Shown here: piece after piece, positions 1-64,000 of the stretch
How positions within the stretch are numbered: position 1 is the stretch's first letter
Layout: the number at the start of each line of letters is the position of its first letter
Origin: Sideroxydans sp.
Lineage (GTDB): Bacteria > Pseudomonadota > Gammaproteobacteria > Burkholderiales > Gallionellaceae
NCBI GenBank assembly: GCA_028707175.1
Contig: JAQTUV010000003.1
Span: 124,001 to 188,000, forward strand
Length of the DNA: 64,000 bases
Reading direction: 5' to 3'
The notes under the pieces: model-generated
Database searches by the model: none
Told to the model about the DNA's origin: nothing
Seen by the model: the letters and a program-made list of their open reading frames with translations, nothing else
Position numbers and translations under genes: made by a program

Positions 1-490
1 AAAGCTACCTGATGCACAGTTCCTCGTGCCCTTGGCCAGTCGCGAGACACGCAATATCTTCGAAGAAGTGTTGTGGAAATTAGAAGCACAGCAATTGCCT
101 ATCACCATGCTGTTTGGTCATGCGCATGACGCCATGATCGCGGCAGATGGCGTGCTGGTCGCATCAGGTACGGCCACGCTAGAAGCCGCACTGCTTAAGC
201 GCCCTATGGTCATCACCTACAAGATGCCTGCGCTGTCTTGGTGGCTCACCAAGCGCAAGCAATATCAACCTTATGTTGGATTGCCAAATATTTTGGCTGG
301 ACGCTTTGTCGTGCCTGAGATCTTGCAAGATGACGCAACACCAGAGAATCTCGCCCAAGCCTTGCTCAATCTGGTGAACGACAAGAATGCTGTTGCCGAA
401 CTTGAACAAACCTTCAGCACTATCCATCACACCTTGCGACAAGGCACAGCACAAAAAGCCGCTGCCGCCATCCTGCGTTATCTTCGATGA
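1..490 (+). CDS. lpxB: Lipid-A-disaccharide synthase, C-terminal part (gene enters from the left edge)
   Basis: The reading frame is open from base 2, so the N-terminal half lies outside the window. LpxB is the inner-membrane-associated GT19 glycosyltransferase that condenses UDP-2,3-diacylglucosamine with lipid X to give the lipid A disaccharide. The visible about 163 residues hold the conserved C-terminal features: a [13 protein letters not shown] stretch, then PMVITYKM, and a GLPNILAG segment, all typical of the nucleotide-binding half. The stop codon overlaps the rnhB start by four bases (ATGA), so the two genes are translationally coupled, as in the common lpxA-lpxB-rnhB order. Confidence 0.95.
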
Positions 491-1080
491 GCGGCCTGTT
501 ACTCATCTGCGGCGTGGATGAGGCAGGGCGTGGCCCTTTGGCGGGGCCAGTCAGCGCGGCGGCTGTCATCCTTGATCCGTCACGCCCCATCGAAGGTTTG
601 GCGGACTCAAAAAAATTATCCGAAAAGAAGCGCGACCAACTGGCCCCCATCATTAAAGAGCGCGCCTTGGCATGGGCCGTGGCCTATGCCGAAGTGGAAG
701 AGATCGACCAACTCAACATCCTTCAAGCAACCCTGCTGGCCATGCGTCGTGCGGTGTTAGCTTTGCCCATCCAACCGCAACAAGTGTTGGTCGATGGTTT
801 ATATTGCCCGCAAACTGGAATCCCCAGCCAAGCCATTGTTCAAGGCGATAGCAAAGTCGCGGCTATTTCCGCGGCTTCAATTTTGGCTAAGACAGCGCGA
901 GATGAACTTATGCTCGGCTTGCACCAGCGATACCCGCACTATGGATTCGATGCGCATAAGGGCTATCCAACCGCCAGCCATATCGCGGCATTAACCAAGC
1001 ATGGCGTATCCGATGTGCATCGCCGCAGTTTCAGGCCTGTGCGCGAAGCGCTACTTTTGACAACCACCACGACTCGTTGA
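487..1080 (+). CDS. rnhB: Ribonuclease HII
   Basis: This cytoplasmic enzyme nicks RNA in RNA/DNA hybrids and starts ribonucleotide excision repair. The protein is 197 aa, normal for RnhB. The catalytic DEAGRG motif lies at residues 11-16, a second acidic residue follows in LVDGLYC, and a [16 protein letters not shown] block forms the conserved core. The ATG overlaps the lpxB stop (ATGA), so no separate ribosome binding site is expected. The next gene follows after 7 bases. Confidence 0.97.
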
Positions 1081-1087
1081 GGCCCGC

Positions 1088-1543
1088 ATGACATTCTTCA
1101 AATTACTCCATCTTTTGTCCGTCATCCTGTGGGTTGGCGGGATGTTTTTTGCCTACACCATCTTGCGCCCAGCGGCAGTGGATGTATTACAACCACCAGA
1201 GCGCCTGCGTTTGTGGGACAACGTATTTAAGCGTTTCTTCAATTGGGTGTGGGGTGCGGTAGGGCTGATACTCGTCACCGGCTTTTACATGATCTATCAA
1301 TACGGCGGCATGGCTCATGTGCCGCACTACGTACATGTCATGTTGCTACTCGGCATGATCATGGCGGGCATTTACGGCTATGTATTCTTTGCCTGCTACG
1401 TTCCGTTTAACCTATTGGTTGCCAAAGAACGTTGGAAAGAAGCGGGGGAGATATTAGGCAAGATCCGCAAATTGGTCGGGCTTAATCTCACCCTCGGCAT
1501 TCTCACCACACTCATCGCCGTACTCGGCGTGTCATGGGGCTAA
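1088..1543 (+). CDS. CopD-like integral membrane protein
   Basis: This 151-aa protein has four predicted membrane helices (about residues 5-25, 50-72, 84-105 and 128-148). A His near the N-terminus sits in the FFKLLHLLSVILWVGGMFF segment. The pattern of short helices with conserved histidines matches the CopD/DUF2269-type membrane family, members of which are linked to copper or haem. It sits 7 bases after rnhB, probably in the same transcript. The substrate cannot be told from sequence. Confidence 0.7.
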   Translation: MTFFKLLHLLSVILWVGGMFFAYTILRPAAVDVLQPPERLRLWDNVFKRFFNWVWGAVGLILVTGFYMIYQYGGMAHVPHYVHVMLLLGMIMAGIYGYVFFACYVPFNLLVAKERWKEAGEILGKIRKLVGLNLTLGILTTLIAVLGVSWG

Positions 1544-1553
1544 GGTAAGGCGC

Positions 1554-2063
1554 TTACTCGCCCAATTTAAAGCGGCGAATCGAGTGGCAGGTATAGCCAT
1601 TGGGATGTTTCACTAGATAATCTTGATGGTAATCCTCAGCGCGGGAGAATGTCTTGAATGGCACGACTTGTGTGACCACGGGCGCTTTCCATTCTCCTGA
1701 AGCATCCACCGTTTGAATCACAGCATCGGCAGTCCTTTTCTGATCCTCATCCACATAGAAAATCGCTGAACGATATTGCGTTCCGCGATCATTCCCCTGT
1801 TGGTCGCGCGTGGTGGGATTGTGCATGCGGAAAAACTCAAACAACAAATGGCGGTAGGTGAGTTGCTTGGAATCAAACACAATCTTCAACGACTCCGCAT
1901 GCCCGCTGCGCCCCGTCTTCACCATGTCATAAGTCGCATTCGGTACATCGCCTCCCGTATACCCCACCTCGGTATCAATCACTCCGGGAATCTGCCGCAC
2001 TAACTCCTCCATCCCCCAAAAACAGCCGCCGGAAAGATAAGCAATTTGTTTGGTATCAGACAT
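1554..2063 (-). CDS. msrA: Peptide-methionine (S)-S-oxide reductase
   Basis: MsrA repairs methionine-S-sulfoxide using thioredoxin. The catalytic GGCFWG motif places the nucleophile Cys at residue 14 from this start, and a C-terminal Cys in NGYTCHS is a candidate resolving residue. I chose the ATG at 2063 because an AAGGA ribosome binding site lies about 6 bases upstream. The frame stays open to an ATG at 2132. That longer form would add a hydrophobic N-terminus resembling a signal peptide, so a periplasmic isoform is possible but lacks a clear Shine-Dalgarno. The gene is convergent with the CopD-like gene. Confidence 0.93.
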   Translation of the reverse strand: MSDTKQIAYLSGGCFWGMEELVRQIPGVIDTEVGYTGGDVPNATYDMVKTGRSGHAESLKIVFDSKQLTYRHLLFEFFRMHNPTTRDQQGNDRGTQYRSAIFYVDEDQKRTADAVIQTVDASGEWKAPVVTQVVPFKTFSRAEDYHQDYLVKHPNGYTCHSIRRFKLGE

Positions 2064-2197
2064 AGGTAGTCCTTTCGAGTGTGCGTGAAGGGGGAAGGAG
2101 AGGAGAGTGATTAGAATGAAAAGTGTGCGCATATTTTTTCAGGTGAGTGATGGTTAGTAACCCGAAACAGGATTAGCAGTTTCTCTAAAGTGGATGC

Positions 2198-2668
2198 TCA
2201 ACGCAAGAATATGTTGAGCAACAATAGAGCAGAGAAGCCGACGAGTAGTGATACAGAGAGAAATACGAGGTGTGGCAGGGATATTTCTTGACGTAGGGCG
2301 ATGCGATACCACAATGCAATGAGAGCAACCACAACAACCAGTGCCAACGCACCCAAAGTGGCGGAACCAAAAATAGATGATTCAATCGCTCCCAACATGC
2401 CGCCAACGAACGCTAAGCCAATAAATGCAATTGGTTTGGATATTTGTGTAGGTTCAACCGAATCTGTGAGTTTTTTTCCAGCCTCGCTACGCATTTGCCA
2501 GAAAGCACCAAAGTAGCCCCCAAGCAAAAGCAGATTAAAAAAAATTCCTGGCTCTGTGTTGAAGCCGAGAATTTTTGACAAACCAAGTGCAACGACAAGC
2601 GGGCTGACGACGCAGAGTAATATTCTCCAGTTAAGTACCGCCCAAATTACTCCAATAATTTCTTCCAT
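2198..2668 (-). CDS. Hypothetical membrane protein
   Basis: This 156-aa protein is not recognised. It has four to five hydrophobic helices (about residues 15-33, 42-58, 81-98, 102-120 and 130-152) and a short polar loop near residues 60-78 (RSEAGKKLTDSVEPT). No catalytic motif is visible. It is alone between msrA and smpB on the same strand, with about 130 and 80 bases on either side, so it may have its own promoter. Confidence 0.6.
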   Translation of the reverse strand: MEEIIGVIWAVLNWRILLCVVSPLVVALGLSKILGFNTEPGIFFNLLLLGGYFGAFWQMRSEAGKKLTDSVEPTQISKPIAFIGLAFVGGMLGAIESSIFGSATLGALALVVVVALIALWYRIALRQEISLPHLVFLSVSLLVGFSALLLLNIFLR

Positions 2669-2748
2669 AAAGTCCTATCTGGCTAATTTGGTTGATAGGT
2701 CTAATGTCTGCTCTTGGCCCTAGATTCAAGCGTTCGCTGCACAATTCA

Positions 2749-3198
2749 TTAGCGCCGTTCCTTTTTCATCGCCTGTGCCGCCTCGCGCTTCGATTCCCGT
2801 TCTTTTTCGGTAGCGCGCTTGTCATGCTCTTTTTTGCCTTTTGCCAGGCCAATATCTAGCTTCACCCGTCCGCCTTTGTAGTGCATGTTGAGCGGCATGA
2901 TGGTGTAACCAGCGCGTTGTACTTTGCCGATGAGTTTGTCTATCTCGTTTGCATGCAGCAGGAGCTTACGGGTACGCGTGGGGTCGGGCAGGATGTGGGT
3001 GGAGGCGCTGGTGAGGGGGCTGATGTGTGAGCCGAACAGATACAGTGCGCCGTCTTTGCTAGTGACGTAGGCTTCTTTGAGTTGTACGCGTCCTTCACGA
3101 ATGGCTTTGATTTCCCAGCCTTGCAGGACGAGTCCGGCCTCGTACTTTTCTTCAATGAAGTACTCGTGAAACGCCTTTTTATTTTGAATAATGCTCAT
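2749..3198 (-). CDS. smpB: SsrA-binding protein SmpB
   Basis: SmpB binds tmRNA and delivers it to stalled ribosomes for trans-translation. The 149-aa length is usual. The sequence shows the N-terminal [20 protein letters not shown] strand, [18 protein letters not shown], and a Lys/Arg-rich C-terminal tail (residues about 125-149) that enters the decoding centre. It is divergent from ratA, a pairing conserved in many proteobacteria. Confidence 0.97.
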
Positions 3199-3387
3199 AT
3201 TTCCAATTCAATTTTCTCGGTGAAACTGCGTTGATTTCCTCACTCACTCCTAGTCGTGCATTAGCACTGCCTTCGTCGTTCGTTCGTCATCGCCTTGTTT
3301 GACCATCGAAATTGAACTGGAAAGGGGTGAGTTTTACGGTGTGTTGCGATATTCTACCAGCCTTTGATTGACGGGCTTTGGCAAGAG

Positions 3388-3825
3388 ATGGCATTAGTTG
3401 AGAAGACAGTAATTGTTCCCTACAGCGCGGAGCAGATGTTTAAGTTGGTGGATGATGTGCAGGACTACGCACTCTTTCTACCGTGGTGTGGTGGTGCAAG
3501 TGTAGATAGCCTTGAGGGTGAGGTGATGCACGCCACGGTGCACATTGATTACCACGGGGTGAAGCAGAGTTTTAGTACGCGTAATGTGCGCGTTGTGCCT
3601 GGTCGAATTGATATGAAGTTGCTCAATGGCCCTTTCAAACAACTCGATGGGGAGTGGCTTTTTGTCGCCTTGTCCCCGTCAGCCTGTAAAATAGCGTTCC
3701 GTTTGAACTATGAGTTCTCCAGCATGTTGCTGGGGAAGTTGGTGGGCCCAGTCTTTCATAAGATTGCGAGCAGTTTTGTCGAGGCGTTCATTGAGCGCGC
3801 CGAAAAGGTTTATGTAAAGCAATGA
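3388..3825 (+). CDS. ratA: RatA-type START/Bet v 1-domain protein
   Basis: This 145-aa SRPBCC-fold protein belongs to the RatA/Coq10 family, which has been described both as a ribosome-association toxin and as a ubiquinone-binding Coq10-like factor. The VEKTVIVPYSAEQMFKLV start and the FLPWCGGA segment are typical. I start at the ATG at 3388, because a 24-base upstream extension would need a TTG start and the family begins near here. It overlaps rnfH by four bases, and the smpB/ratA-rnfH order is the standard one. Confidence 0.9.
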   Translation: MALVEKTVIVPYSAEQMFKLVDDVQDYALFLPWCGGASVDSLEGEVMHATVHIDYHGVKQSFSTRNVRVVPGRIDMKLLNGPFKQLDGEWLFVALSPSACKIAFRLNYEFSSMLLGKLVGPVFHKIASSFVEAFIERAEKVYVKQ

Positions 3826-4136
3826 CTAACTCAAAAATATCCATCGAATTGGTTTATGCCTTGTCTCACGAGCAAACGCTACTGACCTTTGACGTGCCAC
3901 AAGGCACGACACTGGGGCAGGCGGTCGAGCTTTCGGGCATCTTGGCTAAGTATCCCGAAATCGATACGGTTAAAGGCAAGTTCGGCATCTTCAGTAAGTT
4001 GAGTAAGGCGGACGTGGTGTTGCGCGAGAAAGACCGCATTGAGGTTTATCGTCCACTTATCGCCGACCCCAAAGAAGTACGCCGCAAACGCGCCGAAGAA
4101 GGCAAGGTTATGAAGAAGGGCGGCGGGGATGCTTAA
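3822..4136 (+). CDS. rnfH: RnfH family (UPF0125) ubiquitin-like protein
   Basis: This is a 104-aa beta-grasp protein with the ISIELVYALSHEQTLL start and the GIFSKLSKADVVLREKDRIEVYRPL block that defines the family. Its role is unproven; it usually accompanies ratA as a likely toxin-antitoxin-like or accessory pair. It overlaps ratA (ATGA) and also overlaps the next gene by 8 bases. The C-terminus is basic and Gly-rich. Confidence 0.9.
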   Translation: MTNSKISIELVYALSHEQTLLTFDVPQGTTLGQAVELSGILAKYPEIDTVKGKFGIFSKLSKADVVLREKDRIEVYRPLIADPKEVRRKRAEEGKVMKKGGGDA

Positions 4137-5016
4137 TTTCGACCTGCATTGTCATTCCACCACTTCTGACGGCACGCTCACTCCTACGGAGATTGTGACG
4201 CGTGCTGCGGAACGTGGCGTGACGATGTTGGCGTTGACCGATCACGATGATACGGATGGTTTGAACGAGGCGCGCTTGGTGGCTGAACATCACGGTATCA
4301 AGCTCATCAATGGCGTGGAAATATCTGTGTCATGGCGCAAACATACACTGCACATTGTTGGGTTGAACATCGATCCAAACCATCCGGCCTTGGTGGCCGG
4401 TTTGCAAAGTGTGCGTGCGGGACGTGGTTTGCGTGCTCAGAAGATGTCAGATGAATTAGCGAAAATTGGTATCAGTGGCGTGATGCAGGGCGCTTACAAA
4501 TTCACCACCAATCCAAACATGATCGGGCGTACCCATTTCGCACGTTATCTGGTGGAAGCAGGGCACTGCAAGGATGTGAAAAGCGTGTTCAAGCGTTATC
4601 TCGCCAGTGGCAAACCGGGTTACGTGCCGCATGAGTGGGCACAGCTGGGCGATGCGATTGCGTGGATTAAAGCCAGTGGTGGCATCGCTGTTGTTGCGCA
4701 TCCTGGGCGCTACATGATCGGCAAAAACAGCATGGGTAAAAAGACCATGCACGAGATGTTAAGCGAGTTCGTGGCCTTGGGCGGCGGCGCGGTTGAGGTG
4801 GTGACGGGCAGTCACACCCCCCCTCAATATGCCGAGTTCGCACGGTATGCCGCTGAATTTAATTTGCTGTGTTCGTGTGGCTCAGATTTTCATGGGCCGG
4901 GCGAAAGTTATCGTGACTTGGGACGTTTGCCCGACTTGCCACTGGGATGTCGTCCTGTGTGGGAAAGCTGGGATGGTGTGCCACAACAAAATCCTTCTGA
5001 ACTGAAAGCTGCTTAA
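4129..5016 (+). CDS. PHP-domain phosphatase (YciV/RNase AM-like)
   Basis: This 295-aa polymerase-and-histidinol-phosphatase-fold protein carries metal ligands at H7/H9 (DLHCHS), D38-H39-D40 (LTDHDDTDG), a GVEIS Glu, VVAHPGRY and CGSDFHGPG. Homologues (E. coli YciV/RNase AM, Chromobacterium CV1693-type enzymes) hydrolyse 3',5'-nucleoside bisphosphates or trim RNA 5' ends. It is translationally coupled to rnfH and to yciO (8-base and 1-base overlaps), as in the usual yciV-yciO-trpS neighbourhood. Confidence 0.9.
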   Translation: MLNFDLHCHSTTSDGTLTPTEIVTRAAERGVTMLALTDHDDTDGLNEARLVAEHHGIKLINGVEISVSWRKHTLHIVGLNIDPNHPALVAGLQSVRAGRGLRAQKMSDELAKIGISGVMQGAYKFTTNPNMIGRTHFARYLVEAGHCKDVKSVFKRYLASGKPGYVPHEWAQLGDAIAWIKASGGIAVVAHPGRYMIGKNSMGKKTMHEMLSEFVALGGGAVEVVTGSHTPPQYAEFARYAAEFNLLCSCGSDFHGPGESYRDLGRLPDLPLGCRPVWESWDGVPQQNPSELKAA

Positions 5017-5645
5017 TGACGCAATACTTTACGTTGTATCCCGATAACCCTCAGCCGCGCTTGATCAAGCAAGCGGCAGCTATGTTGCGTGAAGGGGCAG
5101 TGATCGTTTATCCCACTGACTCAGGCTATGCGCTGGGTTGCCACTTGGACGATAAAGAGGCGGTGACACGCATCCGCCAGATTCGCGGCTTGGATGACAA
5201 GCACCACCTCACCTTGGTGTGTAAAGATTTGTCGGAGCTTTCCACTTATGCCCGCGTGAGTAATAACCAGTTTCGTCTGCTGAAGAACAATACGCCGGGC
5301 TCTTACACGTTCATTCTGGAAGCCACCAAAGAAGTACCGCGTCGCTTGCAACATCCTAAACGCAGTACAGTGGGCGTGCGTATTCCAGACCATCCGATTG
5401 CCTTGGCTTTGTTGCAAGAGTTGGGCGAGCCTTTGTTGAGTTCCACTTTGATCGTACCGAATGCCAGCTTTCCCTTGACCGATGTGGATGAGATTCGTGA
5501 GCGTTTAGAACGCCATGTTGATTTGATCATTGAAGGTGGTACGGTGGGTATCGATCCAACGACGGTGATCGATTTGACTAGTGACACTCCCGTGCTGGTA
5601 AGAGCAGGGCGTGGCGACATCGCGCCGTTTGGAATCGAAAACTGA
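5016..5645 (+). CDS. yciO: Sua5/YciO/YrdC-family RNA/nucleotide-binding protein
   Basis: This 209-aa YrdC-fold protein shows the YPTDSGYALGC nucleotide-binding start, a LTLVCKDLSELS block and IEGGTVGIDPTTVIDL near the C-terminus. The length and the neighbours (PHP phosphatase upstream, M50 protease and trpS downstream) match YciO rather than TsaC/Sua5, which makes threonylcarbamoyl-AMP for tRNA t6A. Note that the HypF in this window lacks its own YrdC domain, so this gene is the only visible YrdC-fold protein here. A link is conceivable but unsupported. Confidence 0.88.
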   Translation: MTQYFTLYPDNPQPRLIKQAAAMLREGAVIVYPTDSGYALGCHLDDKEAVTRIRQIRGLDDKHHLTLVCKDLSELSTYARVSNNQFRLLKNNTPGSYTFILEATKEVPRRLQHPKRSTVGVRIPDHPIALALLQELGEPLLSSTLIVPNASFPLTDVDEIRERLERHVDLIIEGGTVGIDPTTVIDLTSDTPVLVRAGRGDIAPFGIEN

Positions 5646-6280
5646 TGGATCAATTAATTCAGCTCATCGCCATCGCAGCCATTCCTGTGCTGTTTGCGAT
5701 CACCTTGCATGAGGCGGCGCATGGCTATGTAGCACGTCATTTTGGTGACATGACGGCGTATCAGCAGGGGCGCATCTCGCTCAATCCGATGCGTCACATC
5801 GATCCCGTTGGGACGATCTTGTTACCCCTGCTGACCTTGGCAGTGGGTGGCATTTTGTTTGGTTGGGCAAAGCCTGTCCCCGTCAATTTCGGCGCATTGC
5901 GCCGTCCCAAGCAAGATATGTTGTGGGTGGCGTTAGCAGGGCCGGCTTCTAATTTATTTATGGCCTTGTGCTGGGGCTTGATTGCCAAGCTGGCGTGGAT
6001 GTTTCCGGGCAGTTATTTTGCGGAGCCGCTCATGGAGATGGCGCAAATAGGCATTAAAATTAACGTGGTGCTGATGGTGTTGAATTTATTACCAATGCCA
6101 CCATTGGATGGGGGCCGTATTGCAGTCAGCCTATTGCCACATCGCCAAGCGTATCAATTGTCGCGCATTGAACCGTACGGCATGTTTATCTTAATCGGGT
6201 TGGCGATCACGCCTGTGTTGGGTTGGATACTTACCCCTCCTGTGATGCTAATGCTGAAATTTATCAATTTTATTTTCTGA
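5645..6280 (+). CDS. Site-2 protease family (M50) membrane zinc peptidase
   Basis: This 211-aa intramembrane metalloprotease has the HEAAH zinc motif at residues 22-26 in the first helix and the third ligand in the C-terminal NLLPMPPLDGGRI motif. About five hydrophobic helices are seen. The single-domain compact form without a PDZ domain is the type commonly found next to trpS and scpA in betaproteobacteria. The substrate is unknown. Confidence 0.92.
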   Translation: MDQLIQLIAIAAIPVLFAITLHEAAHGYVARHFGDMTAYQQGRISLNPMRHIDPVGTILLPLLTLAVGGILFGWAKPVPVNFGALRRPKQDMLWVALAGPASNLFMALCWGLIAKLAWMFPGSYFAEPLMEMAQIGIKINVVLMVLNLLPMPPLDGGRIAVSLLPHRQAYQLSRIEPYGMFILIGLAITPVLGWILTPPVMLMLKFINFIF

Positions 6281-6295
6281 TGGTGAAGTCGAATT

Positions 6296-7498
6296 ATGTT
6301 TGCTGATCGAGTTTTATCTGGGATGCGTCCCACAGGTAGTTTGCACTTGGGGCATTACCATGGTGTGTTGAAGAATTGGGTGAAGATGCAGCACGAGTTC
6401 GAGTGCCTGTTCTTTGTGGCCGACTGGCACGCGCTGACCACCCATTACGACAATCCACAAATCATCGAACAGTCGGTATGGGACATGGTGGTGGATTGGT
6501 TGGCGGCGGGCGTTGATCCTGCGCATGCTACGTTGTTCATTCAGTCTAAAGTGCCAGAACACGCCGAGCTTCATCTGTTGCTGTCGATGATCACGCCGCT
6601 AGGTTGGTTGGAACGCATGCCGACCTATAAAGATCAGCAAGAAAAGCTGTCGGGCAAAGACCTCAGCACCTATGGTTTCCTCGGCTATCCGCTGTTGCAG
6701 AGCGCAGACATCCTCATCTACCGCGCTACTCAAGTGCCGGTAGGTGAAGACCAAGTACCGCACATCGAATTCACCCGCGAAATCGCGCGCCGCTTCAATC
6801 ACATCTACGGCAAAGAGATCGGCTTCCAAGAAAAGGCGGAAGCGGCCATCAAGAAATTGGGCGGCAAGAAATCCAAGTTGTATGTTGATCTGCGCACACG
6901 TTATCAAGAGCAAGGAGATGACGAGGCGTTGGAATCTGCCAAAGCTTTGTTAGATGAACAGCAAAACTTGAGTCACGGTGATCGTGAACGTTTGTTTGGC
7001 TACCTAGAAGGCGGCGGCAAGATGATTCTGTCTGAGCCGCAATCCATGCTTACCGCTGCATCCAAGATGCCCGGTCTGGATGGGCAGAAGATGTCCAAGT
7101 CTTACAACAACACCATTACTCTGCGTGAAGATGAAGCAGAGGTGACGAAGAAGATTCGCACCATGCCGACTGACCCTGCACGCATTCGCCGTACGGATGC
7201 CGGCAATCCAGACCGCTGCCCTGTGTGGCAGTTGCATCAAGTGTATTCAAACGAAGCGACCAAAGCATGGGCGCAGCAAGGCTGTACCAGCGCAGGCATC
7301 GGCTGTATCGAGTGCAAACAGCCTGTGATTGCATCGGTGTTGGAAGAGCAGAAGCCCATGCGTGAACGTGCGCAACTTTACTTAGACGACCCGAGCTTGG
7401 TGCGCAACATCATCGCTGATGGCAATGAAAAGGCGCGCAAGATGGCGCAAGAAACCATGCGTGATGTGCGTGAGGCAATGGGGCTGGAGTACAAATAA
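6296..7498 (+). CDS. trpS: Tryptophanyl-tRNA synthetase, possibly [4Fe-4S]-binding
   Basis: This class I aminoacyl-tRNA synthetase charges tRNA-Trp. HIGH-type motif: PTGSLHLGHYHG (residues 12-23). KMSKS lies at 265-269. The 400-aa form is longer than the about 330-aa E. coli enzyme because of an insert around residues 180-240 (KKLGGKKSKL..., DEQQNLSHGDRERLF). Four cysteines, C308, C330, C337 and C340, give a C-x21-C-x6-C-x2-C spacing, close to the motif reported to hold a [4Fe-4S] cluster in Thermotoga TrpRS. The stop overlaps the scpA start. Confidence 0.96.
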   Translation: MFADRVLSGMRPTGSLHLGHYHGVLKNWVKMQHEFECLFFVADWHALTTHYDNPQIIEQSVWDMVVDWLAAGVDPAHATLFIQSKVPEHAELHLLLSMITPLGWLERMPTYKDQQEKLSGKDLSTYGFLGYPLLQSADILIYRATQVPVGEDQVPHIEFTREIARRFNHIYGKEIGFQEKAEAAIKKLGGKKSKLYVDLRTRYQEQGDDEALESAKALLDEQQNLSHGDRERLFGYLEGGGKMILSEPQSMLTAASKMPGLDGQKMSKSYNNTITLREDEAEVTKKIRTMPTDPARIRRTDAGNPDRCPVWQLHQVYSNEATKAWAQQGCTSAGIGCIECKQPVIASVLEEQKPMRERAQLYLDDPSLVRNIIADGNEKARKMAQETMRDVREAMGLEYK

Positions 7499-8322
7499 TG
7501 GCAGAGCAGGATCAACAGCTCCAGCTTCCTATCACCATGCCGGTGGCACATGTCCACGGCCTGCCGATGATGGAGATGCCGCAGGATCTGTATATCCCGC
7601 CGGATGCGTTGGAAGTGGTCCTTTCTACTTTTCAAGGCCCACTCGATCTGCTGCTGTACTTGATCCGCAAACACAATCTGGATGTGCTTGACATTCCGAT
7701 GGCACAACTTACCCAGCAGTACATGGGTTACATCGAGCTGATGCAGAATAATCGGCTAGAGTTAGCGGCTGAGTATCTGTTGATGGCAGCAGTGCTCATT
7801 GAGATCAAATCTCGCATGTTGTTGCCACGTCCGCCCAAGGTGGGGGATGAAGAGAGCACAGAAGATCCTCGTGCCGAACTGATGCGTAAGTTGCTTGAGT
7901 ATGAGCAAATGAAACTGGCTGCACACCAGTTGAACGAGTTGCCACAAGCGGGGCGTGACTTTGAGTTGGTTCAGGTATTGATCGAGCGCACCGTGGTAGA
8001 ACGTTTGCCGAACGTGAGCGTGGAAGAATTGCGCAATGCTTGGCTGATGTTGTTGGCACGTGCCAAGGTGAATGCAAACCACAAAGTACGGCGCGACGAA
8101 TTGTCTGTGCGTGAACAAATGACCAAAGTGCTACGCCAATTGCGAGATGCTGACTACGTCACTTTCGAGAGTCTGTTTGAACACGAAGCCAGTATCCCGA
8201 TGTTGGTTGTCACCTTCATCGCAATCTTGGAACTGGCTAAAGAAACATTGATCGAGATTACACAAACTGAAGCGTTGGGGAATATCTATGTCCGAACCTG
8301 TCGAGCCATCACCCTTGAGTGA
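7498..8322 (+). CDS. scpA: Segregation and condensation protein A
   Basis: ScpA is the kleisin that bridges SMC heads and ScpB in chromosome condensation. The 274-aa protein has the conserved FQGPLDLLLYLIRKHNLDVLDI kleisin N-terminal region, EYLLMAAVLIEIKSRMLLP, and a C-terminal winged helix containing FIAILELAKETLIEI. It starts one base inside the trpS stop (TAATG) and overlaps scpB by 35 bases. No SMC gene is in the window. Confidence 0.96.
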   Translation: MAEQDQQLQLPITMPVAHVHGLPMMEMPQDLYIPPDALEVVLSTFQGPLDLLLYLIRKHNLDVLDIPMAQLTQQYMGYIELMQNNRLELAAEYLLMAAVLIEIKSRMLLPRPPKVGDEESTEDPRAELMRKLLEYEQMKLAAHQLNELPQAGRDFELVQVLIERTVVERLPNVSVEELRNAWLMLLARAKVNANHKVRRDELSVREQMTKVLRQLRDADYVTFESLFEHEASIPMLVVTFIAILELAKETLIEITQTEALGNIYVRTCRAITLE

Positions 8323-8932
8323 GGCTGTTGTTGCAAAGCAGCATGTAGCCACTGCGACTCAGGTCGTGGTGTCGGATCAGTCTGTGGATGTCGTGTTGCT
8401 GAAACGGATCTTTGAGGCGGCACTTTTCTCATCGCAAGAACCGCTTTCCGTTACCGAGTTGAAACGACTAAGCGACGCCGAAATCGATACGCCCTTCGTC
8501 GAAAAGATGTTGGCGCAGATCGCAGAAAAATATGCGGACAGTGGTGTGGAGTTGAATCGTGTCGCGAGCGGCTGGCGCTTTCGCTCCCGTCCTGAATTGC
8601 AAGTCCATCTAGATAAACTCAACCCACAAAAACCACCACGCTACTCCCGCGCAGTGATGGAGACACTGGCGATCATTGCTTATCGTCAGCCCGTTACACG
8701 GGGCGACATTGAAGATATTCGTGGTGTGAACGTATCGCCGCAAGTATTGAAGACCTTGGAAGCAAGGTCTTGGATCGAGGTGATCGGTACGCGCGACACG
8801 CCGGGTAAACCAGAGTTGTTCGCTACGACACAACAGTTATTAGATGACCTCAATCTGCGTTCATTAAGCGAACTGCCTGCCTTGTCTGAGATGGGTAATC
8901 TGCTCGATCAATCGAATGCTGGCGGTAATTGA
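8288..8932 (+). CDS. scpB: Segregation and condensation protein B
   Basis: This 214-aa partner of ScpA contains two winged-helix domains. Recognisable blocks are LKRIFEAALFSSQEPLSVTEL, GVELNRVASGWRFRSRPEL and ETLAIIAYRQPVTRGDIEDI. The first about 25 residues are low in conservation, so the true start could be slightly downstream. The 35-base overlap with scpA would need re-initiation. The stop overlaps the next start as TGATG. Confidence 0.95.
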   Translation: MSEPVEPSPLSEAVVAKQHVATATQVVVSDQSVDVVLLKRIFEAALFSSQEPLSVTELKRLSDAEIDTPFVEKMLAQIAEKYADSGVELNRVASGWRFRSRPELQVHLDKLNPQKPPRYSRAVMETLAIIAYRQPVTRGDIEDIRGVNVSPQVLKTLEARSWIEVIGTRDTPGKPELFATTQQLLDDLNLRSLSELPALSEMGNLLDQSNAGGN

Positions 8933-9723
8933 TGGCGCAGATCAAGCGCATCAGTTCGCGCGACAATCCATTTTTCAAGTCTCTCCTTAAATTAGCCAGT
9001 GCTTCGCGCGAGCGAAGTGAGGCGGGGCAGACGTTACTTGATGGAACACATCTTTTGCGTGCATGGCTCGATATTGGCCTGCAACCTTTACATCTCATCT
9101 TGAATGAATCTGCCACGCAAAACGCCGAGGTGGCTGATTTGTTATCGCGTTGTGAAAGTGTTCCCATGACGCAATTCGATGATGTCTTGTTCGAGCAACT
9201 TTCAGAGTTGAAGACGCCCACTGGCTTGTTAGCACTCGTCGCAATCCCTCAACCCAGTGTTGATGTGGCGTCGAGTCGATTCGCATTGATGCTGGAAGAT
9301 ATCCAAGATCCGGGCAATCTAGGTTCTATCTTGCGGAGTGCGGCAGCAGCCGGCTGTGATGCCGTATTCCTCTCCAAAGGATGTACAGATGCTTGGTCGC
9401 CCAAGGTGTTGCGTGCCGCGATGGGCGGACATTTCGTTTTGGCAATCCATGAAAAGCAGGATCTGTTGTCGCTTAGTCGTACATTCGGCGGCAAGATATC
9501 AGCGGCTTCTTTGCAGTCAAAACAATCACTCTATGATTGCCAATTGACCGGCAAACAGGCTTTTGCGATTGGTAATGAAGGGGCAGGGCTCTCGCTCGCG
9601 ATGCAAGCGGCAGTGCAAGAACGCTTCATCATCCCGATGCCGGGTGCGGTGGAATCATTGAATGCGGCAGCGGCAACAGCAGTGTGTTTGTTTGAGGCCG
9701 TTAGACAGCGTAAGCAAAGCTAG
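8932..9723 (+). CDS. TrmH/SpoU-family RNA methyltransferase
   Basis: This 263-aa protein has an N-terminal substrate-binding domain (ISSRDNPFFKSLLKLASASR) and a SPOUT catalytic domain with the three SpoU motifs: EDIQDPGNLGSILRSA, FAIGNEGAGLS and LNAAAATAVCLFEAVR. It uses S-adenosylmethionine for 2'-O-ribose methylation of rRNA or tRNA. RlmB is the nearest well-known relative, but the exact target cannot be read from sequence. It overlaps scpB (TGATG) and is convergent with rep. Confidence 0.88.
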   Translation: MAQIKRISSRDNPFFKSLLKLASASRERSEAGQTLLDGTHLLRAWLDIGLQPLHLILNESATQNAEVADLLSRCESVPMTQFDDVLFEQLSELKTPTGLLALVAIPQPSVDVASSRFALMLEDIQDPGNLGSILRSAAAAGCDAVFLSKGCTDAWSPKVLRAAMGGHFVLAIHEKQDLLSLSRTFGGKISAASLQSKQSLYDCQLTGKQAFAIGNEGAGLSLAMQAAVQERFIIPMPGAVESLNAAAATAVCLFEAVRQRKQS

Positions 9724-9725
9724 TA

Positions 9726-11714
9726 TTACTTCAGCATTGCTTTGAGCCTTGCTAACTTATCCATTCCTTCTGCCTTGCTCACTGCGGGTGTCTCGCCCAC
9801 ACGAGCGGCGCCAGAAAACTCGATATCAGCTTGCGGCAATTCACCGATGAATCGACTCGGGTCACACCCTGCATGTTCTTTCCCCCGTTTGCGGCGGAGG
9901 CAATAGCTGATTTGGAGTGATCGCCGCGCACGCGTGATGCCGACGTACATCAGGCGTCGTTCTTCTTCTACCTGTTCGGGTGATTCGCTACGCTCGTGAG
10001 GGAGAATGCCTTCTTCCACGCCCACGAGATACACATGGCTGTATTCCAAGCCCTTTGCAGCATGAAGGGTGGATAGCGAGACGGCATCTGTTTCTTGATC
10101 ACGTGATTCGAGTAGATTGAGTAGCGCGATGAGCTGCGTCATCGCGATCATTGTTTTCTCGTCGGCCTCTGATTTTTTGTTCATCCAGCCAATAAAATCA
10201 CTGACATTCTTCCATTTATTCTCTGCTTGTTTGGGTTCATGGCTATCAAACAACCAAGCCTCGTAATCAATAGCAGACAGCAAATCACCTAACACTTGGT
10301 TGCAAGGCTCTTTTTCGGCGCGGGCTTGCATACGGTTGATGAAGTTGCAGAAGGTCAGCAGATCTTCATGCTGCCTTGGCTGGAGTTGATCGATCATCGC
10401 GGGTTCGAAGGCGGCTTCAAATAGGCTGATATTGCGCACCGCCGCATGCCCCGCCAACTTCTCCAACGTACTATTGCCGATACCGCGTTTGGGAGTGGTG
10501 ATGGCACGGATGAACGCAGGGTCATCATCTGGATTGGCGATCAGGCGAAGGTAAGCGGTCAGGTCTTTGATCTCGGCATGGTCGAAGAACGAGGTGCCGC
10601 CACTCACCGTGTAAGGTACTTTGTGGGTGCGTAGCTGTTGTTCGAATACACGCGACAGATGGTTGCTGCGGTAGAGAATGGCATAGTCGGCGAAGCGAGT
10701 GCGGTTTTCAAACTTGTGAGCCAACAGGCGGAGCACCACAGACTCCGCTTCGTTCTCTTCATCCTTCGCCGCAAATACGCGCACCGCATCGCCGGGGCCG
10801 TGTTCACTCCACAGGTTCTTCTCGAACAGCTTGGTGTTGTTCTTGATGACGTGGTTGGCACTTTGCAGGATGCGCTGCGAGGAGCGGTAGTTCTGCTCCA
10901 GTTTGATGACGCGCAGGTTGGGATAGTCGGCTTGCAAATTGTGCAGGTTCGCCGTACTCGCGCCGCGCCACGCATAGATAGCTTGGTCGTCATCGCCCAC
11001 CACCGTGAGCGCTGCACGGTCACCCGCCAGCAACTTCATCATCTGGTACTGGCAGTCGTTGGTGTCTTGGTATTCGTCGATCAGCAGATAGCGGAAACGC
11101 TGTTGCCAACGTTGTAGCGCTTCGGGGTGGCTCTTGAATAATTCCACAGGAAGACGGATGAGGTCGTCGAAATCCACTGCTTGGTAAGCGCGCAAGGTCT
11201 CTTGATAGCGTCCGTAGAGCAGGGCATGGCGCTGTTGTTCTTCGTTCTCTGCCAAGCTGGTCGCAGCTTCCGGCGTAAGAAAAGCTGCCTTCCAATTAGA
11301 CATCACACTTTGTGCGGTTCGTATCTCCTGCTTGTCTGGGCTACCCAACAACTCACTGACGATCTTGCCCGTGTCGGCGCTATCGAAGATGGAGAACTGT
11401 TTTTTATAACCGAGAAGCGGCGCTTCCTCACGCAGCAAGTTCATCCCCAGCGCATGGAAGGTGCTGATGGTCATGCCTTTGGCAGCGTTACCGGGGAGCA
11501 ACTTGCTCACCCGTTCACGCATCTCGTTCGCTGCTTTGTTGGTGAAGGTGATGGCGGCGACGTTGCGTGCCGCATAGCTGCACTCGTTCACCAGATAAGC
11601 CAATTTATGTGTGATGACGCCGGTCTTGCCACTGCCTGCTCCTGCTAGAACTAAGAGCGGGGAACCCAAATAGGTCACGGCTTCGCGTTGAGTGGAGTTG
11701 AGTTTACTAAGCAT
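9726..11714 (-). CDS. rep: ATP-dependent DNA helicase Rep (UvrD/PcrA superfamily 1A)
   Basis: This 662-aa 3'-5' helicase shows the Q motif (LNSTQREAV), Walker A (AGAGSGKT, residues 25-31), motif Ia ITFTNKAANEMRERV, Walker B DEYQDTN, VGDDDQAIYAWRGA and LSTLHAAKGLEY. The length is that of Rep rather than the longer UvrD. It helps replication forks pass bound proteins. Its start lies within the 3' end of hupE (8-base overlap), so it may be expressed from the hupE promoter as well as its own. Confidence 0.93.
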   Translation of the reverse strand: MLSKLNSTQREAVTYLGSPLLVLAGAGSGKTGVITHKLAYLVNECSYAARNVAAITFTNKAANEMRERVSKLLPGNAAKGMTISTFHALGMNLLREEAPLLGYKKQFSIFDSADTGKIVSELLGSPDKQEIRTAQSVMSNWKAAFLTPEAATSLAENEEQQRHALLYGRYQETLRAYQAVDFDDLIRLPVELFKSHPEALQRWQQRFRYLLIDEYQDTNDCQYQMMKLLAGDRAALTVVGDDDQAIYAWRGASTANLHNLQADYPNLRVIKLEQNYRSSQRILQSANHVIKNNTKLFEKNLWSEHGPGDAVRVFAAKDEENEAESVVLRLLAHKFENRTRFADYAILYRSNHLSRVFEQQLRTHKVPYTVSGGTSFFDHAEIKDLTAYLRLIANPDDDPAFIRAITTPKRGIGNSTLEKLAGHAAVRNISLFEAAFEPAMIDQLQPRQHEDLLTFCNFINRMQARAEKEPCNQVLGDLLSAIDYEAWLFDSHEPKQAENKWKNVSDFIGWMNKKSEADEKTMIAMTQLIALLNLLESRDQETDAVSLSTLHAAKGLEYSHVYLVGVEEGILPHERSESPEQVEEERRLMYVGITRARRSLQISYCLRRKRGKEHAGCDPSRFIGELPQADIEFSGAARVGETPAVSKAEGMDKLARLKAMLK

Positions 11715-12363
11715 GTTTAAAACCTGAACTGCTTCGCGCAGAACGAACGATAAGCAATTGAATTCGACACTTGATGTTGGTCAGCGTGGCGCAGCCACAG
11801 GCTACGACCAGTGCACCGGAATAACGTAACCATTGCGTATGGCCGCCATTCCTCGATGCAATGGCAATACCAACGCCGACAAGATGTAACAGGACCGTCG
11901 AGGTGATAAAACCTGCCGTATAGATCAATGCATCGCTATTCGCAGGCATTTCCGATCCATGCGCGAATCCGTGAAAGAGGGCGAATATCCCAACGATGAC
12001 CGCACTCAGTAGGATCGGCAACCTGACCGCAGCGGCGATCAGCAAACCCAGCAGCAAGATAGAGAGTGTGATGCCACCTTCGATAAAGGGAATAGGTGCG
12101 ATGAACATCGACAAGATAGCGCTCATCGCCATGACAGAAACGAAACTGAGCGGAACCATCCAAGTCGCGCGACCACCCAATTGTGCCGCCCACAAACCAA
12201 CGGCGATCATAGCCACCCAATGATCGAAACCGCTGAAGGGATGAGCAAGTCCTGCCAACGATCCGTGAGTCTCGCCGACACCCGTGTGAGCAAAGGCCAG
12301 TGATGAAGTGAAAAGGTAGGTTACTGCCCAGAAAATCGAGATTCGTTGCGAATATTGTTTCAT
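11707..12363 (-). CDS. hupE: HupE/UreJ-family nickel permease
   Basis: This is a 218-aa membrane protein with a signal-like N-terminus (ending SSLAFAHTG) and about six hydrophobic helices. It has the signature HPFSGFDHWVAMIAVGLWAAQLGG and a second FALFHGFAHGSEMP histidine motif, which are the metal-binding motifs of HupE/UreJ. It probably imports nickel for the hydrogenase encoded divergently 56 bases away. The last about 20 residues (KCRIQLLIVRSARSSSGFKHA) do not look like a HupE C-terminus and run into rep, so a late frameshift or a read-on tail is possible. Confidence 0.88.
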   Translation of the reverse strand: MKQYSQRISIFWAVTYLFTSSLAFAHTGVGETHGSLAGLAHPFSGFDHWVAMIAVGLWAAQLGGRATWMVPLSFVSVMAMSAILSMFIAPIPFIEGGITLSILLLGLLIAAAVRLPILLSAVIVGIFALFHGFAHGSEMPANSDALIYTAGFITSTVLLHLVGVGIAIASRNGGHTQWLRYSGALVVACGCATLTNIKCRIQLLIVRSARSSSGFKHA

Positions 12364-12418
12364 AATGCTGACACACGCCTTAGTTAGTATTTGTACAACT
12401 TCAAGCTGATTGCCGCAT

Positions 12419-14245
12419 ATGGTACACGAAGCAGTTTCACCTTCCCCAAGATTACTAGCACCTAAAGACTTGTCTTTTTTACAGCAGGTGCTGCGGTCTC
12501 ATGCGAACGATCCCACCAAGCTTTTACAGATATTGCGGGAAGTTCAAGAACACCTTGGTTTCATCCCCAATGCGGCCGTTTCTTTCATTGCAGAGGCGCT
12601 AGCTATCCCGCGCAACCGCATCGAAAGCGTCGCCTCGTTCTATTCATTCCTGCACCTGAGATCGCAAGGCACCTACCGCGTCCTGTTCTCTGACAACATC
12701 ACTGACCGTATGTTGGGGAGCCAGACCTTGATGGAGCGCATGTGCCAACAGCTCTGGGTACAACCGGGCAAGGTATCGGAGGATGGGCTGCTCAGTATCG
12801 GCACCACCTCTTGCACCGGGATGTGTGACCAAGGACCGGCCATGTTGGTCAACGAACGCGCGATCACCAAGCTCACCCACCAACGCATCCAAGAGATCGG
12901 CCAACTGATTCGTAATCGCACTCCCTTGAGCGATTGGCCTGCCGATTTCTTTCAAGTCGAAGACAACATCCAGCGTGCAGGACTGATATTGGGCAACACA
13001 CTGGCTTACGGCGAGACGTTGCAGGCCAGCTTGACGCTAGGCGGCTCTGCCCTCGTCGAAGAAGTGAAGCGTTCTGGTCTACGTGGGCGCGGCGGCGCGG
13101 GTTATCCCACGGGGCTGAAGTGGGAGGCTTGTCGCAATGCGCAAGGCGAACAACACTACGTCGTATGTAATGCAGATGAAGGTGAACCAGGTACGTTCAA
13201 AGACCGCGTATTGTTGACCCGTCAGGCTGATCTGGTCTTCGAAGGCATGACGCTGTGTGCCTTAGCGGTCGGTGCCAAGAAAGGCTTCCTCTATCTGCGT
13301 GGAGAATATCGTTATCTGCTCGATCACTTGAAAGGCGTGTTGCAGCGTCGTCGCGAAAGCAAGCTGTTGGGAATGGACATACTGGGTCAGAGTGGCTTCG
13401 ACTTTGACATCGAGATACACCTTGGGGCGGGCGCGTACATCTGCGGTGAAGAATCCGCACTCATCGAATCGCTCGAAGGCGAACGCGGAGTGCCGCGTAA
13501 TCGTCCGCCATTTCCTGTGACGCATGGCTACCTGCAACAACCGACCGCGCTGGATAACGTCGAGACCTTCTGCCAAGCCGCGCTGGCGATCCACATGGGA
13601 GCAGACCAGTACAGTGCTATCGGCACCAGTAAATCCACAGGAAGCAAACTCATCTCGGTATCAGGAGACTGTCCGCGTCCCGGCATTTACGAATATCCAT
13701 TCGGTGTCTCGGTGCAAGAGATACTCAACGACTGTGGCGCAGTGAATACCAGAGCGGTACAGATCAGTGGCCCATCAGGCATCTGTATCGGCGAACATGA
13801 GTTTGGCCGTAAGTTAGGGTTCGAAGACCTACCGACCGCAGGCGCATTCATGGTGTTCGACGATAGTCGCGACATGTTCGAGGTGGCGCGTAACTTCGTG
13901 CATTTCTTCGCGCATGAGAGCTGCGGCTTCTGCACACCTTGCCGTGTCGGCACCTCCATGCTGAAACAGACCATGGACAAGATCGCCGGAGGGCAGGGCA
14001 CACACTATGACTTGGCCGAGGTCGAGAATCTCGATCACGTGTTACAGACCACGTCCCACTGCGGACTGGGAAGAACAGCCTGCAATCCCGTATTACATAC
14101 CCTCAAGCATTTCCGTCCCGCTTATGAGAGCAGACTCAAATCACTCTCGTTCAAGCCTGCCTTCGACCTTGATGGCGCATTGGCTAGAGCTAGGCAGATG
14201 ACAGGACGTGATGATGCGGGCGCACATCTGAAGGAAAACGAATGA
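12419..14245 (+). CDS. hoxF: NAD-reducing hydrogenase diaphorase subunit HoxF (HoxE-like domain fused)
   Basis: This NADH-binding subunit of the cytoplasmic bidirectional [NiFe] hydrogenase (group 3d) is about 608 aa. Residues about 10-160 form a NuoE/HoxE-like thioredoxin domain. Residues about 190-590 form the NuoF-like part, with GRGGAGYPTGLKWEACR (NADH/FMN site), YICGEESALIESLEG, and the [4Fe-4S] ligands ESCGFCTPCR plus CGLGRTACNP. In the N-terminal domain only SCTGMC remains; the first Cys pair usual in NuoE is replaced (LFSDNITDRMLGS). I start at the ATG at 12419; a TTG at 12410 is the alternative. It overlaps hoxU by four bases. Confidence 0.95.
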   Translation: MVHEAVSPSPRLLAPKDLSFLQQVLRSHANDPTKLLQILREVQEHLGFIPNAAVSFIAEALAIPRNRIESVASFYSFLHLRSQGTYRVLFSDNITDRMLGSQTLMERMCQQLWVQPGKVSEDGLLSIGTTSCTGMCDQGPAMLVNERAITKLTHQRIQEIGQLIRNRTPLSDWPADFFQVEDNIQRAGLILGNTLAYGETLQASLTLGGSALVEEVKRSGLRGRGGAGYPTGLKWEACRNAQGEQHYVVCNADEGEPGTFKDRVLLTRQADLVFEGMTLCALAVGAKKGFLYLRGEYRYLLDHLKGVLQRRRESKLLGMDILGQSGFDFDIEIHLGAGAYICGEESALIESLEGERGVPRNRPPFPVTHGYLQQPTALDNVETFCQAALAIHMGADQYSAIGTSKSTGSKLISVSGDCPRPGIYEYPFGVSVQEILNDCGAVNTRAVQISGPSGICIGEHEFGRKLGFEDLPTAGAFMVFDDSRDMFEVARNFVHFFAHESCGFCTPCRVGTSMLKQTMDKIAGGQGTHYDLAEVENLDHVLQTTSHCGLGRTACNPVLHTLKHFRPAYESRLKSLSFKPAFDLDGALARARQMTGRDDAGAHLKENE

Positions 14246-14973
14246 GCGACACCTTCCAACTCGACGGCCAACCGGTCTCTTTTGAATCAGGACAGACCGT
14301 GATGCAGGCCGCACTGGCAGCGGGGCATTACATCCCGCATCTGTGCTACCACCCAGAATTTAAACCGCATGGCAGCTGCAAGCTATGTACCGTCAAGGTC
14401 AATGGTCGTACGGCGGCTTCATGCACCATGCCTGCCGAAGCAGGACTGGAAGTGGAAAGCGACATCGAAGAACTGAATGCATTGCGCCGTACCTTGGTGC
14501 AGATGCTGTTCGCCGAAGGCAATCATTTCTGCCCATCGTGTGAGAAGAGTGGCAACTGCGTTTTACAGGCTTTGGGCTACGACCTTGAAGTACATAGCGC
14601 GGGCTTCCGTCATCAATTCCCGGACCGTCCGCTCGACGCTTCACATCCCGACATCCTGCTCGATTTCAACCGTTGCATCCTGTGCGAGTTGTGTGTGAAT
14701 GCCTCGGCCGAGGTGGACGGCAAGCACGTCTTTGCTTTGGCAGAGCGGGGCAATAGCAAACACCTCATCGTCAATGCCGAGTCTGGCTTGCTCAAGGACA
14801 CTAACATCGCACTCACCGACAAGGCGATGAGCGTATGCCCGGTCGGGGTCATCATCAAGAAAGGTGTCGGCTTCAGCATACCCATTGGTGAGCGTCGTTA
14901 CGACCAACGTCCGATCAGCGAACAAGCACTGGATGATGCGCCGCGTCCTCCATCAGGAGCGAAGCATGAATAG
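14242..14973 (+). CDS. hoxU: NAD-reducing hydrogenase iron-sulfur subunit HoxU
   Basis: This 243-aa NuoG-N-terminal-like electron-transfer subunit links the hydrogenase HoxYH to the diaphorase HoxF. A plant-type [2Fe-2S] domain has C35, C46, C49 and C61. An H95/C97/C100/C106 set follows for a [4Fe-4S] cluster, and CILCELC plus MSVCPVG complete another. The ATG overlaps the hoxF stop (ATGA). It is followed by a 165-base gap that is filled mostly by an inverted pair of palindromic repeats. Confidence 0.95.
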   Translation: MSDTFQLDGQPVSFESGQTVMQAALAAGHYIPHLCYHPEFKPHGSCKLCTVKVNGRTAASCTMPAEAGLEVESDIEELNALRRTLVQMLFAEGNHFCPSCEKSGNCVLQALGYDLEVHSAGFRHQFPDRPLDASHPDILLDFNRCILCELCVNASAEVDGKHVFALAERGNSKHLIVNAESGLLKDTNIALTDKAMSVCPVGVIIKKGVGFSIPIGERRYDQRPISEQALDDAPRPPSGAKHE

Positions 14974-14995
14974 TAATTGCGAAGCCACCGCAACA

Positions 14996-15094
14996 TTCCC
15001 TCCCCCATGCAGGGGGAGGGCTAGGGTGGGGGTAGAAGCTATGAGTCGCAACGAGTCTACCCCCATCCTCACCTTCCCCCTGCAAGGGGGAAGG
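14996..15094. repeat. Palindromic repeat pair, type B (hoxU-hoxY gap)
   Basis: Two GC-rich hairpins lie head to head. At 14996-15020 a CCCTCCCCC/GGGGGAGGG hairpin is followed by CTAGGGTGGGGGTAGA. After 19 bases the inverse runs from TCTACCCCCATCCTCACC to a CTTCCCCC/GGGGGAAG hairpin at 15074-15094. The unit resembles REP/BIME elements: a palindrome plus an asymmetric GGGTGGGGGTAGA tail. It could form strong stem-loops in mRNA between hoxU and hoxY and might set relative subunit levels. Confidence 0.85.
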
Positions 15095-15138
15095 AACTGG
15101 TTTGGCTGTACTCAACAATCATTTGGGAAATTCTCAAT

Positions 15139-15690
15139 ATGAATGCTCCCGTAAAACCAAAACTGCGCATCGCCACCACCTCGCTCGCAGGGTGTTTTGG
15201 CTGCCACATGTCCATCTTGGATATCGATGAGCGCTTGTTCCCTTTGCTGGAACTAGTCGAGTTCGACCGTTCACCACTGACTGACATCAAACATTGCGGG
15301 CCATGCGACATCGGTCTAGTCGAAGGCGGCATCTGCAACGCGGAGAACGTGCACGTGCTGCGCGAGTTCCGCAAGAACTGTAAAGTCCTCATTGCTATAG
15401 GCGCCTGTGCCATCAATGGTGGTCTTCCCGCACAACGTAATCACCTGGATCTGAGTAGCTGCCTGACCGAGGTATATCTCACCGAGCCAGGGCTTGTGCA
15501 TGGGCACATCCCGAACGACCCTGAGTTGCCGCTCCCCTTGGACAAGGTGCACCCATTACATGAAGTAGTGAAGATCGACTACTTCATCCCCGGTTGCCCA
15601 CCTTCGGCGGATGCCATCTGGAAATTCTTGACAGACCTCATCGCGGGTAAGACACCTGAGTTGGGACATGGGTTGATTAAATATGATTGA
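15139..15690 (+). CDS. hoxY: NAD-reducing hydrogenase small subunit HoxY
   Basis: This 183-aa small [NiFe]-hydrogenase subunit carries the proximal [4Fe-4S] cluster. Ligands visible: C19 and C22 in AGCFGCHMS, the Cys in IGACAINGG and the Cys in PGCPPSAD. The short form without extra medial/distal cluster domains and without a Tat signal fits the soluble group 3d enzyme. Its stop is followed after 10 bases by a lipoprotein gene rather than directly by hoxH, which is unusual. Confidence 0.96.
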   Translation: MNAPVKPKLRIATTSLAGCFGCHMSILDIDERLFPLLELVEFDRSPLTDIKHCGPCDIGLVEGGICNAENVHVLREFRKNCKVLIAIGACAINGGLPAQRNHLDLSSCLTEVYLTEPGLVHGHIPNDPELPLPLDKVHPLHEVVKIDYFIPGCPPSADAIWKFLTDLIAGKTPELGHGLIKYD

Positions 15691-15700
15691 AGGTGTGCAA

Positions 15701-16195
15701 ATGAAACAGTGCGAATGGAGGTGGCTATTGGTATTGCGTCATTTTTTTCCTTTGATGCTGATGTTCGCGCTTTCTGCATGCCACGAAGAAATGTCTCCAT
15801 TGACTAGTGGCGAACTGTCTTATGATGTCCAAAGCGGTGGCTTTATCAATAAGGAGCTTTCATCTAATCAGCTGCAGGAACTTGCAGTGTGGCTGAAAAA
15901 GCACAGTGATGACTGGAGAGGTTGTTATGCAACTTATTCTCAACTTTCTATATTTAGCCTCTCCCTGAAACATGCAAATGGGAATTCTAGTTTTGTGACA
16001 TTGCTCAAATTTGAAAACACAAGTCGCACATTAATGGCGAGACATCTGGATGGAAGCAATATGAATGATCAGCGATGTGCTTTGCTGAGTGTTACAGAAG
16101 AAGACATAAATGCATTGCGAGTCTTATTGCCGCTTGAGAACCTTTCCGAACCTGAATTTGACAAGCCATCAGCACTTAAATATTTTTTGCAATGA
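15701..16195 (+). CDS. Predicted lipoprotein of unknown function inside the hox operon
   Basis: This 164-aa protein is not recognised. The N-terminus has a charged/hydrophobic signal and a lipobox LSAC with Cys27, so it should be lipidated and exported, whereas all surrounding hydrogenase subunits are cytoplasmic. Three more cysteines (one in RGCYATYS, one in DQRCALLS, plus Cys4) are present. I start at the ATG at 15701 because AAGGTG lies just upstream; an ATG at 15683 overlaps hoxY. Base composition is visibly richer in A/T than hoxY and hoxH. The stop overlaps the hoxH start (ATGA), so it is translationally coupled to hoxH. Confidence 0.75.
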   Translation: MKQCEWRWLLVLRHFFPLMLMFALSACHEEMSPLTSGELSYDVQSGGFINKELSSNQLQELAVWLKKHSDDWRGCYATYSQLSIFSLSLKHANGNSSFVTLLKFENTSRTLMARHLDGSNMNDQRCALLSVTEEDINALRVLLPLENLSEPEFDKPSALKYFLQ

Positions 16196-17682
16196 CCAAT
16201 ACAACTAACAACTTAGAAACTGCTCTTCACCCCGAGAACCTGCGCCGCGTCGCCATCGATCCGGTATCGCGCGTGGAAGGTCACGGCAAGGTGACGCTGC
16301 TGCTGGACGAGAACGACCGCGTGCATCAGGTGCGTTTGCACATCGTGGAGTTCCGAGGCTTCGAGAAATTCATCCAAGGTCGTCCATATTGGGAAGCACC
16401 GGTGATGGTGCAGCGCTTGTGCGGTATCTGTCCGGTCAGCCACCATTTGGCAGCCTCCAAGGCGATGGACATGATCGTAGGCGCGACGCTGACGCCAACG
16501 GCGGAGAAAGTGCGCCGCCTGATGCATTACGGGCAGATGTTGCAATCGCACGCGCTACATTTCTTCCACCTGTGTTCGCCTGACTTGCTGTTCGGATTCG
16601 ATTCGGACGTGGCGAAACGCAATATCGTCGGCATCGCTGCTGCCCATCCAGAGATCGCTAAACAAGGTGTGCTGTTGCGCAAGTTCGGGCAAGAGGTCAT
16701 CCGCATCACGGCAGGTAAACGTATCCATGGCACGGGTTCGATACCGGGTGGGGTGAACAAAAACGTCTCAATCGAAGAGCGTGACTATCTGCTCAAAGAC
16801 GCCGATCAGATGGTGGCGTGGAGTTTGGAGGCGGTCGGCATCATCAAACGCTTGTTCGCATTGAACCCCGAGTTGTACAACAGCTTCGGTACTTTTCAAG
16901 CACACACGCTGAATCTGGTGCGTGCTGATGGCGCGATGGATCTGTATCACGGTGGATTACGGGCACGTGACATGAACGGTCAGACCTTGTTCGACCATTA
17001 CGACTACAGCCACTACTGGGACGAGATATTCGAGGACGTGAAGCCGTGGTCGTATATGAAGTTCCCCTTTCTGCGCAGACTAGGTGCGGAGCAGGGCTGG
17101 TATCGCGTAGGGCCGTTGAGTCGTGTGACCCAATGTGACTTCATCCCTTCACCACTGGCAGATGCCGAGCGCAAGACTTTCATCGCGCATGACGGCGGCA
17201 AAGCGGCCAAGGCTACATTGGGATTCCACTGGGCACGCATGATCGAGATGTTGCACTGTGCCGAGATGATTCGCGATCTGCTGCATGACCCAGACCTGCA
17301 AGGTACTGACCTCGTGAGCAAGGGCGAACGGCAAGAGCGCGGTGTGGGCGTGATCGAAGCGCCGCGCGGCACACTCATCCACCATTACAAAGTGGACGAG
17401 AACGATCAGATCGTACGCTGCAACCTCATCGTCTCCACCACCCACAACAATCAAGCGATGAACGAAGCCATCCGGCAGGTGGCACGCCAATTCATCGACG
17501 GCAAGAAACTCACCGAAGGCTTGCTCAATCACATCGAGGTCGCTATCCGCGCTTTCGATCCCTGCCTTTCTTGCGCTACCCATGCACTAGGCAAGATGCC
17601 GCTAGAAGTGGAATTGCTGGGGATGGATGGGGCGAGGGTGGATGTGCTGACACGGTCGGGTGATGGGGTGACCAGTTGTTAG
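16192..17682 (+). CDS. hoxH: NAD-reducing hydrogenase large (catalytic NiFe) subunit HoxH
   Basis: This 496-aa large subunit holds the NiFe(CN)2CO site. The N-terminal ligand motif RLCGICPVSHH has C77 and C80, and the C-terminal DPCLSCATH has C458, C461 and H464. A 32-residue C-terminal extension after H464 is the peptide expected to be removed by an endopeptidase once nickel is inserted; hoxW lies downstream. The ATG overlaps the stop of the lipoprotein gene. Confidence 0.97.
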   Translation: MTNTTNNLETALHPENLRRVAIDPVSRVEGHGKVTLLLDENDRVHQVRLHIVEFRGFEKFIQGRPYWEAPVMVQRLCGICPVSHHLAASKAMDMIVGATLTPTAEKVRRLMHYGQMLQSHALHFFHLCSPDLLFGFDSDVAKRNIVGIAAAHPEIAKQGVLLRKFGQEVIRITAGKRIHGTGSIPGGVNKNVSIEERDYLLKDADQMVAWSLEAVGIIKRLFALNPELYNSFGTFQAHTLNLVRADGAMDLYHGGLRARDMNGQTLFDHYDYSHYWDEIFEDVKPWSYMKFPFLRRLGAEQGWYRVGPLSRVTQCDFIPSPLADAERKTFIAHDGGKAAKATLGFHWARMIEMLHCAEMIRDLLHDPDLQGTDLVSKGERQERGVGVIEAPRGTLIHHYKVDENDQIVRCNLIVSTTHNNQAMNEAIRQVARQFIDGKKLTEGLLNHIEVAIRAFDPCLSCATHALGKMPLEVELLGMDGARVDVLTRSGDGVTSC

Positions 17683-17700
17683 AGGATGCTGGCTGATGGA

Positions 17701-17789
17701 GTCTACCCCCACCCTAGCCCTCCCCCTGCATGGGGGAGGGAACATGGCTCCTTCCCCCATGCAGGGGGAAGGTTGGGATGGGGGTAGAC
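17701..17789. repeat. Palindromic repeat pair, type B, with terminal inverted repeats (left of DUF559 gene 1)
   Basis: This 89-base element begins GTCTACCCCC (17701-17710) and ends GGGGGTAGAC (17780-17789), a perfect 10-base terminal inverted repeat. Inside are two hairpins (CCCTCCCCC/GGGGGAGGG and CCTTCCCCC/GGGGGAAGG) separated by AACATGGCTC. The DUF559 start codon is 5 bases after it. A nearly identical copy in the same orientation begins at 18141 on the far side of that gene. Confidence 0.9.
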
Positions 17790-17794
17790 GCTAA

Positions 17795-18157
17795 ATGGCC
17801 ACACGAATCGACACAGTGACAACTACCAGAGCCAGATCACTGCGAAGCAACATGACAGATGCTGAAAACTTGTTATGGCAACGACTCCGTTACAAGCAAC
17901 TCAATGGTCATCGCTTTCGCCGCCAGCATCCCATCGAAGGGTACATTGCAGATTTTGTATGTGTAGAGCAGAAGGTCGTGATCGAACTAGATGGCGGACA
18001 GCATCAACAGCAGGCCGTGTATGACAACCAACGAACTGTTGTAATGCAAGCACATGGCTGGCGAGTATTGCGCTTTTGGAACAATGATGTACTGAGTAAT
18101 ATCGATGGGGTCTTGTCTGAGATCGCAGATGAATTGGTGTTTCTACCCCCACCCTAG
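17795..18157 (+). CDS. DUF559 endonuclease-like protein, copy 1
   Basis: This 120-aa DUF559 protein is related to the Vsr/PD-(D/E)XK nuclease fold. The motif FRRQHPIEGYIADF with D53, followed by IELDGGQH with E64, D66 and H70, matches the expected acidic active site. RVLRFWNNDVL near the C-terminus is the other family hallmark. The last residues (VFLPPP and stop) are encoded by the left end of the downstream repeat, so gene and repeat are physically fused. It interrupts hoxH-hoxW and has no known role in hydrogenase assembly. Confidence 0.85.
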   Translation: MATRIDTVTTTRARSLRSNMTDAENLLWQRLRYKQLNGHRFRRQHPIEGYIADFVCVEQKVVIELDGGQHQQQAVYDNQRTVVMQAHGWRVLRFWNNDVLSNIDGVLSEIADELVFLPPP

Positions 18158-18281
18158 CCCTCCCCCTGCAAGGGGGAGGGAATATGGCTCCTTCCCCTTG
18201 AAGGGGGAAGGTTGCACCCGCAAGGGGTAGGCCGTGGTTGTACGGCGCTGAAGCGCCAACAACACATGCTCGGATGGGGGT
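18141..18281. repeat. Palindromic repeat pair, type B, carrying a 57-nt insert (right of DUF559 gene 1)
   Basis: This is the same element as at 17701, in the same orientation (TCTACCCCCACCCTAGCCC start, internal AATATGGCTC spacer). Its right half is split between GGTTG (ends 18214) and GGATGGGGG (from 18272). The two copies therefore flank the DUF559 gene as direct repeats, like the ends of a small composite unit. Confidence 0.88.
18215..18271. other. 57-nt hairpin insertion within a repeat
   Basis: Compared with the intact copy at 17701-17789, 57 bases are inserted in the tail of the second hairpin. The insert can fold as GTTGT-AC-GGCGC-TGAA-GCGCC-A-ACAAC: two 5-bp stems separated by a 2-nt left bulge and a single A on the right. 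The exact ends could shift by one or two bases if the ancestral repeat differed. No ORF or known element is recognised. Confidence 0.6.
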
Positions 18282-18326
18282 GAAAACGTGGCACCTTAAG
18301 AAATCTAGATAGTTACAACAAAATAC

Positions 18327-18773
18327 ATGACGTCTCCAATCCTAGTCTTAGCAATCGGTAACGAATCTCGTGGAGATGATGCGCTTGCACCTTTGTTGTC
18401 GCGTAGCTTGCAGGCTGAGTTCGATCACCCCGACTTCGAGTTCATCGAGGATTTCCAACTACAGGTGGAGCACGTCACCGATCTGGTCGGCCGTCAAAAA
18501 ATATTGTTCCTAGATGCCGATGTCTCGTGTGAGGCACCGTTCCATCTCTCAGAGATTTCGGCGACCCAAGACAACAGCTACACCAGCCATGCAATGTCTC
18601 CTTTCGCACTGTTGCATACCTATAGTCAGGTGTATGGTGAAGACGCACCCAACAGCTCTCTGTTACGCGTGAGGGGGTATGGTTTCGAGTTGGGAGAAGG
18701 TCTGAGTGATGAGGCATCAGCCAATATGCAAGCAGCCTCGCTCATCGTTCGCGAATGGTTGAGGAAGGTCTGA
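18327..18773 (+). CDS. hoxW: Hydrogenase maturation protease HoxW
   Basis: This 148-aa nickel-dependent endopeptidase of the HybD/HycI family is expected to remove the C-terminal peptide of HoxH. The GNESRGDDA motif (residues 11-19) provides the first metal-binding Glu/Asp region; LFLDADVS and SHAMSPF supply the other Asp and His. It is separated from hoxH by the DUF559/repeat unit. The 3' end of the gene takes part in a long inverted repeat. Confidence 0.93.
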   Translation: MTSPILVLAIGNESRGDDALAPLLSRSLQAEFDHPDFEFIEDFQLQVEHVTDLVGRQKILFLDADVSCEAPFHLSEISATQDNSYTSHAMSPFALLHTYSQVYGEDAPNSSLLRVRGYGFELGEGLSDEASANMQAASLIVREWLRKV

Positions 18774-18892
18774 TGAAGTCCGAAAGCCATGGTTCGATAT
18801 ATTTTCCGTTCGTCCCGAGTGCCGCGCTTGCGCGGTGTATCGAGGGAGTGAACGGAAAACACTCACCACGAACTGACTTAATCAGACCTTCC
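18763..18892. repeat. Long nested inverted repeat after hoxW
   Basis: The outer arms are 18763-18778 and 18877-18892, matching at 15 of 16 positions and overlapping the hoxW stop codon. The inner arms are TTTTCCGTTC and GAACGGAAAA, around CCGCGC/GCGCGG at the centre near 18822-18835. The whole 130 bases could fold into one long hairpin. It is not of the same family as the CCCTC...GAGGG repeats. It may act as a terminator or processing site between hoxW and the oxidoreductase genes, or be a small non-coding mobile element. Confidence 0.7.
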
Positions 18893-18932
18893 ATAACTGA
18901 AAATAAATCGTAGAAAATATCAGGAGGCATCG

Positions 18933-19508
18933 ATGTTCCAGATTCGAATTCACGGTAGAGGCGGTCAAGGTGTGGTGACGGCAACGGAGATGCTCTCCGT
19001 CGCCGCCTTCGAGGAAGGGCGTCACGCGCAGGCATTTCCCAGCTTCGGTTCAGAACGTACCGGTGCACCTGTGGTGGCGTTCTGCCGTATCGACGATAAA
19101 GAGATACGTTTGCGCGAACCCATCATGGAGCCGGATGCGCTCATCATCCAAGACCCGACCTTGTTGCATCAGATCGACGTGTTCGCAGGATTGAAACATG
19201 ACGGTTACGTCCTACTCAATACACACCACACCTTCGAGTCCATGGGCTTGGGAGATTTCATCAAGGAGCGGGACCACACACGTTTATGCACCTTGCCAGC
19301 GACCCAGTTGGCGCTCAAGCATATCGGTCGTCCTATCCCTAACGTCCCGTTGATCGCAGGTTTCGCCGCACTGTCCGACATGATCAAGCTCGAATCAGTC
19401 ATCCTAGCCATCAACGAGAAGTTCTCAGGCAAGGTCGCCGAGGGCAACATCGCGGCAGCGACAGAAGCCTACGCGTTGGTGAAGGGCATGGTACATGCCA
19501 AAAAATAA
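18933..19508 (+). CDS. porG: 2-oxoacid:acceptor oxidoreductase gamma subunit
   Basis: This 191-aa gamma domain of pyruvate/2-oxoacid:ferredoxin oxidoreductase begins FQIRIHGRGGQGVVTATEML and contains FPSFGSERTGAPV, the hallmark of the family. It has a near-perfect AGGAGG ribosome binding site. Together with the alpha, beta and flavoprotein genes below it forms a four-gene enzyme that decarboxylates a 2-oxoacid to acyl-CoA or runs in reverse. Pyruvate is the likely substrate by family, not proven here. Confidence 0.92.
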   Translation: MFQIRIHGRGGQGVVTATEMLSVAAFEEGRHAQAFPSFGSERTGAPVVAFCRIDDKEIRLREPIMEPDALIIQDPTLLHQIDVFAGLKHDGYVLLNTHHTFESMGLGDFIKERDHTRLCTLPATQLALKHIGRPIPNVPLIAGFAALSDMIKLESVILAINEKFSGKVAEGNIAAATEAYALVKGMVHAKK

Positions 19509-19524
19509 TATGGAGATTGCCATG

Positions 19525-19570
19525 CCCTTTACCCTCTCTCCTAACTCTCTCCCGCAAGCGGGCGAGAGGG
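19525..19570. repeat. Palindromic repeat, type A (porG-porA gap)
   Basis: A CCCTTTACCCTCTCTCCTAA tail precedes a CTCTCCCGC/GCGGGCGAGAG hairpin. This is the type A version (CCCTCTCCCGC/GCGGGAGAGGG plus a GGGTGAGGG-like tail) of the repeats that dot the region. Confidence 0.85.
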
Positions 19571-19577
19571 ACGCGGT

Positions 19578-19598
19578 CTCGCTACGCGAGCATTTTTT
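19578..19598 (+). terminator. Possible rho-independent terminator/attenuator between porG and porA
   Basis: A short CTCGC-TAC-GCGAG stem is followed by CA and six T residues. The 5-bp stem is weak on its own but lies immediately after a strong repeat hairpin. If active it would reduce porA-porB expression relative to porG. Confidence 0.4.
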
Positions 19599-19622
19599 AT
19601 ACGAACATGAAGGAGCATAGCC

Positions 19623-20882
19623 ATGCTTAAACAGACCGAAGGTTCAAAGGCCGTCGCCGAAGCGATCGCGCTGTGCCGCCCCGAAGTCATCTGTGCCTAT
19701 CCGATCTCACCGCAGACACACATCGTGGAAGCCTTAGGCGAGATGGTGAAAGCGGGTGAGCTGACACCGTGTGAGTTCATCAATGTGGAGAGCGAGTTCG
19801 CCGCGATGTCGGTCGCCATCGGTTCCTCTGCTGCGGGTGCGCGCTCCTACACGGCCACCGCTTCGCAAGGCTTGCTGTTCATGGTGGAGGCGGTCTACAA
19901 CGCTGCTGGATTGGGTTTGCCCATCGTGATGACGGTGGCGAACCGAGCCATCGGCGCACCGATCAATATCTGGAACGACCATTCTGATTCCCTTTCGCAA
20001 CGCGATTCCGGCTGGATGCAATTGTTCGCCGAGACCAATCAGGAAGCGGTCGATCTGCACATCCAAGCATTCCGCCTAGCTGAAGAATTGTCTATGCCCA
20101 TCATGGTGTGTATGGATGGATTCATCCTCACGCACGCCTTCGAGCGGGTGGACATCCCATCGCAAGAACAGGTGGATGCCTATCTGCCCCCATTCGAGCC
20201 ACGTCAGGTGCTTGACCCGGCAGAGCCCATGTCCATCGGTGCGATGGTCGGTCCTGAAGCCTTCATGGAAGTGAAGTACCTAGCCCATGCCAAGCAGATG
20301 CAGGCGATCGAATTGATCCCGAAATTGGCTGATGAGTTCAAGAATATATTCGGTCGCGACAGCGGCGGACTGATACGCACCTACCAAATCGAAGACGCGG
20401 AGACGGTGGTCATCGCGATGGGATCGATACTTGGCACCATTAAGGACGTGGTGGATGAGATGCGCGCTGAAGGACATAAGATCGGCGTACTCGGCATCAT
20501 CAGTTTCCGCCCGTTCCCCTTGGAGCAGGTGCGGGCCGCACTGATCAAGAGCAAGCGATTCATCGTGCTGGAAAAGAGTCTCGCGGTCGGCATGGGAGGC
20601 ATCGTCGCCACCAATGTACGGATGGCGGTGACAGGCTCCGGGCTACGTGGTTTTACCGCCATCGCGGGTCTGGGTGGACGTGCCATTCCCAAGTCGTCGC
20701 TACACAAACTGTTCCGTCAGGCTGAGCAAGAAGAATTGGAAGCCGTGACGTTCGTCGATCTGGATTGGGCGGCCGTCAACAAACAACTGGAGCGTGAGAA
20801 ACAGACTAGGCGCTCTGGTCCTATCGCCGAGAACATGCTGCACGATAAAGGTATCGTCGGCGTGTCTGCGAAATTCGGTTGA
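19623..20882 (+). CDS. porA: 2-oxoacid:ferredoxin oxidoreductase alpha subunit
   Basis: This 419-aa alpha subunit has the pyrimidine-binding TPP domain: EGSKAVAEAIALCRPEVICAYPISPQTHIVE at the start, NVESEFAAMSVAIGSSAAGARSYTATASQGL, and a C-terminal transketolase-like domain with GVLGIISFRPFPLEQVR. It is preceded by an AAGGAG site, 8 bases before the ATG. Downstream, porB begins after 11 bases. Confidence 0.94.
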   Translation: MLKQTEGSKAVAEAIALCRPEVICAYPISPQTHIVEALGEMVKAGELTPCEFINVESEFAAMSVAIGSSAAGARSYTATASQGLLFMVEAVYNAAGLGLPIVMTVANRAIGAPINIWNDHSDSLSQRDSGWMQLFAETNQEAVDLHIQAFRLAEELSMPIMVCMDGFILTHAFERVDIPSQEQVDAYLPPFEPRQVLDPAEPMSIGAMVGPEAFMEVKYLAHAKQMQAIELIPKLADEFKNIFGRDSGGLIRTYQIEDAETVVIAMGSILGTIKDVVDEMRAEGHKIGVLGIISFRPFPLEQVRAALIKSKRFIVLEKSLAVGMGGIVATNVRMAVTGSGLRGFTAIAGLGGRAIPKSSLHKLFRQAEQEELEAVTFVDLDWAAVNKQLEREKQTRRSGPIAENMLHDKGIVGVSAKFG

Positions 20883-20893
20883 GGAGAAACGAT

Positions 20894-21895
20894 ATGTCAT
20901 TCCAACCCGTCAAGTTCTACCAAACCGGCACGCTCACTGTCGGCAACCGTCTGCTCGCGCAAGATGAAAGAAGCGTGCAAGCCAACCAGATGCGTAGCAA
21001 CTCCATCAATTCTGGTCACCGCGCCTGCCAAGGTTGCGGCGAAGCACTCGGTGCACGTTATGCCATCGATGCGGCGATGGCAGAGAGCAACGGTCAGCTG
21101 ATCGCAGCGAATGCCACCGGCTGTCTCGAAGTCTTTTCAACACCGTACCCGGAATCCTCATGGCAATTGCCGTGGATACATTCGCTGTTCGGCAATGCAC
21201 CTGCAGTCGCCACGGGTATCGCGGCGGCGATGAAGGTGAAAGGACGCAATGATGTGCGCGTCGTGGCGCAGGGCGGCGATGGCGGTACGACCGATATCGG
21301 TTTCGGCTGTCTGTCCGGCATGTTCGAGCGCAACGATGATGTGCTGTACATCTGCTACGACAATCAAGGCTACATGAACACTGGGGTGCAGCGCTCGTCA
21401 GCCACACCTCCTGCCGCCCGTACCGCGACCACCATGCCGGTGGGGCCAGAGCCGGGTAATGTGTTCGGGCAGGGTAAGAACGTGCCCGAGATTGCCATGG
21501 CGCACAACATCCCTTACGTGGCGACGGCGACCGTGGCCGATCTACGCGACCTCGAATACAAAGTGCGCAAAGCGATGCAGATGCGCGGAGCAAGATATAT
21601 CCAGATTTTCGTGCCGTGCCCGCTAGGTTGGGGCGCTGCTTCTCACGACACCATCCGCTTGGCGCGCTTGGCCAAAGAGACGGGGATGTTCCCCGTGTTC
21701 GAGGCCGAGCATGGCGAAGTGACGAGTGTGCTCAAGATACGCAACAAGGTGGCGGTCGAGGAGTATCTGAAACCGCAAAAACGTTTTGCCCACCTGTTCG
21801 GCAAACATGCCCATCCCGAGACCGTGGCGCGCTTGCAGGCGATCGCTGATCGCAACATCCGCAAGTACAAGCTGCTACCAGAGGGGGAGAACTAA
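20894..21895 (+). CDS. porB: 2-oxoacid:ferredoxin oxidoreductase beta subunit
   Basis: This 333-aa TPP-binding beta subunit carries CQGCGEALGAR (first cluster Cys pair), VAQGGDGGTTDIGFG (TPP/Mg motif GDG...), YDNQGYMNTG and GARYIQIFVPCPLGW. I start at ATG 20894, where GAGGAG lies 7 bases upstream, rather than 15 bases earlier. The set alpha/beta/gamma without a separate delta ferredoxin fits the next gene, which has ferredoxin domains. Confidence 0.94.
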   Translation: MSFQPVKFYQTGTLTVGNRLLAQDERSVQANQMRSNSINSGHRACQGCGEALGARYAIDAAMAESNGQLIAANATGCLEVFSTPYPESSWQLPWIHSLFGNAPAVATGIAAAMKVKGRNDVRVVAQGGDGGTTDIGFGCLSGMFERNDDVLYICYDNQGYMNTGVQRSSATPPAARTATTMPVGPEPGNVFGQGKNVPEIAMAHNIPYVATATVADLRDLEYKVRKAMQMRGARYIQIFVPCPLGWGAASHDTIRLARLAKETGMFPVFEAEHGEVTSVLKIRNKVAVEEYLKPQKRFAHLFGKHAHPETVARLQAIADRNIRKYKLLPEGEN

Positions 21896-21896
21896 A

Positions 21897-23522
21897 ATGC
21901 AAAAACCATTTGCCATCACCCTCAAGCCCGGTACATCGCTGACCAATCACACAGGTACGTGGCGCACCGCCAGACCGGTCTATCTGGATCGTTTGCCACC
22001 CTGCAACAACGCATGCCCGGCAGGCGAGAACATCCAAGGCTGGTTGTTCCATGCCGAGTCCGGTGAGTATGAAAAGGCGTGGCGCGTATTGGTAGAGAAC
22101 AATCCGTTGCCCGCCGTGATGGGGCGTGTGTGTTACCACCCTTGCGAAGGCGCCTGCAATCGCGGCCAACTCGATTCATCCGTCGGTATCAATTCGGTCG
22201 AACGATTCTTAGGGGATGAAGCCATCAAGCGTGGGTGGAAGTTCGCCGCACCTGCTGCGTCATCTGGCAAGAAAGTGCTGGTGGTCGGCGCGGGTCCATC
22301 TGGTCTATCTGCTGCCTATCACTTGGCGCGCTTGGGGCATAAGGTTGAGATACAGGAAGCGGGCCCGCTGGCGGGCGGCATGATGCGCTTCGGCATCCCC
22401 AAGTATCGTTTGCCACGCGAGGTGCTCGATGCGGAAGTGCAACGCATCCTCGATCTGGGTGTGACACTCAAGTTCGGCACCAAAGTCGCCAACATCGAAC
22501 AGAGCATGAAGGACGGCGGATTCGATGCAGCTTTCCTCGCGGTCGGTGCGCACATCGGCAAACGTACTTTCATCCCAGCGGGCGATGCCACTAAGATCGT
22601 GGATGCGGTGTCGGTGTTGCGCTCTATGGAAGGTGAAGACAAGCCGATGTTGGGTCGCCGTGTCGTGGTGTACGGCGGCGGCAACACCGCCATCGACGTA
22701 GCGCGTACGGCAAAACGTCTGGGCGCGAGCGAAGCCATCATCGTCTACCGCCGCACACGCGACAAGATGCCTGCGCACGACTTCGAAGTGGAAGAAGCGC
22801 TGCAAGAAGGTGTGATGGTCAAATGGCTCTCCACCATCAAGCAAGCGGGCGAGGGCAACATCACCATCGAAAAGATGGCGCTGGATGAGAAGGGCTATCC
22901 CCAACCCACAGGAGAGTTCGAGACATTGGAAGCGGACTCTGTCGTACTGGCCTTGGGGCAAGACGTGGACCTTTCCTTGCTGGAAGGCGTGTCTGGCTTG
23001 GAGATCAAAGATGGCACGGTGCAGGTGTCGCCCAATATGATGACCGGACATCCTGGCATCTTCGCGGGGGGCGACATGGTGCCTTCCGAGCGCACCGTCA
23101 CCGTGGCGGTCGGTCATGGTAAGAAAGCGGCACGCAACATCGACGCATGGCTGCGCGGCGCAACGCAAGAAGTGCCGCCCAAACATGAACTGGCAGAGTT
23201 CGACAAACTGAATACTTGGTACTACTCGGATGCCGACAAGACCGTGCGGCCGATGTTGGACATCATCCGCCGCCAGACCAGCTTCGACGAAGTACAAGGT
23301 GGGCTGAACGAGAGCACTGCATTGTTCGAAGCGAGACGCTGTCTTTCCTGCGGTAACTGTTTCGAATGCGATAACTGCTATGGCGTGTGCCCAGATAACG
23401 CGGTGATCAAGCTGGGGCCAGGCAAGCGCTTCGAGTTCAAATACGACTACTGCAAAGGCTGCGGACTGTGCGTCGCAGAATGTCCGTGCGGCGCCATCAA
23501 GATGGTGGCAGAGGACATCTGA
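21897..23522 (+). CDS. GltD-like NAD(P)-binding flavoprotein fused to a 2x[4Fe-4S] ferredoxin
   Basis: The protein is 541 aa. Residues about 30-90 hold an N-terminal [4Fe-4S] domain (CNNACPAGENIQGW, CYHPCEGACNRG). An FAD Rossmann motif VVGAGPSGLSAAYHL and an NAD(P) motif VVYGGGNTAIDVARTAKRLG follow. The last about 70 residues are a ferredoxin (CLSCGNCFECDNC...CP, CKGCGLCVAECP). This is the layout of glutamate-synthase small-subunit-like or NfnB-type enzymes. Located directly after porB, it is the likely electron partner that moves electrons between ferredoxin clusters and NAD(P)H. It shares TGATG with hypA. Confidence 0.9.
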   Translation: MQKPFAITLKPGTSLTNHTGTWRTARPVYLDRLPPCNNACPAGENIQGWLFHAESGEYEKAWRVLVENNPLPAVMGRVCYHPCEGACNRGQLDSSVGINSVERFLGDEAIKRGWKFAAPAASSGKKVLVVGAGPSGLSAAYHLARLGHKVEIQEAGPLAGGMMRFGIPKYRLPREVLDAEVQRILDLGVTLKFGTKVANIEQSMKDGGFDAAFLAVGAHIGKRTFIPAGDATKIVDAVSVLRSMEGEDKPMLGRRVVVYGGGNTAIDVARTAKRLGASEAIIVYRRTRDKMPAHDFEVEEALQEGVMVKWLSTIKQAGEGNITIEKMALDEKGYPQPTGEFETLEADSVVLALGQDVDLSLLEGVSGLEIKDGTVQVSPNMMTGHPGIFAGGDMVPSERTVTVAVGHGKKAARNIDAWLRGATQEVPPKHELAEFDKLNTWYYSDADKTVRPMLDIIRRQTSFDEVQGGLNESTALFEARRCLSCGNCFECDNCYGVCPDNAVIKLGPGKRFEFKYDYCKGCGLCVAECPCGAIKMVAEDI

Positions 23523-23863
23523 TGCACGAGATGTCATTGGCAGAGAACGTGCGCGAGATCATTGAGGATGCCTCACGCAAACAGCATTTCCAACGGGTGA
23601 AGACGGTATGGCTAGAGGTGGGGAAGCTCTCGTGTGTGGAACAGGAGGCGATGCGTTTCTGTTTTGAGAGTGTGATGAAAGACACCATCGCTGAAGGCGC
23701 CACACTTGAGATCGTCGAGACCGAAGGGCAGGGCAGATGCACCCAATGTGGCAATGAGATGCAGATATCTACGCTCTACGAAGCCTGCTCGAAGTGCGGC
23801 AGTTATGGCTTGCAGGTCATCGCGGGCGATGCGATGCGTGTGAAAGAACTAGAGGTGGCATGA
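23522..23863 (+). CDS. hypA: Hydrogenase nickel-insertion protein HypA
   Basis: This 113-aa nickel metallochaperone has the N-terminal MHE nickel site (His2) and a zinc domain with two CxxC pairs (CTQCGNEM and CSKCGSYG). The start ATG overlaps the preceding stop (TGATG), and its own stop overlaps hypB (ATGA). This links the por genes and the hyp genes into one likely transcript. Confidence 0.96.
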
Positions 23864-24708
23864 TGTGTTTGACATGCGGGTGCGGTACCAACGATGTGTT
23901 CATTCGCGGCAAACAGGCGCGCGGAGCGAGCACGGCTGCGGCGCCGATGCGCATCCATCTTGACGCTGCCACACAGGGAGAGGCTTCACGCATCATCAAA
24001 CTGGAACAAGACATCCTCGCCAAGAACGACGGCTTCGCCGACAAGAACCGTAGCCTGTTCTCTGCCAATGGCATCCTTGCCTTGAATCTGGTCTCCAGCC
24101 CCGGTTCGGGTAAGACCACGCTGTTGGTCAAGACGCTGGAAGCATTGAAGGGCAAGGTCCCTCTCGCCGTGATCGAAGGTGACCAGCAGACCGACAACGA
24201 TGCGGAACGCATCCGTGCCACGGGGGTGGAAGCCATTCAGATCAACACGGGGAAGGGCTGCCATCTGGATGCACAGATGGTCGAGCGTTCATTACCGCAG
24301 ATGTCTTTGCACAAGCAGGGCATGTTGTTCATCGAGAACGTCGGCAATCTGGTGTGCCCAGCCGCCTTCGATCTGGGTGAGGCCGCCAAGGTGGTGGTGC
24401 TTTCCGTCACCGAGGGTGAAGACAAGCCACTCAAATATCCCGATATGTTCAAAGCCGCTAAGTTGATGTTGCTCAACAAGTGCGACCTATTGCCTTACCT
24501 CACTTTCGATGTGGCACGCGCAGAGGAATATGCACGTCGCGTGAATCCTGATATCCAGATCTTCCGCATCTCTGCGACCAGCGGCGAGGGTATGCCTGCG
24601 TGGCTGGAATGGTTACGATTGAAGCATATTACGATTAACTCCCTTCCCCCGCAGGCGGGGGAAGGGGCGGGGATGAGGGGCGTTGGGTATATACAACCAG
24701 TGGCATAG
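23860..24708 (+). CDS. hypB: Hydrogenase nickel-incorporation GTPase HypB with repeat-encoded C-terminal tail
   Basis: This 282-aa GTPase works with HypA to insert Ni. The N-terminal MMCLTCGCG motif is the high-affinity CxxCGC Ni site. Walker A is [11 protein letters not shown] (about residues 79-89), and NKCDLLPYL gives base specificity. HypB would normally end near WLEWL (residues 249-253). Here the frame runs on into a palindromic repeat and adds about 24 residues ([15 protein letters not shown] and so on). The tail is probably neutral or an adaptation to repeat insertion at the old stop. Confidence 0.94.
24639..24684. repeat. Palindromic repeat, type A, forming the 3' end of hypB
   Basis: A CCCTTCCCCCGC/GCGGGGGAAGGG hairpin is followed by GCGGGGATGAGGGG. 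It lies inside the hypB coding frame and supplies its last codons before the TAG stop at 24706-24708. Confidence 0.85.
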
Positions 24709-24710
24709 GC

Positions 24711-24814
24711 TCACCATCCCTCACCCCAACCCCTCTGATGAAACTACTAGCCATTCGACTAAGCACGATAATACCGTGCAAGTCGCTGGTTATCCCGCTT
24801 GCGGGCGAGGGGCT
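24711..24814. repeat. Palindromic repeat, type A, inverted and split by a 57-nt insert (hypB-hypF gap)
   Basis: The left part CCCTCACCCCAACCCCTCT (ending 24736) and the right part CCCGCTTGCGGGCGAGGGG (from 24794) together make one repeat in the opposite orientation to the hypB copy. It is split in the palindrome arm by 57 bases. Confidence 0.85.
24737..24793. other. 57-nt hairpin insertion within a repeat
   Basis: It sits exactly between CCCTCT and CCCGC of a type A repeat. It folds as CGACT-AA-GCACG-ATAATAC-CGTGC-A-AGTCG: two 5-bp stems, a 2-nt left bulge and one A on the right. Length and stem geometry match the insertion at 18215 although the sequences are unrelated. Confidence 0.6.
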
Positions 24815-24835
24815 AATGCAAAGTAAGGCTAATGC

Positions 24836-26119
24836 ATGACACCACCAGACTGCGTCGAACACATCATCGAACTGGACCATCCCGTACCTTGTGTATTGGC
24901 GATGGGCGCTTGGTACAAAGACACGCTGTGCATCACTTCGGGACGGCAAGCTTTCATCAGCAAGTGCGTGGGCGACCTCGATACACCTGAGGCGTGTCAC
25001 GCACATGAGCGTACCGCGCGCGCCTTGCTTGAGTGGTTGGGTGACAAGCCTCAAGCCATTGCGCACGACCTGCATCCTGATTTCCATTCCAGTCGTTTCG
25101 CCGCACAGCTCGCCGCCGAACTGGATGTCCCCCTCATCGCCGTACAACATCATCACGCTCACATCGCCGCCGTGTGTGCCGAGCATGGAGTGAATGAACC
25201 CGTGCTGGGTTTGGCGCTGGATGGTGTGGGATTAGGTACGGATGGGACGGCGTGGGGCGGGGAGTTGTTGCTGGTTGATGGGAGTAGTAAGCCCCTCGCC
25301 CGTGGGCGGGAGAGGGGTTGGGGTGAGGGCTGGCAGGGTGAAACGCCAATCGAATTGAGTGGCACAAACCCTCATCCCCACCCCTTCCCCCGCCTGCGGG
25401 GGAAGGGAGCAGATACACATCATTCGTTCCAAAGTGAGGATGGTTTTCAGCGCATCGGCCATCTACGACCGATGCCTCTGCCCGGTGGCGATAAAGCTGC
25501 GCAAGAACCTTGGCGCATGGCGGCCTCCGTACTACATGAGTCTGGGCGTGGCGGCGAGATCGTTCGTCGTTATGCCGATGAGCCTGCTGCTGCAACAGTG
25601 ATGAACATGTTGCAGCGCGACTTCAATTGCCCGCGCACCTCCAGCATGGGAAGGGTGTTCGATGCTGCAGCAGGGTTGCTGGGTATTTGTCACAAGATGG
25701 AGTTCGAAGCACAAGCGGCCATCGCCTTGGAACAGGCTGCTACACGATATACATCGAGGTTACCCGCGCTACCGCAGGGGTGGAGATTGTCAGCAGAAGG
25801 CGAACTCGATCTGCTACCACTATTGAGCGCACTGACGGATATGCAAGATGCGGAGCAGGGCGCGGCACTCTTCCATGCAACGTTAGTCGAGGCGATAGCC
25901 GATTGGATAAAACAAGCAACTCAACAGACTGGCATCACAGTTGTCGCTTGTGGCGGTGGCTGCTTCTTCAATAAGCTATTGAGCACAGGCTTGCGTGAAC
26001 GCATGGATGCGATGGGCGTTAGAATGCTCAGATCCAAGAGATTGCTACCGGGCGACACCGCCATCGCATTAGGACAAGCTTGGGTAGCCACTAAAAACAT
26101 TCAGCACGGAGACAACTAA
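24836..26119 (+). CDS. hypF: Short HypF: carbamoyltransferase domain only, with repeat-encoded insertion
   Basis: HypF makes the carbamoyl group that becomes the CN ligands of the NiFe site and passes it to HypE. Full HypF (about 750 aa) has acylphosphatase, zinc-finger, YrdC and Kae1-like domains. This 427-aa protein has only the Kae1-like part: VQHHHAHIAAV (residues about 103-113), LALDGVGLGTDGTAWGGEL, and ACGGGCFFNKLL near the C-terminus. Short HypF1 proteins are known from Cupriavidus necator, in the same hypABFCDE position. Residues about 150-203 are an in-frame insertion made of two palindromic repeats. No clear ribosome binding site is seen. Confidence 0.9.
   Translation: MTPPDCVEHIIELDHPVPCVLAMGAWYKDTLCITSGRQAFISKCVGDLDTPEACHAHERTARALLEWLGDKPQAIAHDLHPDFHSSRFAAQLAAELDVPLIAVQHHHAHIAAVCAEHGVNEPVLGLALDGVGLGTDGTAWGGELLLVDGSSKPLARGRERGWGEGWQGETPIELSGTNPHPHPFPRLRGKGADTHHSFQSEDGFQRIGHLRPMPLPGGDKAAQEPWRMAASVLHESGRGGEIVRRYADEPAAATVMNMLQRDFNCPRTSSMGRVFDAAAGLLGICHKMEFEAQAAIALEQAATRYTSRLPALPQGWRLSAEGELDLLPLLSALTDMQDAEQGAALFHATLVEAIADWIKQATQQTGITVVACGGGCFFNKLLSTGLRERMDAMGVRMLRSKRLLPGDTAIALGQAWVATKNIQHGDN
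25290..25409. repeat. Inverted pair of type A repeats inside hypF
   Basis: The first copy (25290-25330, CCCCTCGCCC/GGGCGGGAGAGGGG plus GTTGGGGTGAGGG) and the second, inverted copy (25367-25409, CCCTCATCCCC tail plus CCTTCCCCCGC/GCGGGGGAAGG) face each other across 36 bases. They keep the hypF frame open and encode an Arg/Gly/Trp-rich then Pro/His-rich segment not found in HypF relatives I know. Confidence 0.88.
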
Positions 26120-26120
26120 A

Positions 26121-26525
26121 ATGAACTACATCCAAAAAATAATCGTTACATTCACCGCTTTGATATTGCTTGGCTGTGGCCCGACCGCAGAGCAAATGAT
26201 TGACGTCAAAGCGGCCGCAGAGCGACAAGCTCGCGGCGAGTTGTTGTTGGATATCCGCGAAGCCGACGACTACAAAGAGTTCCACGCACCGAACACCACC
26301 AATATACCGATGGGCCGCTTGGCTTTACGCTTAGCCGAGTTGGAACAATACAAAGGCAAACCCATCATGCTGATTGACCATGCTGAGCAACGTGCACCTA
26401 GAGCATTTGAAGTATTGCAAAAAGCTGGGTTCACACAATTGGCCGTCGTGAAAGGCGGCATGGCTGAGTGGAAGAAAACTGGGCTTCCCATTGAAAAGCT
26501 AGACATGGAAGCGCAACCTGAGTGA
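26121..26525 (+). CDS. Rhodanese-like lipoprotein lacking the catalytic cysteine
   Basis: This 134-aa protein has a lipobox LLGC with Cys19, so it should be a lipoprotein. A rhodanese fold follows: LLLDIREADDYKEFHAPNTTNIP, then GKPIMLIDHAEQRA, then KGGMAEWKKTGLPI. Where active rhodaneses have the catalytic Cys loop (CxxGxR), this one has D-H-A-E-Q-R. It should not carry sulfur transfer and may bind a partner or ligand instead. It lies 1 base after hypF and 7 bases before hypC. A periplasmic-facing lipoprotein in a cytoplasmic maturation operon is unexpected. Confidence 0.82.
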   Translation: MNYIQKIIVTFTALILLGCGPTAEQMIDVKAAAERQARGELLLDIREADDYKEFHAPNTTNIPMGRLALRLAELEQYKGKPIMLIDHAEQRAPRAFEVLQKAGFTQLAVVKGGMAEWKKTGLPIEKLDMEAQPE

Positions 26526-26532
26526 GTCGTTC

Positions 26533-26754
26533 ATGTGTCTAGCCATTCCCGCTCTTGTGGTCGAACTCCTGCCGAATGACATGGCTCGCATCGACTTGGA
26601 CGGTGTGCGTAAGGACATCTCGCTGTCATTGGTCGAGGATGTCGCAGTGGGTGACTATGTCATCGTACATGTCGGTTTCGCTTTGCAAAAGTTGGCCCCC
26701 GATGAGGCGGCGGAGACGCTGGCGATGTTCGCCGAACTTGGCAAGAGCGCATGA
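26533..26754 (+). CDS. hypC: Hydrogenase assembly chaperone HypC
   Basis: This 73-aa HypC/HybG-family chaperone starts MCLAIPALVVEL. The second residue Cys carries the Fe(CN)2CO intermediate with HypD and delivers it to the large subunit precursor. The DYVIVHVGFALQKL block is conserved. The stop overlaps the hypD ATG (ATGA). Confidence 0.96.
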   Translation: MCLAIPALVVELLPNDMARIDLDGVRKDISLSLVEDVAVGDYVIVHVGFALQKLAPDEAAETLAMFAELGKSA

Positions 26755-28013
26755 AGTACGTGGATGAATTCCGCGACGGTGATCTGGCAAAGAACATCGC
26801 TGCCAAGATCGCTGAAGAGTCGAACCCTTACGGGCACGCCCGTTCCCCTCACCTCAATCCTCTCCCCAGAGAAGCCCCCTCACCTCAATCCTCTCCCGCA
26901 AGCGGGCGAGGAGGCGAACGAGAAAAGCGATCTATAATTCCTGCGGGCGAGGAGGCAAACGAGTCGCTTCGCGAGCTTTCTAATCCCTGTATCTATCGTT
27001 TGATGGAATTCTGTGGCGGTCACACGCACGCTATCTCGCGCTACGGTATCGCCGATCTACTCCCCAGCAATGTTCGTATGATCCACGGCCCGGGTTGTCC
27101 CGTGTGTGTGTTGCCTATCGGACGTATCGATCAGGCGATCCGCTTGGCAATGGAACGGGATGTGATCCTGTGCACCTACGCCGACACTCTGCGCGTCCCC
27201 GCATCCAACGATCTCACCCTGATGCGCGCCAAGGCCCACGGGGCGGATGTGCGCATGATCTATTCCACCCAAGACGCGCTGCAGATCGCGCGTGACAATC
27301 CTCAGCGCGAAGTCGTGTTCCTTGCTATCGGTTTCGAAACCACCACGCCGCCCACCGCAGTCGCCGTCAAACAGGCCGCGACCGAAGGACTGAAGAACTT
27401 CAGTGTCTTGTGCAATCACGTGCTGACCCCAGCCGCCATGCATGCCATCTTGAATGTGGAAGGTGGTGTACAGCTGGATGGTTTCGTGGGTCCCGCACAC
27501 GTCTCCACCGTCATCGGTAGCCAGCCCTATGAGGTGTTCGCACGCGAATATAAAAAGCCGGTCGTCATCGCTGGGTTCGAGCCGCTGGATGTGATGCAGT
27601 CCATCCTCATGCTGGTACGTCAGATCAATGAAGGGCGAGCAGAGGTGGAGAACGAATTCACTCGCGCCGTCATGCGTGAAGGCAATCGCAAGGCGCAGGG
27701 ATTGGTGGCAGAGGTGTTCGAACTTCGCACGGATTTTGAATGGCGCGGCTTGGGAACACTGCCTGACAGCGCGTTGCGTCTGCGCCCCGAGTTCGCTGCA
27801 TTCGATGCGGAGCAGCGATTCGGCATCGACTATGTCGCCGTGGCCGACCACAAAGCCTGTGAATGCGGCGCAATACTGCGCGGTGAGAAGCGACCTCAAG
27901 AGTGCAAGATTTTCGGCACGGTGTGCACACCACAGAACCCGATCGGTTCTTGCATGGTGTCATCCGAAGGAGCCTGCGCGGCGCACTATACCTATGGACG
28001 TTTCAGGGGATAA
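26751..28013 (+). CDS. hypD: Hydrogenase Fe(CN)2CO assembly protein HypD with a 53-residue repeat-encoded insertion
   Basis: HypD is the [4Fe-4S] scaffold on which iron gets its CN and CO ligands together with HypC. Conserved motifs: FCGGHTHAISRYG, HGPGCPVCVLP, GFETTTPPTAVAV, and the C-terminal Cys cluster (ACECGAILRGEKRPQECKIF). Length is 420 aa, against about 370 for typical HypD. The excess is residues 27-79, between EESNP and CIYRLMEF, encoded by palindromic repeats kept in frame. The active core is intact, so function is probably preserved. Confidence 0.94.
   Translation: MKYVDEFRDGDLAKNIAAKIAEESNPYGHARSPHLNPLPREAPSPQSSPASGRGGEREKRSIIPAGEEANESLRELSNPCIYRLMEFCGGHTHAISRYGIADLLPSNVRMIHGPGCPVCVLPIGRIDQAIRLAMERDVILCTYADTLRVPASNDLTLMRAKAHGADVRMIYSTQDALQIARDNPQREVVFLAIGFETTTPPTAVAVKQAATEGLKNFSVLCNHVLTPAAMHAILNVEGGVQLDGFVGPAHVSTVIGSQPYEVFAREYKKPVVIAGFEPLDVMQSILMLVRQINEGRAEVENEFTRAVMREGNRKAQGLVAEVFELRTDFEWRGLGTLPDSALRLRPEFAAFDAEQRFGIDYVAVADHKACECGAILRGEKRPQECKIFGTVCTPQNPIGSCMVSSEGACAAHYTYGRFRG
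26845..26963. repeat. Type A repeats plus a 21-nt direct duplication inside hypD
   Basis: A truncated CCCCTCACCTCAATCCTCTC copy is followed by a fuller copy with a CTCCCGC/GCGGGCGAG hairpin. A 21-nt unit starting GCGGGCGAGGAGGC occurs at 26902-26922 and again at 26943-26963 with one mismatch, 41 bases apart. The frame stays open through all of it. Confidence 0.85.
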
Positions 28014-28016
28014 CAA

Positions 28017-28058
28017 CTCCCCTCTCCCGCAGGCGGGAGAGGGGTAGGGGTGAGGGGT
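28017..28058. repeat. Palindromic repeat, type A (left of DUF559 gene 2)
   Basis: A perfect CCCCTCTCCCGC/GCGGGAGAGGGG hairpin is followed by TAGGGGTGAGGGGTG. It begins a few bases after the hypD stop. Confidence 0.88.
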
Positions 28059-28088
28059 GTTCTACTGAGTGCGAGAGAAAAAATCTAT

Positions 28089-28508
28089 ATGGAAGATTAC
28101 ACACCTCATCACCCCGAAAAACTGCCTGAAGACCTTAGAACATGGGCGAGGGAAATGCGTGTCGGGATGACGGATGCAGAAGCATTACTCTGGCGCTTGT
28201 TGCGTGATCGTCGTATCGAAGGTGCAAAGTTCAGACGGCAACATCCGATGGGGCGCTACATCTTGGATTTTTATTGTGTTAAGAAAAAGCTATGCATTGA
28301 GCTTGATGGTGGGCAGCATAGCGATGCAGCTGGATATGATGTGCAGCGAGACCAATGGTTGAACAAGCAAGGGATTCGTGTCTTGCGTTTTTGGAACAAC
28401 CAGATGTTGATGGAAACTGAATCTGTGATGGAGATGATTTACATGACGATCATTGAAACACCCTCTCGCCCACTGGCGGAAGAGGGGCGGGGGGAGGACT
28501 GTGAATAG
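28089..28508 (+). CDS. DUF559 endonuclease-like protein, copy 2
   Basis: This 139-aa protein is a paralogue of the gene at 17795: FRRQHPMGRYILDF (D60) and IELDGGQH (E71, D73, H77), then RVLRFWNNQML. I start at ATG 28089; a GTG at 28050 lies within the repeat and would add 13 residues. As in copy 1, the C-terminal codons (PSRPLAEEGRGEDCE) come from the flanking repeat. It separates hypD and hypE, which are normally adjacent. The fold is nuclease-like; activity is unknown. Confidence 0.85.
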   Translation: MEDYTPHHPEKLPEDLRTWAREMRVGMTDAEALLWRLLRDRRIEGAKFRRQHPMGRYILDFYCVKKKLCIELDGGQHSDAAGYDVQRDQWLNKQGIRVLRFWNNQMLMETESVMEMIYMTIIETPSRPLAEEGRGEDCE

Positions 28509-28559
28509 GTATGCACAGGCCCTCATCCCTAGCCCTTCTCCCGCCTACGGGAGAAGGGA
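28458..28559. repeat. Two palindromic repeats (right of DUF559 gene 2, up to hypE)
   Basis: A degenerate copy (28458-28499, CCCTCTCGCCC/GGCGGAAGAGGG plus a GCGGGGGGAGG tail) overlaps the DUF559 3' end. An inverted copy (28519-28559, CCCTCATCCCTAG tail plus CCCTTCTCCCGC/CGGGAGAAGGG) ends 9 bases before the hypE ATG, where it may affect hypE translation. Confidence 0.87.
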
Positions 28560-28568
28560 ACTGAAACC

Positions 28569-29618
28569 ATGAGTCGTAAGAAAACCAACTATGTGAAACC
28601 CCTCGACCTCAAACATGGTCGGGTCGAGATGTCTCATGGCGCAGGTGGGCGTGCGATGGCACAACTCATCTTCGAATTGTTCGCTACGGCATTCGATAAC
28701 GTGTATCTGGCGCAAGGGAACGATGGCGCTGTATTGCCGCCTGTGAGTGGCAAGCTAGTGATGTCTTGTGATGCACATGTGGTATCGCCGCTGTTCTTCG
28801 CAGGGGGCGACATCGGAAGTCTTGCAGTGCATGGCACGATCAATGATGTGGCTATGATGGGCGCGCAACCACTGTATCTGGCGGCCTCGTTCATCCTTGA
28901 AGAAGGTTTTCCTTTGGCCGACCTCAAGCTTATCGTCGAGTCGATGGCGCATGCGGCAAAAGAGGCGGGGGTGAACATCGTCACTGGTGACACCAAGGTG
29001 GTGGAGCGTGGCAAAGGTGATGGCGTGTTCATCACGACGACAGGTGTCGGGGTGTTGCGTGAAGGCGTCTCACTCTCGGGTGATGCCGCACGTCCTGGCG
29101 ACAAGATATTGTTGTCCGGCACGTTAGGTGATCATGGCATGGCGATCTTGTCGCAACGCGAAGGCTTGAGCTTCGATGCGCCCATCGTTTCCGATACTGC
29201 GTCATTACATAGCTTGGTCGCCGCCATGCTGGATTGTGGTGCGGAGTTACGTGTGCTGCGCGACCCGACACGCGGCGGATTGGCAACGACACTCAATGAG
29301 ATCGCGCAACAATCGTGCGTCGGAATGTCACTGCAAGAGTCGGCCATCCCCGTGAATCCGACTGTTGCTGCCGCATGCGAATTCCTCGGGCTCGATCCCT
29401 TGTACGTCGCAAACGAGGGCAAGCTGGTCGCCATCTGTGCGGCACAAGATGCGGATAGATTGCTGGCAGTGATGCGTGCTCATCCGCTAGGAAGTAGAGC
29501 GGCCATCATCGGTGAAGTGATACGAGACACACACGGCTTCGTGCAGATGACGACTAAGTTTGGCGGTCGCCGCATCGTGGATTGGCTGACGGGGGAACAG
29601 TTGCCGCGTATCTGCTGA
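28569..29618 (+). CDS. hypE: Hydrogenase maturation protein HypE (carbamoyl dehydratase)
   Basis: This 349-aa PurM-like ATPase dehydrates its C-terminal thiocarbamate to thiocyanate, the donor of the CN ligands. It ends in PRIC, with Cys349 as the acceptor. SHGAGGRAM and DPTRGGLATTLNEIA are family signatures. It is the last gene of the hydrogenase block. The divergence in gene content after it and the convergent minus-strand operon mark the border. Confidence 0.96.
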   Translation: MSRKKTNYVKPLDLKHGRVEMSHGAGGRAMAQLIFELFATAFDNVYLAQGNDGAVLPPVSGKLVMSCDAHVVSPLFFAGGDIGSLAVHGTINDVAMMGAQPLYLAASFILEEGFPLADLKLIVESMAHAAKEAGVNIVTGDTKVVERGKGDGVFITTTGVGVLREGVSLSGDAARPGDKILLSGTLGDHGMAILSQREGLSFDAPIVSDTASLHSLVAAMLDCGAELRVLRDPTRGGLATTLNEIAQQSCVGMSLQESAIPVNPTVAAACEFLGLDPLYVANEGKLVAICAAQDADRLLAVMRAHPLGSRAAIIGEVIRDTHGFVQMTTKFGGRRIVDWLTGEQLPRIC

Positions 29619-29640
29619 GGTCAACGATACAGCAAGGGGC

Positions 29641-30624
29641 TCAGCCTAGATCTACCCACACCTCATACTCTTCAAAGAACGCAAAAGACTGATACATCTT
29701 CACATGGTTCGGCCAGCGATATTCCATGGCGCGTAGTTGGGGGTTGTAAATGGCGGTGTAAAGCGTGCCGAAACCTTGTGCATAGTTGGTGGCGAACAAG
29801 GGGTTGAACTCGAATGAGTTTACGAACGATTCGACGCTACTCAGCGGGTCATTCAGTCTGGACATAATGAACTGCTGACGTTCGTAAGAACGCGAGAACA
29901 TGGCGTAGTTGGTTAGCTCGAAATCGCCTTGGTGGTTCACTGCCAGTGGTTTGTAGGTGATCTTCGGCGCGGAGAACGGGGTCAGTTCTACGGTGCGTAC
30001 TTGTCCATAAGCATCTAGCAAGGTGATGTTGTAAGCCATGTGTGCTGGCACGCGACACAACACTTTCACTGCCTCATCAACCGTGGTGCAAAACTCTAGA
30101 ACGTAGCGCAGGATGATGGGGATGCCGAATCCTTCAGTGACACTTTCTTGTCCGCCGAATGCCAACGATACGGATAAACCGTGTTCGTTCATGCCATCTA
30201 GCACTCCCCATAGACAGTCGGTCGATGCGATGACTTGGGTATCGTGCCAGCGCGTTTTCATGATGCGGCCTTCACAGAACTCGGGCGCGTAATCGTAGTT
30301 GCGCACCAAGGTTGGCGTGTAACGTGTCCACACGGCTTGCGAGCATCCTGAGAGATGAGGTGCAGGGCAATAGAAGCTCAATAAGCGCGCATCATTCGCA
30401 TCTGCATGGGTAAGCGCGATGAGGTGTTCCCACAAAGGGACCATCTCGGGCATGTAGGTCTGCATCGCATCTCGGCACTCTTGTAATCCCGGACGCTTGA
30501 GTTCACCTTCACTCGCGAACCAACGGCGATAAGCTGGAATGGTCGCGTGGTAATGCGTTAGCCACTTCTTGTCGGGATAGGCTTCTTCTACGGCGTGGTA
30601 ACGTTTTTGCGAATAGAAGTTCAT
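29641..30624 (-). CDS. C45-family Ntn hydrolase (acyl-CoA:6-APA acyltransferase-like)
   Basis: This 327-aa protein resembles the C45 peptidase/isopenicillin N acyltransferase group. The likely nucleophile is C94 in LSGCSQAVW, preceded by Gly as needed for autocleavage, with RNYD shortly after and LDGMNEHGLSVSLAFGG as a further conserved block. Such enzymes make or break amide bonds. It is the last gene of the minus-strand operon and overlaps the ATP-grasp gene by 4 bases, which suggests that the two act on the same amide. The substrate is unknown. It is convergent with hypE, 22 bases apart. Confidence 0.8.
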   Translation of the reverse strand: MNFYSQKRYHAVEEAYPDKKWLTHYHATIPAYRRWFASEGELKRPGLQECRDAMQTYMPEMVPLWEHLIALTHADANDARLLSFYCPAPHLSGCSQAVWTRYTPTLVRNYDYAPEFCEGRIMKTRWHDTQVIASTDCLWGVLDGMNEHGLSVSLAFGGQESVTEGFGIPIILRYVLEFCTTVDEAVKVLCRVPAHMAYNITLLDAYGQVRTVELTPFSAPKITYKPLAVNHQGDFELTNYAMFSRSYERQQFIMSRLNDPLSSVESFVNSFEFNPLFATNYAQGFGTLYTAIYNPQLRAMEYRWPNHVKMYQSFAFFEEYEVWVDLG

Positions 30625-32114
30625 TGCTCACGCCCACTTTTTACGTTGGCAGGATTGTTGGCAAGTTCAACTGCCGAACGCTCTACTTGGTTGAGTGGAC
30701 GATATTGAAACTGTTGTTTCAGCGCGCGTACCCATTGCTCTCCCACGTCATTCAACTGTCCCTTCGCATCGCGGATCACTTGGTTCAAGAACAGGATGGC
30801 TAGATCGCCGCCGTGATAGGCATAGTCGCCCTGAGGCATGATGCGCAAGATGTAAGCCTCATTGGCAGCCAGGGCTTCACGTCGGGATACGCCCGCTTGC
30901 TTCAGCGACAACTGGCCATCACTTTTCATCACATAAACGCCAGAGATGGGTGCATGCGTGACAACGGTGAGGGGGGCGTCGGTATATTTCAGGATCACTT
31001 GTGCCGCAGTCCCCGTCGCGCCTTGGGTTAATACCGATTGATTGAAGGTGTTCACATCCAAACTCAGTTCGACGTTGGTGTCGTATTCCAGCAGGTGGAA
31101 GAGGAACAAGGGAATGTGTGTGGTGCTGAAGTCGGATAGGTTGGTCATCGCGCTGATGCCGGTGATACGAGCATTCAATTCACCTAGGTAGACCTCTCCG
31201 TTATCCAAGTCGATGAGATAGTCCAACTCGAAGTATCCGCGATAGCCGCGCTGATACAAGGCGTCACCCATGGCTTGGGTCTTTTGCAAAACTTGTTTGC
31301 GGATGTCGATAGTGAAGGCTTCTTGATAAAGCTCATTACCGCACCAGCCACCGGCATACGGGGTGAGCGATGGGATGCCGATCAGCTCGGTGAGCAATGG
31401 CCCGACGAAGGTGCCCCAACGGGTGGCGCAGGCTTCGATAGCCGTGCCTGTGCAATTCACCCAACGCATCACTTTGACTCGATCTTGTGATTCGATCTCG
31501 TCCGCCACGGCTTGATAGTCGGCCTCGTTGGCAATGAAATAGGTTGTCTTGCCGGAGTCGCCATAGGCACTTTGCACCACCCAGCGTGAGCCTAAGTTCG
31601 CTTGTTGAGCGATGCGTTGTAGTTCTGGATAGGAGGCGATTTTTGTTAGGACATTGGGCACACTGAGCACGCCCGCTTTGTTACCGATCTCGGTGGTTAC
31701 GATCTTGCTGTCGATCTCGCGCACTAGGCTGTTCTTAGGCAAGAAGATGTCCAGCCCCATCTCGGCGCACATGGCTTCGATCTTCTCATCGAAGAACAGA
31801 AAGACGGCGTGACCTTTTATGCCTTTTTGTTGCGCCACGTGTGCGCGCACAGAGGCATCGTTCAATAGATAAGTGTTGATATCTTCGATACCTTGGAACA
31901 CCTGCGCATGGTCGTCGGCAACCAACAGTACGTGAGGATGCTTTCCATCGAAACAGTCGATGAGATTGATGTTGAGCCAGTTTCGCACCCAGTCGTGCAT
32001 CCCCATCATGTTGAAGTTGCTGGCACTGATGAAGTAGACAGGAACATCGTTCTCCGCGAAATGACGTTTGATGTCAGCTATCGAGGCCAGCATCTTTTTC
32101 GGTGAGGGAGTCAT
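30621..32114 (-). CDS. ATP-grasp domain ligase of unknown substrate
   Basis: This 497-aa protein has ATP-grasp features: WVVQSAYGDSGKTTYFI (ATP-binding loop), GYFELDYLIDLDNGEVYLGELNARITG (metal-binding Glu/Asn block, as in biotin carboxylase/D-Ala ligase folds). Residues 1-130 form the preATP domain. ATP-grasp enzymes join a carboxylate to an amine through an acyl phosphate. Directly downstream of an amino-acid decarboxylase gene (4-base overlap), a role in acylating the amine product is plausible, but this is inference. Confidence 0.8.
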   Translation of the reverse strand: MTPSPKKMLASIADIKRHFAENDVPVYFISASNFNMMGMHDWVRNWLNINLIDCFDGKHPHVLLVADDHAQVFQGIEDINTYLLNDASVRAHVAQQKGIKGHAVFLFFDEKIEAMCAEMGLDIFLPKNSLVREIDSKIVTTEIGNKAGVLSVPNVLTKIASYPELQRIAQQANLGSRWVVQSAYGDSGKTTYFIANEADYQAVADEIESQDRVKVMRWVNCTGTAIEACATRWGTFVGPLLTELIGIPSLTPYAGGWCGNELYQEAFTIDIRKQVLQKTQAMGDALYQRGYRGYFELDYLIDLDNGEVYLGELNARITGISAMTNLSDFSTTHIPLFLFHLLEYDTNVELSLDVNTFNQSVLTQGATGTAAQVILKYTDAPLTVVTHAPISGVYVMKSDGQLSLKQAGVSRREALAANEAYILRIMPQGDYAYHGGDLAILFLNQVIRDAKGQLNDVGEQWVRALKQQFQYRPLNQVERSAVELANNPANVKSGREQ

Positions 32115-34771
32115 GCTTGATCCTTAGTTTGATTGCGCGTGATGTTATCTAGATGCGATTGGCGGAACACTTTGAAGCCGTGCGTGAAATTGTAGCCATG
32201 TATCTCCTTCACTTTGATGTGTTGGAAATATCGCAATATTTCAGTGGTGATGATTTGCCCCGGTACGATGACAGGGAAACCTGGTGGGTACGGTGTCACA
32301 AAGCTGGCTGACACCCAACGCTTGCCATTCGTCACTTGTTGCATGGTCTCTGAAGACAACGGCACGAACTCTATGTTGTTTTCATCGATACCTTGGTAGT
32401 GAGCAGTACGCATATCACTGGCAGGGTAGTCGCTATCCGAGAATGGCATGAATGCGGGATGGAACAAGCGCTTCTCGGGGAGTGGAATGGAGGCTTCGAA
32501 GTGTGGCGCACCCACACGAAGTCTGCGTTCTACTTGGAATTTTTCGGCCATCTCATGCAGCACCTGCAACAGATAGTCGATAGATGCTTGGGTCGCACCG
32601 ATGTTGATCAGGAAAAGCACCGTATGGCGCGAAGTCTTATTCACTTGAATGTCGTAGCGAGTCATCAACAGTTGGCGGAAGCTGCTTCCATCCAAGCCAG
32701 ACTTGCTTACATTGAGCGTGACGCGAGTAGGGTCGATAGAAAAATCGGAATCTCCCCAGTTCGAACTCAATTCACCTAGTACAGATTGATCTTGAGTCAC
32801 CCGCTGAGCGCGGTAGCACTGAGGGATCATTTCCTCATCACCGAGTACTTCGAAGTAGGGCTTGAGTAATGCCGAATCGCGAATACGTTTGCGCAGCTGT
32901 AGCGACAACAGGATGGTCTTGCGTACCAGTGAAAAACCTTCAAGTGCCGCTTGTCTACGTGCGATGTCGAGCGAGGCGATGATTTGATAGTTAGGTGAGG
33001 TCGATGTGTAGATGCGGAAAGCATCAAAGAAGCGCGCTTGATCGAAGCGCACATCTGCCACATGGATCATCGAGGCTTGGCGGAACGCGGACAAGGTCTT
33101 GTGGGTGGACTGCGTTGCATACACGCGTAGCTGTACCAAATTAGGGTCGGGATATAGCGTCTGTTGCCACTTAGCGTCATCTGGATTGGCGGCGAAATCG
33201 GCAGACCATTGCGCGTAGAACTGGTGATACTCAAAACTCTGCATACGCTGGCGCAGTTTGTTCACGGCAGTCATGGCGGTGCGGCTATGGTAGAGCGGAT
33301 GGAAGTGTGCGAAAGCGAACCATGCTTCATCCCAATGGATGATGACATCAGGCTTGATCGCCAATATCTCCATCATGAAATGTTCGGTGTTATAGATAAG
33401 ACCGTCGAAGGTCGAATTGGTCAGCGTGATCTGTTTGAGCTTATCGAGTCGCCCATGTTTTTTTAGATCCAACATCACAGCTTTGATCTGGGCTAGGTCG
33501 ATGCCTCCATACAAGTCATAGTCAACCAGAGGATAGGTCTCTAGGAAGATGGGGTAGGCACCGGTCAGCATCACGCCATAAGGGATGGACTTATGACAAT
33601 CGGCAGAGATGAGCACGATGTCGCCCGGCGCTAGATTCGCCTGCATCACGATCTTGTTCGAGGTCGATGTGCCATTGGTCACGAAGTAACTGGAGTCCGC
33701 ACCGAAAGTTTCTGCGGCTTTGATGTGTGCTTGTTTAATCGCGCCAGTCGGTTCTAGCAGCGAATCGAGGCCGCCCTGAGTCGCGGAGGTTTCCGCGAGA
33801 AAGATGTTGTCGCCGTAGAAATCCAACATGTCGTGGATCCATGGCGAGTCTTTGATCGATGCGCCACGCGAAAGCGGCAACGCATGAAACACTCCTTTGG
33901 GTTGGCGGCTGTAGGCTTGCAGGGCATCGAAGAACGGTGTCGAGAAGCGATTGCGCACGCCGTTCAAGATCGCCGCATGTAGATCATGGAAGGGATCGAC
34001 ATGGAACAGCACGCGATCAAAGTAATTGCGGATATGGAAAGGTAACTCGGCGGCTGACTGCTCGCTGATCAGGTAGTGATCTACCTCTGGGCGCATGTGG
34101 CGAATGCTGTTGCACAGATTCACTTCCACACTATTCAATGGATTGATGGGCGGCGTATTGGCGATGAGCGCCTTGCTGTAATGCGCGAAGAGGGGAGCGG
34201 ATGCCAAGGTCGATGCATTGATGTGGTTTAGGTATACACACGCTTGAATGTCGCTATTGGCTAGCACTGCGGTCAAAGCATCTTCGGCTGAATCGACAAA
34301 AACGATGTCGTAGATGAATTCATCATGTGCCGTCTTGAATGCAGCAAGATGTTGTCGATACAGCATCTCAAATTCATCCGGCAAGGGATGGACGATAAGC
34401 ACTTCAAAATACGGCTTGGCAGCGCTGACCGCAGTGGCACGCAGCTGATTGTCATCGTGCAACATCGGTCTATCCAACTGCTCCAGATTGGTCTGGAAAG
34501 GACTGAACACCTGCTGGCGATAACGCTCACCTTTGAGTTGATACATGCAGTTGTTCACCAGCTGGGTTGCTAGGGTGTAGCGATGTTGCTCAAGATAGTA
34601 CGAGAGTCGAAGTAATACACCGCGTCCGGGATAAGTCCAAAACCGATCCACATGCCACAGTTGTGCGAAGGTGATGTTGAAGTCATCAGTCGCAAAGGGA
34701 ATCGCATTGGCCGCAACGGCGAGTGCATGCCATAGTTCGTCGCGTTTTTGTTTGAGGTCAAAGCTATCCAT
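32111..34771 (-). CDS. Orn/Lys/Arg-type PLP decarboxylase
   Basis: The protein is 886 aa from ATG 34771; a TTG at 34795 would add 8 residues and overlap the TPR gene. Fold-type I enzyme of the AdiA/LdcI/SpeC group. The PLP lysine is K558 in STHKTLSAFRQASMIHV, with FGADSSYFVTNGTSTSNKIV and IIHWDEAWFAFAHFHP upstream. It is longer than the 710-760 aa E. coli enzymes, with an extended N-terminal region (about residues 1-270). It should decarboxylate ornithine, lysine or arginine; which one cannot be read. Confidence 0.85.
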   Translation of the reverse strand: MDSFDLKQKRDELWHALAVAANAIPFATDDFNITFAQLWHVDRFWTYPGRGVLLRLSYYLEQHRYTLATQLVNNCMYQLKGERYRQQVFSPFQTNLEQLDRPMLHDDNQLRATAVSAAKPYFEVLIVHPLPDEFEMLYRQHLAAFKTAHDEFIYDIVFVDSAEDALTAVLANSDIQACVYLNHINASTLASAPLFAHYSKALIANTPPINPLNSVEVNLCNSIRHMRPEVDHYLISEQSAAELPFHIRNYFDRVLFHVDPFHDLHAAILNGVRNRFSTPFFDALQAYSRQPKGVFHALPLSRGASIKDSPWIHDMLDFYGDNIFLAETSATQGGLDSLLEPTGAIKQAHIKAAETFGADSSYFVTNGTSTSNKIVMQANLAPGDIVLISADCHKSIPYGVMLTGAYPIFLETYPLVDYDLYGGIDLAQIKAVMLDLKKHGRLDKLKQITLTNSTFDGLIYNTEHFMMEILAIKPDVIIHWDEAWFAFAHFHPLYHSRTAMTAVNKLRQRMQSFEYHQFYAQWSADFAANPDDAKWQQTLYPDPNLVQLRVYATQSTHKTLSAFRQASMIHVADVRFDQARFFDAFRIYTSTSPNYQIIASLDIARRQAALEGFSLVRKTILLSLQLRKRIRDSALLKPYFEVLGDEEMIPQCYRAQRVTQDQSVLGELSSNWGDSDFSIDPTRVTLNVSKSGLDGSSFRQLLMTRYDIQVNKTSRHTVLFLINIGATQASIDYLLQVLHEMAEKFQVERRLRVGAPHFEASIPLPEKRLFHPAFMPFSDSDYPASDMRTAHYQGIDENNIEFVPLSSETMQQVTNGKRWVSASFVTPYPPGFPVIVPGQIITTEILRYFQHIKVKEIHGYNFTHGFKVFRQSHLDNITRNQTKDQA

Positions 34772-34781
34772 TTTGAGCTTC

Positions 34782-35387
34782 TTATTTTTGTTCAATGTAA
34801 GCGAGGGCTTCTAAGTGGCCAGGGTAGCGAGACAAAGCGGCACGATAGGCGGTCACCGCTTCGGCACGATTGTTCATCCATGCGTGGGCGCGTGCTAGAT
34901 AGACATAGGCTGAGGCATCCGATGGGTAGCTGGTGACGAGTGCCGTTGCTGCTTTTTCCATTGCGGCCCAATCACGTTGACCTTCGAGTGCGATAGCGAG
35001 TCGGAGTAATCCTGTGTAATTGTTGGGGGATAACTCTAATGTGGCGCGTGCATTTTGTTCAGCTTCGCGCCAACGTTTTTGTGCGAGCAGTGGCAATGTG
35101 ACACCTAGGCGAGCATCAATGGAGCGACTGTTACGTTCACTTGCCAGTCGGTATTCGCGAATGGAATCGTTGTAATTCCCTTGGAGATAAAACAGCCAAC
35201 CACGGCGCAGGCTCTTCAATTCGGCATCTGCGCTGTTGGCAGAGACTGAGTCGATTGCTGAGATGGCATCGGCATATTTTCCTGCGGTCTCGAATTGGTA
35301 AGAGAGTTGCCAAGGGTCTTGTTGAGCATTGGCGGATGCGCTGAAAAGTGCCAGCGCAGCAAAGAGGGCGGTCAGGGTAGATTTCAT
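34782..35387 (-). CDS. Secreted TPR-repeat protein
   Basis: This 201-aa protein has a clear signal peptide (MKSTLTALFAALALFSASANA) and about four to five TPR-like helical pairs. I start at ATG 35387, which has an AAGGAG site. Periplasmic TPR proteins often act as adaptors to outer-membrane complexes. It ends 10 bases before the decarboxylase and follows the outer-membrane barrel gene by 44 bases. Confidence 0.82.
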   Translation of the reverse strand: MKSTLTALFAALALFSASANAQQDPWQLSYQFETAGKYADAISAIDSVSANSADAELKSLRRGWLFYLQGNYNDSIREYRLASERNSRSIDARLGVTLPLLAQKRWREAEQNARATLELSPNNYTGLLRLAIALEGQRDWAAMEKAATALVTSYPSDASAYVYLARAHAWMNNRAEAVTAYRAALSRYPGHLEALAYIEQK

Positions 35388-35431
35388 AGGATTCTCCTTA
35401 GTTAGATATTGCAATCGTTGAAGTTGAGAGG

Positions 35432-36322
35432 TCACCAGTTGGTGGATAAATTGGCATATCCCACGTTGAGTTTGTAATCGTTATTCAGTGTCACGTCTTG
35501 GAAGCGGCTCTGTGCCAAGACGATCAATAGATCTGTACTGCGTGTGACCTTCCAAGTCAGTCCTAGCGAAACGCCGCCTTTGTGAATGTCACTGAGGTTG
35601 GCAACGGACTGTGCATCCATATCAACGGCGAAGATTCGTTCTCCACTAGAAAGTTTTAGGTTGAATGATGTGGGGACGAGTGCTGATTTGGCGCTCAGAA
35701 AATGCGTCCATTGTGTGTCCACAGCGGAAGTGCTTTTCAAATTGGAGGCCAGTGCCGGATCTAATCCTCTGATCAGATAGCCGCGAAGTTGTAACCAATC
35801 AGAGGCATCGTTGAATGCGAATCCGAGGGTGGGGGTGTACTGTTTAGGATTGAGCTGTGTTTGGTATTTGGAGTCGGCATAACCCAGATCTAGGTAGAGC
35901 GAAGCGTCGTCCGATAACCAACTCAGTTGAGGGGCGATGACTGAGACACCGCTTGTCTTGCCCGTTGTGTCATTGTTGCTGATGTGATGCAAATCGATAC
36001 GTGTCGTGAATTTGCCGGCTAGAAAATCAGGCCAGAATTGCATTCGTCCCGACAACATCTGACTTTGCTGGCGAGTGGTCGCTGCAGCCTTCATGGCAAT
36101 GTTGGTTTGATTCAGTCCGAGTGAGAAGCCGCCGTTATCTAGGTAATCACCCGAGATAAGCACCCCAAAGTCGGTCAATGTCTTACGTGCTTGTGAACCG
36201 CTGTACTCACCTTGAGTGATGTTCGCAGCGGTGTTGAGATACCAATCACTGGCCTGTGATTCTGCACAGAATGTGATAAGCGCAAAGCCTAATAAAGATA
36301 ATTTGGCTTGAGGAATGTTCAT
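35432..36322 (-). CDS. Outer-membrane beta-barrel protein (YaiO-like)
   Basis: This 296-aa protein has a signal peptide ending near ESQAS. It then consists of alternating amphipathic strands (DWYLNTAANITQGEY, LDNGGFSLGLNQTNI, ASLYLDLGYADSKYQ, and so on) and ends LNVGYANLSTNW, with a C-terminal aromatic residue as needed for BAM recognition. The best fit is the YaiO-type barrel family. The ATG at 36322 overlaps the stop of the urea transporter/M23 gene by 4 bases, so the two are coupled. Confidence 0.75.
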   Translation of the reverse strand: MNIPQAKLSLLGFALITFCAESQASDWYLNTAANITQGEYSGSQARKTLTDFGVLISGDYLDNGGFSLGLNQTNIAMKAAATTRQQSQMLSGRMQFWPDFLAGKFTTRIDLHHISNNDTTGKTSGVSVIAPQLSWLSDDASLYLDLGYADSKYQTQLNPKQYTPTLGFAFNDASDWLQLRGYLIRGLDPALASNLKSTSAVDTQWTHFLSAKSALVPTSFNLKLSSGERIFAVDMDAQSVANLSDIHKGGVSLGLTWKVTRSTDLLIVLAQSRFQDVTLNNDYKLNVGYANLSTNW

Positions 36323-38523
36323 GCGTGCTTTCCTATTGAAGTTGAAACGTAGAGAGGTGTTTCCCAGCCGGGCACGCCGATGTCGGCTCGCTGAAAAGTA
36401 CTGGTCGCTTGGAAGGTGTAATGATCTTGAGCGGATTGGGCGGTGAGATAGGTACAGCCCAGTTGTGGAGCGATGAATGCTTCGGTCTCGATCACGATGC
36501 CGGTCAATTTTTGTTGATGTCGCGCAGTCTGTTTCCAAGCTTGTGCAGAGGCATCCCAGTGACGTTGATAACTGCTATGCGCTGCTGCGGCCCATGGCCA
36601 AACCAAGACGGACATCCATTTTGCGACGCTACGCGGAAGCAGGCGGGCGGGCGTATATCTATCTTGCCAATGTTCGACCTGATAGGAGACAGGCGTGTAC
36701 CCACAAGACAGTAACCAGAAGTCGAGGTATGGATCGGCTACATCATCGCGGTCATAACAGGCGAATACAGACCAAGTCGATTCGGCGATGCAACGCCCGC
36801 CTGTGCTAGAGACTAAGTTAAGTTTTCCTTGTTCATCCACTTCACAGTGGATGCTCCAATCTGCGCGCAGATGTTCATTGCGCGCCACGGTGTAGCGGAT
36901 GCCACGTCCAGCGAATAGATAGAAAGGCCGAATATCTCCTTCGAGGGCGCTCACCAGCGTCGCTGATTCATTAGGCACGACTGCGAGTTCATAGTGTGCC
37001 TCTTCACCTTGGGTGGACATTAACACGCTGGATAAATGGAACGGGATGGTTGGCGAACCAACTTCATCGCTTGCTTGAAGGTGCATGTGGATGTGTGGTT
37101 GCGGGGAGCGGCCAGAATTGCCGCAGTGACCGATCAAGTCGCCAGGCTTCACCCATGCGCCAGGTAACACACAGATCGATCCTGGCTTGAGGTGGGCGAT
37201 CAGTGCGAACTGCCCGTTATAAAGACGAATGATGACAAAGTTGCCCCAGTTGGCCGCGACGTTGACGGTTCCAGGTGTGTTGTCGGGTACATCGTTGACG
37301 ATGCGCCACACCTGTCCATACGCAGGGGACAGTGCTGGTAAGTTATAGCAATAGAAGTCATCGAGTCGATTGCCTTTGTTGGAAAAACTTTTCCCCGCTT
37401 TCATGACGATGAAATCGAGCGCATGTTTCCATGGGCCACGGTGCGTATGCTGGCCAGAGAATCCTTGCGACACTGTCCACACACCCATGAATGGCAATGC
37501 CAAAGGCACACTCGAAGGGCTGCCAACGCGAGCCAAGCTGATCTGAGTGCGCTCATAGCTGCGTTCGGGTGCGTCTGGCGAACTCAGGTTGAAGCTTGAT
37601 GAAATTCGATTGTTGCGCACGGCAGCATAAAGTACGAACCACGTTGCGATCACGAAGGGAGATGAGAAGGGGACAAGGTGCGCGACATCGATGATGCGCC
37701 CGAGTGCCAAAGCCAACCATGCAGCCATCACGGCTGCTAACACGGCCAGTGCTGCGGTTAGGAAAGAGGGGGTGGCAAACAGACCACCTACCAGTAGCGC
37801 AGCCAAAATGGCATTGCTATCCCAAGCGGAGGTTGCCATATGCTCAGGCGCTGCGCCGAGTTGCTTTAGAAAGAGTAGGGCCGCTGAATAGCCGATCACT
37901 GCAAGCAGGAGGTAGTAACGCGAGAAGGCTAGGATCACAGCGAGGATGAACAATCCTACAAAGGGATTGGGAATGAAATACAGATTACCAATCGCACTCA
38001 GGAATTTATCGACTTGGGTGCCGAGTAGTTCTGGGGGCGCTGAATAGGGATTGAATTGCAATGTTGAAAAACTGCTGCCCGCCGCGCTCGTTAACATGGC
38101 GACGATGACGAAGGGCAAGCTCAGGATTGGCAGTTTAATAAGTGTCCAACTCAGTCGCCCAAGCGCGACAGTGAGCCAACCGGCAAAGATGCCGCCGAGT
38201 ATCGCCAATATGATCACACTACTGCCCACCACCCAAACATGCGCTAGAAATAGTCCGATCAACAAGCCATTGAACACGCAGACAGGACGCTCGCCTTTGT
38301 CAGCCCCCGCAGCTTGTCCTGCGTACCAAGCGCTGATCGCTCCAAGTAGCCCGATGCAACCTGCACTTGGATCAATAAAGGTCAGTAAAGCGAGGGCAAT
38401 CCCCGCCTTGCGTGAGGGCACCATCGAGACCCATGCAAAACCTTGAGCGATCTCATTGAGCATCAGCAGCAGATGGCGCTTTAAGATAGGTGTCATGGAA
38501 TGATCAGAAAAAACATGTTTCAT
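36319..38523 (-). CDS. Urea transporter fused to an M23 metallopeptidase domain
   Basis: The protein is about 734 aa. Residues about 15-315 form a urea transporter (UT/Utp) with about ten helices and the paired FIDPSAGCIGLLGAISAW and FVGLFILAVILAFSR regions. Residues about 350-500 form a LytM/M23 domain: HTHRGPWKHALDFIV, NFVIIRLYNGQFALIAHLKPGS, and GHCGNSGRSPQPHIHMHLQ, with the final HxH. A further about 200 residues follow. I start at ATG 38523; a TTG at 38544 and an ATG at 38496 are alternatives. First gene of the six-gene operon. Confidence 0.82.
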   Translation of the reverse strand: MKHVFSDHSMTPILKRHLLLMLNEIAQGFAWVSMVPSRKAGIALALLTFIDPSAGCIGLLGAISAWYAGQAAGADKGERPVCVFNGLLIGLFLAHVWVVGSSVIILAILGGIFAGWLTVALGRLSWTLIKLPILSLPFVIVAMLTSAAGSSFSTLQFNPYSAPPELLGTQVDKFLSAIGNLYFIPNPFVGLFILAVILAFSRYYLLLAVIGYSAALLFLKQLGAAPEHMATSAWDSNAILAALLVGGLFATPSFLTAALAVLAAVMAAWLALALGRIIDVAHLVPFSSPFVIATWFVLYAAVRNNRISSSFNLSSPDAPERSYERTQISLARVGSPSSVPLALPFMGVWTVSQGFSGQHTHRGPWKHALDFIVMKAGKSFSNKGNRLDDFYCYNLPALSPAYGQVWRIVNDVPDNTPGTVNVAANWGNFVIIRLYNGQFALIAHLKPGSICVLPGAWVKPGDLIGHCGNSGRSPQPHIHMHLQASDEVGSPTIPFHLSSVLMSTQGEEAHYELAVVPNESATLVSALEGDIRPFYLFAGRGIRYTVARNEHLRADWSIHCEVDEQGKLNLVSSTGGRCIAESTWSVFACYDRDDVADPYLDFWLLSCGYTPVSYQVEHWQDRYTPARLLPRSVAKWMSVLVWPWAAAAHSSYQRHWDASAQAWKQTARHQQKLTGIVIETEAFIAPQLGCTYLTAQSAQDHYTFQATSTFQRADIGVPGWETPLYVSTSIGKHA

Positions 38524-38637
38524 GTGAGAGTGAGTGCCGTTCAACTGTTTCAGTATTTCAGGCTTGTTTGATGATTTTCATTTTAAGGTTAAAGGTGAGT
38601 TCTCTTAGTTACACTTCTGTAATGTGAAAATGCTTGT

Positions 38638-38659
38638 GTGCCGAGGATAGCCTCGGCAC
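38638..38659 (-). terminator. Hairpin after the small secreted protein gene
   Basis: The palindrome GTGCCGAGG-atag-CCTCGGCAC lies 11 bases after the stop of the minus-strand gene at 38670. A short ATTTT follows on that strand. It is a likely terminator that separates this gene from the urea transporter operon. Confidence 0.5.
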
Positions 38660-38669
38660 TGTGACGCAA

Positions 38670-38948
38670 TTATTTTCTGGGGTCATGATCTGGACGGGGA
38701 GGATGTTCTGGTCGTGCGAATAGCCCATTGGGGGAGTTCACACAAATGGCCGGCACCTTATTCCCTTTAGGTGTGGCGTGTTGGATAGCGGCACCTTCTG
38801 TTTTTCCTTTGCAGTCATCAAAGGCGCTGGAAGGGGGAGCGTGACGAGGAGGAGGGGTGTTTTTGTCATAGTTGCTAGGCGATGCGGCTAGCGAGGATAG
38901 CGATAGCATGCTGGATAAAAGCAGTGTAACGATGCGTGGCAATAACAT
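38670..38948 (-). CDS. Small secreted Pro/His-rich protein
   Basis: This 92-aa protein has a signal peptide (cleavage after SSLAA) and a perfect GGAGGT ribosome binding site. The mature part contains CKGKTEGAAIQHATPKGNK...C with two Cys, and it ends in a Pro/His/Arg/Asp-rich stretch (ARPEHPPRPDHDPRK). Related small proteins with a CKGK-x-G...C core are often found beside two-component systems. It is divergent from the OmpR-type regulator below and shares the 38949-39104 promoter region with it. Function unknown; metal binding is possible. Confidence 0.7.
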   Translation of the reverse strand: MLLPRIVTLLLSSMLSLSSLAASPSNYDKNTPPPRHAPPSSAFDDCKGKTEGAAIQHATPKGNKVPAICVNSPNGLFARPEHPPRPDHDPRK

Positions 38949-39104
38949 AGGCGTACCTCCTGAGTGGCGTTGAATGGATGTGTACTAGACACGCTTCGCA
39001 TTCAATCGAATTTGGATGACGGCTTGCCCTGTTGTTGCATTAATTTTTTGTAATGATTGGATTGAACATATTGAGGTAGGCTGAAAGAAACTCGGGTGGA
39101 TATC

Positions 39105-39800
39105 ATGAATATATTGCTGATTGAAGATGAACAACGGATCGCCGACTTTGTGTGCGCGGGCTTTCGTGAACAGAATTTCGTGGTTGAACATTGTCTTGAT
39201 GGCAATGATGGATATACACGTGCAAGCCAAGGTGCGTATGACGTTATTGTGTTGGACATCATGCTTCCAGGCCGTGATGGCCTATCAATCCTCAAGGGCC
39301 TACGCCAGATTGGCAATGCTACGCCCGTCATTCTGCTGACTGCGCGTAATGAGTTAGGTGATCGTATCGATGGTCTGAATCTTGGGGCGGATGACTATCT
39401 GGCTAAGCCATTTTTTGTTGAGGAGTTGATCGCACGTATCCATGCCATGCTGCGTCGCATATCGGGTGAGCGGCAGAATGTGTTGGCGGTTGGAAACCTG
39501 AAGTTGGATCGAATCACACGCGAGGTGGCGTGGGCTGGACAGTCCGTCGATTTGACGGGACGTGAATTCAATCTGATCGAATACCTGATGCGTTCGCCAG
39601 GTCGTGTTTTCACGCGAACTCAAATATTGGAACATGTGTGGGGTTACGATTTCGATCCGAGTACGAATGTGGTTGATGTGTGTATCCAACGTATCCGCAA
39701 AAAAATTTCCAGCCTTGATAAGGGGGAGCTTGAGGCCTCACCTATCGAGAGTGTTCGCGGTGTGGGGTATCGTTTCCATAAACCCGGAGAGGGCGCATGA
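39105..39800 (+). CDS. OmpR/PhoB-family response regulator
   Basis: This 231-aa regulator has a receiver domain (acidic pocket E7-D8-E9, phospho-acceptor D51 in VIVLDIMLPG, K in DDYLAKPF) and a C-terminal winged helix (LTGREFNLIEYLMRSPGRVFTRTQILEHVWG). I start at ATG 39105, with GGTGGA about 5 bases upstream. It overlaps the kinase gene by 4 bases. The similarity in layout is to metal or envelope-stress systems such as CusR/CopR, but the signal is unknown. Confidence 0.93.
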   Translation: MNILLIEDEQRIADFVCAGFREQNFVVEHCLDGNDGYTRASQGAYDVIVLDIMLPGRDGLSILKGLRQIGNATPVILLTARNELGDRIDGLNLGADDYLAKPFFVEELIARIHAMLRRISGERQNVLAVGNLKLDRITREVAWAGQSVDLTGREFNLIEYLMRSPGRVFTRTQILEHVWGYDFDPSTNVVDVCIQRIRKKISSLDKGELEASPIESVRGVGYRFHKPGEGA

Positions 39801-41356
39801 TTTTAAAATCCTTTCGCTTGCGGCTCGCCTTACTTTCCGCACTGCTGTCCGGCGTGGCGCTCATGGGTTTCGGTGCCTTCGCATGGTGGGTGGTCTACGA
39901 CATCAAGGTAAAACAGGTAGAGATCGATGTCATCTCTAACGCTGAACGTGAGTCCCGCAGAATGATGCCACCAGAAGTATGGCGCGATTTTGGTGAGGTG
40001 GTTTTGCCGCGATTGATGAATTCGAGGGAGCCGCGCCAACTGCTTTTTTTGGTTGAAGATGCCTCGGGTGAGGTGATCTATCGGTCACCCCATTGGCCTA
40101 CGCATATTGATCCACTCAAGTTTTCATGGCCGTTGCAGTTATTGAAAGCGGGAGAAATGAATGAGCAAGGTTTCATGCCTCCTCCACCTGATGGTATGAG
40201 GTTGGGCAGGCCGCCATTACGTCCTGACGACATTCATTTTGACCGGCCTCCACATCCGCAGGATTTTCTTCCTTATGGGCCTCCTGACGGTGGGCGGTCT
40301 ATGGAATTGCGATCAGGGCAATTACCTCGTCCACGTTCTGTCTTGCAGACGCTCAAGGTCGGAGATGCCGAGTGGAAAATCGGTTTGGCCACTTCGCAAT
40401 ATTCACGTGTTGCGATCGCAGTTGATCTTGAGGCCGTCGATTTAGATATGGGGGCCATTAGCAATGGTTTTATGTTCGCTGTTCCCTTTGCTTTGGCGTT
40501 CATCGGCTTGGGCGCTTGGTTCGTATCTGCGCGTGCACTCGATCCTGTACGTCGTTTGAATCGCTCTATCCATCGCGTTACCGCTCAAGGTTTGGATCAT
40601 CGCATCACCCTAGGAGGCGAGGATAAAGAGTTCGCCGAATTGATACGCGGCTTCAATGCGATGCTGGAACGGCTAGAAAAAAGTTTCAAACAAGCCTCTC
40701 GGTTTTCCGCCGACGCTGCGCACGAGTTAAGGACACCGCTCACCATCTTGCAAGGTCAGATCGAACGCGCGATGACACAAGTGGAAGCTGGCTCCTCTAT
40801 GCAAACGACCCTAGTCACGATTTTGGACGAGGTCAGACGGTTGTCATCCATTTCACGCAAACTTTTGCTGTTGTCACAGGCAGATGCAGGGCGCTTACGC
40901 TTACAACGAGCATCTGTTGATCTGTCCGCTGAACTGGGAGGCTTGGTCGAAGATGCCAAGATGATGAAGCCTGAATTGGCAATAAGCAGTGAGATCGAGC
41001 CGAGGATATTCGTCAATGCAGATGATGATCTACTGCGACAAGTCTTAGTCAACCTCATCAGTAATGCGCTCAAGTACAACATTGATGAGGGGTGGGTGAA
41101 GGTGGCGGCGAATCATTCAGCAGACACTATATCCGTCGTTATCAGCAATGCTTCAAACGGCATCCCCATGGAAGCGAGAGATAAATTATTTGAGCGTTTC
41201 TATCGAGTAGATTCCGCACACAATCGCAAGGTGGATGGAGCCGGGTTAGGGCTGAGTTTGTCACGAGAGATTGCTAGAGCACATGGTGGGGAACTGAGGC
41301 TGTTAACTTGTGAGTCAGCTAAGGTTGAATTTATGCTTACGCTACCCGCCCATTGA
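39797..41356 (+). CDS. Sensor histidine kinase with Pro/Asp/His-rich periplasmic loop
   Basis: This 519-aa kinase has a first membrane helix at about residues 10-35 and a periplasmic domain at about 36-220. A second helix lies near 222-243, followed by HAMP. HisKA has H309 in AAHELRTPLT, and HATPase has NLISNALKYN and GAGLGLSLS. The periplasmic part carries an unusual segment around residues 118-170 rich in Pro, Asp, Arg and His (PPPPDGMRLGRPPLRPDDIH). The small secreted protein encoded divergently has similar composition, which suggests a shared ligand such as a metal ion. Confidence 0.92.
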   Translation: MILKSFRLRLALLSALLSGVALMGFGAFAWWVVYDIKVKQVEIDVISNAERESRRMMPPEVWRDFGEVVLPRLMNSREPRQLLFLVEDASGEVIYRSPHWPTHIDPLKFSWPLQLLKAGEMNEQGFMPPPPDGMRLGRPPLRPDDIHFDRPPHPQDFLPYGPPDGGRSMELRSGQLPRPRSVLQTLKVGDAEWKIGLATSQYSRVAIAVDLEAVDLDMGAISNGFMFAVPFALAFIGLGAWFVSARALDPVRRLNRSIHRVTAQGLDHRITLGGEDKEFAELIRGFNAMLERLEKSFKQASRFSADAAHELRTPLTILQGQIERAMTQVEAGSSMQTTLVTILDEVRRLSSISRKLLLLSQADAGRLRLQRASVDLSAELGGLVEDAKMMKPELAISSEIEPRIFVNADDDLLRQVLVNLISNALKYNIDEGWVKVAANHSADTISVVISNASNGIPMEARDKLFERFYRVDSAHNRKVDGAGLGLSLSREIARAHGGELRLLTCESAKVEFMLTLPAH

Positions 41357-41495
41357 GGAGCGTTGTAGGCGGTTGCATTTAATGTCAGTTGGCGCGTGGA
41401 CGAAAAAATCCTTAAACGGGATGCATCGTAAAGCTTGCGATTCCACCGCGCCTTAATTTAAGAGTGGTGTCTCATATCACGCAGGGAGCTTCAAG

Positions 41496-42845
41496 GTGTC
41501 GAACAGATCGCATCAATATCGGAATGATTTCTTGCCTTCATTGGCTGGGGGCCTGTGCTTGCTGGTATTTGTGACTGCGGTATTTGCCGAAGGCGATCTA
41601 TCTAACTTAGAGGAGCCTCGGCATTTGTTGGATGAGGGCAAAGCGGAGCTGTCTGCCACGTTACTAGAAACCGATCTGCTTATGCGTGCAGGTGATGTTG
41701 AGTATGACTATTTGCTGGGGCTGGCGCTGTATCGCTCTGGGCAAATTGGGAAGGCGCTGTTTGCCTTCGAGCGCGTGTTGATGGTCGCACCGGACAATGT
41801 GGATGCGCGTCTCAAAGCTGCTCAGATTAGTGTGGAGCGCGGCGATGTGTCATATGCGCGCGAACTGTTGGAACCGCTGGCATCAAAAACGCTCGATCCA
41901 AGTCAGCAGCAGGAACTGGTGCAGATACACAGCGCGATAGTTGCTATGAACAAACCGCTTGCGGTGCGCGGCTACTTGCTGGGAGGTCTTGGTTGGGATG
42001 ACAACGTGACCAGCGGGCCGAACGAGACCTCACTGGTCATTCCCGGACTTGGCTCGACGGCGACAGCATTGGGCACAGCGACGCGCGACAAAGACATGGT
42101 CGGTTTTGCTGAGGCCGGTGCATCGGTACAAAAGGCTCTCGGCGAGGACACTTGGCTGACGGGCGACGGCAGCTTGCATCAAGGTTTCAATCGTCAGCGC
42201 AGCGATGTGACTGACAGTTACGCGAACCTCAATCTCGGCGTGCTCAAACACAGTGGCGGGGAATATTTCGGCGCGGCGTTGATGGGGCAAAACTATCGGA
42301 TCAAGAGCGCGACCTATCGTAATACGGTGGGTGGGCGCTTGAATTGGGTGCATCCGATTGGTGGCGATTCACTGCTGACCACCTATGTTCAGCGACTCGA
42401 CTTTTCCTATCCCTCCAACTCGCTGGACAACGCTACGCGGAACGTTCTCGGTATGACGTATGAATCGGCGCAGGGCGGGGGCGGTGCGTTGCAGTGTGGT
42501 GTTTACGGCGGCGGAGAGGTCGCACCTAGCAGGGCGCATTTCAGTTATCACCTGAGTGGTGCCAGTTTGGGCGGCAGCATCCTACTGAGCAGGGATATGT
42601 CACTTTCTGCTGGTGCGCTGTATGAGCGACGCAACTACGATGCAGTGGATGCACTGTATCTCTCTACACGCAAAGACTCCGCATACAGCTTCGGGCTTGC
42701 CGCCGATTATCAATTGGGCGAGCGTTGGCATTTGATTCCGCGCTACACCCACACACGCAATCTCTCTAACATGGCGCTGTACGACTACACTCGCAACGCT
42801 TTCATAGTGCAACTACGATGGGACTTCGATAATGAAAAAGACTGA
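41496..42845 (+). CDS. TPR/beta-barrel outer-membrane protein
   Basis: This 449-aa protein begins with a GTG (GGGAG site upstream). It has a signal sequence ending FVTAVFAEG, a TPR-like region (about residues 40-145: YDYLLGLALYRSGQIGKALFAFERVL...), then a long beta-strand region to the C-terminus (RWDFDNEKD). The layout resembles surface-lipoprotein-assembly-modifier/Slam-like or PgaA-like proteins. It overlaps the FecR gene by 14 bases and is probably its export or surface partner. Confidence 0.78.
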   Translation: MSNRSHQYRNDFLPSLAGGLCLLVFVTAVFAEGDLSNLEEPRHLLDEGKAELSATLLETDLLMRAGDVEYDYLLGLALYRSGQIGKALFAFERVLMVAPDNVDARLKAAQISVERGDVSYARELLEPLASKTLDPSQQQELVQIHSAIVAMNKPLAVRGYLLGGLGWDDNVTSGPNETSLVIPGLGSTATALGTATRDKDMVGFAEAGASVQKALGEDTWLTGDGSLHQGFNRQRSDVTDSYANLNLGVLKHSGGEYFGAALMGQNYRIKSATYRNTVGGRLNWVHPIGGDSLLTTYVQRLDFSYPSNSLDNATRNVLGMTYESAQGGGGALQCGVYGGGEVAPSRAHFSYHLSGASLGGSILLSRDMSLSAGALYERRNYDAVDALYLSTRKDSAYSFGLAADYQLGERWHLIPRYTHTRNLSNMALYDYTRNAFIVQLRWDFDNEKD

Positions 42846-43686
42846 TTCGATGCAAGTGCTGTCCACATTCATGCGACAACTATTGGTGTTGATGCTGCTG
42901 TGCATAGTGATGCGTCCCGCGCTAGCGGCGGAGACGGCGGGGGTGATATTGGCGTTCAGCGGCGAGGTGGCGATACAGCGCGGTGAAGAGAAACACCCGC
43001 CCGCGAAACATGCCGAGCTGTTCAGCGGCGACACCATCGTCACCGGCGAAGGGCAGGTGCAGATACGCTTCGTCGACGGCACTATGCTCACCTTGTATCG
43101 AGACACCAAGTTCGCCGTGGACGATTACCACTACGGCAAGGGCAACGGTGATCGGGCGCAGTTCAGTTTGCTCAACGGCGTGATGCACACGCTTACCGGC
43201 GAGATCGACAAGAAAAACTATCTGCTCAAGACGCGCCTTGCCAACCTCGGTGTGCGCGGTACGGAGTATTCGGTGCAACTCGATAATGCGATGCATGTGA
43301 GCGTGGATCAGGGGCGTGTAGAAATCGTCAACGCGGGTGGCACGGTGCAAATCGGGGCGGGGCAAAGCGCCATCGTCACTGGGCCCAACGATATGCCCAA
43401 GCCGTCGATGGGCGGCAAGATTGATCTGCGTTCGCATGGTCCTGGTGCGGGCATGGGACGTAGCGGCGGGCCGCAGCCCGGGCCTGTACACGGCGGCATG
43501 CAAGCGGGTGGAATGCCATCAGGCGGTGGTGTATCCGGCGGTTCCGCTCCACCGCCGCCTCCGCCATCGGGAACGCAGAATTTGTCACACTCGCAAGGCG
43601 GACAGCAACCGGGTGGAGGAGGACTGCCGCCTAGTGGTGGAGGACAGCCACCCGGTGGTGGGCAGAATCCTCCTCCAGGACCATGA
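42832..43686 (+). CDS. FecR-domain secreted protein with Gly/Pro-rich tail
   Basis: This 284-aa protein has a signal peptide ending RPALAAE and a FecR/LysM-adjacent beta domain at residues about 45-185 (GDTIVTGEGQVQIRFVDGTMLTLYRDTKFAVDDY, LANLGVRGTEYSV). From about residue 195 a low-complexity Gly/Pro/Gln tail follows. FecR domains of this kind are often found with CHASE2 adenylate cyclases, exactly the next gene. It is periplasmic or surface-exposed, and its role may be to present the extracytoplasmic signal. Confidence 0.85.
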   Translation: MKKTDSMQVLSTFMRQLLVLMLLCIVMRPALAAETAGVILAFSGEVAIQRGEEKHPPAKHAELFSGDTIVTGEGQVQIRFVDGTMLTLYRDTKFAVDDYHYGKGNGDRAQFSLLNGVMHTLTGEIDKKNYLLKTRLANLGVRGTEYSVQLDNAMHVSVDQGRVEIVNAGGTVQIGAGQSAIVTGPNDMPKPSMGGKIDLRSHGPGAGMGRSGGPQPGPVHGGMQAGGMPSGGGVSGGSAPPPPPPSGTQNLSHSQGGQQPGGGGLPPSGGGQPPGGGQNPPPGP

Positions 43687-43707
43687 TGAGCGAACGTGGC
43701 CTGACTC

Positions 43708-45885
43708 ATGGCTGATGCAGTAATCCAACACAAAAAATTATCGCGCTTGGCGATGTGGTTGATGCGCTTTGCATTGCCCCTTGCCGTCATCGTCGCGGCA
43801 TTGGCAATCCAGTTCGCCGACCCGCAATTCCGTGCACGCATACGCGAGAATGCTTTCGATCAGTTGCAGTCGCTTGCGCCTTTGTCGTATCGCGACGAGC
43901 TGCCCGTCAGAGTGGTCGCCATCGACGATGGGAGTCTGAGCGGCATCGGTCAGTGGCCGTGGCCGCGCACCGTGCTGGCCGATCTCATCGACCGCCTCAC
44001 TGCGATGGGCGCGCGCGTGGTGGCGCTCGACATGGTGCTGTCGGAGCCGGACCGCACCTCGCCCGAGCAGGTAGCTGCGTTCTGGCCCAAGCAGCGCGCT
44101 TTGCAGGACACGCTTAGACACACTCTCCCGCACGACCAAGTGCTGGCACAGAGTTTCGCGCGCAGTCGCATCGCCATCGGTTTCCCCATCGAGCCTGTCG
44201 CTGTCAGCGCGACATTGCCGCCCGCCAAAGCGCGCTTCCTCAGTTACGGCGGCGATGCCGGCGCGTGGTTGCCGCATTACGGCGGTGGCCTTGCTAGTCT
44301 GCCGCAGCTTACTGCCGCTGCGGTAGGCAGCGGTGCAATCTCGTTGGAGCCGGGCAGCGATGGTGTGCTGCGTTCGGTGCCTCTGTTGTATCAAGTGCGC
44401 GATACGCTTTATCCCAACTTGGGGCTGGAGGCGTTGCGCCTGTTCGGCAGCTTCGACAATCTCGCGCTGCAAGTCGCAGCACCCGCCACCGGCAAAGTAC
44501 CCGGCATCGTCGGCGTCGGTTTGGGGGAGGATGCCTTTCTGCCCACCACACCCGACGGGCAGGTCTGGCTGCACTTCCGTCCGCTTGCCCCGGAGCGGTA
44601 TGTGTCGGCGCAAGACGTGCTCGCGGGCAAGGTCGATGCGGGCAAGATCAAAGACCATATCGTGTTCGTCGGCGCGACAGCCAAGGGCTTGGGCGACAAC
44701 ATCTATAGCCCGTTGGGCGAGTTGATCCCCGGCATCGAAGGACATGTGCAACTGGTGGAGCAATTGCTGACCGGAGACACACTGCTGCGCCCCGCGTGGG
44801 AGAACGATCTGGTGGCAGCGACGCTGTTGCTCACCTGGCTGGCGCTGTGGTGGTTGCTCGCGCGTTTCCGTCCGGTGTGGTCGGTATTGCTCACCGTGGC
44901 GGTGGTGGCGGGGCTGCTCGGTTTGTCAGTGTGGCTGTTCACGGCACAGCAGTTACTGCTCGACCCGTTCTATCCGGCGCTGGCGGTGAGTGTGCTGTTC
45001 GTTGCGATGATGGTGCCGCGCTATCTGCAAACCGAATGGGAACAGCGCTGGATACGCGATGCTTTCTCGCGCTACGTCTCGCCCAATCGCGTCAAGCATC
45101 TGCAAGAGAATCCGCATGAGTTGGCATTGGGGGCGGTGTACCGCGAATGTTCGTTCGTGATGACGGACTTGGAAGGCTTCACGCCGCTCATGGAAAAATA
45201 TGCACCGGATATGCTCGCGAACCTGCTCAACGAATATCTGGAAGGTATGATCCAGATCGCCTTCCGTCATGACGGCACGCTGGATCGTATCGTGGGCGAT
45301 GCGGTGGTGGTGATGTTCTCGGCTCCTCTGGTGCAGCCCGACCATGCGGCACGCGCGTTGGCCTGCGCCTTGGAGATGGATGTATTTTCGCGCGATTGCG
45401 CGCGCCGCCAGCGCGAACAGGGCATCCCGTTCGGGCGCACGCGCATCGGCGTCAACACCGGCAATGTGCTCATCGGTAATTTTGGTGGCAAGACCATGCT
45501 CGACTACCGCGCGCTGGGTGATCCCATCAACACCGCCGCGCGTTTGGAATCCATCAACAAACAGCTCGGCACGCACATCTGCGTGAGCGCTGCGACCGTG
45601 GCGCAATGTGTTGGATTCCTCGGTAGGCCGTCTGGGCGTCTGGTATTGAAAGGCAAGACTGAAGCCATCGTTACTTATGAACCGCTGACCTTGGAGCAGA
45701 TGGGGCATCCGAACATCGTCGAATATCTGGACGCCTATGCGTTGATGGAAGCCGGATCCCCCGATGCGCAGGAGGCGTTTCGGCAATTGGCGGAACACTA
45801 TCCCGACGATCCGCTCGCTGTCTACCATGCGAAAAGACTGGCGGCGGGAGAGCAGGGCAGCACCGTGGTAATGACGAGCAAGTAG
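43708..45885 (+). CDS. CHASE2-domain adenylate/guanylate cyclase (class III)
   Basis: This 725-aa membrane enzyme has an N-terminal helix (about residues 14-34) and a CHASE2 sensor (about 40-345). Three helices follow (about 367-440), then a class III cyclase domain (about 480-660). Metal-binding aspartates are D487 (FVMTDLEGFTPLME) and D531 (IVGDAVVVMFS), with RIGVNTGNVLIGNFG and DYRALGDPINTAARLE. It should make cAMP in response to a periplasmic signal. GC content is visibly higher than in the flanks. Confidence 0.92.
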   Translation: MADAVIQHKKLSRLAMWLMRFALPLAVIVAALAIQFADPQFRARIRENAFDQLQSLAPLSYRDELPVRVVAIDDGSLSGIGQWPWPRTVLADLIDRLTAMGARVVALDMVLSEPDRTSPEQVAAFWPKQRALQDTLRHTLPHDQVLAQSFARSRIAIGFPIEPVAVSATLPPAKARFLSYGGDAGAWLPHYGGGLASLPQLTAAAVGSGAISLEPGSDGVLRSVPLLYQVRDTLYPNLGLEALRLFGSFDNLALQVAAPATGKVPGIVGVGLGEDAFLPTTPDGQVWLHFRPLAPERYVSAQDVLAGKVDAGKIKDHIVFVGATAKGLGDNIYSPLGELIPGIEGHVQLVEQLLTGDTLLRPAWENDLVAATLLLTWLALWWLLARFRPVWSVLLTVAVVAGLLGLSVWLFTAQQLLLDPFYPALAVSVLFVAMMVPRYLQTEWEQRWIRDAFSRYVSPNRVKHLQENPHELALGAVYRECSFVMTDLEGFTPLMEKYAPDMLANLLNEYLEGMIQIAFRHDGTLDRIVGDAVVVMFSAPLVQPDHAARALACALEMDVFSRDCARRQREQGIPFGRTRIGVNTGNVLIGNFGGKTMLDYRALGDPINTAARLESINKQLGTHICVSAATVAQCVGFLGRPSGRLVLKGKTEAIVTYEPLTLEQMGHPNIVEYLDAYALMEAGSPDAQEAFRQLAEHYPDDPLAVYHAKRLAAGEQGSTVVMTSK

Positions 45886-46077
45886 GCGCGCGCGTTGTCG
45901 CATAGACTGCGCGAGTGATTTGAAAATTACATGATTTGCAAACCAGAGGAGATGATCTTGTGAGATACACCGCTTGAGTTCACCCTTGAAGATGCTAGCA
46001 AAATCATCAAGCAACTCATGTGCTAACGATAGCGAGACAGTGGAGAAGATCGCCGGCGGTGGCAACTGAAAATAAAA

Positions 46078-46103
46078 GGGGGCTGCAATCGCAGCCCCCT
46101 TTG
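46078..46103. terminator. Bidirectional terminator between the convergent cyclase genes
   Basis: GGGGGCTGC-aatc-GCAGCCCCC is flanked by AAAA on the left and TTTGTTTG on the right, so it could stop transcription from both sides. It lies about 190 bases after the CHASE2 cyclase stop and 22 bases after the stop of the minus-strand diguanylate cyclase gene. The remaining about 190 bases of the gap hold nothing I recognise. Confidence 0.85.
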
Positions 46104-46124
46104 TTTGTTCCTAGAGCATCAATC

Positions 46125-47069
46125 TCAATATTTTACGCAGTTCCGTCCTTCCTCTTTGGCGCGATACAGTTGCGCATCGGCAGCGGCGATCAACGACTGT
46201 GCTGTGGAGTCCGAGTGACTTATCGCCAGTCCGACAGAGATGGTAATGCTAGGCAACTCGGTGCCATTGCAGGCACATATTTTTTTCAGTACCGTGTTCT
46301 GGCGTATCCGATCCGCCGCTACGATGGCTTCTTCTTTGTTTGTATTTGGCAGTATCACCAGAAACTCTTCACCGCCATAACGCGTGGCAAAATCGTAAGG
46401 GCGCACGGTTGTTTTGAGCACATTGCCCAGCGCGATGAGCGCCTGATCTCCGCTCAAATGTCCTTGTGTGTCGTTGTATTTCTTGAAGTGATCCACATCG
46501 ATTAACAGGATGCACAAAGGCTGTTCGTTTTTGCTTGATTGTTCTAACAGGCGCGCCAATGCATTATCTAACCAGCGACGATTGTATAGTCCCGTTAATG
46601 CATCCACATTTGCATGGTCGGTCAACTCCCATATCTGTAAGCGATCTTTCACGATGCGCTGGGTGTTTGCACGCATCCACTGTGTCATCAACCGTAAAAG
46701 ATTACCCGCCACAGGACTCGTGTTGGCGACAAGGTCGTGTAAAAGATCATGTTGAATAGGGAAGACGCGACATGTCTCTTTGGCTACAACATAGGCAGAA
46801 GGGGGAGTGCCGTCGATAATGGATATTTCACCAACAGAAACTCCCTCGCTTAACTCGCGTATGGGCGGAGTGTCGAGGGAGCCGAAATGTACATCGAGCT
46901 TGCCCGAGAGTAACAGATAGATGTGATGGTTCTCTTTATCCGGCGAGAGTAGGATGTGTCCTGCCCTCAATTCTATCGGCTCAGATTGAGCCATCACCAG
47001 ACGGATGACATCTTCGTGCACATCTTGGAATAACTCGGACTGCGCCAGTTCGTAAGCCAAAGTACTCAT
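46125..47069 (-). CDS. Diguanylate cyclase with N-terminal cNMP-binding domain
   Basis: This 314-aa protein has a Crp-type cyclic-nucleotide domain at residues about 15-125 (ELRAGHILLSPDKENHHIYLLLSGKLDVHFG, EGVSVGEISIIDGTPPSAYV). A GGDEF domain occupies about 155-314 (DALTGLYNRRWLDNAL, RYGGEEFLVIL). The catalytic GGEEF is intact, and an RPYD motif five residues before it is a product-inhibition I-site. It should make c-di-GMP under control of a cyclic nucleotide. It is convergent with a cAMP-producing enzyme. Confidence 0.9.
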   Translation of the reverse strand: MSTLAYELAQSELFQDVHEDVIRLVMAQSEPIELRAGHILLSPDKENHHIYLLLSGKLDVHFGSLDTPPIRELSEGVSVGEISIIDGTPPSAYVVAKETCRVFPIQHDLLHDLVANTSPVAGNLLRLMTQWMRANTQRIVKDRLQIWELTDHANVDALTGLYNRRWLDNALARLLEQSSKNEQPLCILLIDVDHFKKYNDTQGHLSGDQALIALGNVLKTTVRPYDFATRYGGEEFLVILPNTNKEEAIVAADRIRQNTVLKKICACNGTELPSITISVGLAISHSDSTAQSLIAAADAQLYRAKEEGRNCVKY

Positions 47070-47147
47070 AGGAATTCCTTAAAAATTACTATCCGCACCA
47101 TAATTCATTGAGTGCCTAAGTACAAGGGCACTCAGAATGCTGCGCGA

Positions 47148-47501
47148 TCAGATGAGCACTTGGCGAGTGTCGAGGGCGTATTGTTCGATCTGATGTTCGA
47201 TCGCTGGATCGATCATGACGTCTGGCTGCTTTCCGTGAGGGCAGGCGAGCTTGGGCGTGGTACCGAAGACTCGGCAGATGAGCGGACGTTCTGCATACAC
47301 CTCACATCCTTGCTTCCCTAGATAGACACAGTTCAGTTCGGCCAAGGCAGCATCATGTGCGGCGTTGCTTTTGAGGGGCAGTCTCGACATTTCTTCTGAG
47401 GATGCGGTCACTGGGCCACAGCAATCATGGCAGCCGGGAATACATTCAAATGATGGGATGTGCCTTCTCAGAAAACGCACGGTGCGGATGTTCGGGATCA
47501 C
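47148..47501 (-). CDS. YkgJ-family cysteine-cluster protein
   Basis: This 117-aa protein has clustered cysteines: ECIPGCHDCC, then NCVYLGKQGCEVYAERPLICRVFGTTPKLACP. The Cx3Cx2CC...C pattern matches the YkgJ/UPF0153 family, proposed to bind zinc or an Fe-S cluster. The start is GTG with a weak ribosome binding site. It ends about 80 bases before the diguanylate cyclase and starts just after the SpeE-like gene. Confidence 0.82.
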   Translation of the reverse strand: MIPNIRTVRFLRRHIPSFECIPGCHDCCGPVTASSEEMSRLPLKSNAAHDAALAELNCVYLGKQGCEVYAERPLICRVFGTTPKLACPHGKQPDVMIDPAIEHQIEQYALDTRQVLI

Positions 47502-47503
47502 AC

Positions 47504-48343
47504 TTAGCTCGCTTGATTCATGGACTGAGCTGCGAGTGCGGCGATCAACTTTCTGGATTTAGCTTGGAAGTTGAGTGGATGGGATTGCGACAGCGTATTG
47601 ATATGTTGTTTGATCCGAGCGGGTGAGAAAGCCAGTTCACGATTCTTGGCAGCGAGCACGATCTTGTTCGGGCTGTCATCGGCACTCACTACCAGCGGCG
47701 TGTTGTCAAAACTGGTCTCGATACGGGCGACCATCGCATGATACAGACCGCTGCTTCCCCACAGATTGGCCACCATGATGCCGTCATCGGACAGCGAGGC
47801 AAAACAATCATCGTAGAACGCTTGGCTGCACAACTCATCAGGTAGGCCGGCGGCATCAAAGCCATCCACCATCAGTACATCGCACGACTCAGTTTGTTCT
47901 TTTACGAATTCAGCGCCATCTCCCAACACGATCTTGAAGCGTGCATCATCAGCAGGGATGGCAAATTCATTGCGCAGCGCGATGACATCGGGATTGATCT
48001 CCACCACCACGATCTCCGCTTGCGGCAGATAGCGGTAGCAGTATTTCGCCAACGAGCCACCACCCAAGCCGATCATCACGATCTTTTTTGGAGCGGGTTC
48101 GATGAGTAAGAAACTCATCATGGCGCGGGTGTAGCTGAACACCAGCTCATCTGGGTCGTCGAGCGACATCTCGCTTTGCAGACACAACTCGTCGAATTGC
48201 AGTGCCAGCATCCCATCACGTTCGATCAGATAAGGTTTGCCATCGGCATGCGATCTTGGATTCGCAGACAAAGCCAACAGCTGGCCTAGTTTCTGGCGTA
48301 ACACGCCGGTGAACCCTTCTGCATGTGGTTTTTTACGTGACAT
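47504..48343 (-). CDS. Spermidine-synthase-like SAM-dependent protein
   Basis: This 279-aa Rossmann-fold protein has MIGLGGGSLAKYCYRYLP (SAM/dcSAM-binding glycine motif), VVVEINPDVIALR and a LMVDGFDAAGLPDELC region. It belongs to the SpeE-like fold group. The DgfDaxGxP pattern and the lack of the usual substrate-gate Asp pair make true spermidine synthase doubtful. Many such proteins are annotated spermidine synthase without proof. It lies 26 bases after the Pat-type gene (minus strand). Confidence 0.78.
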   Translation of the reverse strand: MSRKKPHAEGFTGVLRQKLGQLLALSANPRSHADGKPYLIERDGMLALQFDELCLQSEMSLDDPDELVFSYTRAMMSFLLIEPAPKKIVMIGLGGGSLAKYCYRYLPQAEIVVVEINPDVIALRNEFAIPADDARFKIVLGDGAEFVKEQTESCDVLMVDGFDAAGLPDELCSQAFYDDCFASLSDDGIMVANLWGSSGLYHAMVARIETSFDNTPLVVSADDSPNKIVLAAKNRELAFSPARIKQHINTLSQSHPLNFQAKSRKLIAALAAQSMNQAS

Positions 48344-48368
48344 AGAAAGGTTTATCGAGGCAATGAAA

Positions 48369-51047
48369 TCAGAGCGCCTTGCTTACTTTCATGATGCCCG
48401 AATCCTCTGTACTGTGCTTGATGGAGAAGCCAAGACGGGTCATTAACTTGAGCATGTTGTGGTTGTGGCTTAACACTTCACCTTCGATAACGTCTAATCC
48501 CTTTGTGCGAGCCGCTTCCATCAGCGAGATCATCAGCTTTTGTCCGAGTCCTTTGCCTGTGATGTTGTCGGCTACGACCAAGGCGAATTCGCATGACTTG
48601 GCATCTGGGTTGATGGCATAACGTGCCACGCCTAATTGAATCTCTTTGTCATGCTCGAACGTGACGGCGATCAAGGCCATTTCGCGGCTATAGTCTAGCT
48701 GAGTGAAACGCGACAACATATCCTCGGTCAGCTCTTGTACGCTATTCATGTAGCGGAAGTATTTGGTCTCTTCCGACAAATCGTGCACGAACTGCTTCAC
48801 CATCAAAGCATCTTCGGGGCGGATAGGACGGATGGTGACATCTGTGCCATCAGCTAATTGCCACTCGCTTACCAAATGGGTAGGGTAGGGATAGATCGCC
48901 ATGTGCGCATAACGATCTTCACTTGCTTGGCGATACTCAACGACGATGCGCGCATCCGCAGCCAGTGCCCCCGTCTCATCAAGAATGAGCGGATTGATGT
49001 CCATCTCTTTCAACAGTGGCAATTCACACACCATTTCAGAAACGCGCAGCAATACGTCTTCGAGCGCTTCCATATTGGCTGGTGCCATGTTGCGGAATGC
49101 GCCCAGCATCTTGGCGATGCGTGTGTCTTGAATGAGTTCTTTGACCAAGAATGTGTTCAGTGGCGGCAAAGCAACTGCACGATCGCCCATGATCTCAACT
49201 GCTGTGCCGCCTGCTCCAAAGGTAATCACGGGGCCAAATACGGGGTCGGTCGTGACGCCAATCATCAGTTCGCGTCCGTTGCGTTTCATGATCATCGGCT
49301 CAATAGCCACACCTTCCATCTTGGCATCAGGACGGTTGAGTTGGATGTTCTCGCAGATCTTTTGATAAGCCGCACGCACTTCATGTGCATTGCGCAGATT
49401 GAGGATTACGCCGCCTGCATCGCTCTTGTGTGAGATGTCGTGCGAGTTCACTTTCATGGCGACGGGAAAGCCCATCTGTTGTGCGATGAGCAATGCTTCA
49501 TTCGGCGAATGCGCAACGATGGTACGCGCCACCGGAATATGGAAAGCCGATAACAAGGCTTTCGACTCCATCTCGCTCAATACTTTGCGGTGTTCTTGCA
49601 TCGCACCTTCGATGATGAGGCGGGCGCTCTCTATATCTGGCTCGACGTGGTGTGACAACGGCCCCGGCATTTGCATTAACAACTTCTGGTTGCGGTAGTA
49701 AGCAGACAGATGTGAGAACACTTCGACCGCAGGCTCCGGTGTGCGGAAGTGCGGACGATGTGCTTTGGTGAAAGCATCACGTGAACTGGCCACTTGTGTC
49801 TCGCCCATCCAGCAGGTCAACAAAGGTTTGCGATGGGTGTTCGCCAACTCGATCAACGCCTGTGCCGACTCCAAGGGTTTGGTCATCGCCTGCGGGGTGA
49901 GGATGGCGAGTACGCCGTCCACATTTTCATCTTCCAAGCAGGCTTTTACGGCATGGTGATAACGATCCGCCTGAGCATCCCCGATGATGTCCACTGGGTT
50001 CGCATGCGGCCAGTTCGGCGGAAGATGTTCATTTAGATATTCGATGGTGCTATCAGACAAGGTGGCGATATTGAGGCCAAGGTCAGCCGCTCTATCCACC
50101 GCCATCACACCGGGGCCGCCGCCGTTGGTGACGATAGCGAGGCGATTACCTGTCGGTTTGAAACCGCACGACAAGGCTTTGGCAGCGCTAAATAATTGGG
50201 TGATGGTCTGTACACGCACCACACCAGCACGGCTCACGGCGGCATCGAACACATCGTCCGCGCCGACCAGCGAAGCAGTGTGTGACATCGCCGCTTTAGA
50301 GCCTGCTGCGTGGCGACCAACTTTGACCAAGATGACGGGTTTGATACGCGCCGCAGCACGTAATGCACTCATGAAGCTGCGTGCATTACGGATTCCTTCG
50401 ATGTACATCAGGATGCTTTGAGTGTTGGGGTCAGAAACTAGATAGTCGAGGATCTCGCCGAAGTCCACATCGGTAGAGGAACCCATCGATACCACACTAG
50501 AGAAGCCCACATCGTTACGACTTGCCCAATCCAGAATCGCGGTACACAACGCACCTGATTGTGACACGAAGGCGATATTGCCCACGTTGGCCGCGCCATT
50601 GTTGAAGGTTGCGTTGAGGCCGATGGAGGGACGCATGATGCCCAGACAGTTTGGGCCGATGAGGCGGATGTTGTAGCGATGAGCTGCTTCCATCAGCTCT
50701 TTTTCTAGCGCAACGCCTTGCGCACCCGCTTCGCCGAAACCGGCGGTGATAATGACGGCGGCTTTTACGCCATGTAGTCCACATTCCTCAATGATGCCCG
50801 GCACCGTTTGTGGCGGCGTCGCAATGACGACCAACTCAACAGGCTCACCGACTGCGGAGATAGAAGCATAGGCGCGCTGGCCTTGCACTTCAGTGTTCTT
50901 GGCATTGATGGGGAAGAGCTTACCTTTGAAGCCGCCTTGCAACATATTCTGGAATACGATTTGACCGACTGCGTCTTGACGATCGCTCGCGCCAAAAACA
51001 GCTACCGACTTCGGTGCGAAGAGGGAATTTAGATAGTGTTTGCCCAT
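48369..51047 (-). CDS. Pat-type protein: NDP-forming acyl-CoA synthetase fused to GNAT acetyltransferase
   Basis: The protein is 892 aa. The N-terminal CoA-binding domain (SVAVFGASDRQDAVGQIVFQN) and succinyl-CoA-ligase-like domains reach about residue 460. An ATP-grasp domain spans about 480-700 (HKSDAGGVILNL, EMDINPLILDETG). A GNAT domain spans about 735-892 (ELALVVADNITGKGLGQKLM). This is the layout of the protein lysine acetyltransferase Pat/PatZ, which acetylates and inhibits acetyl-CoA synthetase. It is divergent from a deacetylase gene 82 bases away. Confidence 0.9.
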   Translation of the reverse strand: MGKHYLNSLFAPKSVAVFGASDRQDAVGQIVFQNMLQGGFKGKLFPINAKNTEVQGQRAYASISAVGEPVELVVIATPPQTVPGIIEECGLHGVKAAVIITAGFGEAGAQGVALEKELMEAAHRYNIRLIGPNCLGIMRPSIGLNATFNNGAANVGNIAFVSQSGALCTAILDWASRNDVGFSSVVSMGSSTDVDFGEILDYLVSDPNTQSILMYIEGIRNARSFMSALRAAARIKPVILVKVGRHAAGSKAAMSHTASLVGADDVFDAAVSRAGVVRVQTITQLFSAAKALSCGFKPTGNRLAIVTNGGGPGVMAVDRAADLGLNIATLSDSTIEYLNEHLPPNWPHANPVDIIGDAQADRYHHAVKACLEDENVDGVLAILTPQAMTKPLESAQALIELANTHRKPLLTCWMGETQVASSRDAFTKAHRPHFRTPEPAVEVFSHLSAYYRNQKLLMQMPGPLSHHVEPDIESARLIIEGAMQEHRKVLSEMESKALLSAFHIPVARTIVAHSPNEALLIAQQMGFPVAMKVNSHDISHKSDAGGVILNLRNAHEVRAAYQKICENIQLNRPDAKMEGVAIEPMIMKRNGRELMIGVTTDPVFGPVITFGAGGTAVEIMGDRAVALPPLNTFLVKELIQDTRIAKMLGAFRNMAPANMEALEDVLLRVSEMVCELPLLKEMDINPLILDETGALAADARIVVEYRQASEDRYAHMAIYPYPTHLVSEWQLADGTDVTIRPIRPEDALMVKQFVHDLSEETKYFRYMNSVQELTEDMLSRFTQLDYSREMALIAVTFEHDKEIQLGVARYAINPDAKSCEFALVVADNITGKGLGQKLMISLMEAARTKGLDVIEGEVLSHNHNMLKLMTRLGFSIKHSTEDSGIMKVSKAL

Positions 51048-51129
51048 GATTTTTTACTTGAGTTTGGAGGTCTTGCTTGAGGCCGCTATCATAGCACCGC
51101 AGCACTACAAAATAATGACGGAGTAGCCC

Positions 51130-52053
51130 ATGCAAACTGCATATATCAGCCATCCGCTTTGTCTCAAACATGACATGGGTGCACATCATCCCGAGTGTCC
51201 GGCACGCATCCATGCGGTCGAAGACCAACTCATTGCCTCGGGATTGTTCGGTTATCTTCAACATCACGACGCTCCAGAAGTGACGCGCGAACAATTATTG
51301 CGCGTGCACGATGGAGCCTATCTGGATGACATCGCTGCCAAAGCGCCGAAGGAAGGCATCTTGCATCTGGATGGTGACACCATCATGAACCAATATACCT
51401 ATCCCGCAGCATTGCGTGCGGCTGGGGCGGTGGTGATGGCAGTGGATATGGTGATGGCGCAGCAAGTGGAGAACGCCTTTTGTAACATCCGTCCGCCCGG
51501 TCACCATGCTGAACGCGCCCAAGCCATGGGCTTCTGCATTTTTGACAATGTCGCCGTCGGTGCCGCCCATGCGCTGGCTGCACACGGCTTGAGCCGTGTC
51601 GCCATCGTCGATTTCGATGTGCATCATGGCAATGGTACGGAAGACATCTTTCGTAACGAGCCGCGCGTGATGTTGTGTTCCACCTTCCAACATCCTTTTT
51701 ATCCCTATTGCGGTGCGGACAGTAGTAGCGACCACGTCATCAACGTGCCGCTTAAGGCTGGCACGAGCGGGGGGGAGTTCCGTACCGCTGTGACCGAGCA
51801 CTGGCTACCCGCTTTGGAAAGGTTCCAACCTGAATTTATTTTCATCTCGGCCGGCTTCGATGCGCATCGCGATGACGACATGGGTTCCATGCGATTGTCC
51901 GAACCCGACTACGCATGGGTGACCGAAGAGTTGAAACGTATCGCAGCCAAATATGCCCAGTTGCGTATCGTCTCGGTGTTAGAAGGAGGATATGAGTTGC
52001 ATGCCCTAGGGCGTAGCGCGATGTCTCACATCAAAATCTTGAGTGGTTTATAG
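51130..52053 (+). CDS. Class II histone-deacetylase-family protein
   Basis: This 307-aa zinc amidohydrolase has HHPECPARIHAVEDQL, RPPGHHAERAQAMGFC, DFDVHHGNGTEDIF (zinc Asp/His) and FISAGFDAHRDD (second zinc Asp). The family removes acetyl groups from lysines or acetylpolyamines. The divergent Pat-type acetyltransferase suggests reversible protein acetylation as its job. A strong bidirectional terminator follows. Confidence 0.9.
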   Translation: MQTAYISHPLCLKHDMGAHHPECPARIHAVEDQLIASGLFGYLQHHDAPEVTREQLLRVHDGAYLDDIAAKAPKEGILHLDGDTIMNQYTYPAALRAAGAVVMAVDMVMAQQVENAFCNIRPPGHHAERAQAMGFCIFDNVAVGAAHALAAHGLSRVAIVDFDVHHGNGTEDIFRNEPRVMLCSTFQHPFYPYCGADSSSDHVINVPLKAGTSGGEFRTAVTEHWLPALERFQPEFIFISAGFDAHRDDDMGSMRLSEPDYAWVTEELKRIAAKYAQLRIVSVLEGGYELHALGRSAMSHIKILSGL

Positions 52054-52065
52054 GTGTTTAGACGT

Positions 52066-52100
52066 AAAAAAAGCTGACGGAGTGCGTCAGCTTTTTTTTT
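52066..52100. terminator. Bidirectional rho-independent terminator
   Basis: AAGCTGACG-gagtg-CGTCAGCTT is preceded by AAAAA and followed by a run of T, so it can end transcription from the deacetylase (plus) and from dksA (minus). Confidence 0.92.
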
Positions 52101-52115
52101 ACAATTTTTAGTTGT

Positions 52116-52538
52116 TTATTTGGCGACTTGGCGCTCACGAATCTCATCTAAAGTTTTGCAATCGATACACAAGGTGGCGGTAGGGCGTGCTTCTAAACGA
52201 TTCAACCCAATCTCAACACCGCATTTATCACAGAAGCCGTAATCGCCTTCATCTATACGCGCCAACATTTTATCGATATTTTTAATCAGTTTGCGTTCGC
52301 GGTCGCGGTTGCGTAATTCCAAGCTCATATCTGACTCTTGGCTCGCGCGATCATTGGGATCCGCAAAAACGGTCGCTTCATCTTGCATTGTGTGCACGGT
52401 GCGATCGATATCTTGACTCAAACCAAGCTTGATTTCATTCAGCATTCCACGAAAATGTTCGAGTTGTTTGCTATTCATATATTCCTCCCCTTTTTTTGCT
52501 TTGTAGGGAGTCGTGGTTTTGTTTGTTTGTACAGGCAT
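52116..52538 (-). CDS. dksA: RNA polymerase-binding transcription factor DksA
   Basis: DksA binds the RNA polymerase secondary channel and, with ppGpp, controls the stringent response. The 140-aa protein has coiled-coil helices with DPNDRASQESDMSLELRNRDRERKL and a zinc finger CDKC-x17-CIDC. I use ATG 52538 because GGAGAA lies 5 bases upstream and KKGEEYMN matches the conserved KPGEEYMN of E. coli DksA. A GGGAGG before the internal ATG at 52478 might permit a shorter form that would lack the first helix segment. Confidence 0.94.
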   Translation of the reverse strand: MPVQTNKTTTPYKAKKGEEYMNSKQLEHFRGMLNEIKLGLSQDIDRTVHTMQDEATVFADPNDRASQESDMSLELRNRDRERKLIKNIDKMLARIDEGDYGFCDKCGVEIGLNRLEARPTATLCIDCKTLDEIRERQVAK

Positions 52539-52629
52539 TGCAGTTCTCCAGGGAGGGTGAATTTTTTTGAGCGCGCTTTAATACCAGAAACGATTTTGAG
52601 TCGCAACAAGTAATTCTTGTAAATATAGC

Positions 52630-53214
52630 TTATAAAATAGCAACACCTTGTTTATTAAGCATATCAACCAAAATTATCAGCGGTAAGCCAATGAGTGCAT
52701 TAGGGTCGTCTCCTTCTATCTTTGAAATTAGAGCAATCCCCAATCCCTCGCACTTAGCACTTCCTGCACAGTGGTAAGGCTGCTCTTTTCTAAGATAACG
52801 CTCAATTTCATCATCGCTGCTGTTGCGAAAAGTGACTTTTGTTGTCGCTAATTCACTTTGGCTGTTTCCTGTGCGGGAATTAAAGAGTGTAAGTGCCGTG
52901 TAAAAATCGATTGTTTTACCACGCATGGCACGTAATTGGAGCACAGCGTTATCGTGAGTCAAGGGCTTGCCAAGCTGTTTCCCCTCCAAGAGGGCTACTT
53001 GGTCTGAGCCAATAATAAGGGCGTCAGGATATTGTTGCCCAATAACCTCTGCCTTCAGTCTGGATAAACGCAGTGATGTTTGAGCCGCGCTCTCGCCCTG
53101 CAGGGGGGTCTCATCGACATCGGGGGCTGCAATTTCAAAAGGTATTTGCAGGGTTGAGAGGAGTTGCTTCCTGTATATCGAGGTTGAAGCCAGCACAATT
53201 ATCTGAGAATTCAA
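52630..53214 (-). CDS. maf: Maf/YceF-family nucleotide pyrophosphatase
   Basis: This 194-aa protein is a Maf house-cleaning NTP pyrophosphatase. It has LASTSIYRKQLLSTL, PDVDETPLQGESAAQ, LIIGSDQVALLEGKQLGKP and the C-terminal GLPLIILVDML. The start is a TTG at 53214 with AAAAGGAA just upstream. It is divergent from yceD, the standard betaproteobacterial arrangement (maf / yceD-rpmF-plsX). Confidence 0.92.
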   Translation of the reverse strand: MNSQIIVLASTSIYRKQLLSTLQIPFEIAAPDVDETPLQGESAAQTSLRLSRLKAEVIGQQYPDALIIGSDQVALLEGKQLGKPLTHDNAVLQLRAMRGKTIDFYTALTLFNSRTGNSQSELATTKVTFRNSSDDEIERYLRKEQPYHCAGSAKCEGLGIALISKIEGDDPNALIGLPLIILVDMLNKQGVAIL

Positions 53215-53235
53215 GATATTCCTTTTACTGCGTCT

Positions 53236-53264
53236 TTGACAGAGGGGGGCGGAATATATATCAT
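53236..53264 (+). promoter_or_regulatory. Sigma70-type promoter of yceD-rpmF
   Basis: TTGACA at 53236-53241, a 17-base spacer and TATCAT at 53259-53264 form a near-consensus promoter. Transcription would start near 53271, only a few bases before the yceD ATG at 53274, which implies a leaderless or nearly leaderless mRNA. Confidence 0.75.
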
Positions 53265-53273
53265 GCGCGCCTC

Positions 53274-53759
53274 ATGTTTGCACAGCCTTTAATTGATAGC
53301 ATTGATTTCGCCCGTAATAGCAAGCAATTACGGGGTGAACTGGCGATCAATGAGCTGGCTAGGCTAAATGATTTACTTGCAGATAATCAAGGTTCTGTTG
53401 CTTATGAGCTGCTTGGTTATAGTAAGGACGATAGCGATTTTTTGCGTGTCAACTTGGAAGGCGTTTGCCATTTACGTTGTCAGCGTTGTTTAGGTGTGAT
53501 TGAGCATCGTTTCAATTTGTCATCTAAATTAAAGTTGCTGACGGTTGCGCAATTGGCAGAGCTAGATGAGGTTGATGATGACGGTGTTGAAGAGATAGAG
53601 GCGTCATCAGAGTTGGATTTGATGGCGCTGGTGGAAGATGAGTTGTTGCTTGGACTTCCATTCGCACCTAAACATAATGCAGGTGAGTGCGATGTGGTGG
53701 AAGCGCAAAATAAGCACTCTACTAATCCATTTGCGATTTTGGCTGGTTTAAAGAAGTAA
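53274..53759 (+). CDS. yceD: YceD family (DUF177) 23S rRNA accumulation protein
   Basis: This 161-aa protein starts MFAQPLIDSIDFARNSKQLRGEL, the usual family start, and has CHLRCQRCLG and ELDLMALVEDELLLGLPFAPKH. YceD is needed for normal 23S rRNA levels. The frame is open upstream, but the homology and the promoter place the start here. No Shine-Dalgarno is possible if the transcript starts at about 53271. It is 30 bases before rpmF. Confidence 0.92.
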   Translation: MFAQPLIDSIDFARNSKQLRGELAINELARLNDLLADNQGSVAYELLGYSKDDSDFLRVNLEGVCHLRCQRCLGVIEHRFNLSSKLKLLTVAQLAELDEVDDDGVEEIEASSELDLMALVEDELLLGLPFAPKHNAGECDVVEAQNKHSTNPFAILAGLKK

Positions 53760-53789
53760 TTTTTGTAGTTTTTGTGAGGAGTTATCAAC

Positions 53790-53969
53790 ATGGCAGTTCA
53801 ACAGAATAAAAAGTCCCCATCTAAGCGCGGTATGCATCGTGCGCACGATTTCTTGACAGCACCTGCTTTGGCTGTTGAGCCAACTACAGGTGAGCCACAT
53901 CTGCGTCACCACATCAGCCCAAGCGGCTACTATCGTGGCAAAAAGGTTGTCAACACCAAAGGCGAATAA
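53790..53969 (+). CDS. rpmF: 50S ribosomal protein L32
   Basis: This 59-aa protein begins [20 protein letters not shown] and contains [18 protein letters not shown], the L32p hallmark. The non-Cys form is usual in proteobacteria. A GAGGAG site lies 8 bases before the ATG. The gene sits between yceD and plsX, as in most proteobacteria. Confidence 0.97.
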
Positions 53970-53992
53970 TTCGCTTGATTGAAACGATTGAG

Positions 53993-54021
53993 CATCCCGC
54001 TTGTGCGGGATGTTTCGTTTT
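53993..54021 (+). terminator. Terminator/attenuator between rpmF and plsX
   Basis: CATCCCGC-ttgt-GCGGGATG is followed by TTTCGTTTT. The moderate 8-bp stem may allow partial read-through and thereby set the level of plsX-fab expression relative to rpmF. Confidence 0.65.
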
Positions 54022-54051
54022 CGACCATCTCACATCAATGAGGATTGCCTA

Positions 54052-55092
54052 GTGGATGTAACAATTGCCATTGATGCAATGGGAGGCGATCATGGTGCGT
54101 GCGTTACCGTTCCTGCAGCAATCGCCTTTCTGCATGATCACCCGAATGACAGCATTATCTTGGTTGGTCAGGTCGATGTCATCGAACCTGAACTCCGCTC
54201 TTTAGGTATAAAGAGTCTTCCTTCAAATCTGCGTATCCAGGTCGCAACAGAGGTTGTTGGGATGGATGAACAGCCGCAGTCTGCCTTGCGCGGAAAAAAA
54301 GACTCATCAATGCGTGTCGCAATCAACCTCGTCAAAACTGGCGAGGTGTCTGCTTGCGTGAGCGCTGGGAATACTGGCGCTTTGATGGCTACTGCCCGAT
54401 ATGTGTTGAAAACACTCCCCGGTATTGACCGTCCCGCGATTGCTTCATTCTTACCAACCCATTCTGGACAAGTTTGTATGCTTGACCTTGGGGCTAATGT
54501 GGACTGTTCGGCTGAGCATTTATTGCAGTTCGCGCTCATGGGCAGCACATTGGTGTCAGCGCTTGAACACAAAGCTAACCCAACGGTTGGTTTGCTAAAT
54601 ATCGGAAGTGAAGATATTAAAGGGAATGAGGTCGTTAAACAGGCGGCTGATTTACTTCGGACTTGCGATCTAAATTTCTATGGAAATGTGGAAGGCGACG
54701 ACATCTTTAAGGGCGTGACTGATGTAGTCGTATGCGATGGCTTTGTGGGTAATGTTGCGCTGAAAACAGCTGAAGGCGTAGCCAAGATGATGGGTGGCTT
54801 CCTGAAAGAAGGATTTAGCCGCAACATCTTTACAAAGCTTGCGGCTGTAATCTCTATGCCAGTTCTTAAAGCCTTTAAACAGCGCCTGGATCACCGTCGT
54901 TACAATGGAGCTAGTTTTTTGGGGCTTAAAGGTATTGTTGTGAAGAGTCACGGTTCGGCAGATGCGTTTGCATTTCAATGTGCGATCGAACGCGCCGCAG
55001 AAGAGGCTAGGGGCGGGATGCTGGAACATATCAGTGAGCGTGTCGAAAAGTGGCATCTTGCTCGTCAACCTAATGCAGGAGAGACGCTTTGA
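54052..55092 (+). CDS. plsX: Phosphate acyltransferase PlsX
   Basis: This 346-aa enzyme makes acyl-phosphate from acyl-ACP for phospholipid synthesis. It begins [21 protein letters not shown] and shows [10 protein letters not shown]-like [12 protein letters not shown] and [17 protein letters not shown] start at GTG 54052, where the protein homology begins, with an AGGA upstream. It overlaps fabH by four bases. Confidence 0.95.
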
Positions 55093-56018
55093 TCTATTCA
55101 AAAATCATAGGGACGGGTAGCTACCTTCCTGCTAAGACGGTCACTAATTACGACTTAGAAAAGATCGTGGATACTTCTCACGATTGGATCGTTTCTCGCA
55201 GTGGCATCCAAGAGCGCCATTTTGCGGCGGATGATCAGAAATCTAGTGATCTAGCCTATGAGGCGAGTCTGAAAGCTATCGAAGCAGCAGGCATCAGCCT
55301 CTCTGATATCGATTTGGTCATTGTGGCGACCACTTCGCCAGATATGGCATTTCCAAGTACGGCCTGCATTCTTCAGCATAAATTGGGCATCACAAACGGT
55401 AGTCCAGCATTCGATATGCAGGCTGTTTGTGGTGGATTCATCTTCGCACTGAATACGGCTGATTTATATATTCGCGGTGGGCAGGCTAAGACTGCACTGG
55501 TTGTTGGGGCGGAAGTCCTCTCACGTATGTTGGATTGGAACGACAGAACGACTTGTGTCCTATTTGGTGATGGTGCGGGAGCGGTCGTTTTGAAGGCTTC
55601 TGATGAGCCTGGCATTATTGCTTCCAAACTGCATTCGGATGGAAGTTATCATCAGTTGCTCAAGGCTGATCCCAAGATTTCCATGGAAGGTCAAGCTGTT
55701 TTTAAGTTTGCAGTCAATTCGTTAAGCGGTGTTGTTGAAGAATTACTTGAGCAAGAGCAGATGAGCGGCTCAGACATCGACTGGATGGTTCCACACCAAG
55801 CCAACATTCGTATCATCGAAGCTACCGCCAAGAAATTGGGGATGACCTTGGACAATGTCGTGGTCACTGTAGCTAATCACGGCAACACCTCAGCAGCTTC
55901 GATACCATTAGCGCTAGATACTGCCGTTCGAGATGGACGTATCAAACCCGGACAAACAGTCATCATGGAAGCCATCGGTGGCGGGTTCACCTGGGGCGCA
56001 TCTTTAATCAAGTGGTAG
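55089..56018 (+). CDS. fabH: 3-oxoacyl-ACP synthase III (KASIII)
   Basis: This 309-aa enzyme starts fatty acid synthesis by joining acetyl-CoA and malonyl-ACP. Active residues: C114 in [12 protein letters not shown], His in [10 protein letters not shown], Asn in [11 protein letters not shown]. It begins with TTG overlapping the plsX TGA, with GGAGA 6 bases upstream. Confidence 0.96.
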
Positions 56019-56025
56019 GTTCGAT

Positions 56026-56958
56026 ATGACTCAATTCGCTTTCGTATTTCCCGGTCAAGGCTCTCAATCTCGCGGCATGATGAATGGCTACGCAGATTTC
56101 TCAGCCGTGCGTGACACTTTCACAGAAGCCTCCGACGTGTTGAAACAAGATTTGTGGCAATTGGTCGCCGAAGGTTCGGATGCTGATCTCAATGCGACGG
56201 TGAACACTCAGCCCATCATGCTGACTGCGGGCGTTGCCGTGTTCCGCGCATGGCAATCTCAGAGTGGCGCGAAGGCAGCCATGATGGCTGGTCATAGCTT
56301 GGGCGAATACACCGCGTTAGTCGCTGCTGGCGCATTGACCTTGGCGGATGCACTTCCGCTGGTACGCTACCGTGCCCAATGTATGCAACAAGCCGTACCA
56401 GAAGGTGTGGGCGGCATCGCGGCTATCTTAGGGTTGGATGATGAGATCGTGCGCGCTGTATGTTCCGAAGGCGCGCAAGGTGAAGTGCTGGAAGCCGTGA
56501 ACTTCAATTCCCCTGGTCAAGTCGTTATCGCGGGTAATCGCGCTGCGGTCGAACGCGGTATGGACTTGGCGAAGTCTAAAGGCGCAAAGCGCGCCATCAT
56601 GTTGCCAATGAGTGTTCCTTCGCATTGCAGTCTGCTCAAAGGCGCGGCGGAGCAACTGCGCGACTATCTGAAGAACGTCGCAGTTGCGCCCCCTTCCGTA
56701 CCAGTCCTGCATAACGCCGATGTCGCTTCTTACAACGATGCGGCTTCGATCAAAGATGCGCTAGTCCGCCAGCTATATTCACCAGTTCGTTGGGTGGAGA
56801 CCATCCAAGCTTTGGGTAAGCAGGGCATCACCCATAACGTGGAATGTGCTCCCGGCAAGGTATTGGCAGGACTGAACAAACGCATCGACACCAATCAACA
56901 GGCCATGGCTATCAATGATGGCGAAGCCTTGAAAGCAGCGTTGGCTGCACTCGTTTGA
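56026..56958 (+). CDS. fabD: Malonyl-CoA:ACP transacylase
   Basis: This 310-aa acyltransferase loads malonate on ACP. FPGQGSQSRGM forms the oxyanion region, and the nucleophile S91 lies in AGHSLGEYTAL. VPSHCSLLKGAAEQL holds the catalytic His region. It follows fabH by 7 bases and precedes fabG by 10. Confidence 0.96.
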   Translation: MTQFAFVFPGQGSQSRGMMNGYADFSAVRDTFTEASDVLKQDLWQLVAEGSDADLNATVNTQPIMLTAGVAVFRAWQSQSGAKAAMMAGHSLGEYTALVAAGALTLADALPLVRYRAQCMQQAVPEGVGGIAAILGLDDEIVRAVCSEGAQGEVLEAVNFNSPGQVVIAGNRAAVERGMDLAKSKGAKRAIMLPMSVPSHCSLLKGAAEQLRDYLKNVAVAPPSVPVLHNADVASYNDAASIKDALVRQLYSPVRWVETIQALGKQGITHNVECAPGKVLAGLNKRIDTNQQAMAINDGEALKAALAALV

Positions 56959-56968
56959 GGAAATGAAC

Positions 56969-57712
56969 ATGACACTACAAGGACAGATTGCACTGGTCAC
57001 TGGCGCTTCACGCGGCATCGGCCAAGCCATTGCGCTTGAGTTGGGCAAGCAGGGCGCTATCGTGGTTGGCACGGCGACAAGCGAAAGCGGCGCTCAAGCC
57101 ATCACTACTTACCTGAATGCGGCGGGTATCAAAGGTCAGGGTTTTGCTCTGAACGTCAATGATGCAGCCCAAATCGAACTCGTGTTGGCAGCGATTCGCC
57201 AGCAGTTCGGCGAAATATCGATATTGGTGAACAACGCTGGCATCACTAAAGATAACCTATTGGCGCGTATGTCTGAAGAAGAGTGGGACGACGTACTGAC
57301 GACCAACCTTAAGTCCGTGTTCCGTCTGAGCCGCGCAGTACTGCGTGCCATGATGAAGGCACGTGGCGGTCGCATCATCAGTATTTCCTCTGTTGTCGGC
57401 AGCATGGGCAACCCAGGCCAGTCCAATTACGCTGCTTCCAAAGCAGGTATGGCTGGCTTCACAAAATCATTGGCACAAGAGATCGGTAGTCGCAATATCA
57501 CCGTCAACTGTGTCGCTCCGGGCTTCATCGACACCGACATGACCCATGCACTGAGTGATGAACAACGTGCCAAATTGGTCGAACATGTACCACTGAAGCG
57601 CTTAGGGCAGCCTGCTGATATTGCAGCCGCCGTGGCTTTTCTAGCAGGCCCTAGCGCAGCTTACATTACAGGTGTAACACTTCATGTCAATGGCGGGATG
57701 TATATGGAATAG
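56969..57712 (+). CDS. fabG: 3-oxoacyl-ACP reductase
   Basis: This 247-aa short-chain dehydrogenase uses NADPH to reduce 3-oxoacyl-ACP. Cofactor motif TGASRGIGQAIA; NNAGITKD; catalytic SISSVVGSMGNPGQSNYAASKAG with Ser, Tyr and Lys. I prefer ATG 56969 because GAGGAA is 6-8 bases upstream; the ATG at 56963 is too close to that site. Confidence 0.96.
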   Translation: MTLQGQIALVTGASRGIGQAIALELGKQGAIVVGTATSESGAQAITTYLNAAGIKGQGFALNVNDAAQIELVLAAIRQQFGEISILVNNAGITKDNLLARMSEEEWDDVLTTNLKSVFRLSRAVLRAMMKARGGRIISISSVVGSMGNPGQSNYAASKAGMAGFTKSLAQEIGSRNITVNCVAPGFIDTDMTHALSDEQRAKLVEHVPLKRLGQPADIAAAVAFLAGPSAAYITGVTLHVNGGMYME

Positions 57713-57722
57713 TGCAGGTGTT

Positions 57723-57750
57723 TTGGAATTTGGCGCGAGTTTGGTAGAAT
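57723..57750 (+). promoter_or_regulatory. Probable sigma70 promoter of acpP
   Basis: TTGGAA at 57723-57728, a 16-base spacer and TAGAAT at 57745-57750 lie 41 bases before acpP. A separate strong promoter would fit the high need for ACP. Confidence 0.5.
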
Positions 57751-57791
57751 GCTCGGGCTGTTTTGTAATTTAATTTAAAGGGAGTAAAGCA

Positions 57792-58028
57792 ATGTCCAAC
57801 AACGAACAACGTGTTAAGAAAATCGTCGCAGAACAACTGGGCGTAAATGAGTCCGAAGTTAAGAACGAGTCCTCTTTTGTTAACGACTTGGGTGCAGACT
57901 CTCTGGATACAGTGGAGCTGGTGATGGCGCTTGAAGAAGAGTTCGGCGTGGAAATCCCAGATGAAGATGCTGAAAAAATCACGACTGTTCAGCTTGCTCT
58001 GGACTATGTGAACGCACATTCAAAGTAA
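57792..58028 (+). CDS. acpP: Acyl carrier protein
   Basis: This 78-aa acidic four-helix protein has the phosphopantetheine attachment S37 in [11 protein letters not shown]. It carries growing acyl chains on FAS II enzymes. A strong AAGGGAGT site lies upstream. It sits in the conserved fabG-acpP-fabF order. Confidence 0.98.
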
Positions 58029-58069
58029 TTTAGCTTCATCGTTCAACACTTCAATCATCGGAGTTCGGT

Positions 58070-59302
58070 TTGACTAAACGTAGAGTTGTCGTAACAGGAT
58101 TGGGAGCAGTAACACCAGTCGGCGTGGGTGTTGAATCCACTTGGCAAAACATCGTGGCAGGTAAATCTGGAGTGGGGAAAATCACTCGTTTTGATGCCTC
58201 CGCGTTCCCCTGCCAAATTGCAGCCGAAGTGAAAGATTTTGATGTCACTCAGTTTATTCCTGCAAAGGATGCTCGACGTATGGACCGTTTCGTTCACCTC
58301 GGCTTAGCAGCGGGGATCGAAGCGTTTAAAGACTCTGGTATTGAAGTGAACGAACAAAACGCGGATCGTATTGGCGTTTGTATCAGTTCAGGAATCGGCG
58401 GATTGCCGATGATTGAAGATACGCACAATGACTATCTTGCAGGCGGTTCTCGCAAGATATCCCCATTCTTTATTGCGGGTACGATCATCAATATGATCTC
58501 CGGCAATCTTTCCATCATGTTCGGTTTGCGTGGCCCCAACTTTGCGGTTGTATCCGCTTGCTCTACGGGTACGCATAGCATTGGAGAATCTGTTCGTAAG
58601 ATTCAATACGGCGATGCGGATGTCATGATCGCAGGCGGTTCAGAATCTTCAGTTTGTCCTTCCGCTATTGGTGGTTTTGCGGCTTCACGCGCACTTTCAA
58701 CTCGGAATGATGATCCAACGACGGCAAGTCGACCATGGGATAAAGACCGTGATGGATTCGTTTTGGGCGAAGGCGCAGGTGTGTTGGTACTTGAAGAATA
58801 TGAACACGCAAAAGCTCGCGGCGCCAAGATTTACGCTGAAGTGGTCGGCTACGGCGCAAGCGCTGATGCATACCACATCACATCGCCAACCATGGATGGT
58901 CCAAAGCGCAGTATGTTGAACGCATTGAAAGATGCAGGGCTTACCCCTGATCAAGTGCAATACGTCAATGCGCACGGCACATCTACTCCGATGGGTGACA
59001 AGAACGAGAGCGATGCGATCAAAGCAGCTTTCGGTGATCACGCTAAGAAAATTGTGGTCAATTCCACTAAATCGATGACAGGGCATTTGTTGGGCGGCGC
59101 GGGTGGAATTGAGTCTTTATTTTGCGTACTAGCCATCCATCATCAAATATCTCCTCCGACCATCAATATTTTCGATCAAGATGCGGAATGTGATTTGGAC
59201 TACTGCCCAAATACAGCTCGTAAGATGGAGATTGACGTTGCGATGAATAACAACTTCGGCTTCGGCGGAACCAACGGCACGCTGGTATTCCGCAAAGTTT
59301 GA
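58070..59302 (+). CDS. fabF: 3-oxoacyl-ACP synthase II (KASII)
   Basis: This 410-aa elongating ketosynthase has nucleophile C164 (SACSTGTHSIG), HGTSTPMGDKNE and NSTKSMTGHLLGGAGG with the two catalytic histidines. It starts with TTG and has a GGAG site 6 bases upstream; MTKRRVVVTGLGAVTPVG is the normal N-terminus. Confidence 0.96.
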   Translation: MTKRRVVVTGLGAVTPVGVGVESTWQNIVAGKSGVGKITRFDASAFPCQIAAEVKDFDVTQFIPAKDARRMDRFVHLGLAAGIEAFKDSGIEVNEQNADRIGVCISSGIGGLPMIEDTHNDYLAGGSRKISPFFIAGTIINMISGNLSIMFGLRGPNFAVVSACSTGTHSIGESVRKIQYGDADVMIAGGSESSVCPSAIGGFAASRALSTRNDDPTTASRPWDKDRDGFVLGEGAGVLVLEEYEHAKARGAKIYAEVVGYGASADAYHITSPTMDGPKRSMLNALKDAGLTPDQVQYVNAHGTSTPMGDKNESDAIKAAFGDHAKKIVVNSTKSMTGHLLGGAGGIESLFCVLAIHHQISPPTINIFDQDAECDLDYCPNTARKMEIDVAMNNNFGFGGTNGTLVFRKV

Positions 59303-59314
59303 CCGTTGGCCACG

Positions 59315-60115
59315 ATGCTGGTCAACGGATTTCCTAGCAATTCAATCTCTGCCGAAGACCGAGGCCTAATGTATGGGGACGGAGTCTTCCGGACCTTGCT
59401 AATTAAGCAAGGTATTCCCCAATGCTGGCAACGGCACTACCAAAAGCTCAAGCATGACTGCACGGTTTTGGGACTCAACTGTCCTGAATCAGAATCAATA
59501 CTGGATGATTTCGTCGGACACTCAGACTGTGTTGCAAAAATAATCATTACGCGCGGTAGCGGAATCCGAGGTTATGCTTGTTCCTCCAGTGCGCAGGAAG
59601 AAACTCGCATTACCAGTTTTAGTCCGATGACTAATTATCCTGTCAGCCACTCTACGCAAGGAGTCACCGTGCACTTGTGCACACTTAGACTTGGGCATCA
59701 GCCTATTCTTGCTGGTGTAAAACATCTAAACCGTTTGGAAAATGTACTGGCTGCAAATGAGTGTCAGCACGCAGGAATGGTTGAGGGGATTCTGCAAGAT
59801 GAACAAGGTTGGGTGATTTCAGGCACACGGTCTAATTTGTTTTCCATTCGAAATGGCATGCTGTACACCCCTGATTTGGGACAATGTGGCATTGCAGGAG
59901 TGCAACGTGACCGTGTGCTAGATTGGGCCAAAAGGTACAGTTTTCCACATACAATTCAGCCTATTAGCTTAGAAGAATTGTTGCTTTCTGATGAGGTGTT
60001 TTTGGTCAATAGCGTGTTGGGCTTGTGGCCGGTCTGCAAGTTGAGCAGCTATCATAGAACCTCCCATCCCATATCATGGGCAATCCAACAGTGGTTAAGC
60101 GATGAAACTCATTAA
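59315..60115 (+). CDS. pabC: Aminodeoxychorismate lyase (class IV PLP enzyme)
   Basis: This 266-aa fold-type IV enzyme converts aminodeoxychorismate to p-aminobenzoate and pyruvate for folate. MLVNGFPSNSISAEDRGLMYGDGVFRTLL is the standard start, and the PLP lysine is in GVKHLNRLENVLA. A TTG at 59306 could add 3 residues. It lies between fabF and mltG as in E. coli, and it overlaps mltG by 14 bases. Confidence 0.92.
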   Translation: MLVNGFPSNSISAEDRGLMYGDGVFRTLLIKQGIPQCWQRHYQKLKHDCTVLGLNCPESESILDDFVGHSDCVAKIIITRGSGIRGYACSSSAQEETRITSFSPMTNYPVSHSTQGVTVHLCTLRLGHQPILAGVKHLNRLENVLAANECQHAGMVEGILQDEQGWVISGTRSNLFSIRNGMLYTPDLGQCGIAGVQRDRVLDWAKRYSFPHTIQPISLEELLLSDEVFLVNSVLGLWPVCKLSSYHRTSHPISWAIQQWLSDETH

Positions 60116-61094
60116 GAAACTAGTCGTGTTGATGGTATTGCTATTGGTTGGCATTGCGGGAGCCGTCACTTATTTTGTCCTCACTCCTAATTCATTACCT
60201 CAAACCCCCATGGAGTTTTCACTTAAACCAGGGAGTAGCTTTACCAGTGCAATGGCACAAATGAGGCAAGCGGGCATTCTAAAAAACGAGTGGGCTTTCG
60301 TTGCATTAGCGAGGGTCTTAAACAAAACCAAGCAAATAAAGTATGGAAACTACCAGCTTGAACATCCAGTTTCGCATGTGGATTTGCTAGATATCATCAC
60401 GTCAGGGCGTACCGAACAAAGCCAATTGACGATTGTGGAAGGTCAGACATTCAAAGAGTTTCGCTCAAGGCTCAATGCGCATACGGGCTTACAGCATGAT
60501 AGTGCTGCGTTGACTGATGTCGAAATCTTAAAGCGAATAGGGGCGACCGAATCGATTGCTGAAGGTCTTTTCTTTCCAGATACATATAATTTTTCTAGTG
60601 GCAGTAGCGATCTTTTGGTTATGCAACGCGCCTATCAAACTATGCAAAAGCATTTGCAGACAAGTTGGGAAAAGCGCGAATCTGGCTTGCCGCTACAAAC
60701 CGCTTATCAAGCTTTAATACTGGCCTCGATTGTCGAAAAGGAAACAGGAAAGCCTGCTGACCGTCCTATGATTGCATCGGTATTTATCAATCGCTTAAGA
60801 ATAGGCATGCGTCTGCAGACAGATCCTACGGTCATCTACGGCATGGGGGAAAAATTTGATGGCAACATTCGACGCAACGATCTCACTAGGGATACGCCTT
60901 ACAATACTTATACCCGCGAGGGTTTAACGCCATCACCCATTGCATTGCCAGGATTGGCTTCGATTGAAGCCGTACTTCACCCCGCACCGAGTAACGCACT
61001 ATATTTTGTGGCAAAAGGCGATGGCAGCTCCCATTTTTCTGAATCACTGTCTGAGCATAACAATGCGGTTCGCCATTATCTTTTGCAAAAATGA
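60102..61094 (+). CDS. mltG: Endolytic murein transglycosylase MltG
   Basis: This 330-aa inner-membrane protein has one N-terminal helix (about residues 7-28) and a YceG-like domain. The catalytic Glu lies in [26 protein letters not shown], and the conserved [12 protein letters not shown] and [18 protein letters not shown] follow. It cleaves nascent glycan strands and ends glycan polymerisation. The gene overlaps pabC and comes directly before tmk. Confidence 0.95.
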
Positions 61095-61138
61095 GCGCTC
61101 TCAAAAATCACCAAGCAACACCAATAGGACACTCTAAG

Positions 61139-61741
61139 ATGGCCAAATTCATTACTTTCGAAGGCGTAGATGGGGCAGGGAAGAGCACAGGGTTGGAATG
61201 GTTTGCGGATGCATTACGGCAACGAGATATAGATCTGCTGGTAACACGCGAACCGGGTGGTACGCCATTAGGCGAGCAACTGCGAGAGATTCTACTAAAC
61301 CAACCGATGCATATTGAGACAGAAGCCATGCTGATGTTTGCTGCGCGTAGGGAGCATGTGGAGAAGGTGATTCGTCCTGCATTGCAACGAGGTACTTGGG
61401 TTATATCAGATCGTTTTAGTGATGCTAGCTTTGCCTATCAGGGCGGGGGGCGGGGCGTTCCGTTCGAAAAACTGGAACAATTGGAACAATGGGTGCATGG
61501 CGATCTCCAGCCTGACTTGACGCTTCTTTTTGACATCCCCATTGAGGTGGCCAGACAACGGCTTTCCAACAATGTGAGTTTGGATAGATTTGAACAAGAG
61601 AAGGGCGAGTTTTTCGAGAAAGTACGTCAAGCTTATCTCGTCAGAGCTAAGCAATCCCCCAATCGCATCAGAATCATTCGGGCAGAAAAATCACAATCTG
61701 AAGTTCAAAAAGAACTTTCAGATATCGTTGCATCAATTTGA
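61139..61741 (+). CDS. tmk: Thymidylate kinase
   Basis: This 200-aa kinase makes dTDP from dTMP. P-loop [11 protein letters not shown] (residues 7-17), DR motif [33 protein letters not shown] start at ATG 61139, where the conserved MAKFITFEG begins; an in-frame ATG at 61091 overlaps mltG and would add 16 unconserved residues. Confidence 0.95.
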
Positions 61742-61742
61742 T

Positions 61743-62750
61743 ATGAAACAATTATATCCATGGCAGACTGATTCATGGCAGTCACTTCAAGGCTTACGTA
61801 ACCGATTGCCGCATGCAGTTTTACTCAGAGGTGCGCAAGGGATTGGTAAGCTTGATTTGGCCTTGAATTTTGCCCAATCATTGTTGTGTGAAGCACCTTT
61901 AGTCGATGGTATGGCCTGCCAAAAATGTGATTCTTGCCATTGGCTTTCTCAAGATAATCACCCCGATTTTCGATTAATTCAACCTGACGCACTATCGGCG
62001 CAAGAGGATGGCGAAGAGAAGGCGGGGAGTAAAAAGCCCTCGCGCGAAATTTCGGTCGATCAAATACGCAGCTTATCCAGCTTTGCCAATTTATCTGCTC
62101 ACTGCGGGGGATATCGCATTGTTGTCATCTCCCCAGCGGAGTCGATGAATAACAACGCGGCCAATTCGCTACTGAAGACCTTAGAAGAGCCTAGCGAAAA
62201 ATTGTTATTTTTGCTTGTTACTCATAAACCGCAGCAACTGCTTCCTACTATATTAAGTCGTTGCCTGAGTTTTAACATCAACACCCCATCGAGTGAGATG
62301 GGGCTGACGTGGCTCAAGCAACAAGGCGTAAAGAATCCACAACAGGCACTTTCCCAAACAGGATTTGCCCCCTTGCAAGCCTTGAGTTGGGCTGAATTAG
62401 GCGAGGGGGCGGAAGAGCGTAGCATTCTTCTGTCGGGCATTTACCACCCAAGCAAGATGGATGCACTTGGATTGGCTGAATCATTACAAAAAAGCCCAGC
62501 CATCAATGTCATACATTGTTTGCAGCAATGGGTGCATGACCTTGCCAGTGCAAAATTGACAGGCACGGTGCGTTACTTTCCCGAACAAACTGAATTACTG
62601 CTCAAACTTTCTGCTGGCACAGTAGTGCACGACTTATTGCGTTATCAAAAAGAATTGAAAGAAGCACGTCGAGCCGCATTTCATCCACTCAATCCAAAAC
62701 TTGTCTTGGAAGGTCTATTGATCTCCTATCGTCAGCTCTTTGTAGCCTAG
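61743..62750 (+). CDS. holB: DNA polymerase III delta' subunit
   Basis: This 335-aa AAA+ clamp-loader subunit shows LPHAVLLRGAQGIGKLDLALNFAQSLLC, zinc-binding cysteines CQKCDSCHWL, and NNNAANSLLKTLEEPSEKLLFLLVTHKPQQLLPTILSRC, which is typical (SRC motif). It starts 1 base after the tmk stop. In many betaproteobacteria pilZ lies between holB and tatD; it is absent here. Confidence 0.93.
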   Translation: MKQLYPWQTDSWQSLQGLRNRLPHAVLLRGAQGIGKLDLALNFAQSLLCEAPLVDGMACQKCDSCHWLSQDNHPDFRLIQPDALSAQEDGEEKAGSKKPSREISVDQIRSLSSFANLSAHCGGYRIVVISPAESMNNNAANSLLKTLEEPSEKLLFLLVTHKPQQLLPTILSRCLSFNINTPSSEMGLTWLKQQGVKNPQQALSQTGFAPLQALSWAELGEGAEERSILLSGIYHPSKMDALGLAESLQKSPAINVIHCLQQWVHDLASAKLTGTVRYFPEQTELLLKLSAGTVVHDLLRYQKELKEARRAAFHPLNPKLVLEGLLISYRQLFVA

Positions 62751-62757
62751 AAAAATT

Positions 62758-63531
62758 ATGTTCATAGATTCCCATTGCCACCTAAATTTTCCGGCCTTAC
62801 TTGATGATTTAGAATCAATTTTTGAGAACATGAGGCACAATCAGGTCACTCATGCGCTGTGTGTTTCAGTTGAAATAGCCACCTTTCCGGATGTGCTTGC
62901 ATTAGCCGAAAGTCACAGGAATTTATATGCTTCCGTAGGGGTGCATCCTGACTATGAACTCGAGCAAGAGCCAACGCAGGCTGAATTAGTTAAGCTCGCG
63001 CAACATCCTAAAGTGATCGCCATCGGTGAAACTGGTTTGGACTATTACCGACTGACTGGCGACTTAGACTGGCAGCGTGAGCGTTTTCGCACCCATATCC
63101 GCGCAGCCAAGGAATGTGACAAGCCCCTCATCATCCACACCCGATCTGCTGCGGCTGACACACTTAGAATCATGTCCGAGGAAGATGCAGGCAAAGCCGG
63201 AGGGGTGATGCATTGTTTCACCGAGAATCTGGATGTGGCCTATGCAGCCATCGAACTTGGGTTCTATATTTCGTTTTCCGGCATCCTGACATTCAAGAAC
63301 GCGACACAGATCAAAGAGGTCGCCCAAAACATCCCGCTGGAAAAGATGCTGATCGAGACCGATTCGCCGTATCTAGCACCGACACCATACCGTGGCAAAA
63401 CGAATCAACCAGCCTATGTGAAGCACGTGGCTGAAGAGATTGCTAAATTGAGAAACATTTCTTTGCAGGAAGTTGGCGAAGCAACTAGTCACAATTTCAA
63501 TCAACTTTTCCATAAGCAAGTATCCAACTGA
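62758..63531 (+). CDS. tatD: TatD-family metal-dependent DNase
   Basis: This 257-aa TIM-barrel hydrolase has DSHCHLNF with H6 and H8, IGETGLDYY with metal-binding Glu, IHTRSAAADTL, MHCFTENL and ETDSPYLAP (Asp). It belongs to the TatD/YcfH group and follows holB by 7 bases. The 37 bases to the next, convergent gene hold no obvious terminator. Confidence 0.94.
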   Translation: MFIDSHCHLNFPALLDDLESIFENMRHNQVTHALCVSVEIATFPDVLALAESHRNLYASVGVHPDYELEQEPTQAELVKLAQHPKVIAIGETGLDYYRLTGDLDWQRERFRTHIRAAKECDKPLIIHTRSAAADTLRIMSEEDAGKAGGVMHCFTENLDVAYAAIELGFYISFSGILTFKNATQIKEVAQNIPLEKMLIETDSPYLAPTPYRGKTNQPAYVKHVAEEIAKLRNISLQEVGEATSHNFNQLFHKQVSN

Positions 63532-63568
63532 TGACATAGTGAAGATAACTTGCTCATGTTCTAGAACG

Positions 63569-64000
63569 CTATTCCGTGAGAACGTCCTTCAATAATTCTC
63601 GAGCGGGATCCAGTGAAGCAGAGTTAATTGCCTCAAGATTTTGAAATCCCAATTCGGTCAAAATTGCACGGCCTTTAGGGTCCGTATTCATACCGATTAG
63701 TACACTGCGTACTTGATCAATTCGATCCGCCCAAGTTGGCCCCACACAGAAACAGTGGAATGCAGTGCCATCACGGCTTTCTGAAAGTACTTCAAGTTCT
63801 GCTTTGGTTGTCGCCGACAAACCGCGCCAAGTTTCATTGAAAACAAAACCGGCATGAGCATCCCCCTTCAAAACGGCTTGCGCTGCCTTTAGATGCGTTC
63901 CTGTGTAGTGGTAACGTACTCTGGACTCTTCCAGCCCGATCTTTGGCAATAGGGTTCGCCCGAGCGGGTGAACGATCAATTTATCAGTAGCTGAGGCAAT
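63569..64000 (-). CDS. PhnD-like phosphate/phosphonate ABC substrate-binding protein, C-terminal part
   Basis: The frame is open to the right edge (codons before 63979 read IASATDK), so the N-terminal part with any signal peptide lies beyond 64000. The visible about 143 residues include HYTGTHLKAAQAVLKGDAHAGFVFNETW and VLIGMNTDPKGRAILTELGF, typical of the PhnD/PtxB periplasmic-binding group. These proteins can serve a transporter or be the sensor part of signalling proteins. Which one cannot be told here. Confidence 0.75.
   Translation of the reverse strand: MASATDKLIVHPLGRTLLPKIGLEESRVRYHYTGTHLKAAQAVLKGDAHAGFVFNETWRGLSATTKAELEVLSESRDGTAFHCFCVGPTWADRIDQVRSVLIGMNTDPKGRAILTELGFQNLEAINSASLDPARELLKDVLTE

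Follow-up and report, generated by a model that had tools for sequence, protein, structure and literature searches.

DUF559 gene 1 and the palindromes that flank it probably constitute a selfish two-part element, in which a homing-like nuclease with cognate REP ends would spread by cut-and-repair. The gene lies in the window, the whole 64,000-nucleotide stretch of DNA that was analyzed, and the near relatives of its genome are Sideroxydans and Gallionella. The case for this reading is sequence-based and draws on the association of gene and repeat, the specificity of repeat type for enzyme clade, sites that are empty in some genomes and filled in others, units inserted in frame within conserved genes, and the fold of the enzyme.

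Gene 1 (PF04480, Pfam E 6e-43; plus strand, 17795..18157) is an ORF of 120 aa. To its left is a REPIN-like paired palindrome of type B (plus strand, 17701..17789), assigned from its sequence, its repeat matches, and its genome-wide family, and to its right is an interrupted type-B copy (plus strand, 18142..18281), assigned from its sequence and its likeness to the left copy. The left element is 89 bp long and forms two GC-rich hairpins, with arms of 41 nt that are 88% complementary. An earlier note on this DNA had described near-identical copies bracketing the gene in the same orientation, the left one ending five bases ahead of it with perfect 10-base terminal inverted repeats, and a stop codon contributed by the repeat. 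All of this is borne out: the copies share 96% identity across 56 nt in the same orientation, the left copy is bounded by GTCTACCCCC/GGGGGTAGAC and followed five bases on by the ATG at 17795, and the TAG stop codon (18155-18157) lies within the right copy, which supplies it. The right copy is split at about 18215-18271, and the last bases of its terminal inverted repeat reach 18281 (by eye). A second small palindromic element (CACCCGCAAGGGGTA..GCCGTGG..) is nested there at 18215..18271 (no strand assigned, boundaries by eye), and similar stretches, also judged by eye, adjoin loci L039 and L007.

When up to 3 mismatches were tolerated, the type-B arm gave 99 strand-wise matches across the 2.89-Mb genome, compared with 0 for the reversed control. 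Because of this difference, it is very unlikely that chance alone placed type-B copies no more than 10 bp from either end of gene 1, and chance bracketing was ruled out on these counts together with the control ORFs described below. The arms often occur as opposed pairs ~30-80 nt apart, a REPIN-like arrangement (by eye).

The sole other PF04480 match of the genome, gene 2 (139 aa; plus strand, 28089..28508; domain Pfam E 3e-39), is located between hypD and hypE and is bracketed too, by a repeat family different from that of gene 1. A type-A palindrome lies 5′ of it (plus strand, 28015..28058; repeat matches and sequence), and type-A paired palindromes lie 3′ of it (plus strand, 28461..28555; sequence, with ends set by eye). 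The window also holds a paired palindrome of type B that is dispersed and has no DUF559 gene (plus strand, 14996..15095; repeat matches and alignment), where the surrounding 200 bp correspond to 21 bp in the close relative G024, and a REPIN-bearing insertion within hypF (plus strand, 25282..25448), which was delimited by alignment with three relatives.

Against PF04480, gene 1 scores 145.6 bits, well beyond the gathering score of 20.6. Pfam matches at E values up to 1 comprise DUF559 (residues 10-114), MTES_1575, and one chance match, and no HUH/Y1 transposase domain was found at that threshold. The nearest kin of the enzyme are Vsr and the homing endonuclease I-Bth0305I rather than RAYT, which agrees with the suggestion in the earlier note that a different enzyme family is involved. 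The catalytic fold is that of an EDxHD homing endonuclease, and the score against the Vsr model TIGR00632 is 20.1 bits, below the curated cut-off of 97.85. The proposed nuclease motif (D53, E64, D66, and H70) proved invariant in an alignment of 50 sequences, as did E24 and W28. The Pfam entry for DUF559 still lists its function as unknown. Caulobacter VsrA itself is reported to contain DUF559 (PMC12907096). Assignment as a defence gene was discarded, with only weak PADLOC matches, and Enterotoxin-B rows (E about 0.5 to 1) were discounted as chance.

The enrichment of palindromes beside DUF559 genes, which the earlier note had put forward as a check, is evident. With a hairpin stem threshold of 22 that was chosen after inspecting loci, strong hairpins on both sides plus a shared repeat within 150 bp were present at 22 of the 38 loci in the set from the genus and its near relatives, at 46 of the 70 named loci, and at 24 of the 46 phylum loci, compared with 0 of 289 control ORFs. 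Widening the distance to 250 bp gave 24/37, 56/70, and 27/46, respectively, versus 1/284 controls, and 17 of 28 Chloroflexota loci were positive at this distance (28 of 30 had enough flank). Hairpins alone on both sides within 150 bp were found at 24/38, 54/70, and 26/46 loci versus 9/289 controls. The controls were simple-call ORFs of at least 90 aa from twenty 20-kb stretches of DUF559-bearing genomes, and none of the 108 that measured 90-250 aa was bracketed at 150 bp. Counting against the selfish-element reading, 20 of the 46 phylum loci have no strong hairpin on at least one side (150 bp). The stop codon falls inside the downstream repeat in 61 of 143 solo DUF559 genes (10/28, 25/58, 16/35, and 10/22), a figure without a control that covers genes whose frame does not exceed 300 aa and that have a repeat downstream, with the stem ± 16 nt taken as the repeat.

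Note that loci with an open frame of more than 300 aa 5′ of the domain were tallied separately. The set from the genus and near relatives consisted of 43 loci (L001-L043) from the same genus, family, or order, both window genes among them; L006 and L027 were left out for short flanks, L017, L022, and L024 were tallied separately (3/3 positive), and four hrpA units (L015, L018, L020, and L026) were kept. The named loci were the best 80 of 562, chosen by similarity to the query, from which L112, L114, L142, and L174 were left out and six were tallied separately (5/6 positive); five with long downstream frames were kept. The phylum set combined 28 loci from a search with 20 picked from its list, including five in genomes without pattern matches (G250, G147, G155, G193, and G304), and two were tallied separately (1/2 positive).

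Association was also apparent at the level of whole genomes. Copies of the repeat pattern CCCTCYCCCN{2,10}GGGRGAGGG were tallied in the 299 Pseudomonadota genomes also used for the PF04480 search, and at least 5 copies were present in 59 of 86 genomes with strong DUF559 matches versus 12 of the remaining 213 (odds ratio 37, p 3e-29). The reversed pattern reached this number in 1 of 86 and 4 of 213, respectively. Counted by genus, the figures were 37/54 with DUF559 and 7/127 without, and by family they were 22/27 and 6/48; these tests collapse to genus or family and are not phylogenetic regressions. In Chloroflexota, 41 of 50 genomes with strong DUF559 matches and 26 of 101 without had at least 5 copies (odds ratio 13). 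Weak Pfam matches (E above 1e-10) were scored negative in both phyla (26 Pseudomonadota and 20 Chloroflexota genomes). Across several phyla, the pattern is present in 30 of the 35 genomes behind 36 named loci. Several of these numbers count against the selfish-element reading: 27 of the 86 DUF559 genomes hold fewer than 5 copies, the 12 Pseudomonadota and 26 Chloroflexota genomes named above have at least 5 copies without a strong DUF559 match, and only 4 of 13 families that include both kinds of genome separate cleanly, with several more nearly doing so. Copies are few in the DUF559 genomes of families f32, f39, and f56 and in most of f68, and in some pattern-poor DUF559 genomes other palindromes adjoin the gene.

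Repeat type follows enzyme clade. In a tree of 44 proteins from the genus and its near relatives, every repeat type is confined to one side of a branch, and the 11 changes of repeat type are the minimum, versus 29.9 in shuffles; the proteins are short, and 19 of the 41 inner branches of the tree are weak. A label-free test that compared 865 pairs of loci from different sites gave a rho of 0.61 (p 0.003). Assignment of repeat types and site names for these two analyses was by eye. Five loci (L006, L029, L030, L031, and L044) are absent from the tree, and these and L250 are absent from the label-free test. Among 153 loci from several phyla the correlation was weaker (0.24) but above all 500 permutations, with shared ancestry still included. 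Type-B repeats, scored as present at 3 or more forward-strand matches, occur in 10 of 11 genus genomes with a type-B DUF559 gene versus 4 of 23 without. Type C has 6 sites in 34 genomes, every one adjoining a type-C DUF559 gene, as expected of element ends.

Empty sites in relatives, another check suggested by the earlier note, were found repeatedly and suggest that the unit is mobile. At one hrpA position in 28 genus genomes, 10 are filled, 16 are empty, 1 has the repeat alone, and 1 has another REPIN (at L255, L257, L261, L266, and L278 an anchor escaped the script, and the site was read by eye). This other REPIN (TGTAGGAGCGAGCTTGCTCGCGA) lies in frame in the hrpA gene of G030 (L254), at the position of the DUF559 units, and presumably resembles the Pseudomonas RAYT type. 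G024, the closest relative at the locus, is empty at the gene 2 site between hypD and hypE, and so are G031 and G012, as well as G003, G004, G014, G017, G022, and G027. Six genomes are filled at the gene 1 site between hyaB and hyaD; among 16 further genomes read there, the site is compact in 12 and holds other repeats in 4. The hypF stretch is absent from G024, G031, and G012. No clear target-site duplication was seen at hypF, hrpA, or hypD-hypE. Mapped onto a hydrogenase large-subunit tree, a single gene tree that may itself carry transfer, hrpA state requires at least 9 changes, 7 of them forced by well-supported branches, and does no better than shuffled states (10 filled and 15 empty genomes placed).

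On either side of the insert, filled hrpA alleles differ from the others solely within the first 60 nt (p 0.001 for each side), and flank windows beyond 60 nt gave no significant difference; G012 and G030 were scored as not filled in these tests. The difference resides mainly in the nearest five codons and includes synonymous sites (p 0.003, the floor for 300 permutations). This signal fits short co-conversion tracts, but selection beside the insert could also give it.

DUF559 units also lie within protein genes, in frame with them. Where a frame measures 500-1500 aa and has a central DUF559 domain, it is a host gene holding an in-frame repeat-DUF559-repeat stretch, and long DUF559 frames were therefore dropped as a negative control; the idea that frames of 1000-1500 aa are helicase fusions was abandoned for the same reason. 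Pfam identified the hosts of 12 frames as asparagine synthase, MmeI, a class I tRNA synthetase, HsdS (two), a DUF1156 protein, B12-dependent methionine synthase (two), HsdM, PriA, poly(A) polymerase, and Mfd, with HrpA as a thirteenth. Of five frames compared with NCBIfam, four score above its cut-offs, as HrpA, valine-tRNA ligase, PriA, and asparagine synthase; the MetH frame is below the cut-off, and its locus is cut. Only one side of the unit in the poly(A) polymerase frame (L156) shows a clear repeat. None of the 13 host frames contains a HINT intein splicing domain (Pfam, E 1e-5).

In the mechanism that we consider, the palindromes would be the ends of a small repeat-nuclease-repeat unit, with a larger population of nuclease-free copies besides. 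The endonuclease, of the Vsr/EDxHD PD-(D/E)XK type, would recognize its own repeat class and cut at or beside repeats or at an empty site, and repair from a donor would then copy the whole unit, or the repeat alone, into the cut. Nuclease-free repeats would be by-products or targets. Recognition, cutting, and copying by repair are steps that we infer. The kin of the enzyme, Vsr and I-Bth0305I, make homing-like copying likelier than transposition of the HUH type. The small mobile unit of nuclease and repeats envisaged in the earlier note is supported by association and empty sites, and the unit is found in frame inside conserved genes as well. The gene itself is no fast jumper: DUF559 copies from one locus mostly cluster on the protein tree, and most repeats are dispersed without the gene. 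Most repeats of RAYT systems are likewise dispersed apart from the gene.

An arrangement closer to RAYT, with an enzyme that moves single-stranded or excised REPINs in trans from a mostly immobile, vertically inherited source gene, would account for the dispersed repeat populations, for the clustering of same-locus copies, and for the rarity of gene 1 matches, found in 45 of 72,556 plasmid records and in 3 of 50,697 phage records. We nevertheless regard it as unlikely, given an enzyme with Vsr and homing endonuclease kin and no HUH/Y1 domain in Pfam, and whole units within many unrelated genes. Somewhat less probable again is a host function, in which a REP-processing or Vsr-like mismatch-repair nuclease is kept beside repeats that it regulates or that regulate it, and another enzyme spreads the repeats. 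Published in vivo data on DUF559, as far as the accessible text goes, concern a methylation-linked phenotype and count against the selfish-element reading. Patchy presence, in-frame insertion in unrelated conserved genes, and the tracking of clade by repeat type speak against a host role.

The hyaB-hyaD and hypD-hypE sites are hot spots for several unrelated REPIN families across the genus (L088, L089, L093, L098, and L326-L330), with other palindromic families at hypD-hypE in five genomes (G005, G011, G020, G023, and G030). The insertion sites may thus simply be permissive, and site-specific homing alone is weakened as an explanation, since hyaB-hyaD, hypD-hypE, and hrpA all host other REPIN families. 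Such sites are also what would be expected if short orphan genes and REPs both piled up passively in permissive spots, and genes kept near terminator-like palindromes could look alike. Passive association is nonetheless highly improbable in view of the control ORFs, short ones included, and of the genome-level co-occurrence, the specificity, and the in-frame units.

The best reading is that the system works like RAYT/REP even though its enzyme is unrelated to RAYT. Shared with REP/REPIN systems are many-copy paired palindromes, an enzyme gene bracketed by cognate repeats, and a repeat type that tracks clade. However, the enzyme here is a PD-(D/E)XK Vsr-like nuclease whereas RAYT (TnpA_REP) is HUH/Y1, whole DUF559 units also occur in frame within protein genes, and the CCCTCYCCC..GGGRGAGGG-like repeats lack a conserved GTAG tag. 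Such a tag adjoins the REP in RAYT systems (PMC8266576). Here, of 346 repeat copies, 58 have GTAG or CTAC no more than 16 nt from the hairpin, and the tag is present in type-B ends. Terminal inverted repeats, as in insertion sequences and MITEs, are present. By profile and fold, I-Bth0305I (3R3P) is the nearest characterized mobile relative of DUF559, and EDxHD homing endonucleases share patchy presence at a conserved site and possibly short co-conversion tracts. Unlike I-Bth0305I, DUF559 is bracketed by REPs with a dispersed repeat population, and no intein domain was found around it. Vsr and Caulobacter VsrA have the fold in common with DUF559, but DUF559 here is tied to repeats. Inteins resemble the units in placing a nuclease domain in frame within conserved proteins, but the DUF559 host frames lack the splicing domain. 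Rickettsia palindromic elements are also in-frame palindromic insertions in protein genes, but they are not known to carry a nuclease.

REPs are among the commonest repeats of bacteria, and we know of no enzyme other than RAYT that is linked to them. If another widespread REP class proved to have an unrelated enzyme family of its own, this would explain repeats in many phyla, give DUF559 a function, and mean that a nuclease flanked by palindromic ends can become established in frame within HrpA, ValS, PriA, MetH, and similar proteins. We place the system with the RAYT/REP kind, and it would deserve its own class if mobility by the DUF559 enzyme were proved. The pairing of gene and repeat recurs in very different bacteria, and the unit looks like an overlooked mobile element behind a common bacterial repeat class. 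Only tentatively do we extend this to a separate, widespread class of selfish DNA, in which the palindromic ends of the nuclease might be both its target sites and its MITE-like offspring, generate CCCTCYCCC..GGGRGAGGG REPs in many phyla, and invade conserved genes in frame without splicing, with ycjD as a relict or resident member. No published link of DUF559, ycjD, or Vsr to such repeats was found in the literature within scope, outside of which lay most subscription papers and bioRxiv.

The ycjD gene of E. coli K-12 is a DUF559 gene whose stop codon lies within a degenerate CCCTCTCCC repeat of this class, which makes the selfish-element reading testable in a laboratory strain. A second repeat precedes fabI, and when a 49-nt query was taken from this fabI-side repeat, 5,375 of 5,426 E. 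coli genomes gave matches, at a median of 18 places each. Repeat copies numbered 1 to 29 per record in 60 sampled E. coli records. No clean empty ycjD site was seen in the two ycjD-lacking strains examined, where sapF-fabI is rearranged.

Some further observations concern the window and its repeats. An element of ~55-60 nt (GATRRAACTACTAGCCATTCGACTAAG..stem..CAAGTCGCTGGTTATC) sits inside REP hairpins, one repeat targeting another (by eye); it occurs in the window at about 24734-24795 and also at L013, L034, L026, L045, and L049. Three type-B arms at G000:C8:473477-473853 are spaced exactly 177 bp apart, which suggests a tandem array. Finally, an ORF of 170 aa (15683-16195) is located directly 5′ of the hydrogenase large-subunit gene.
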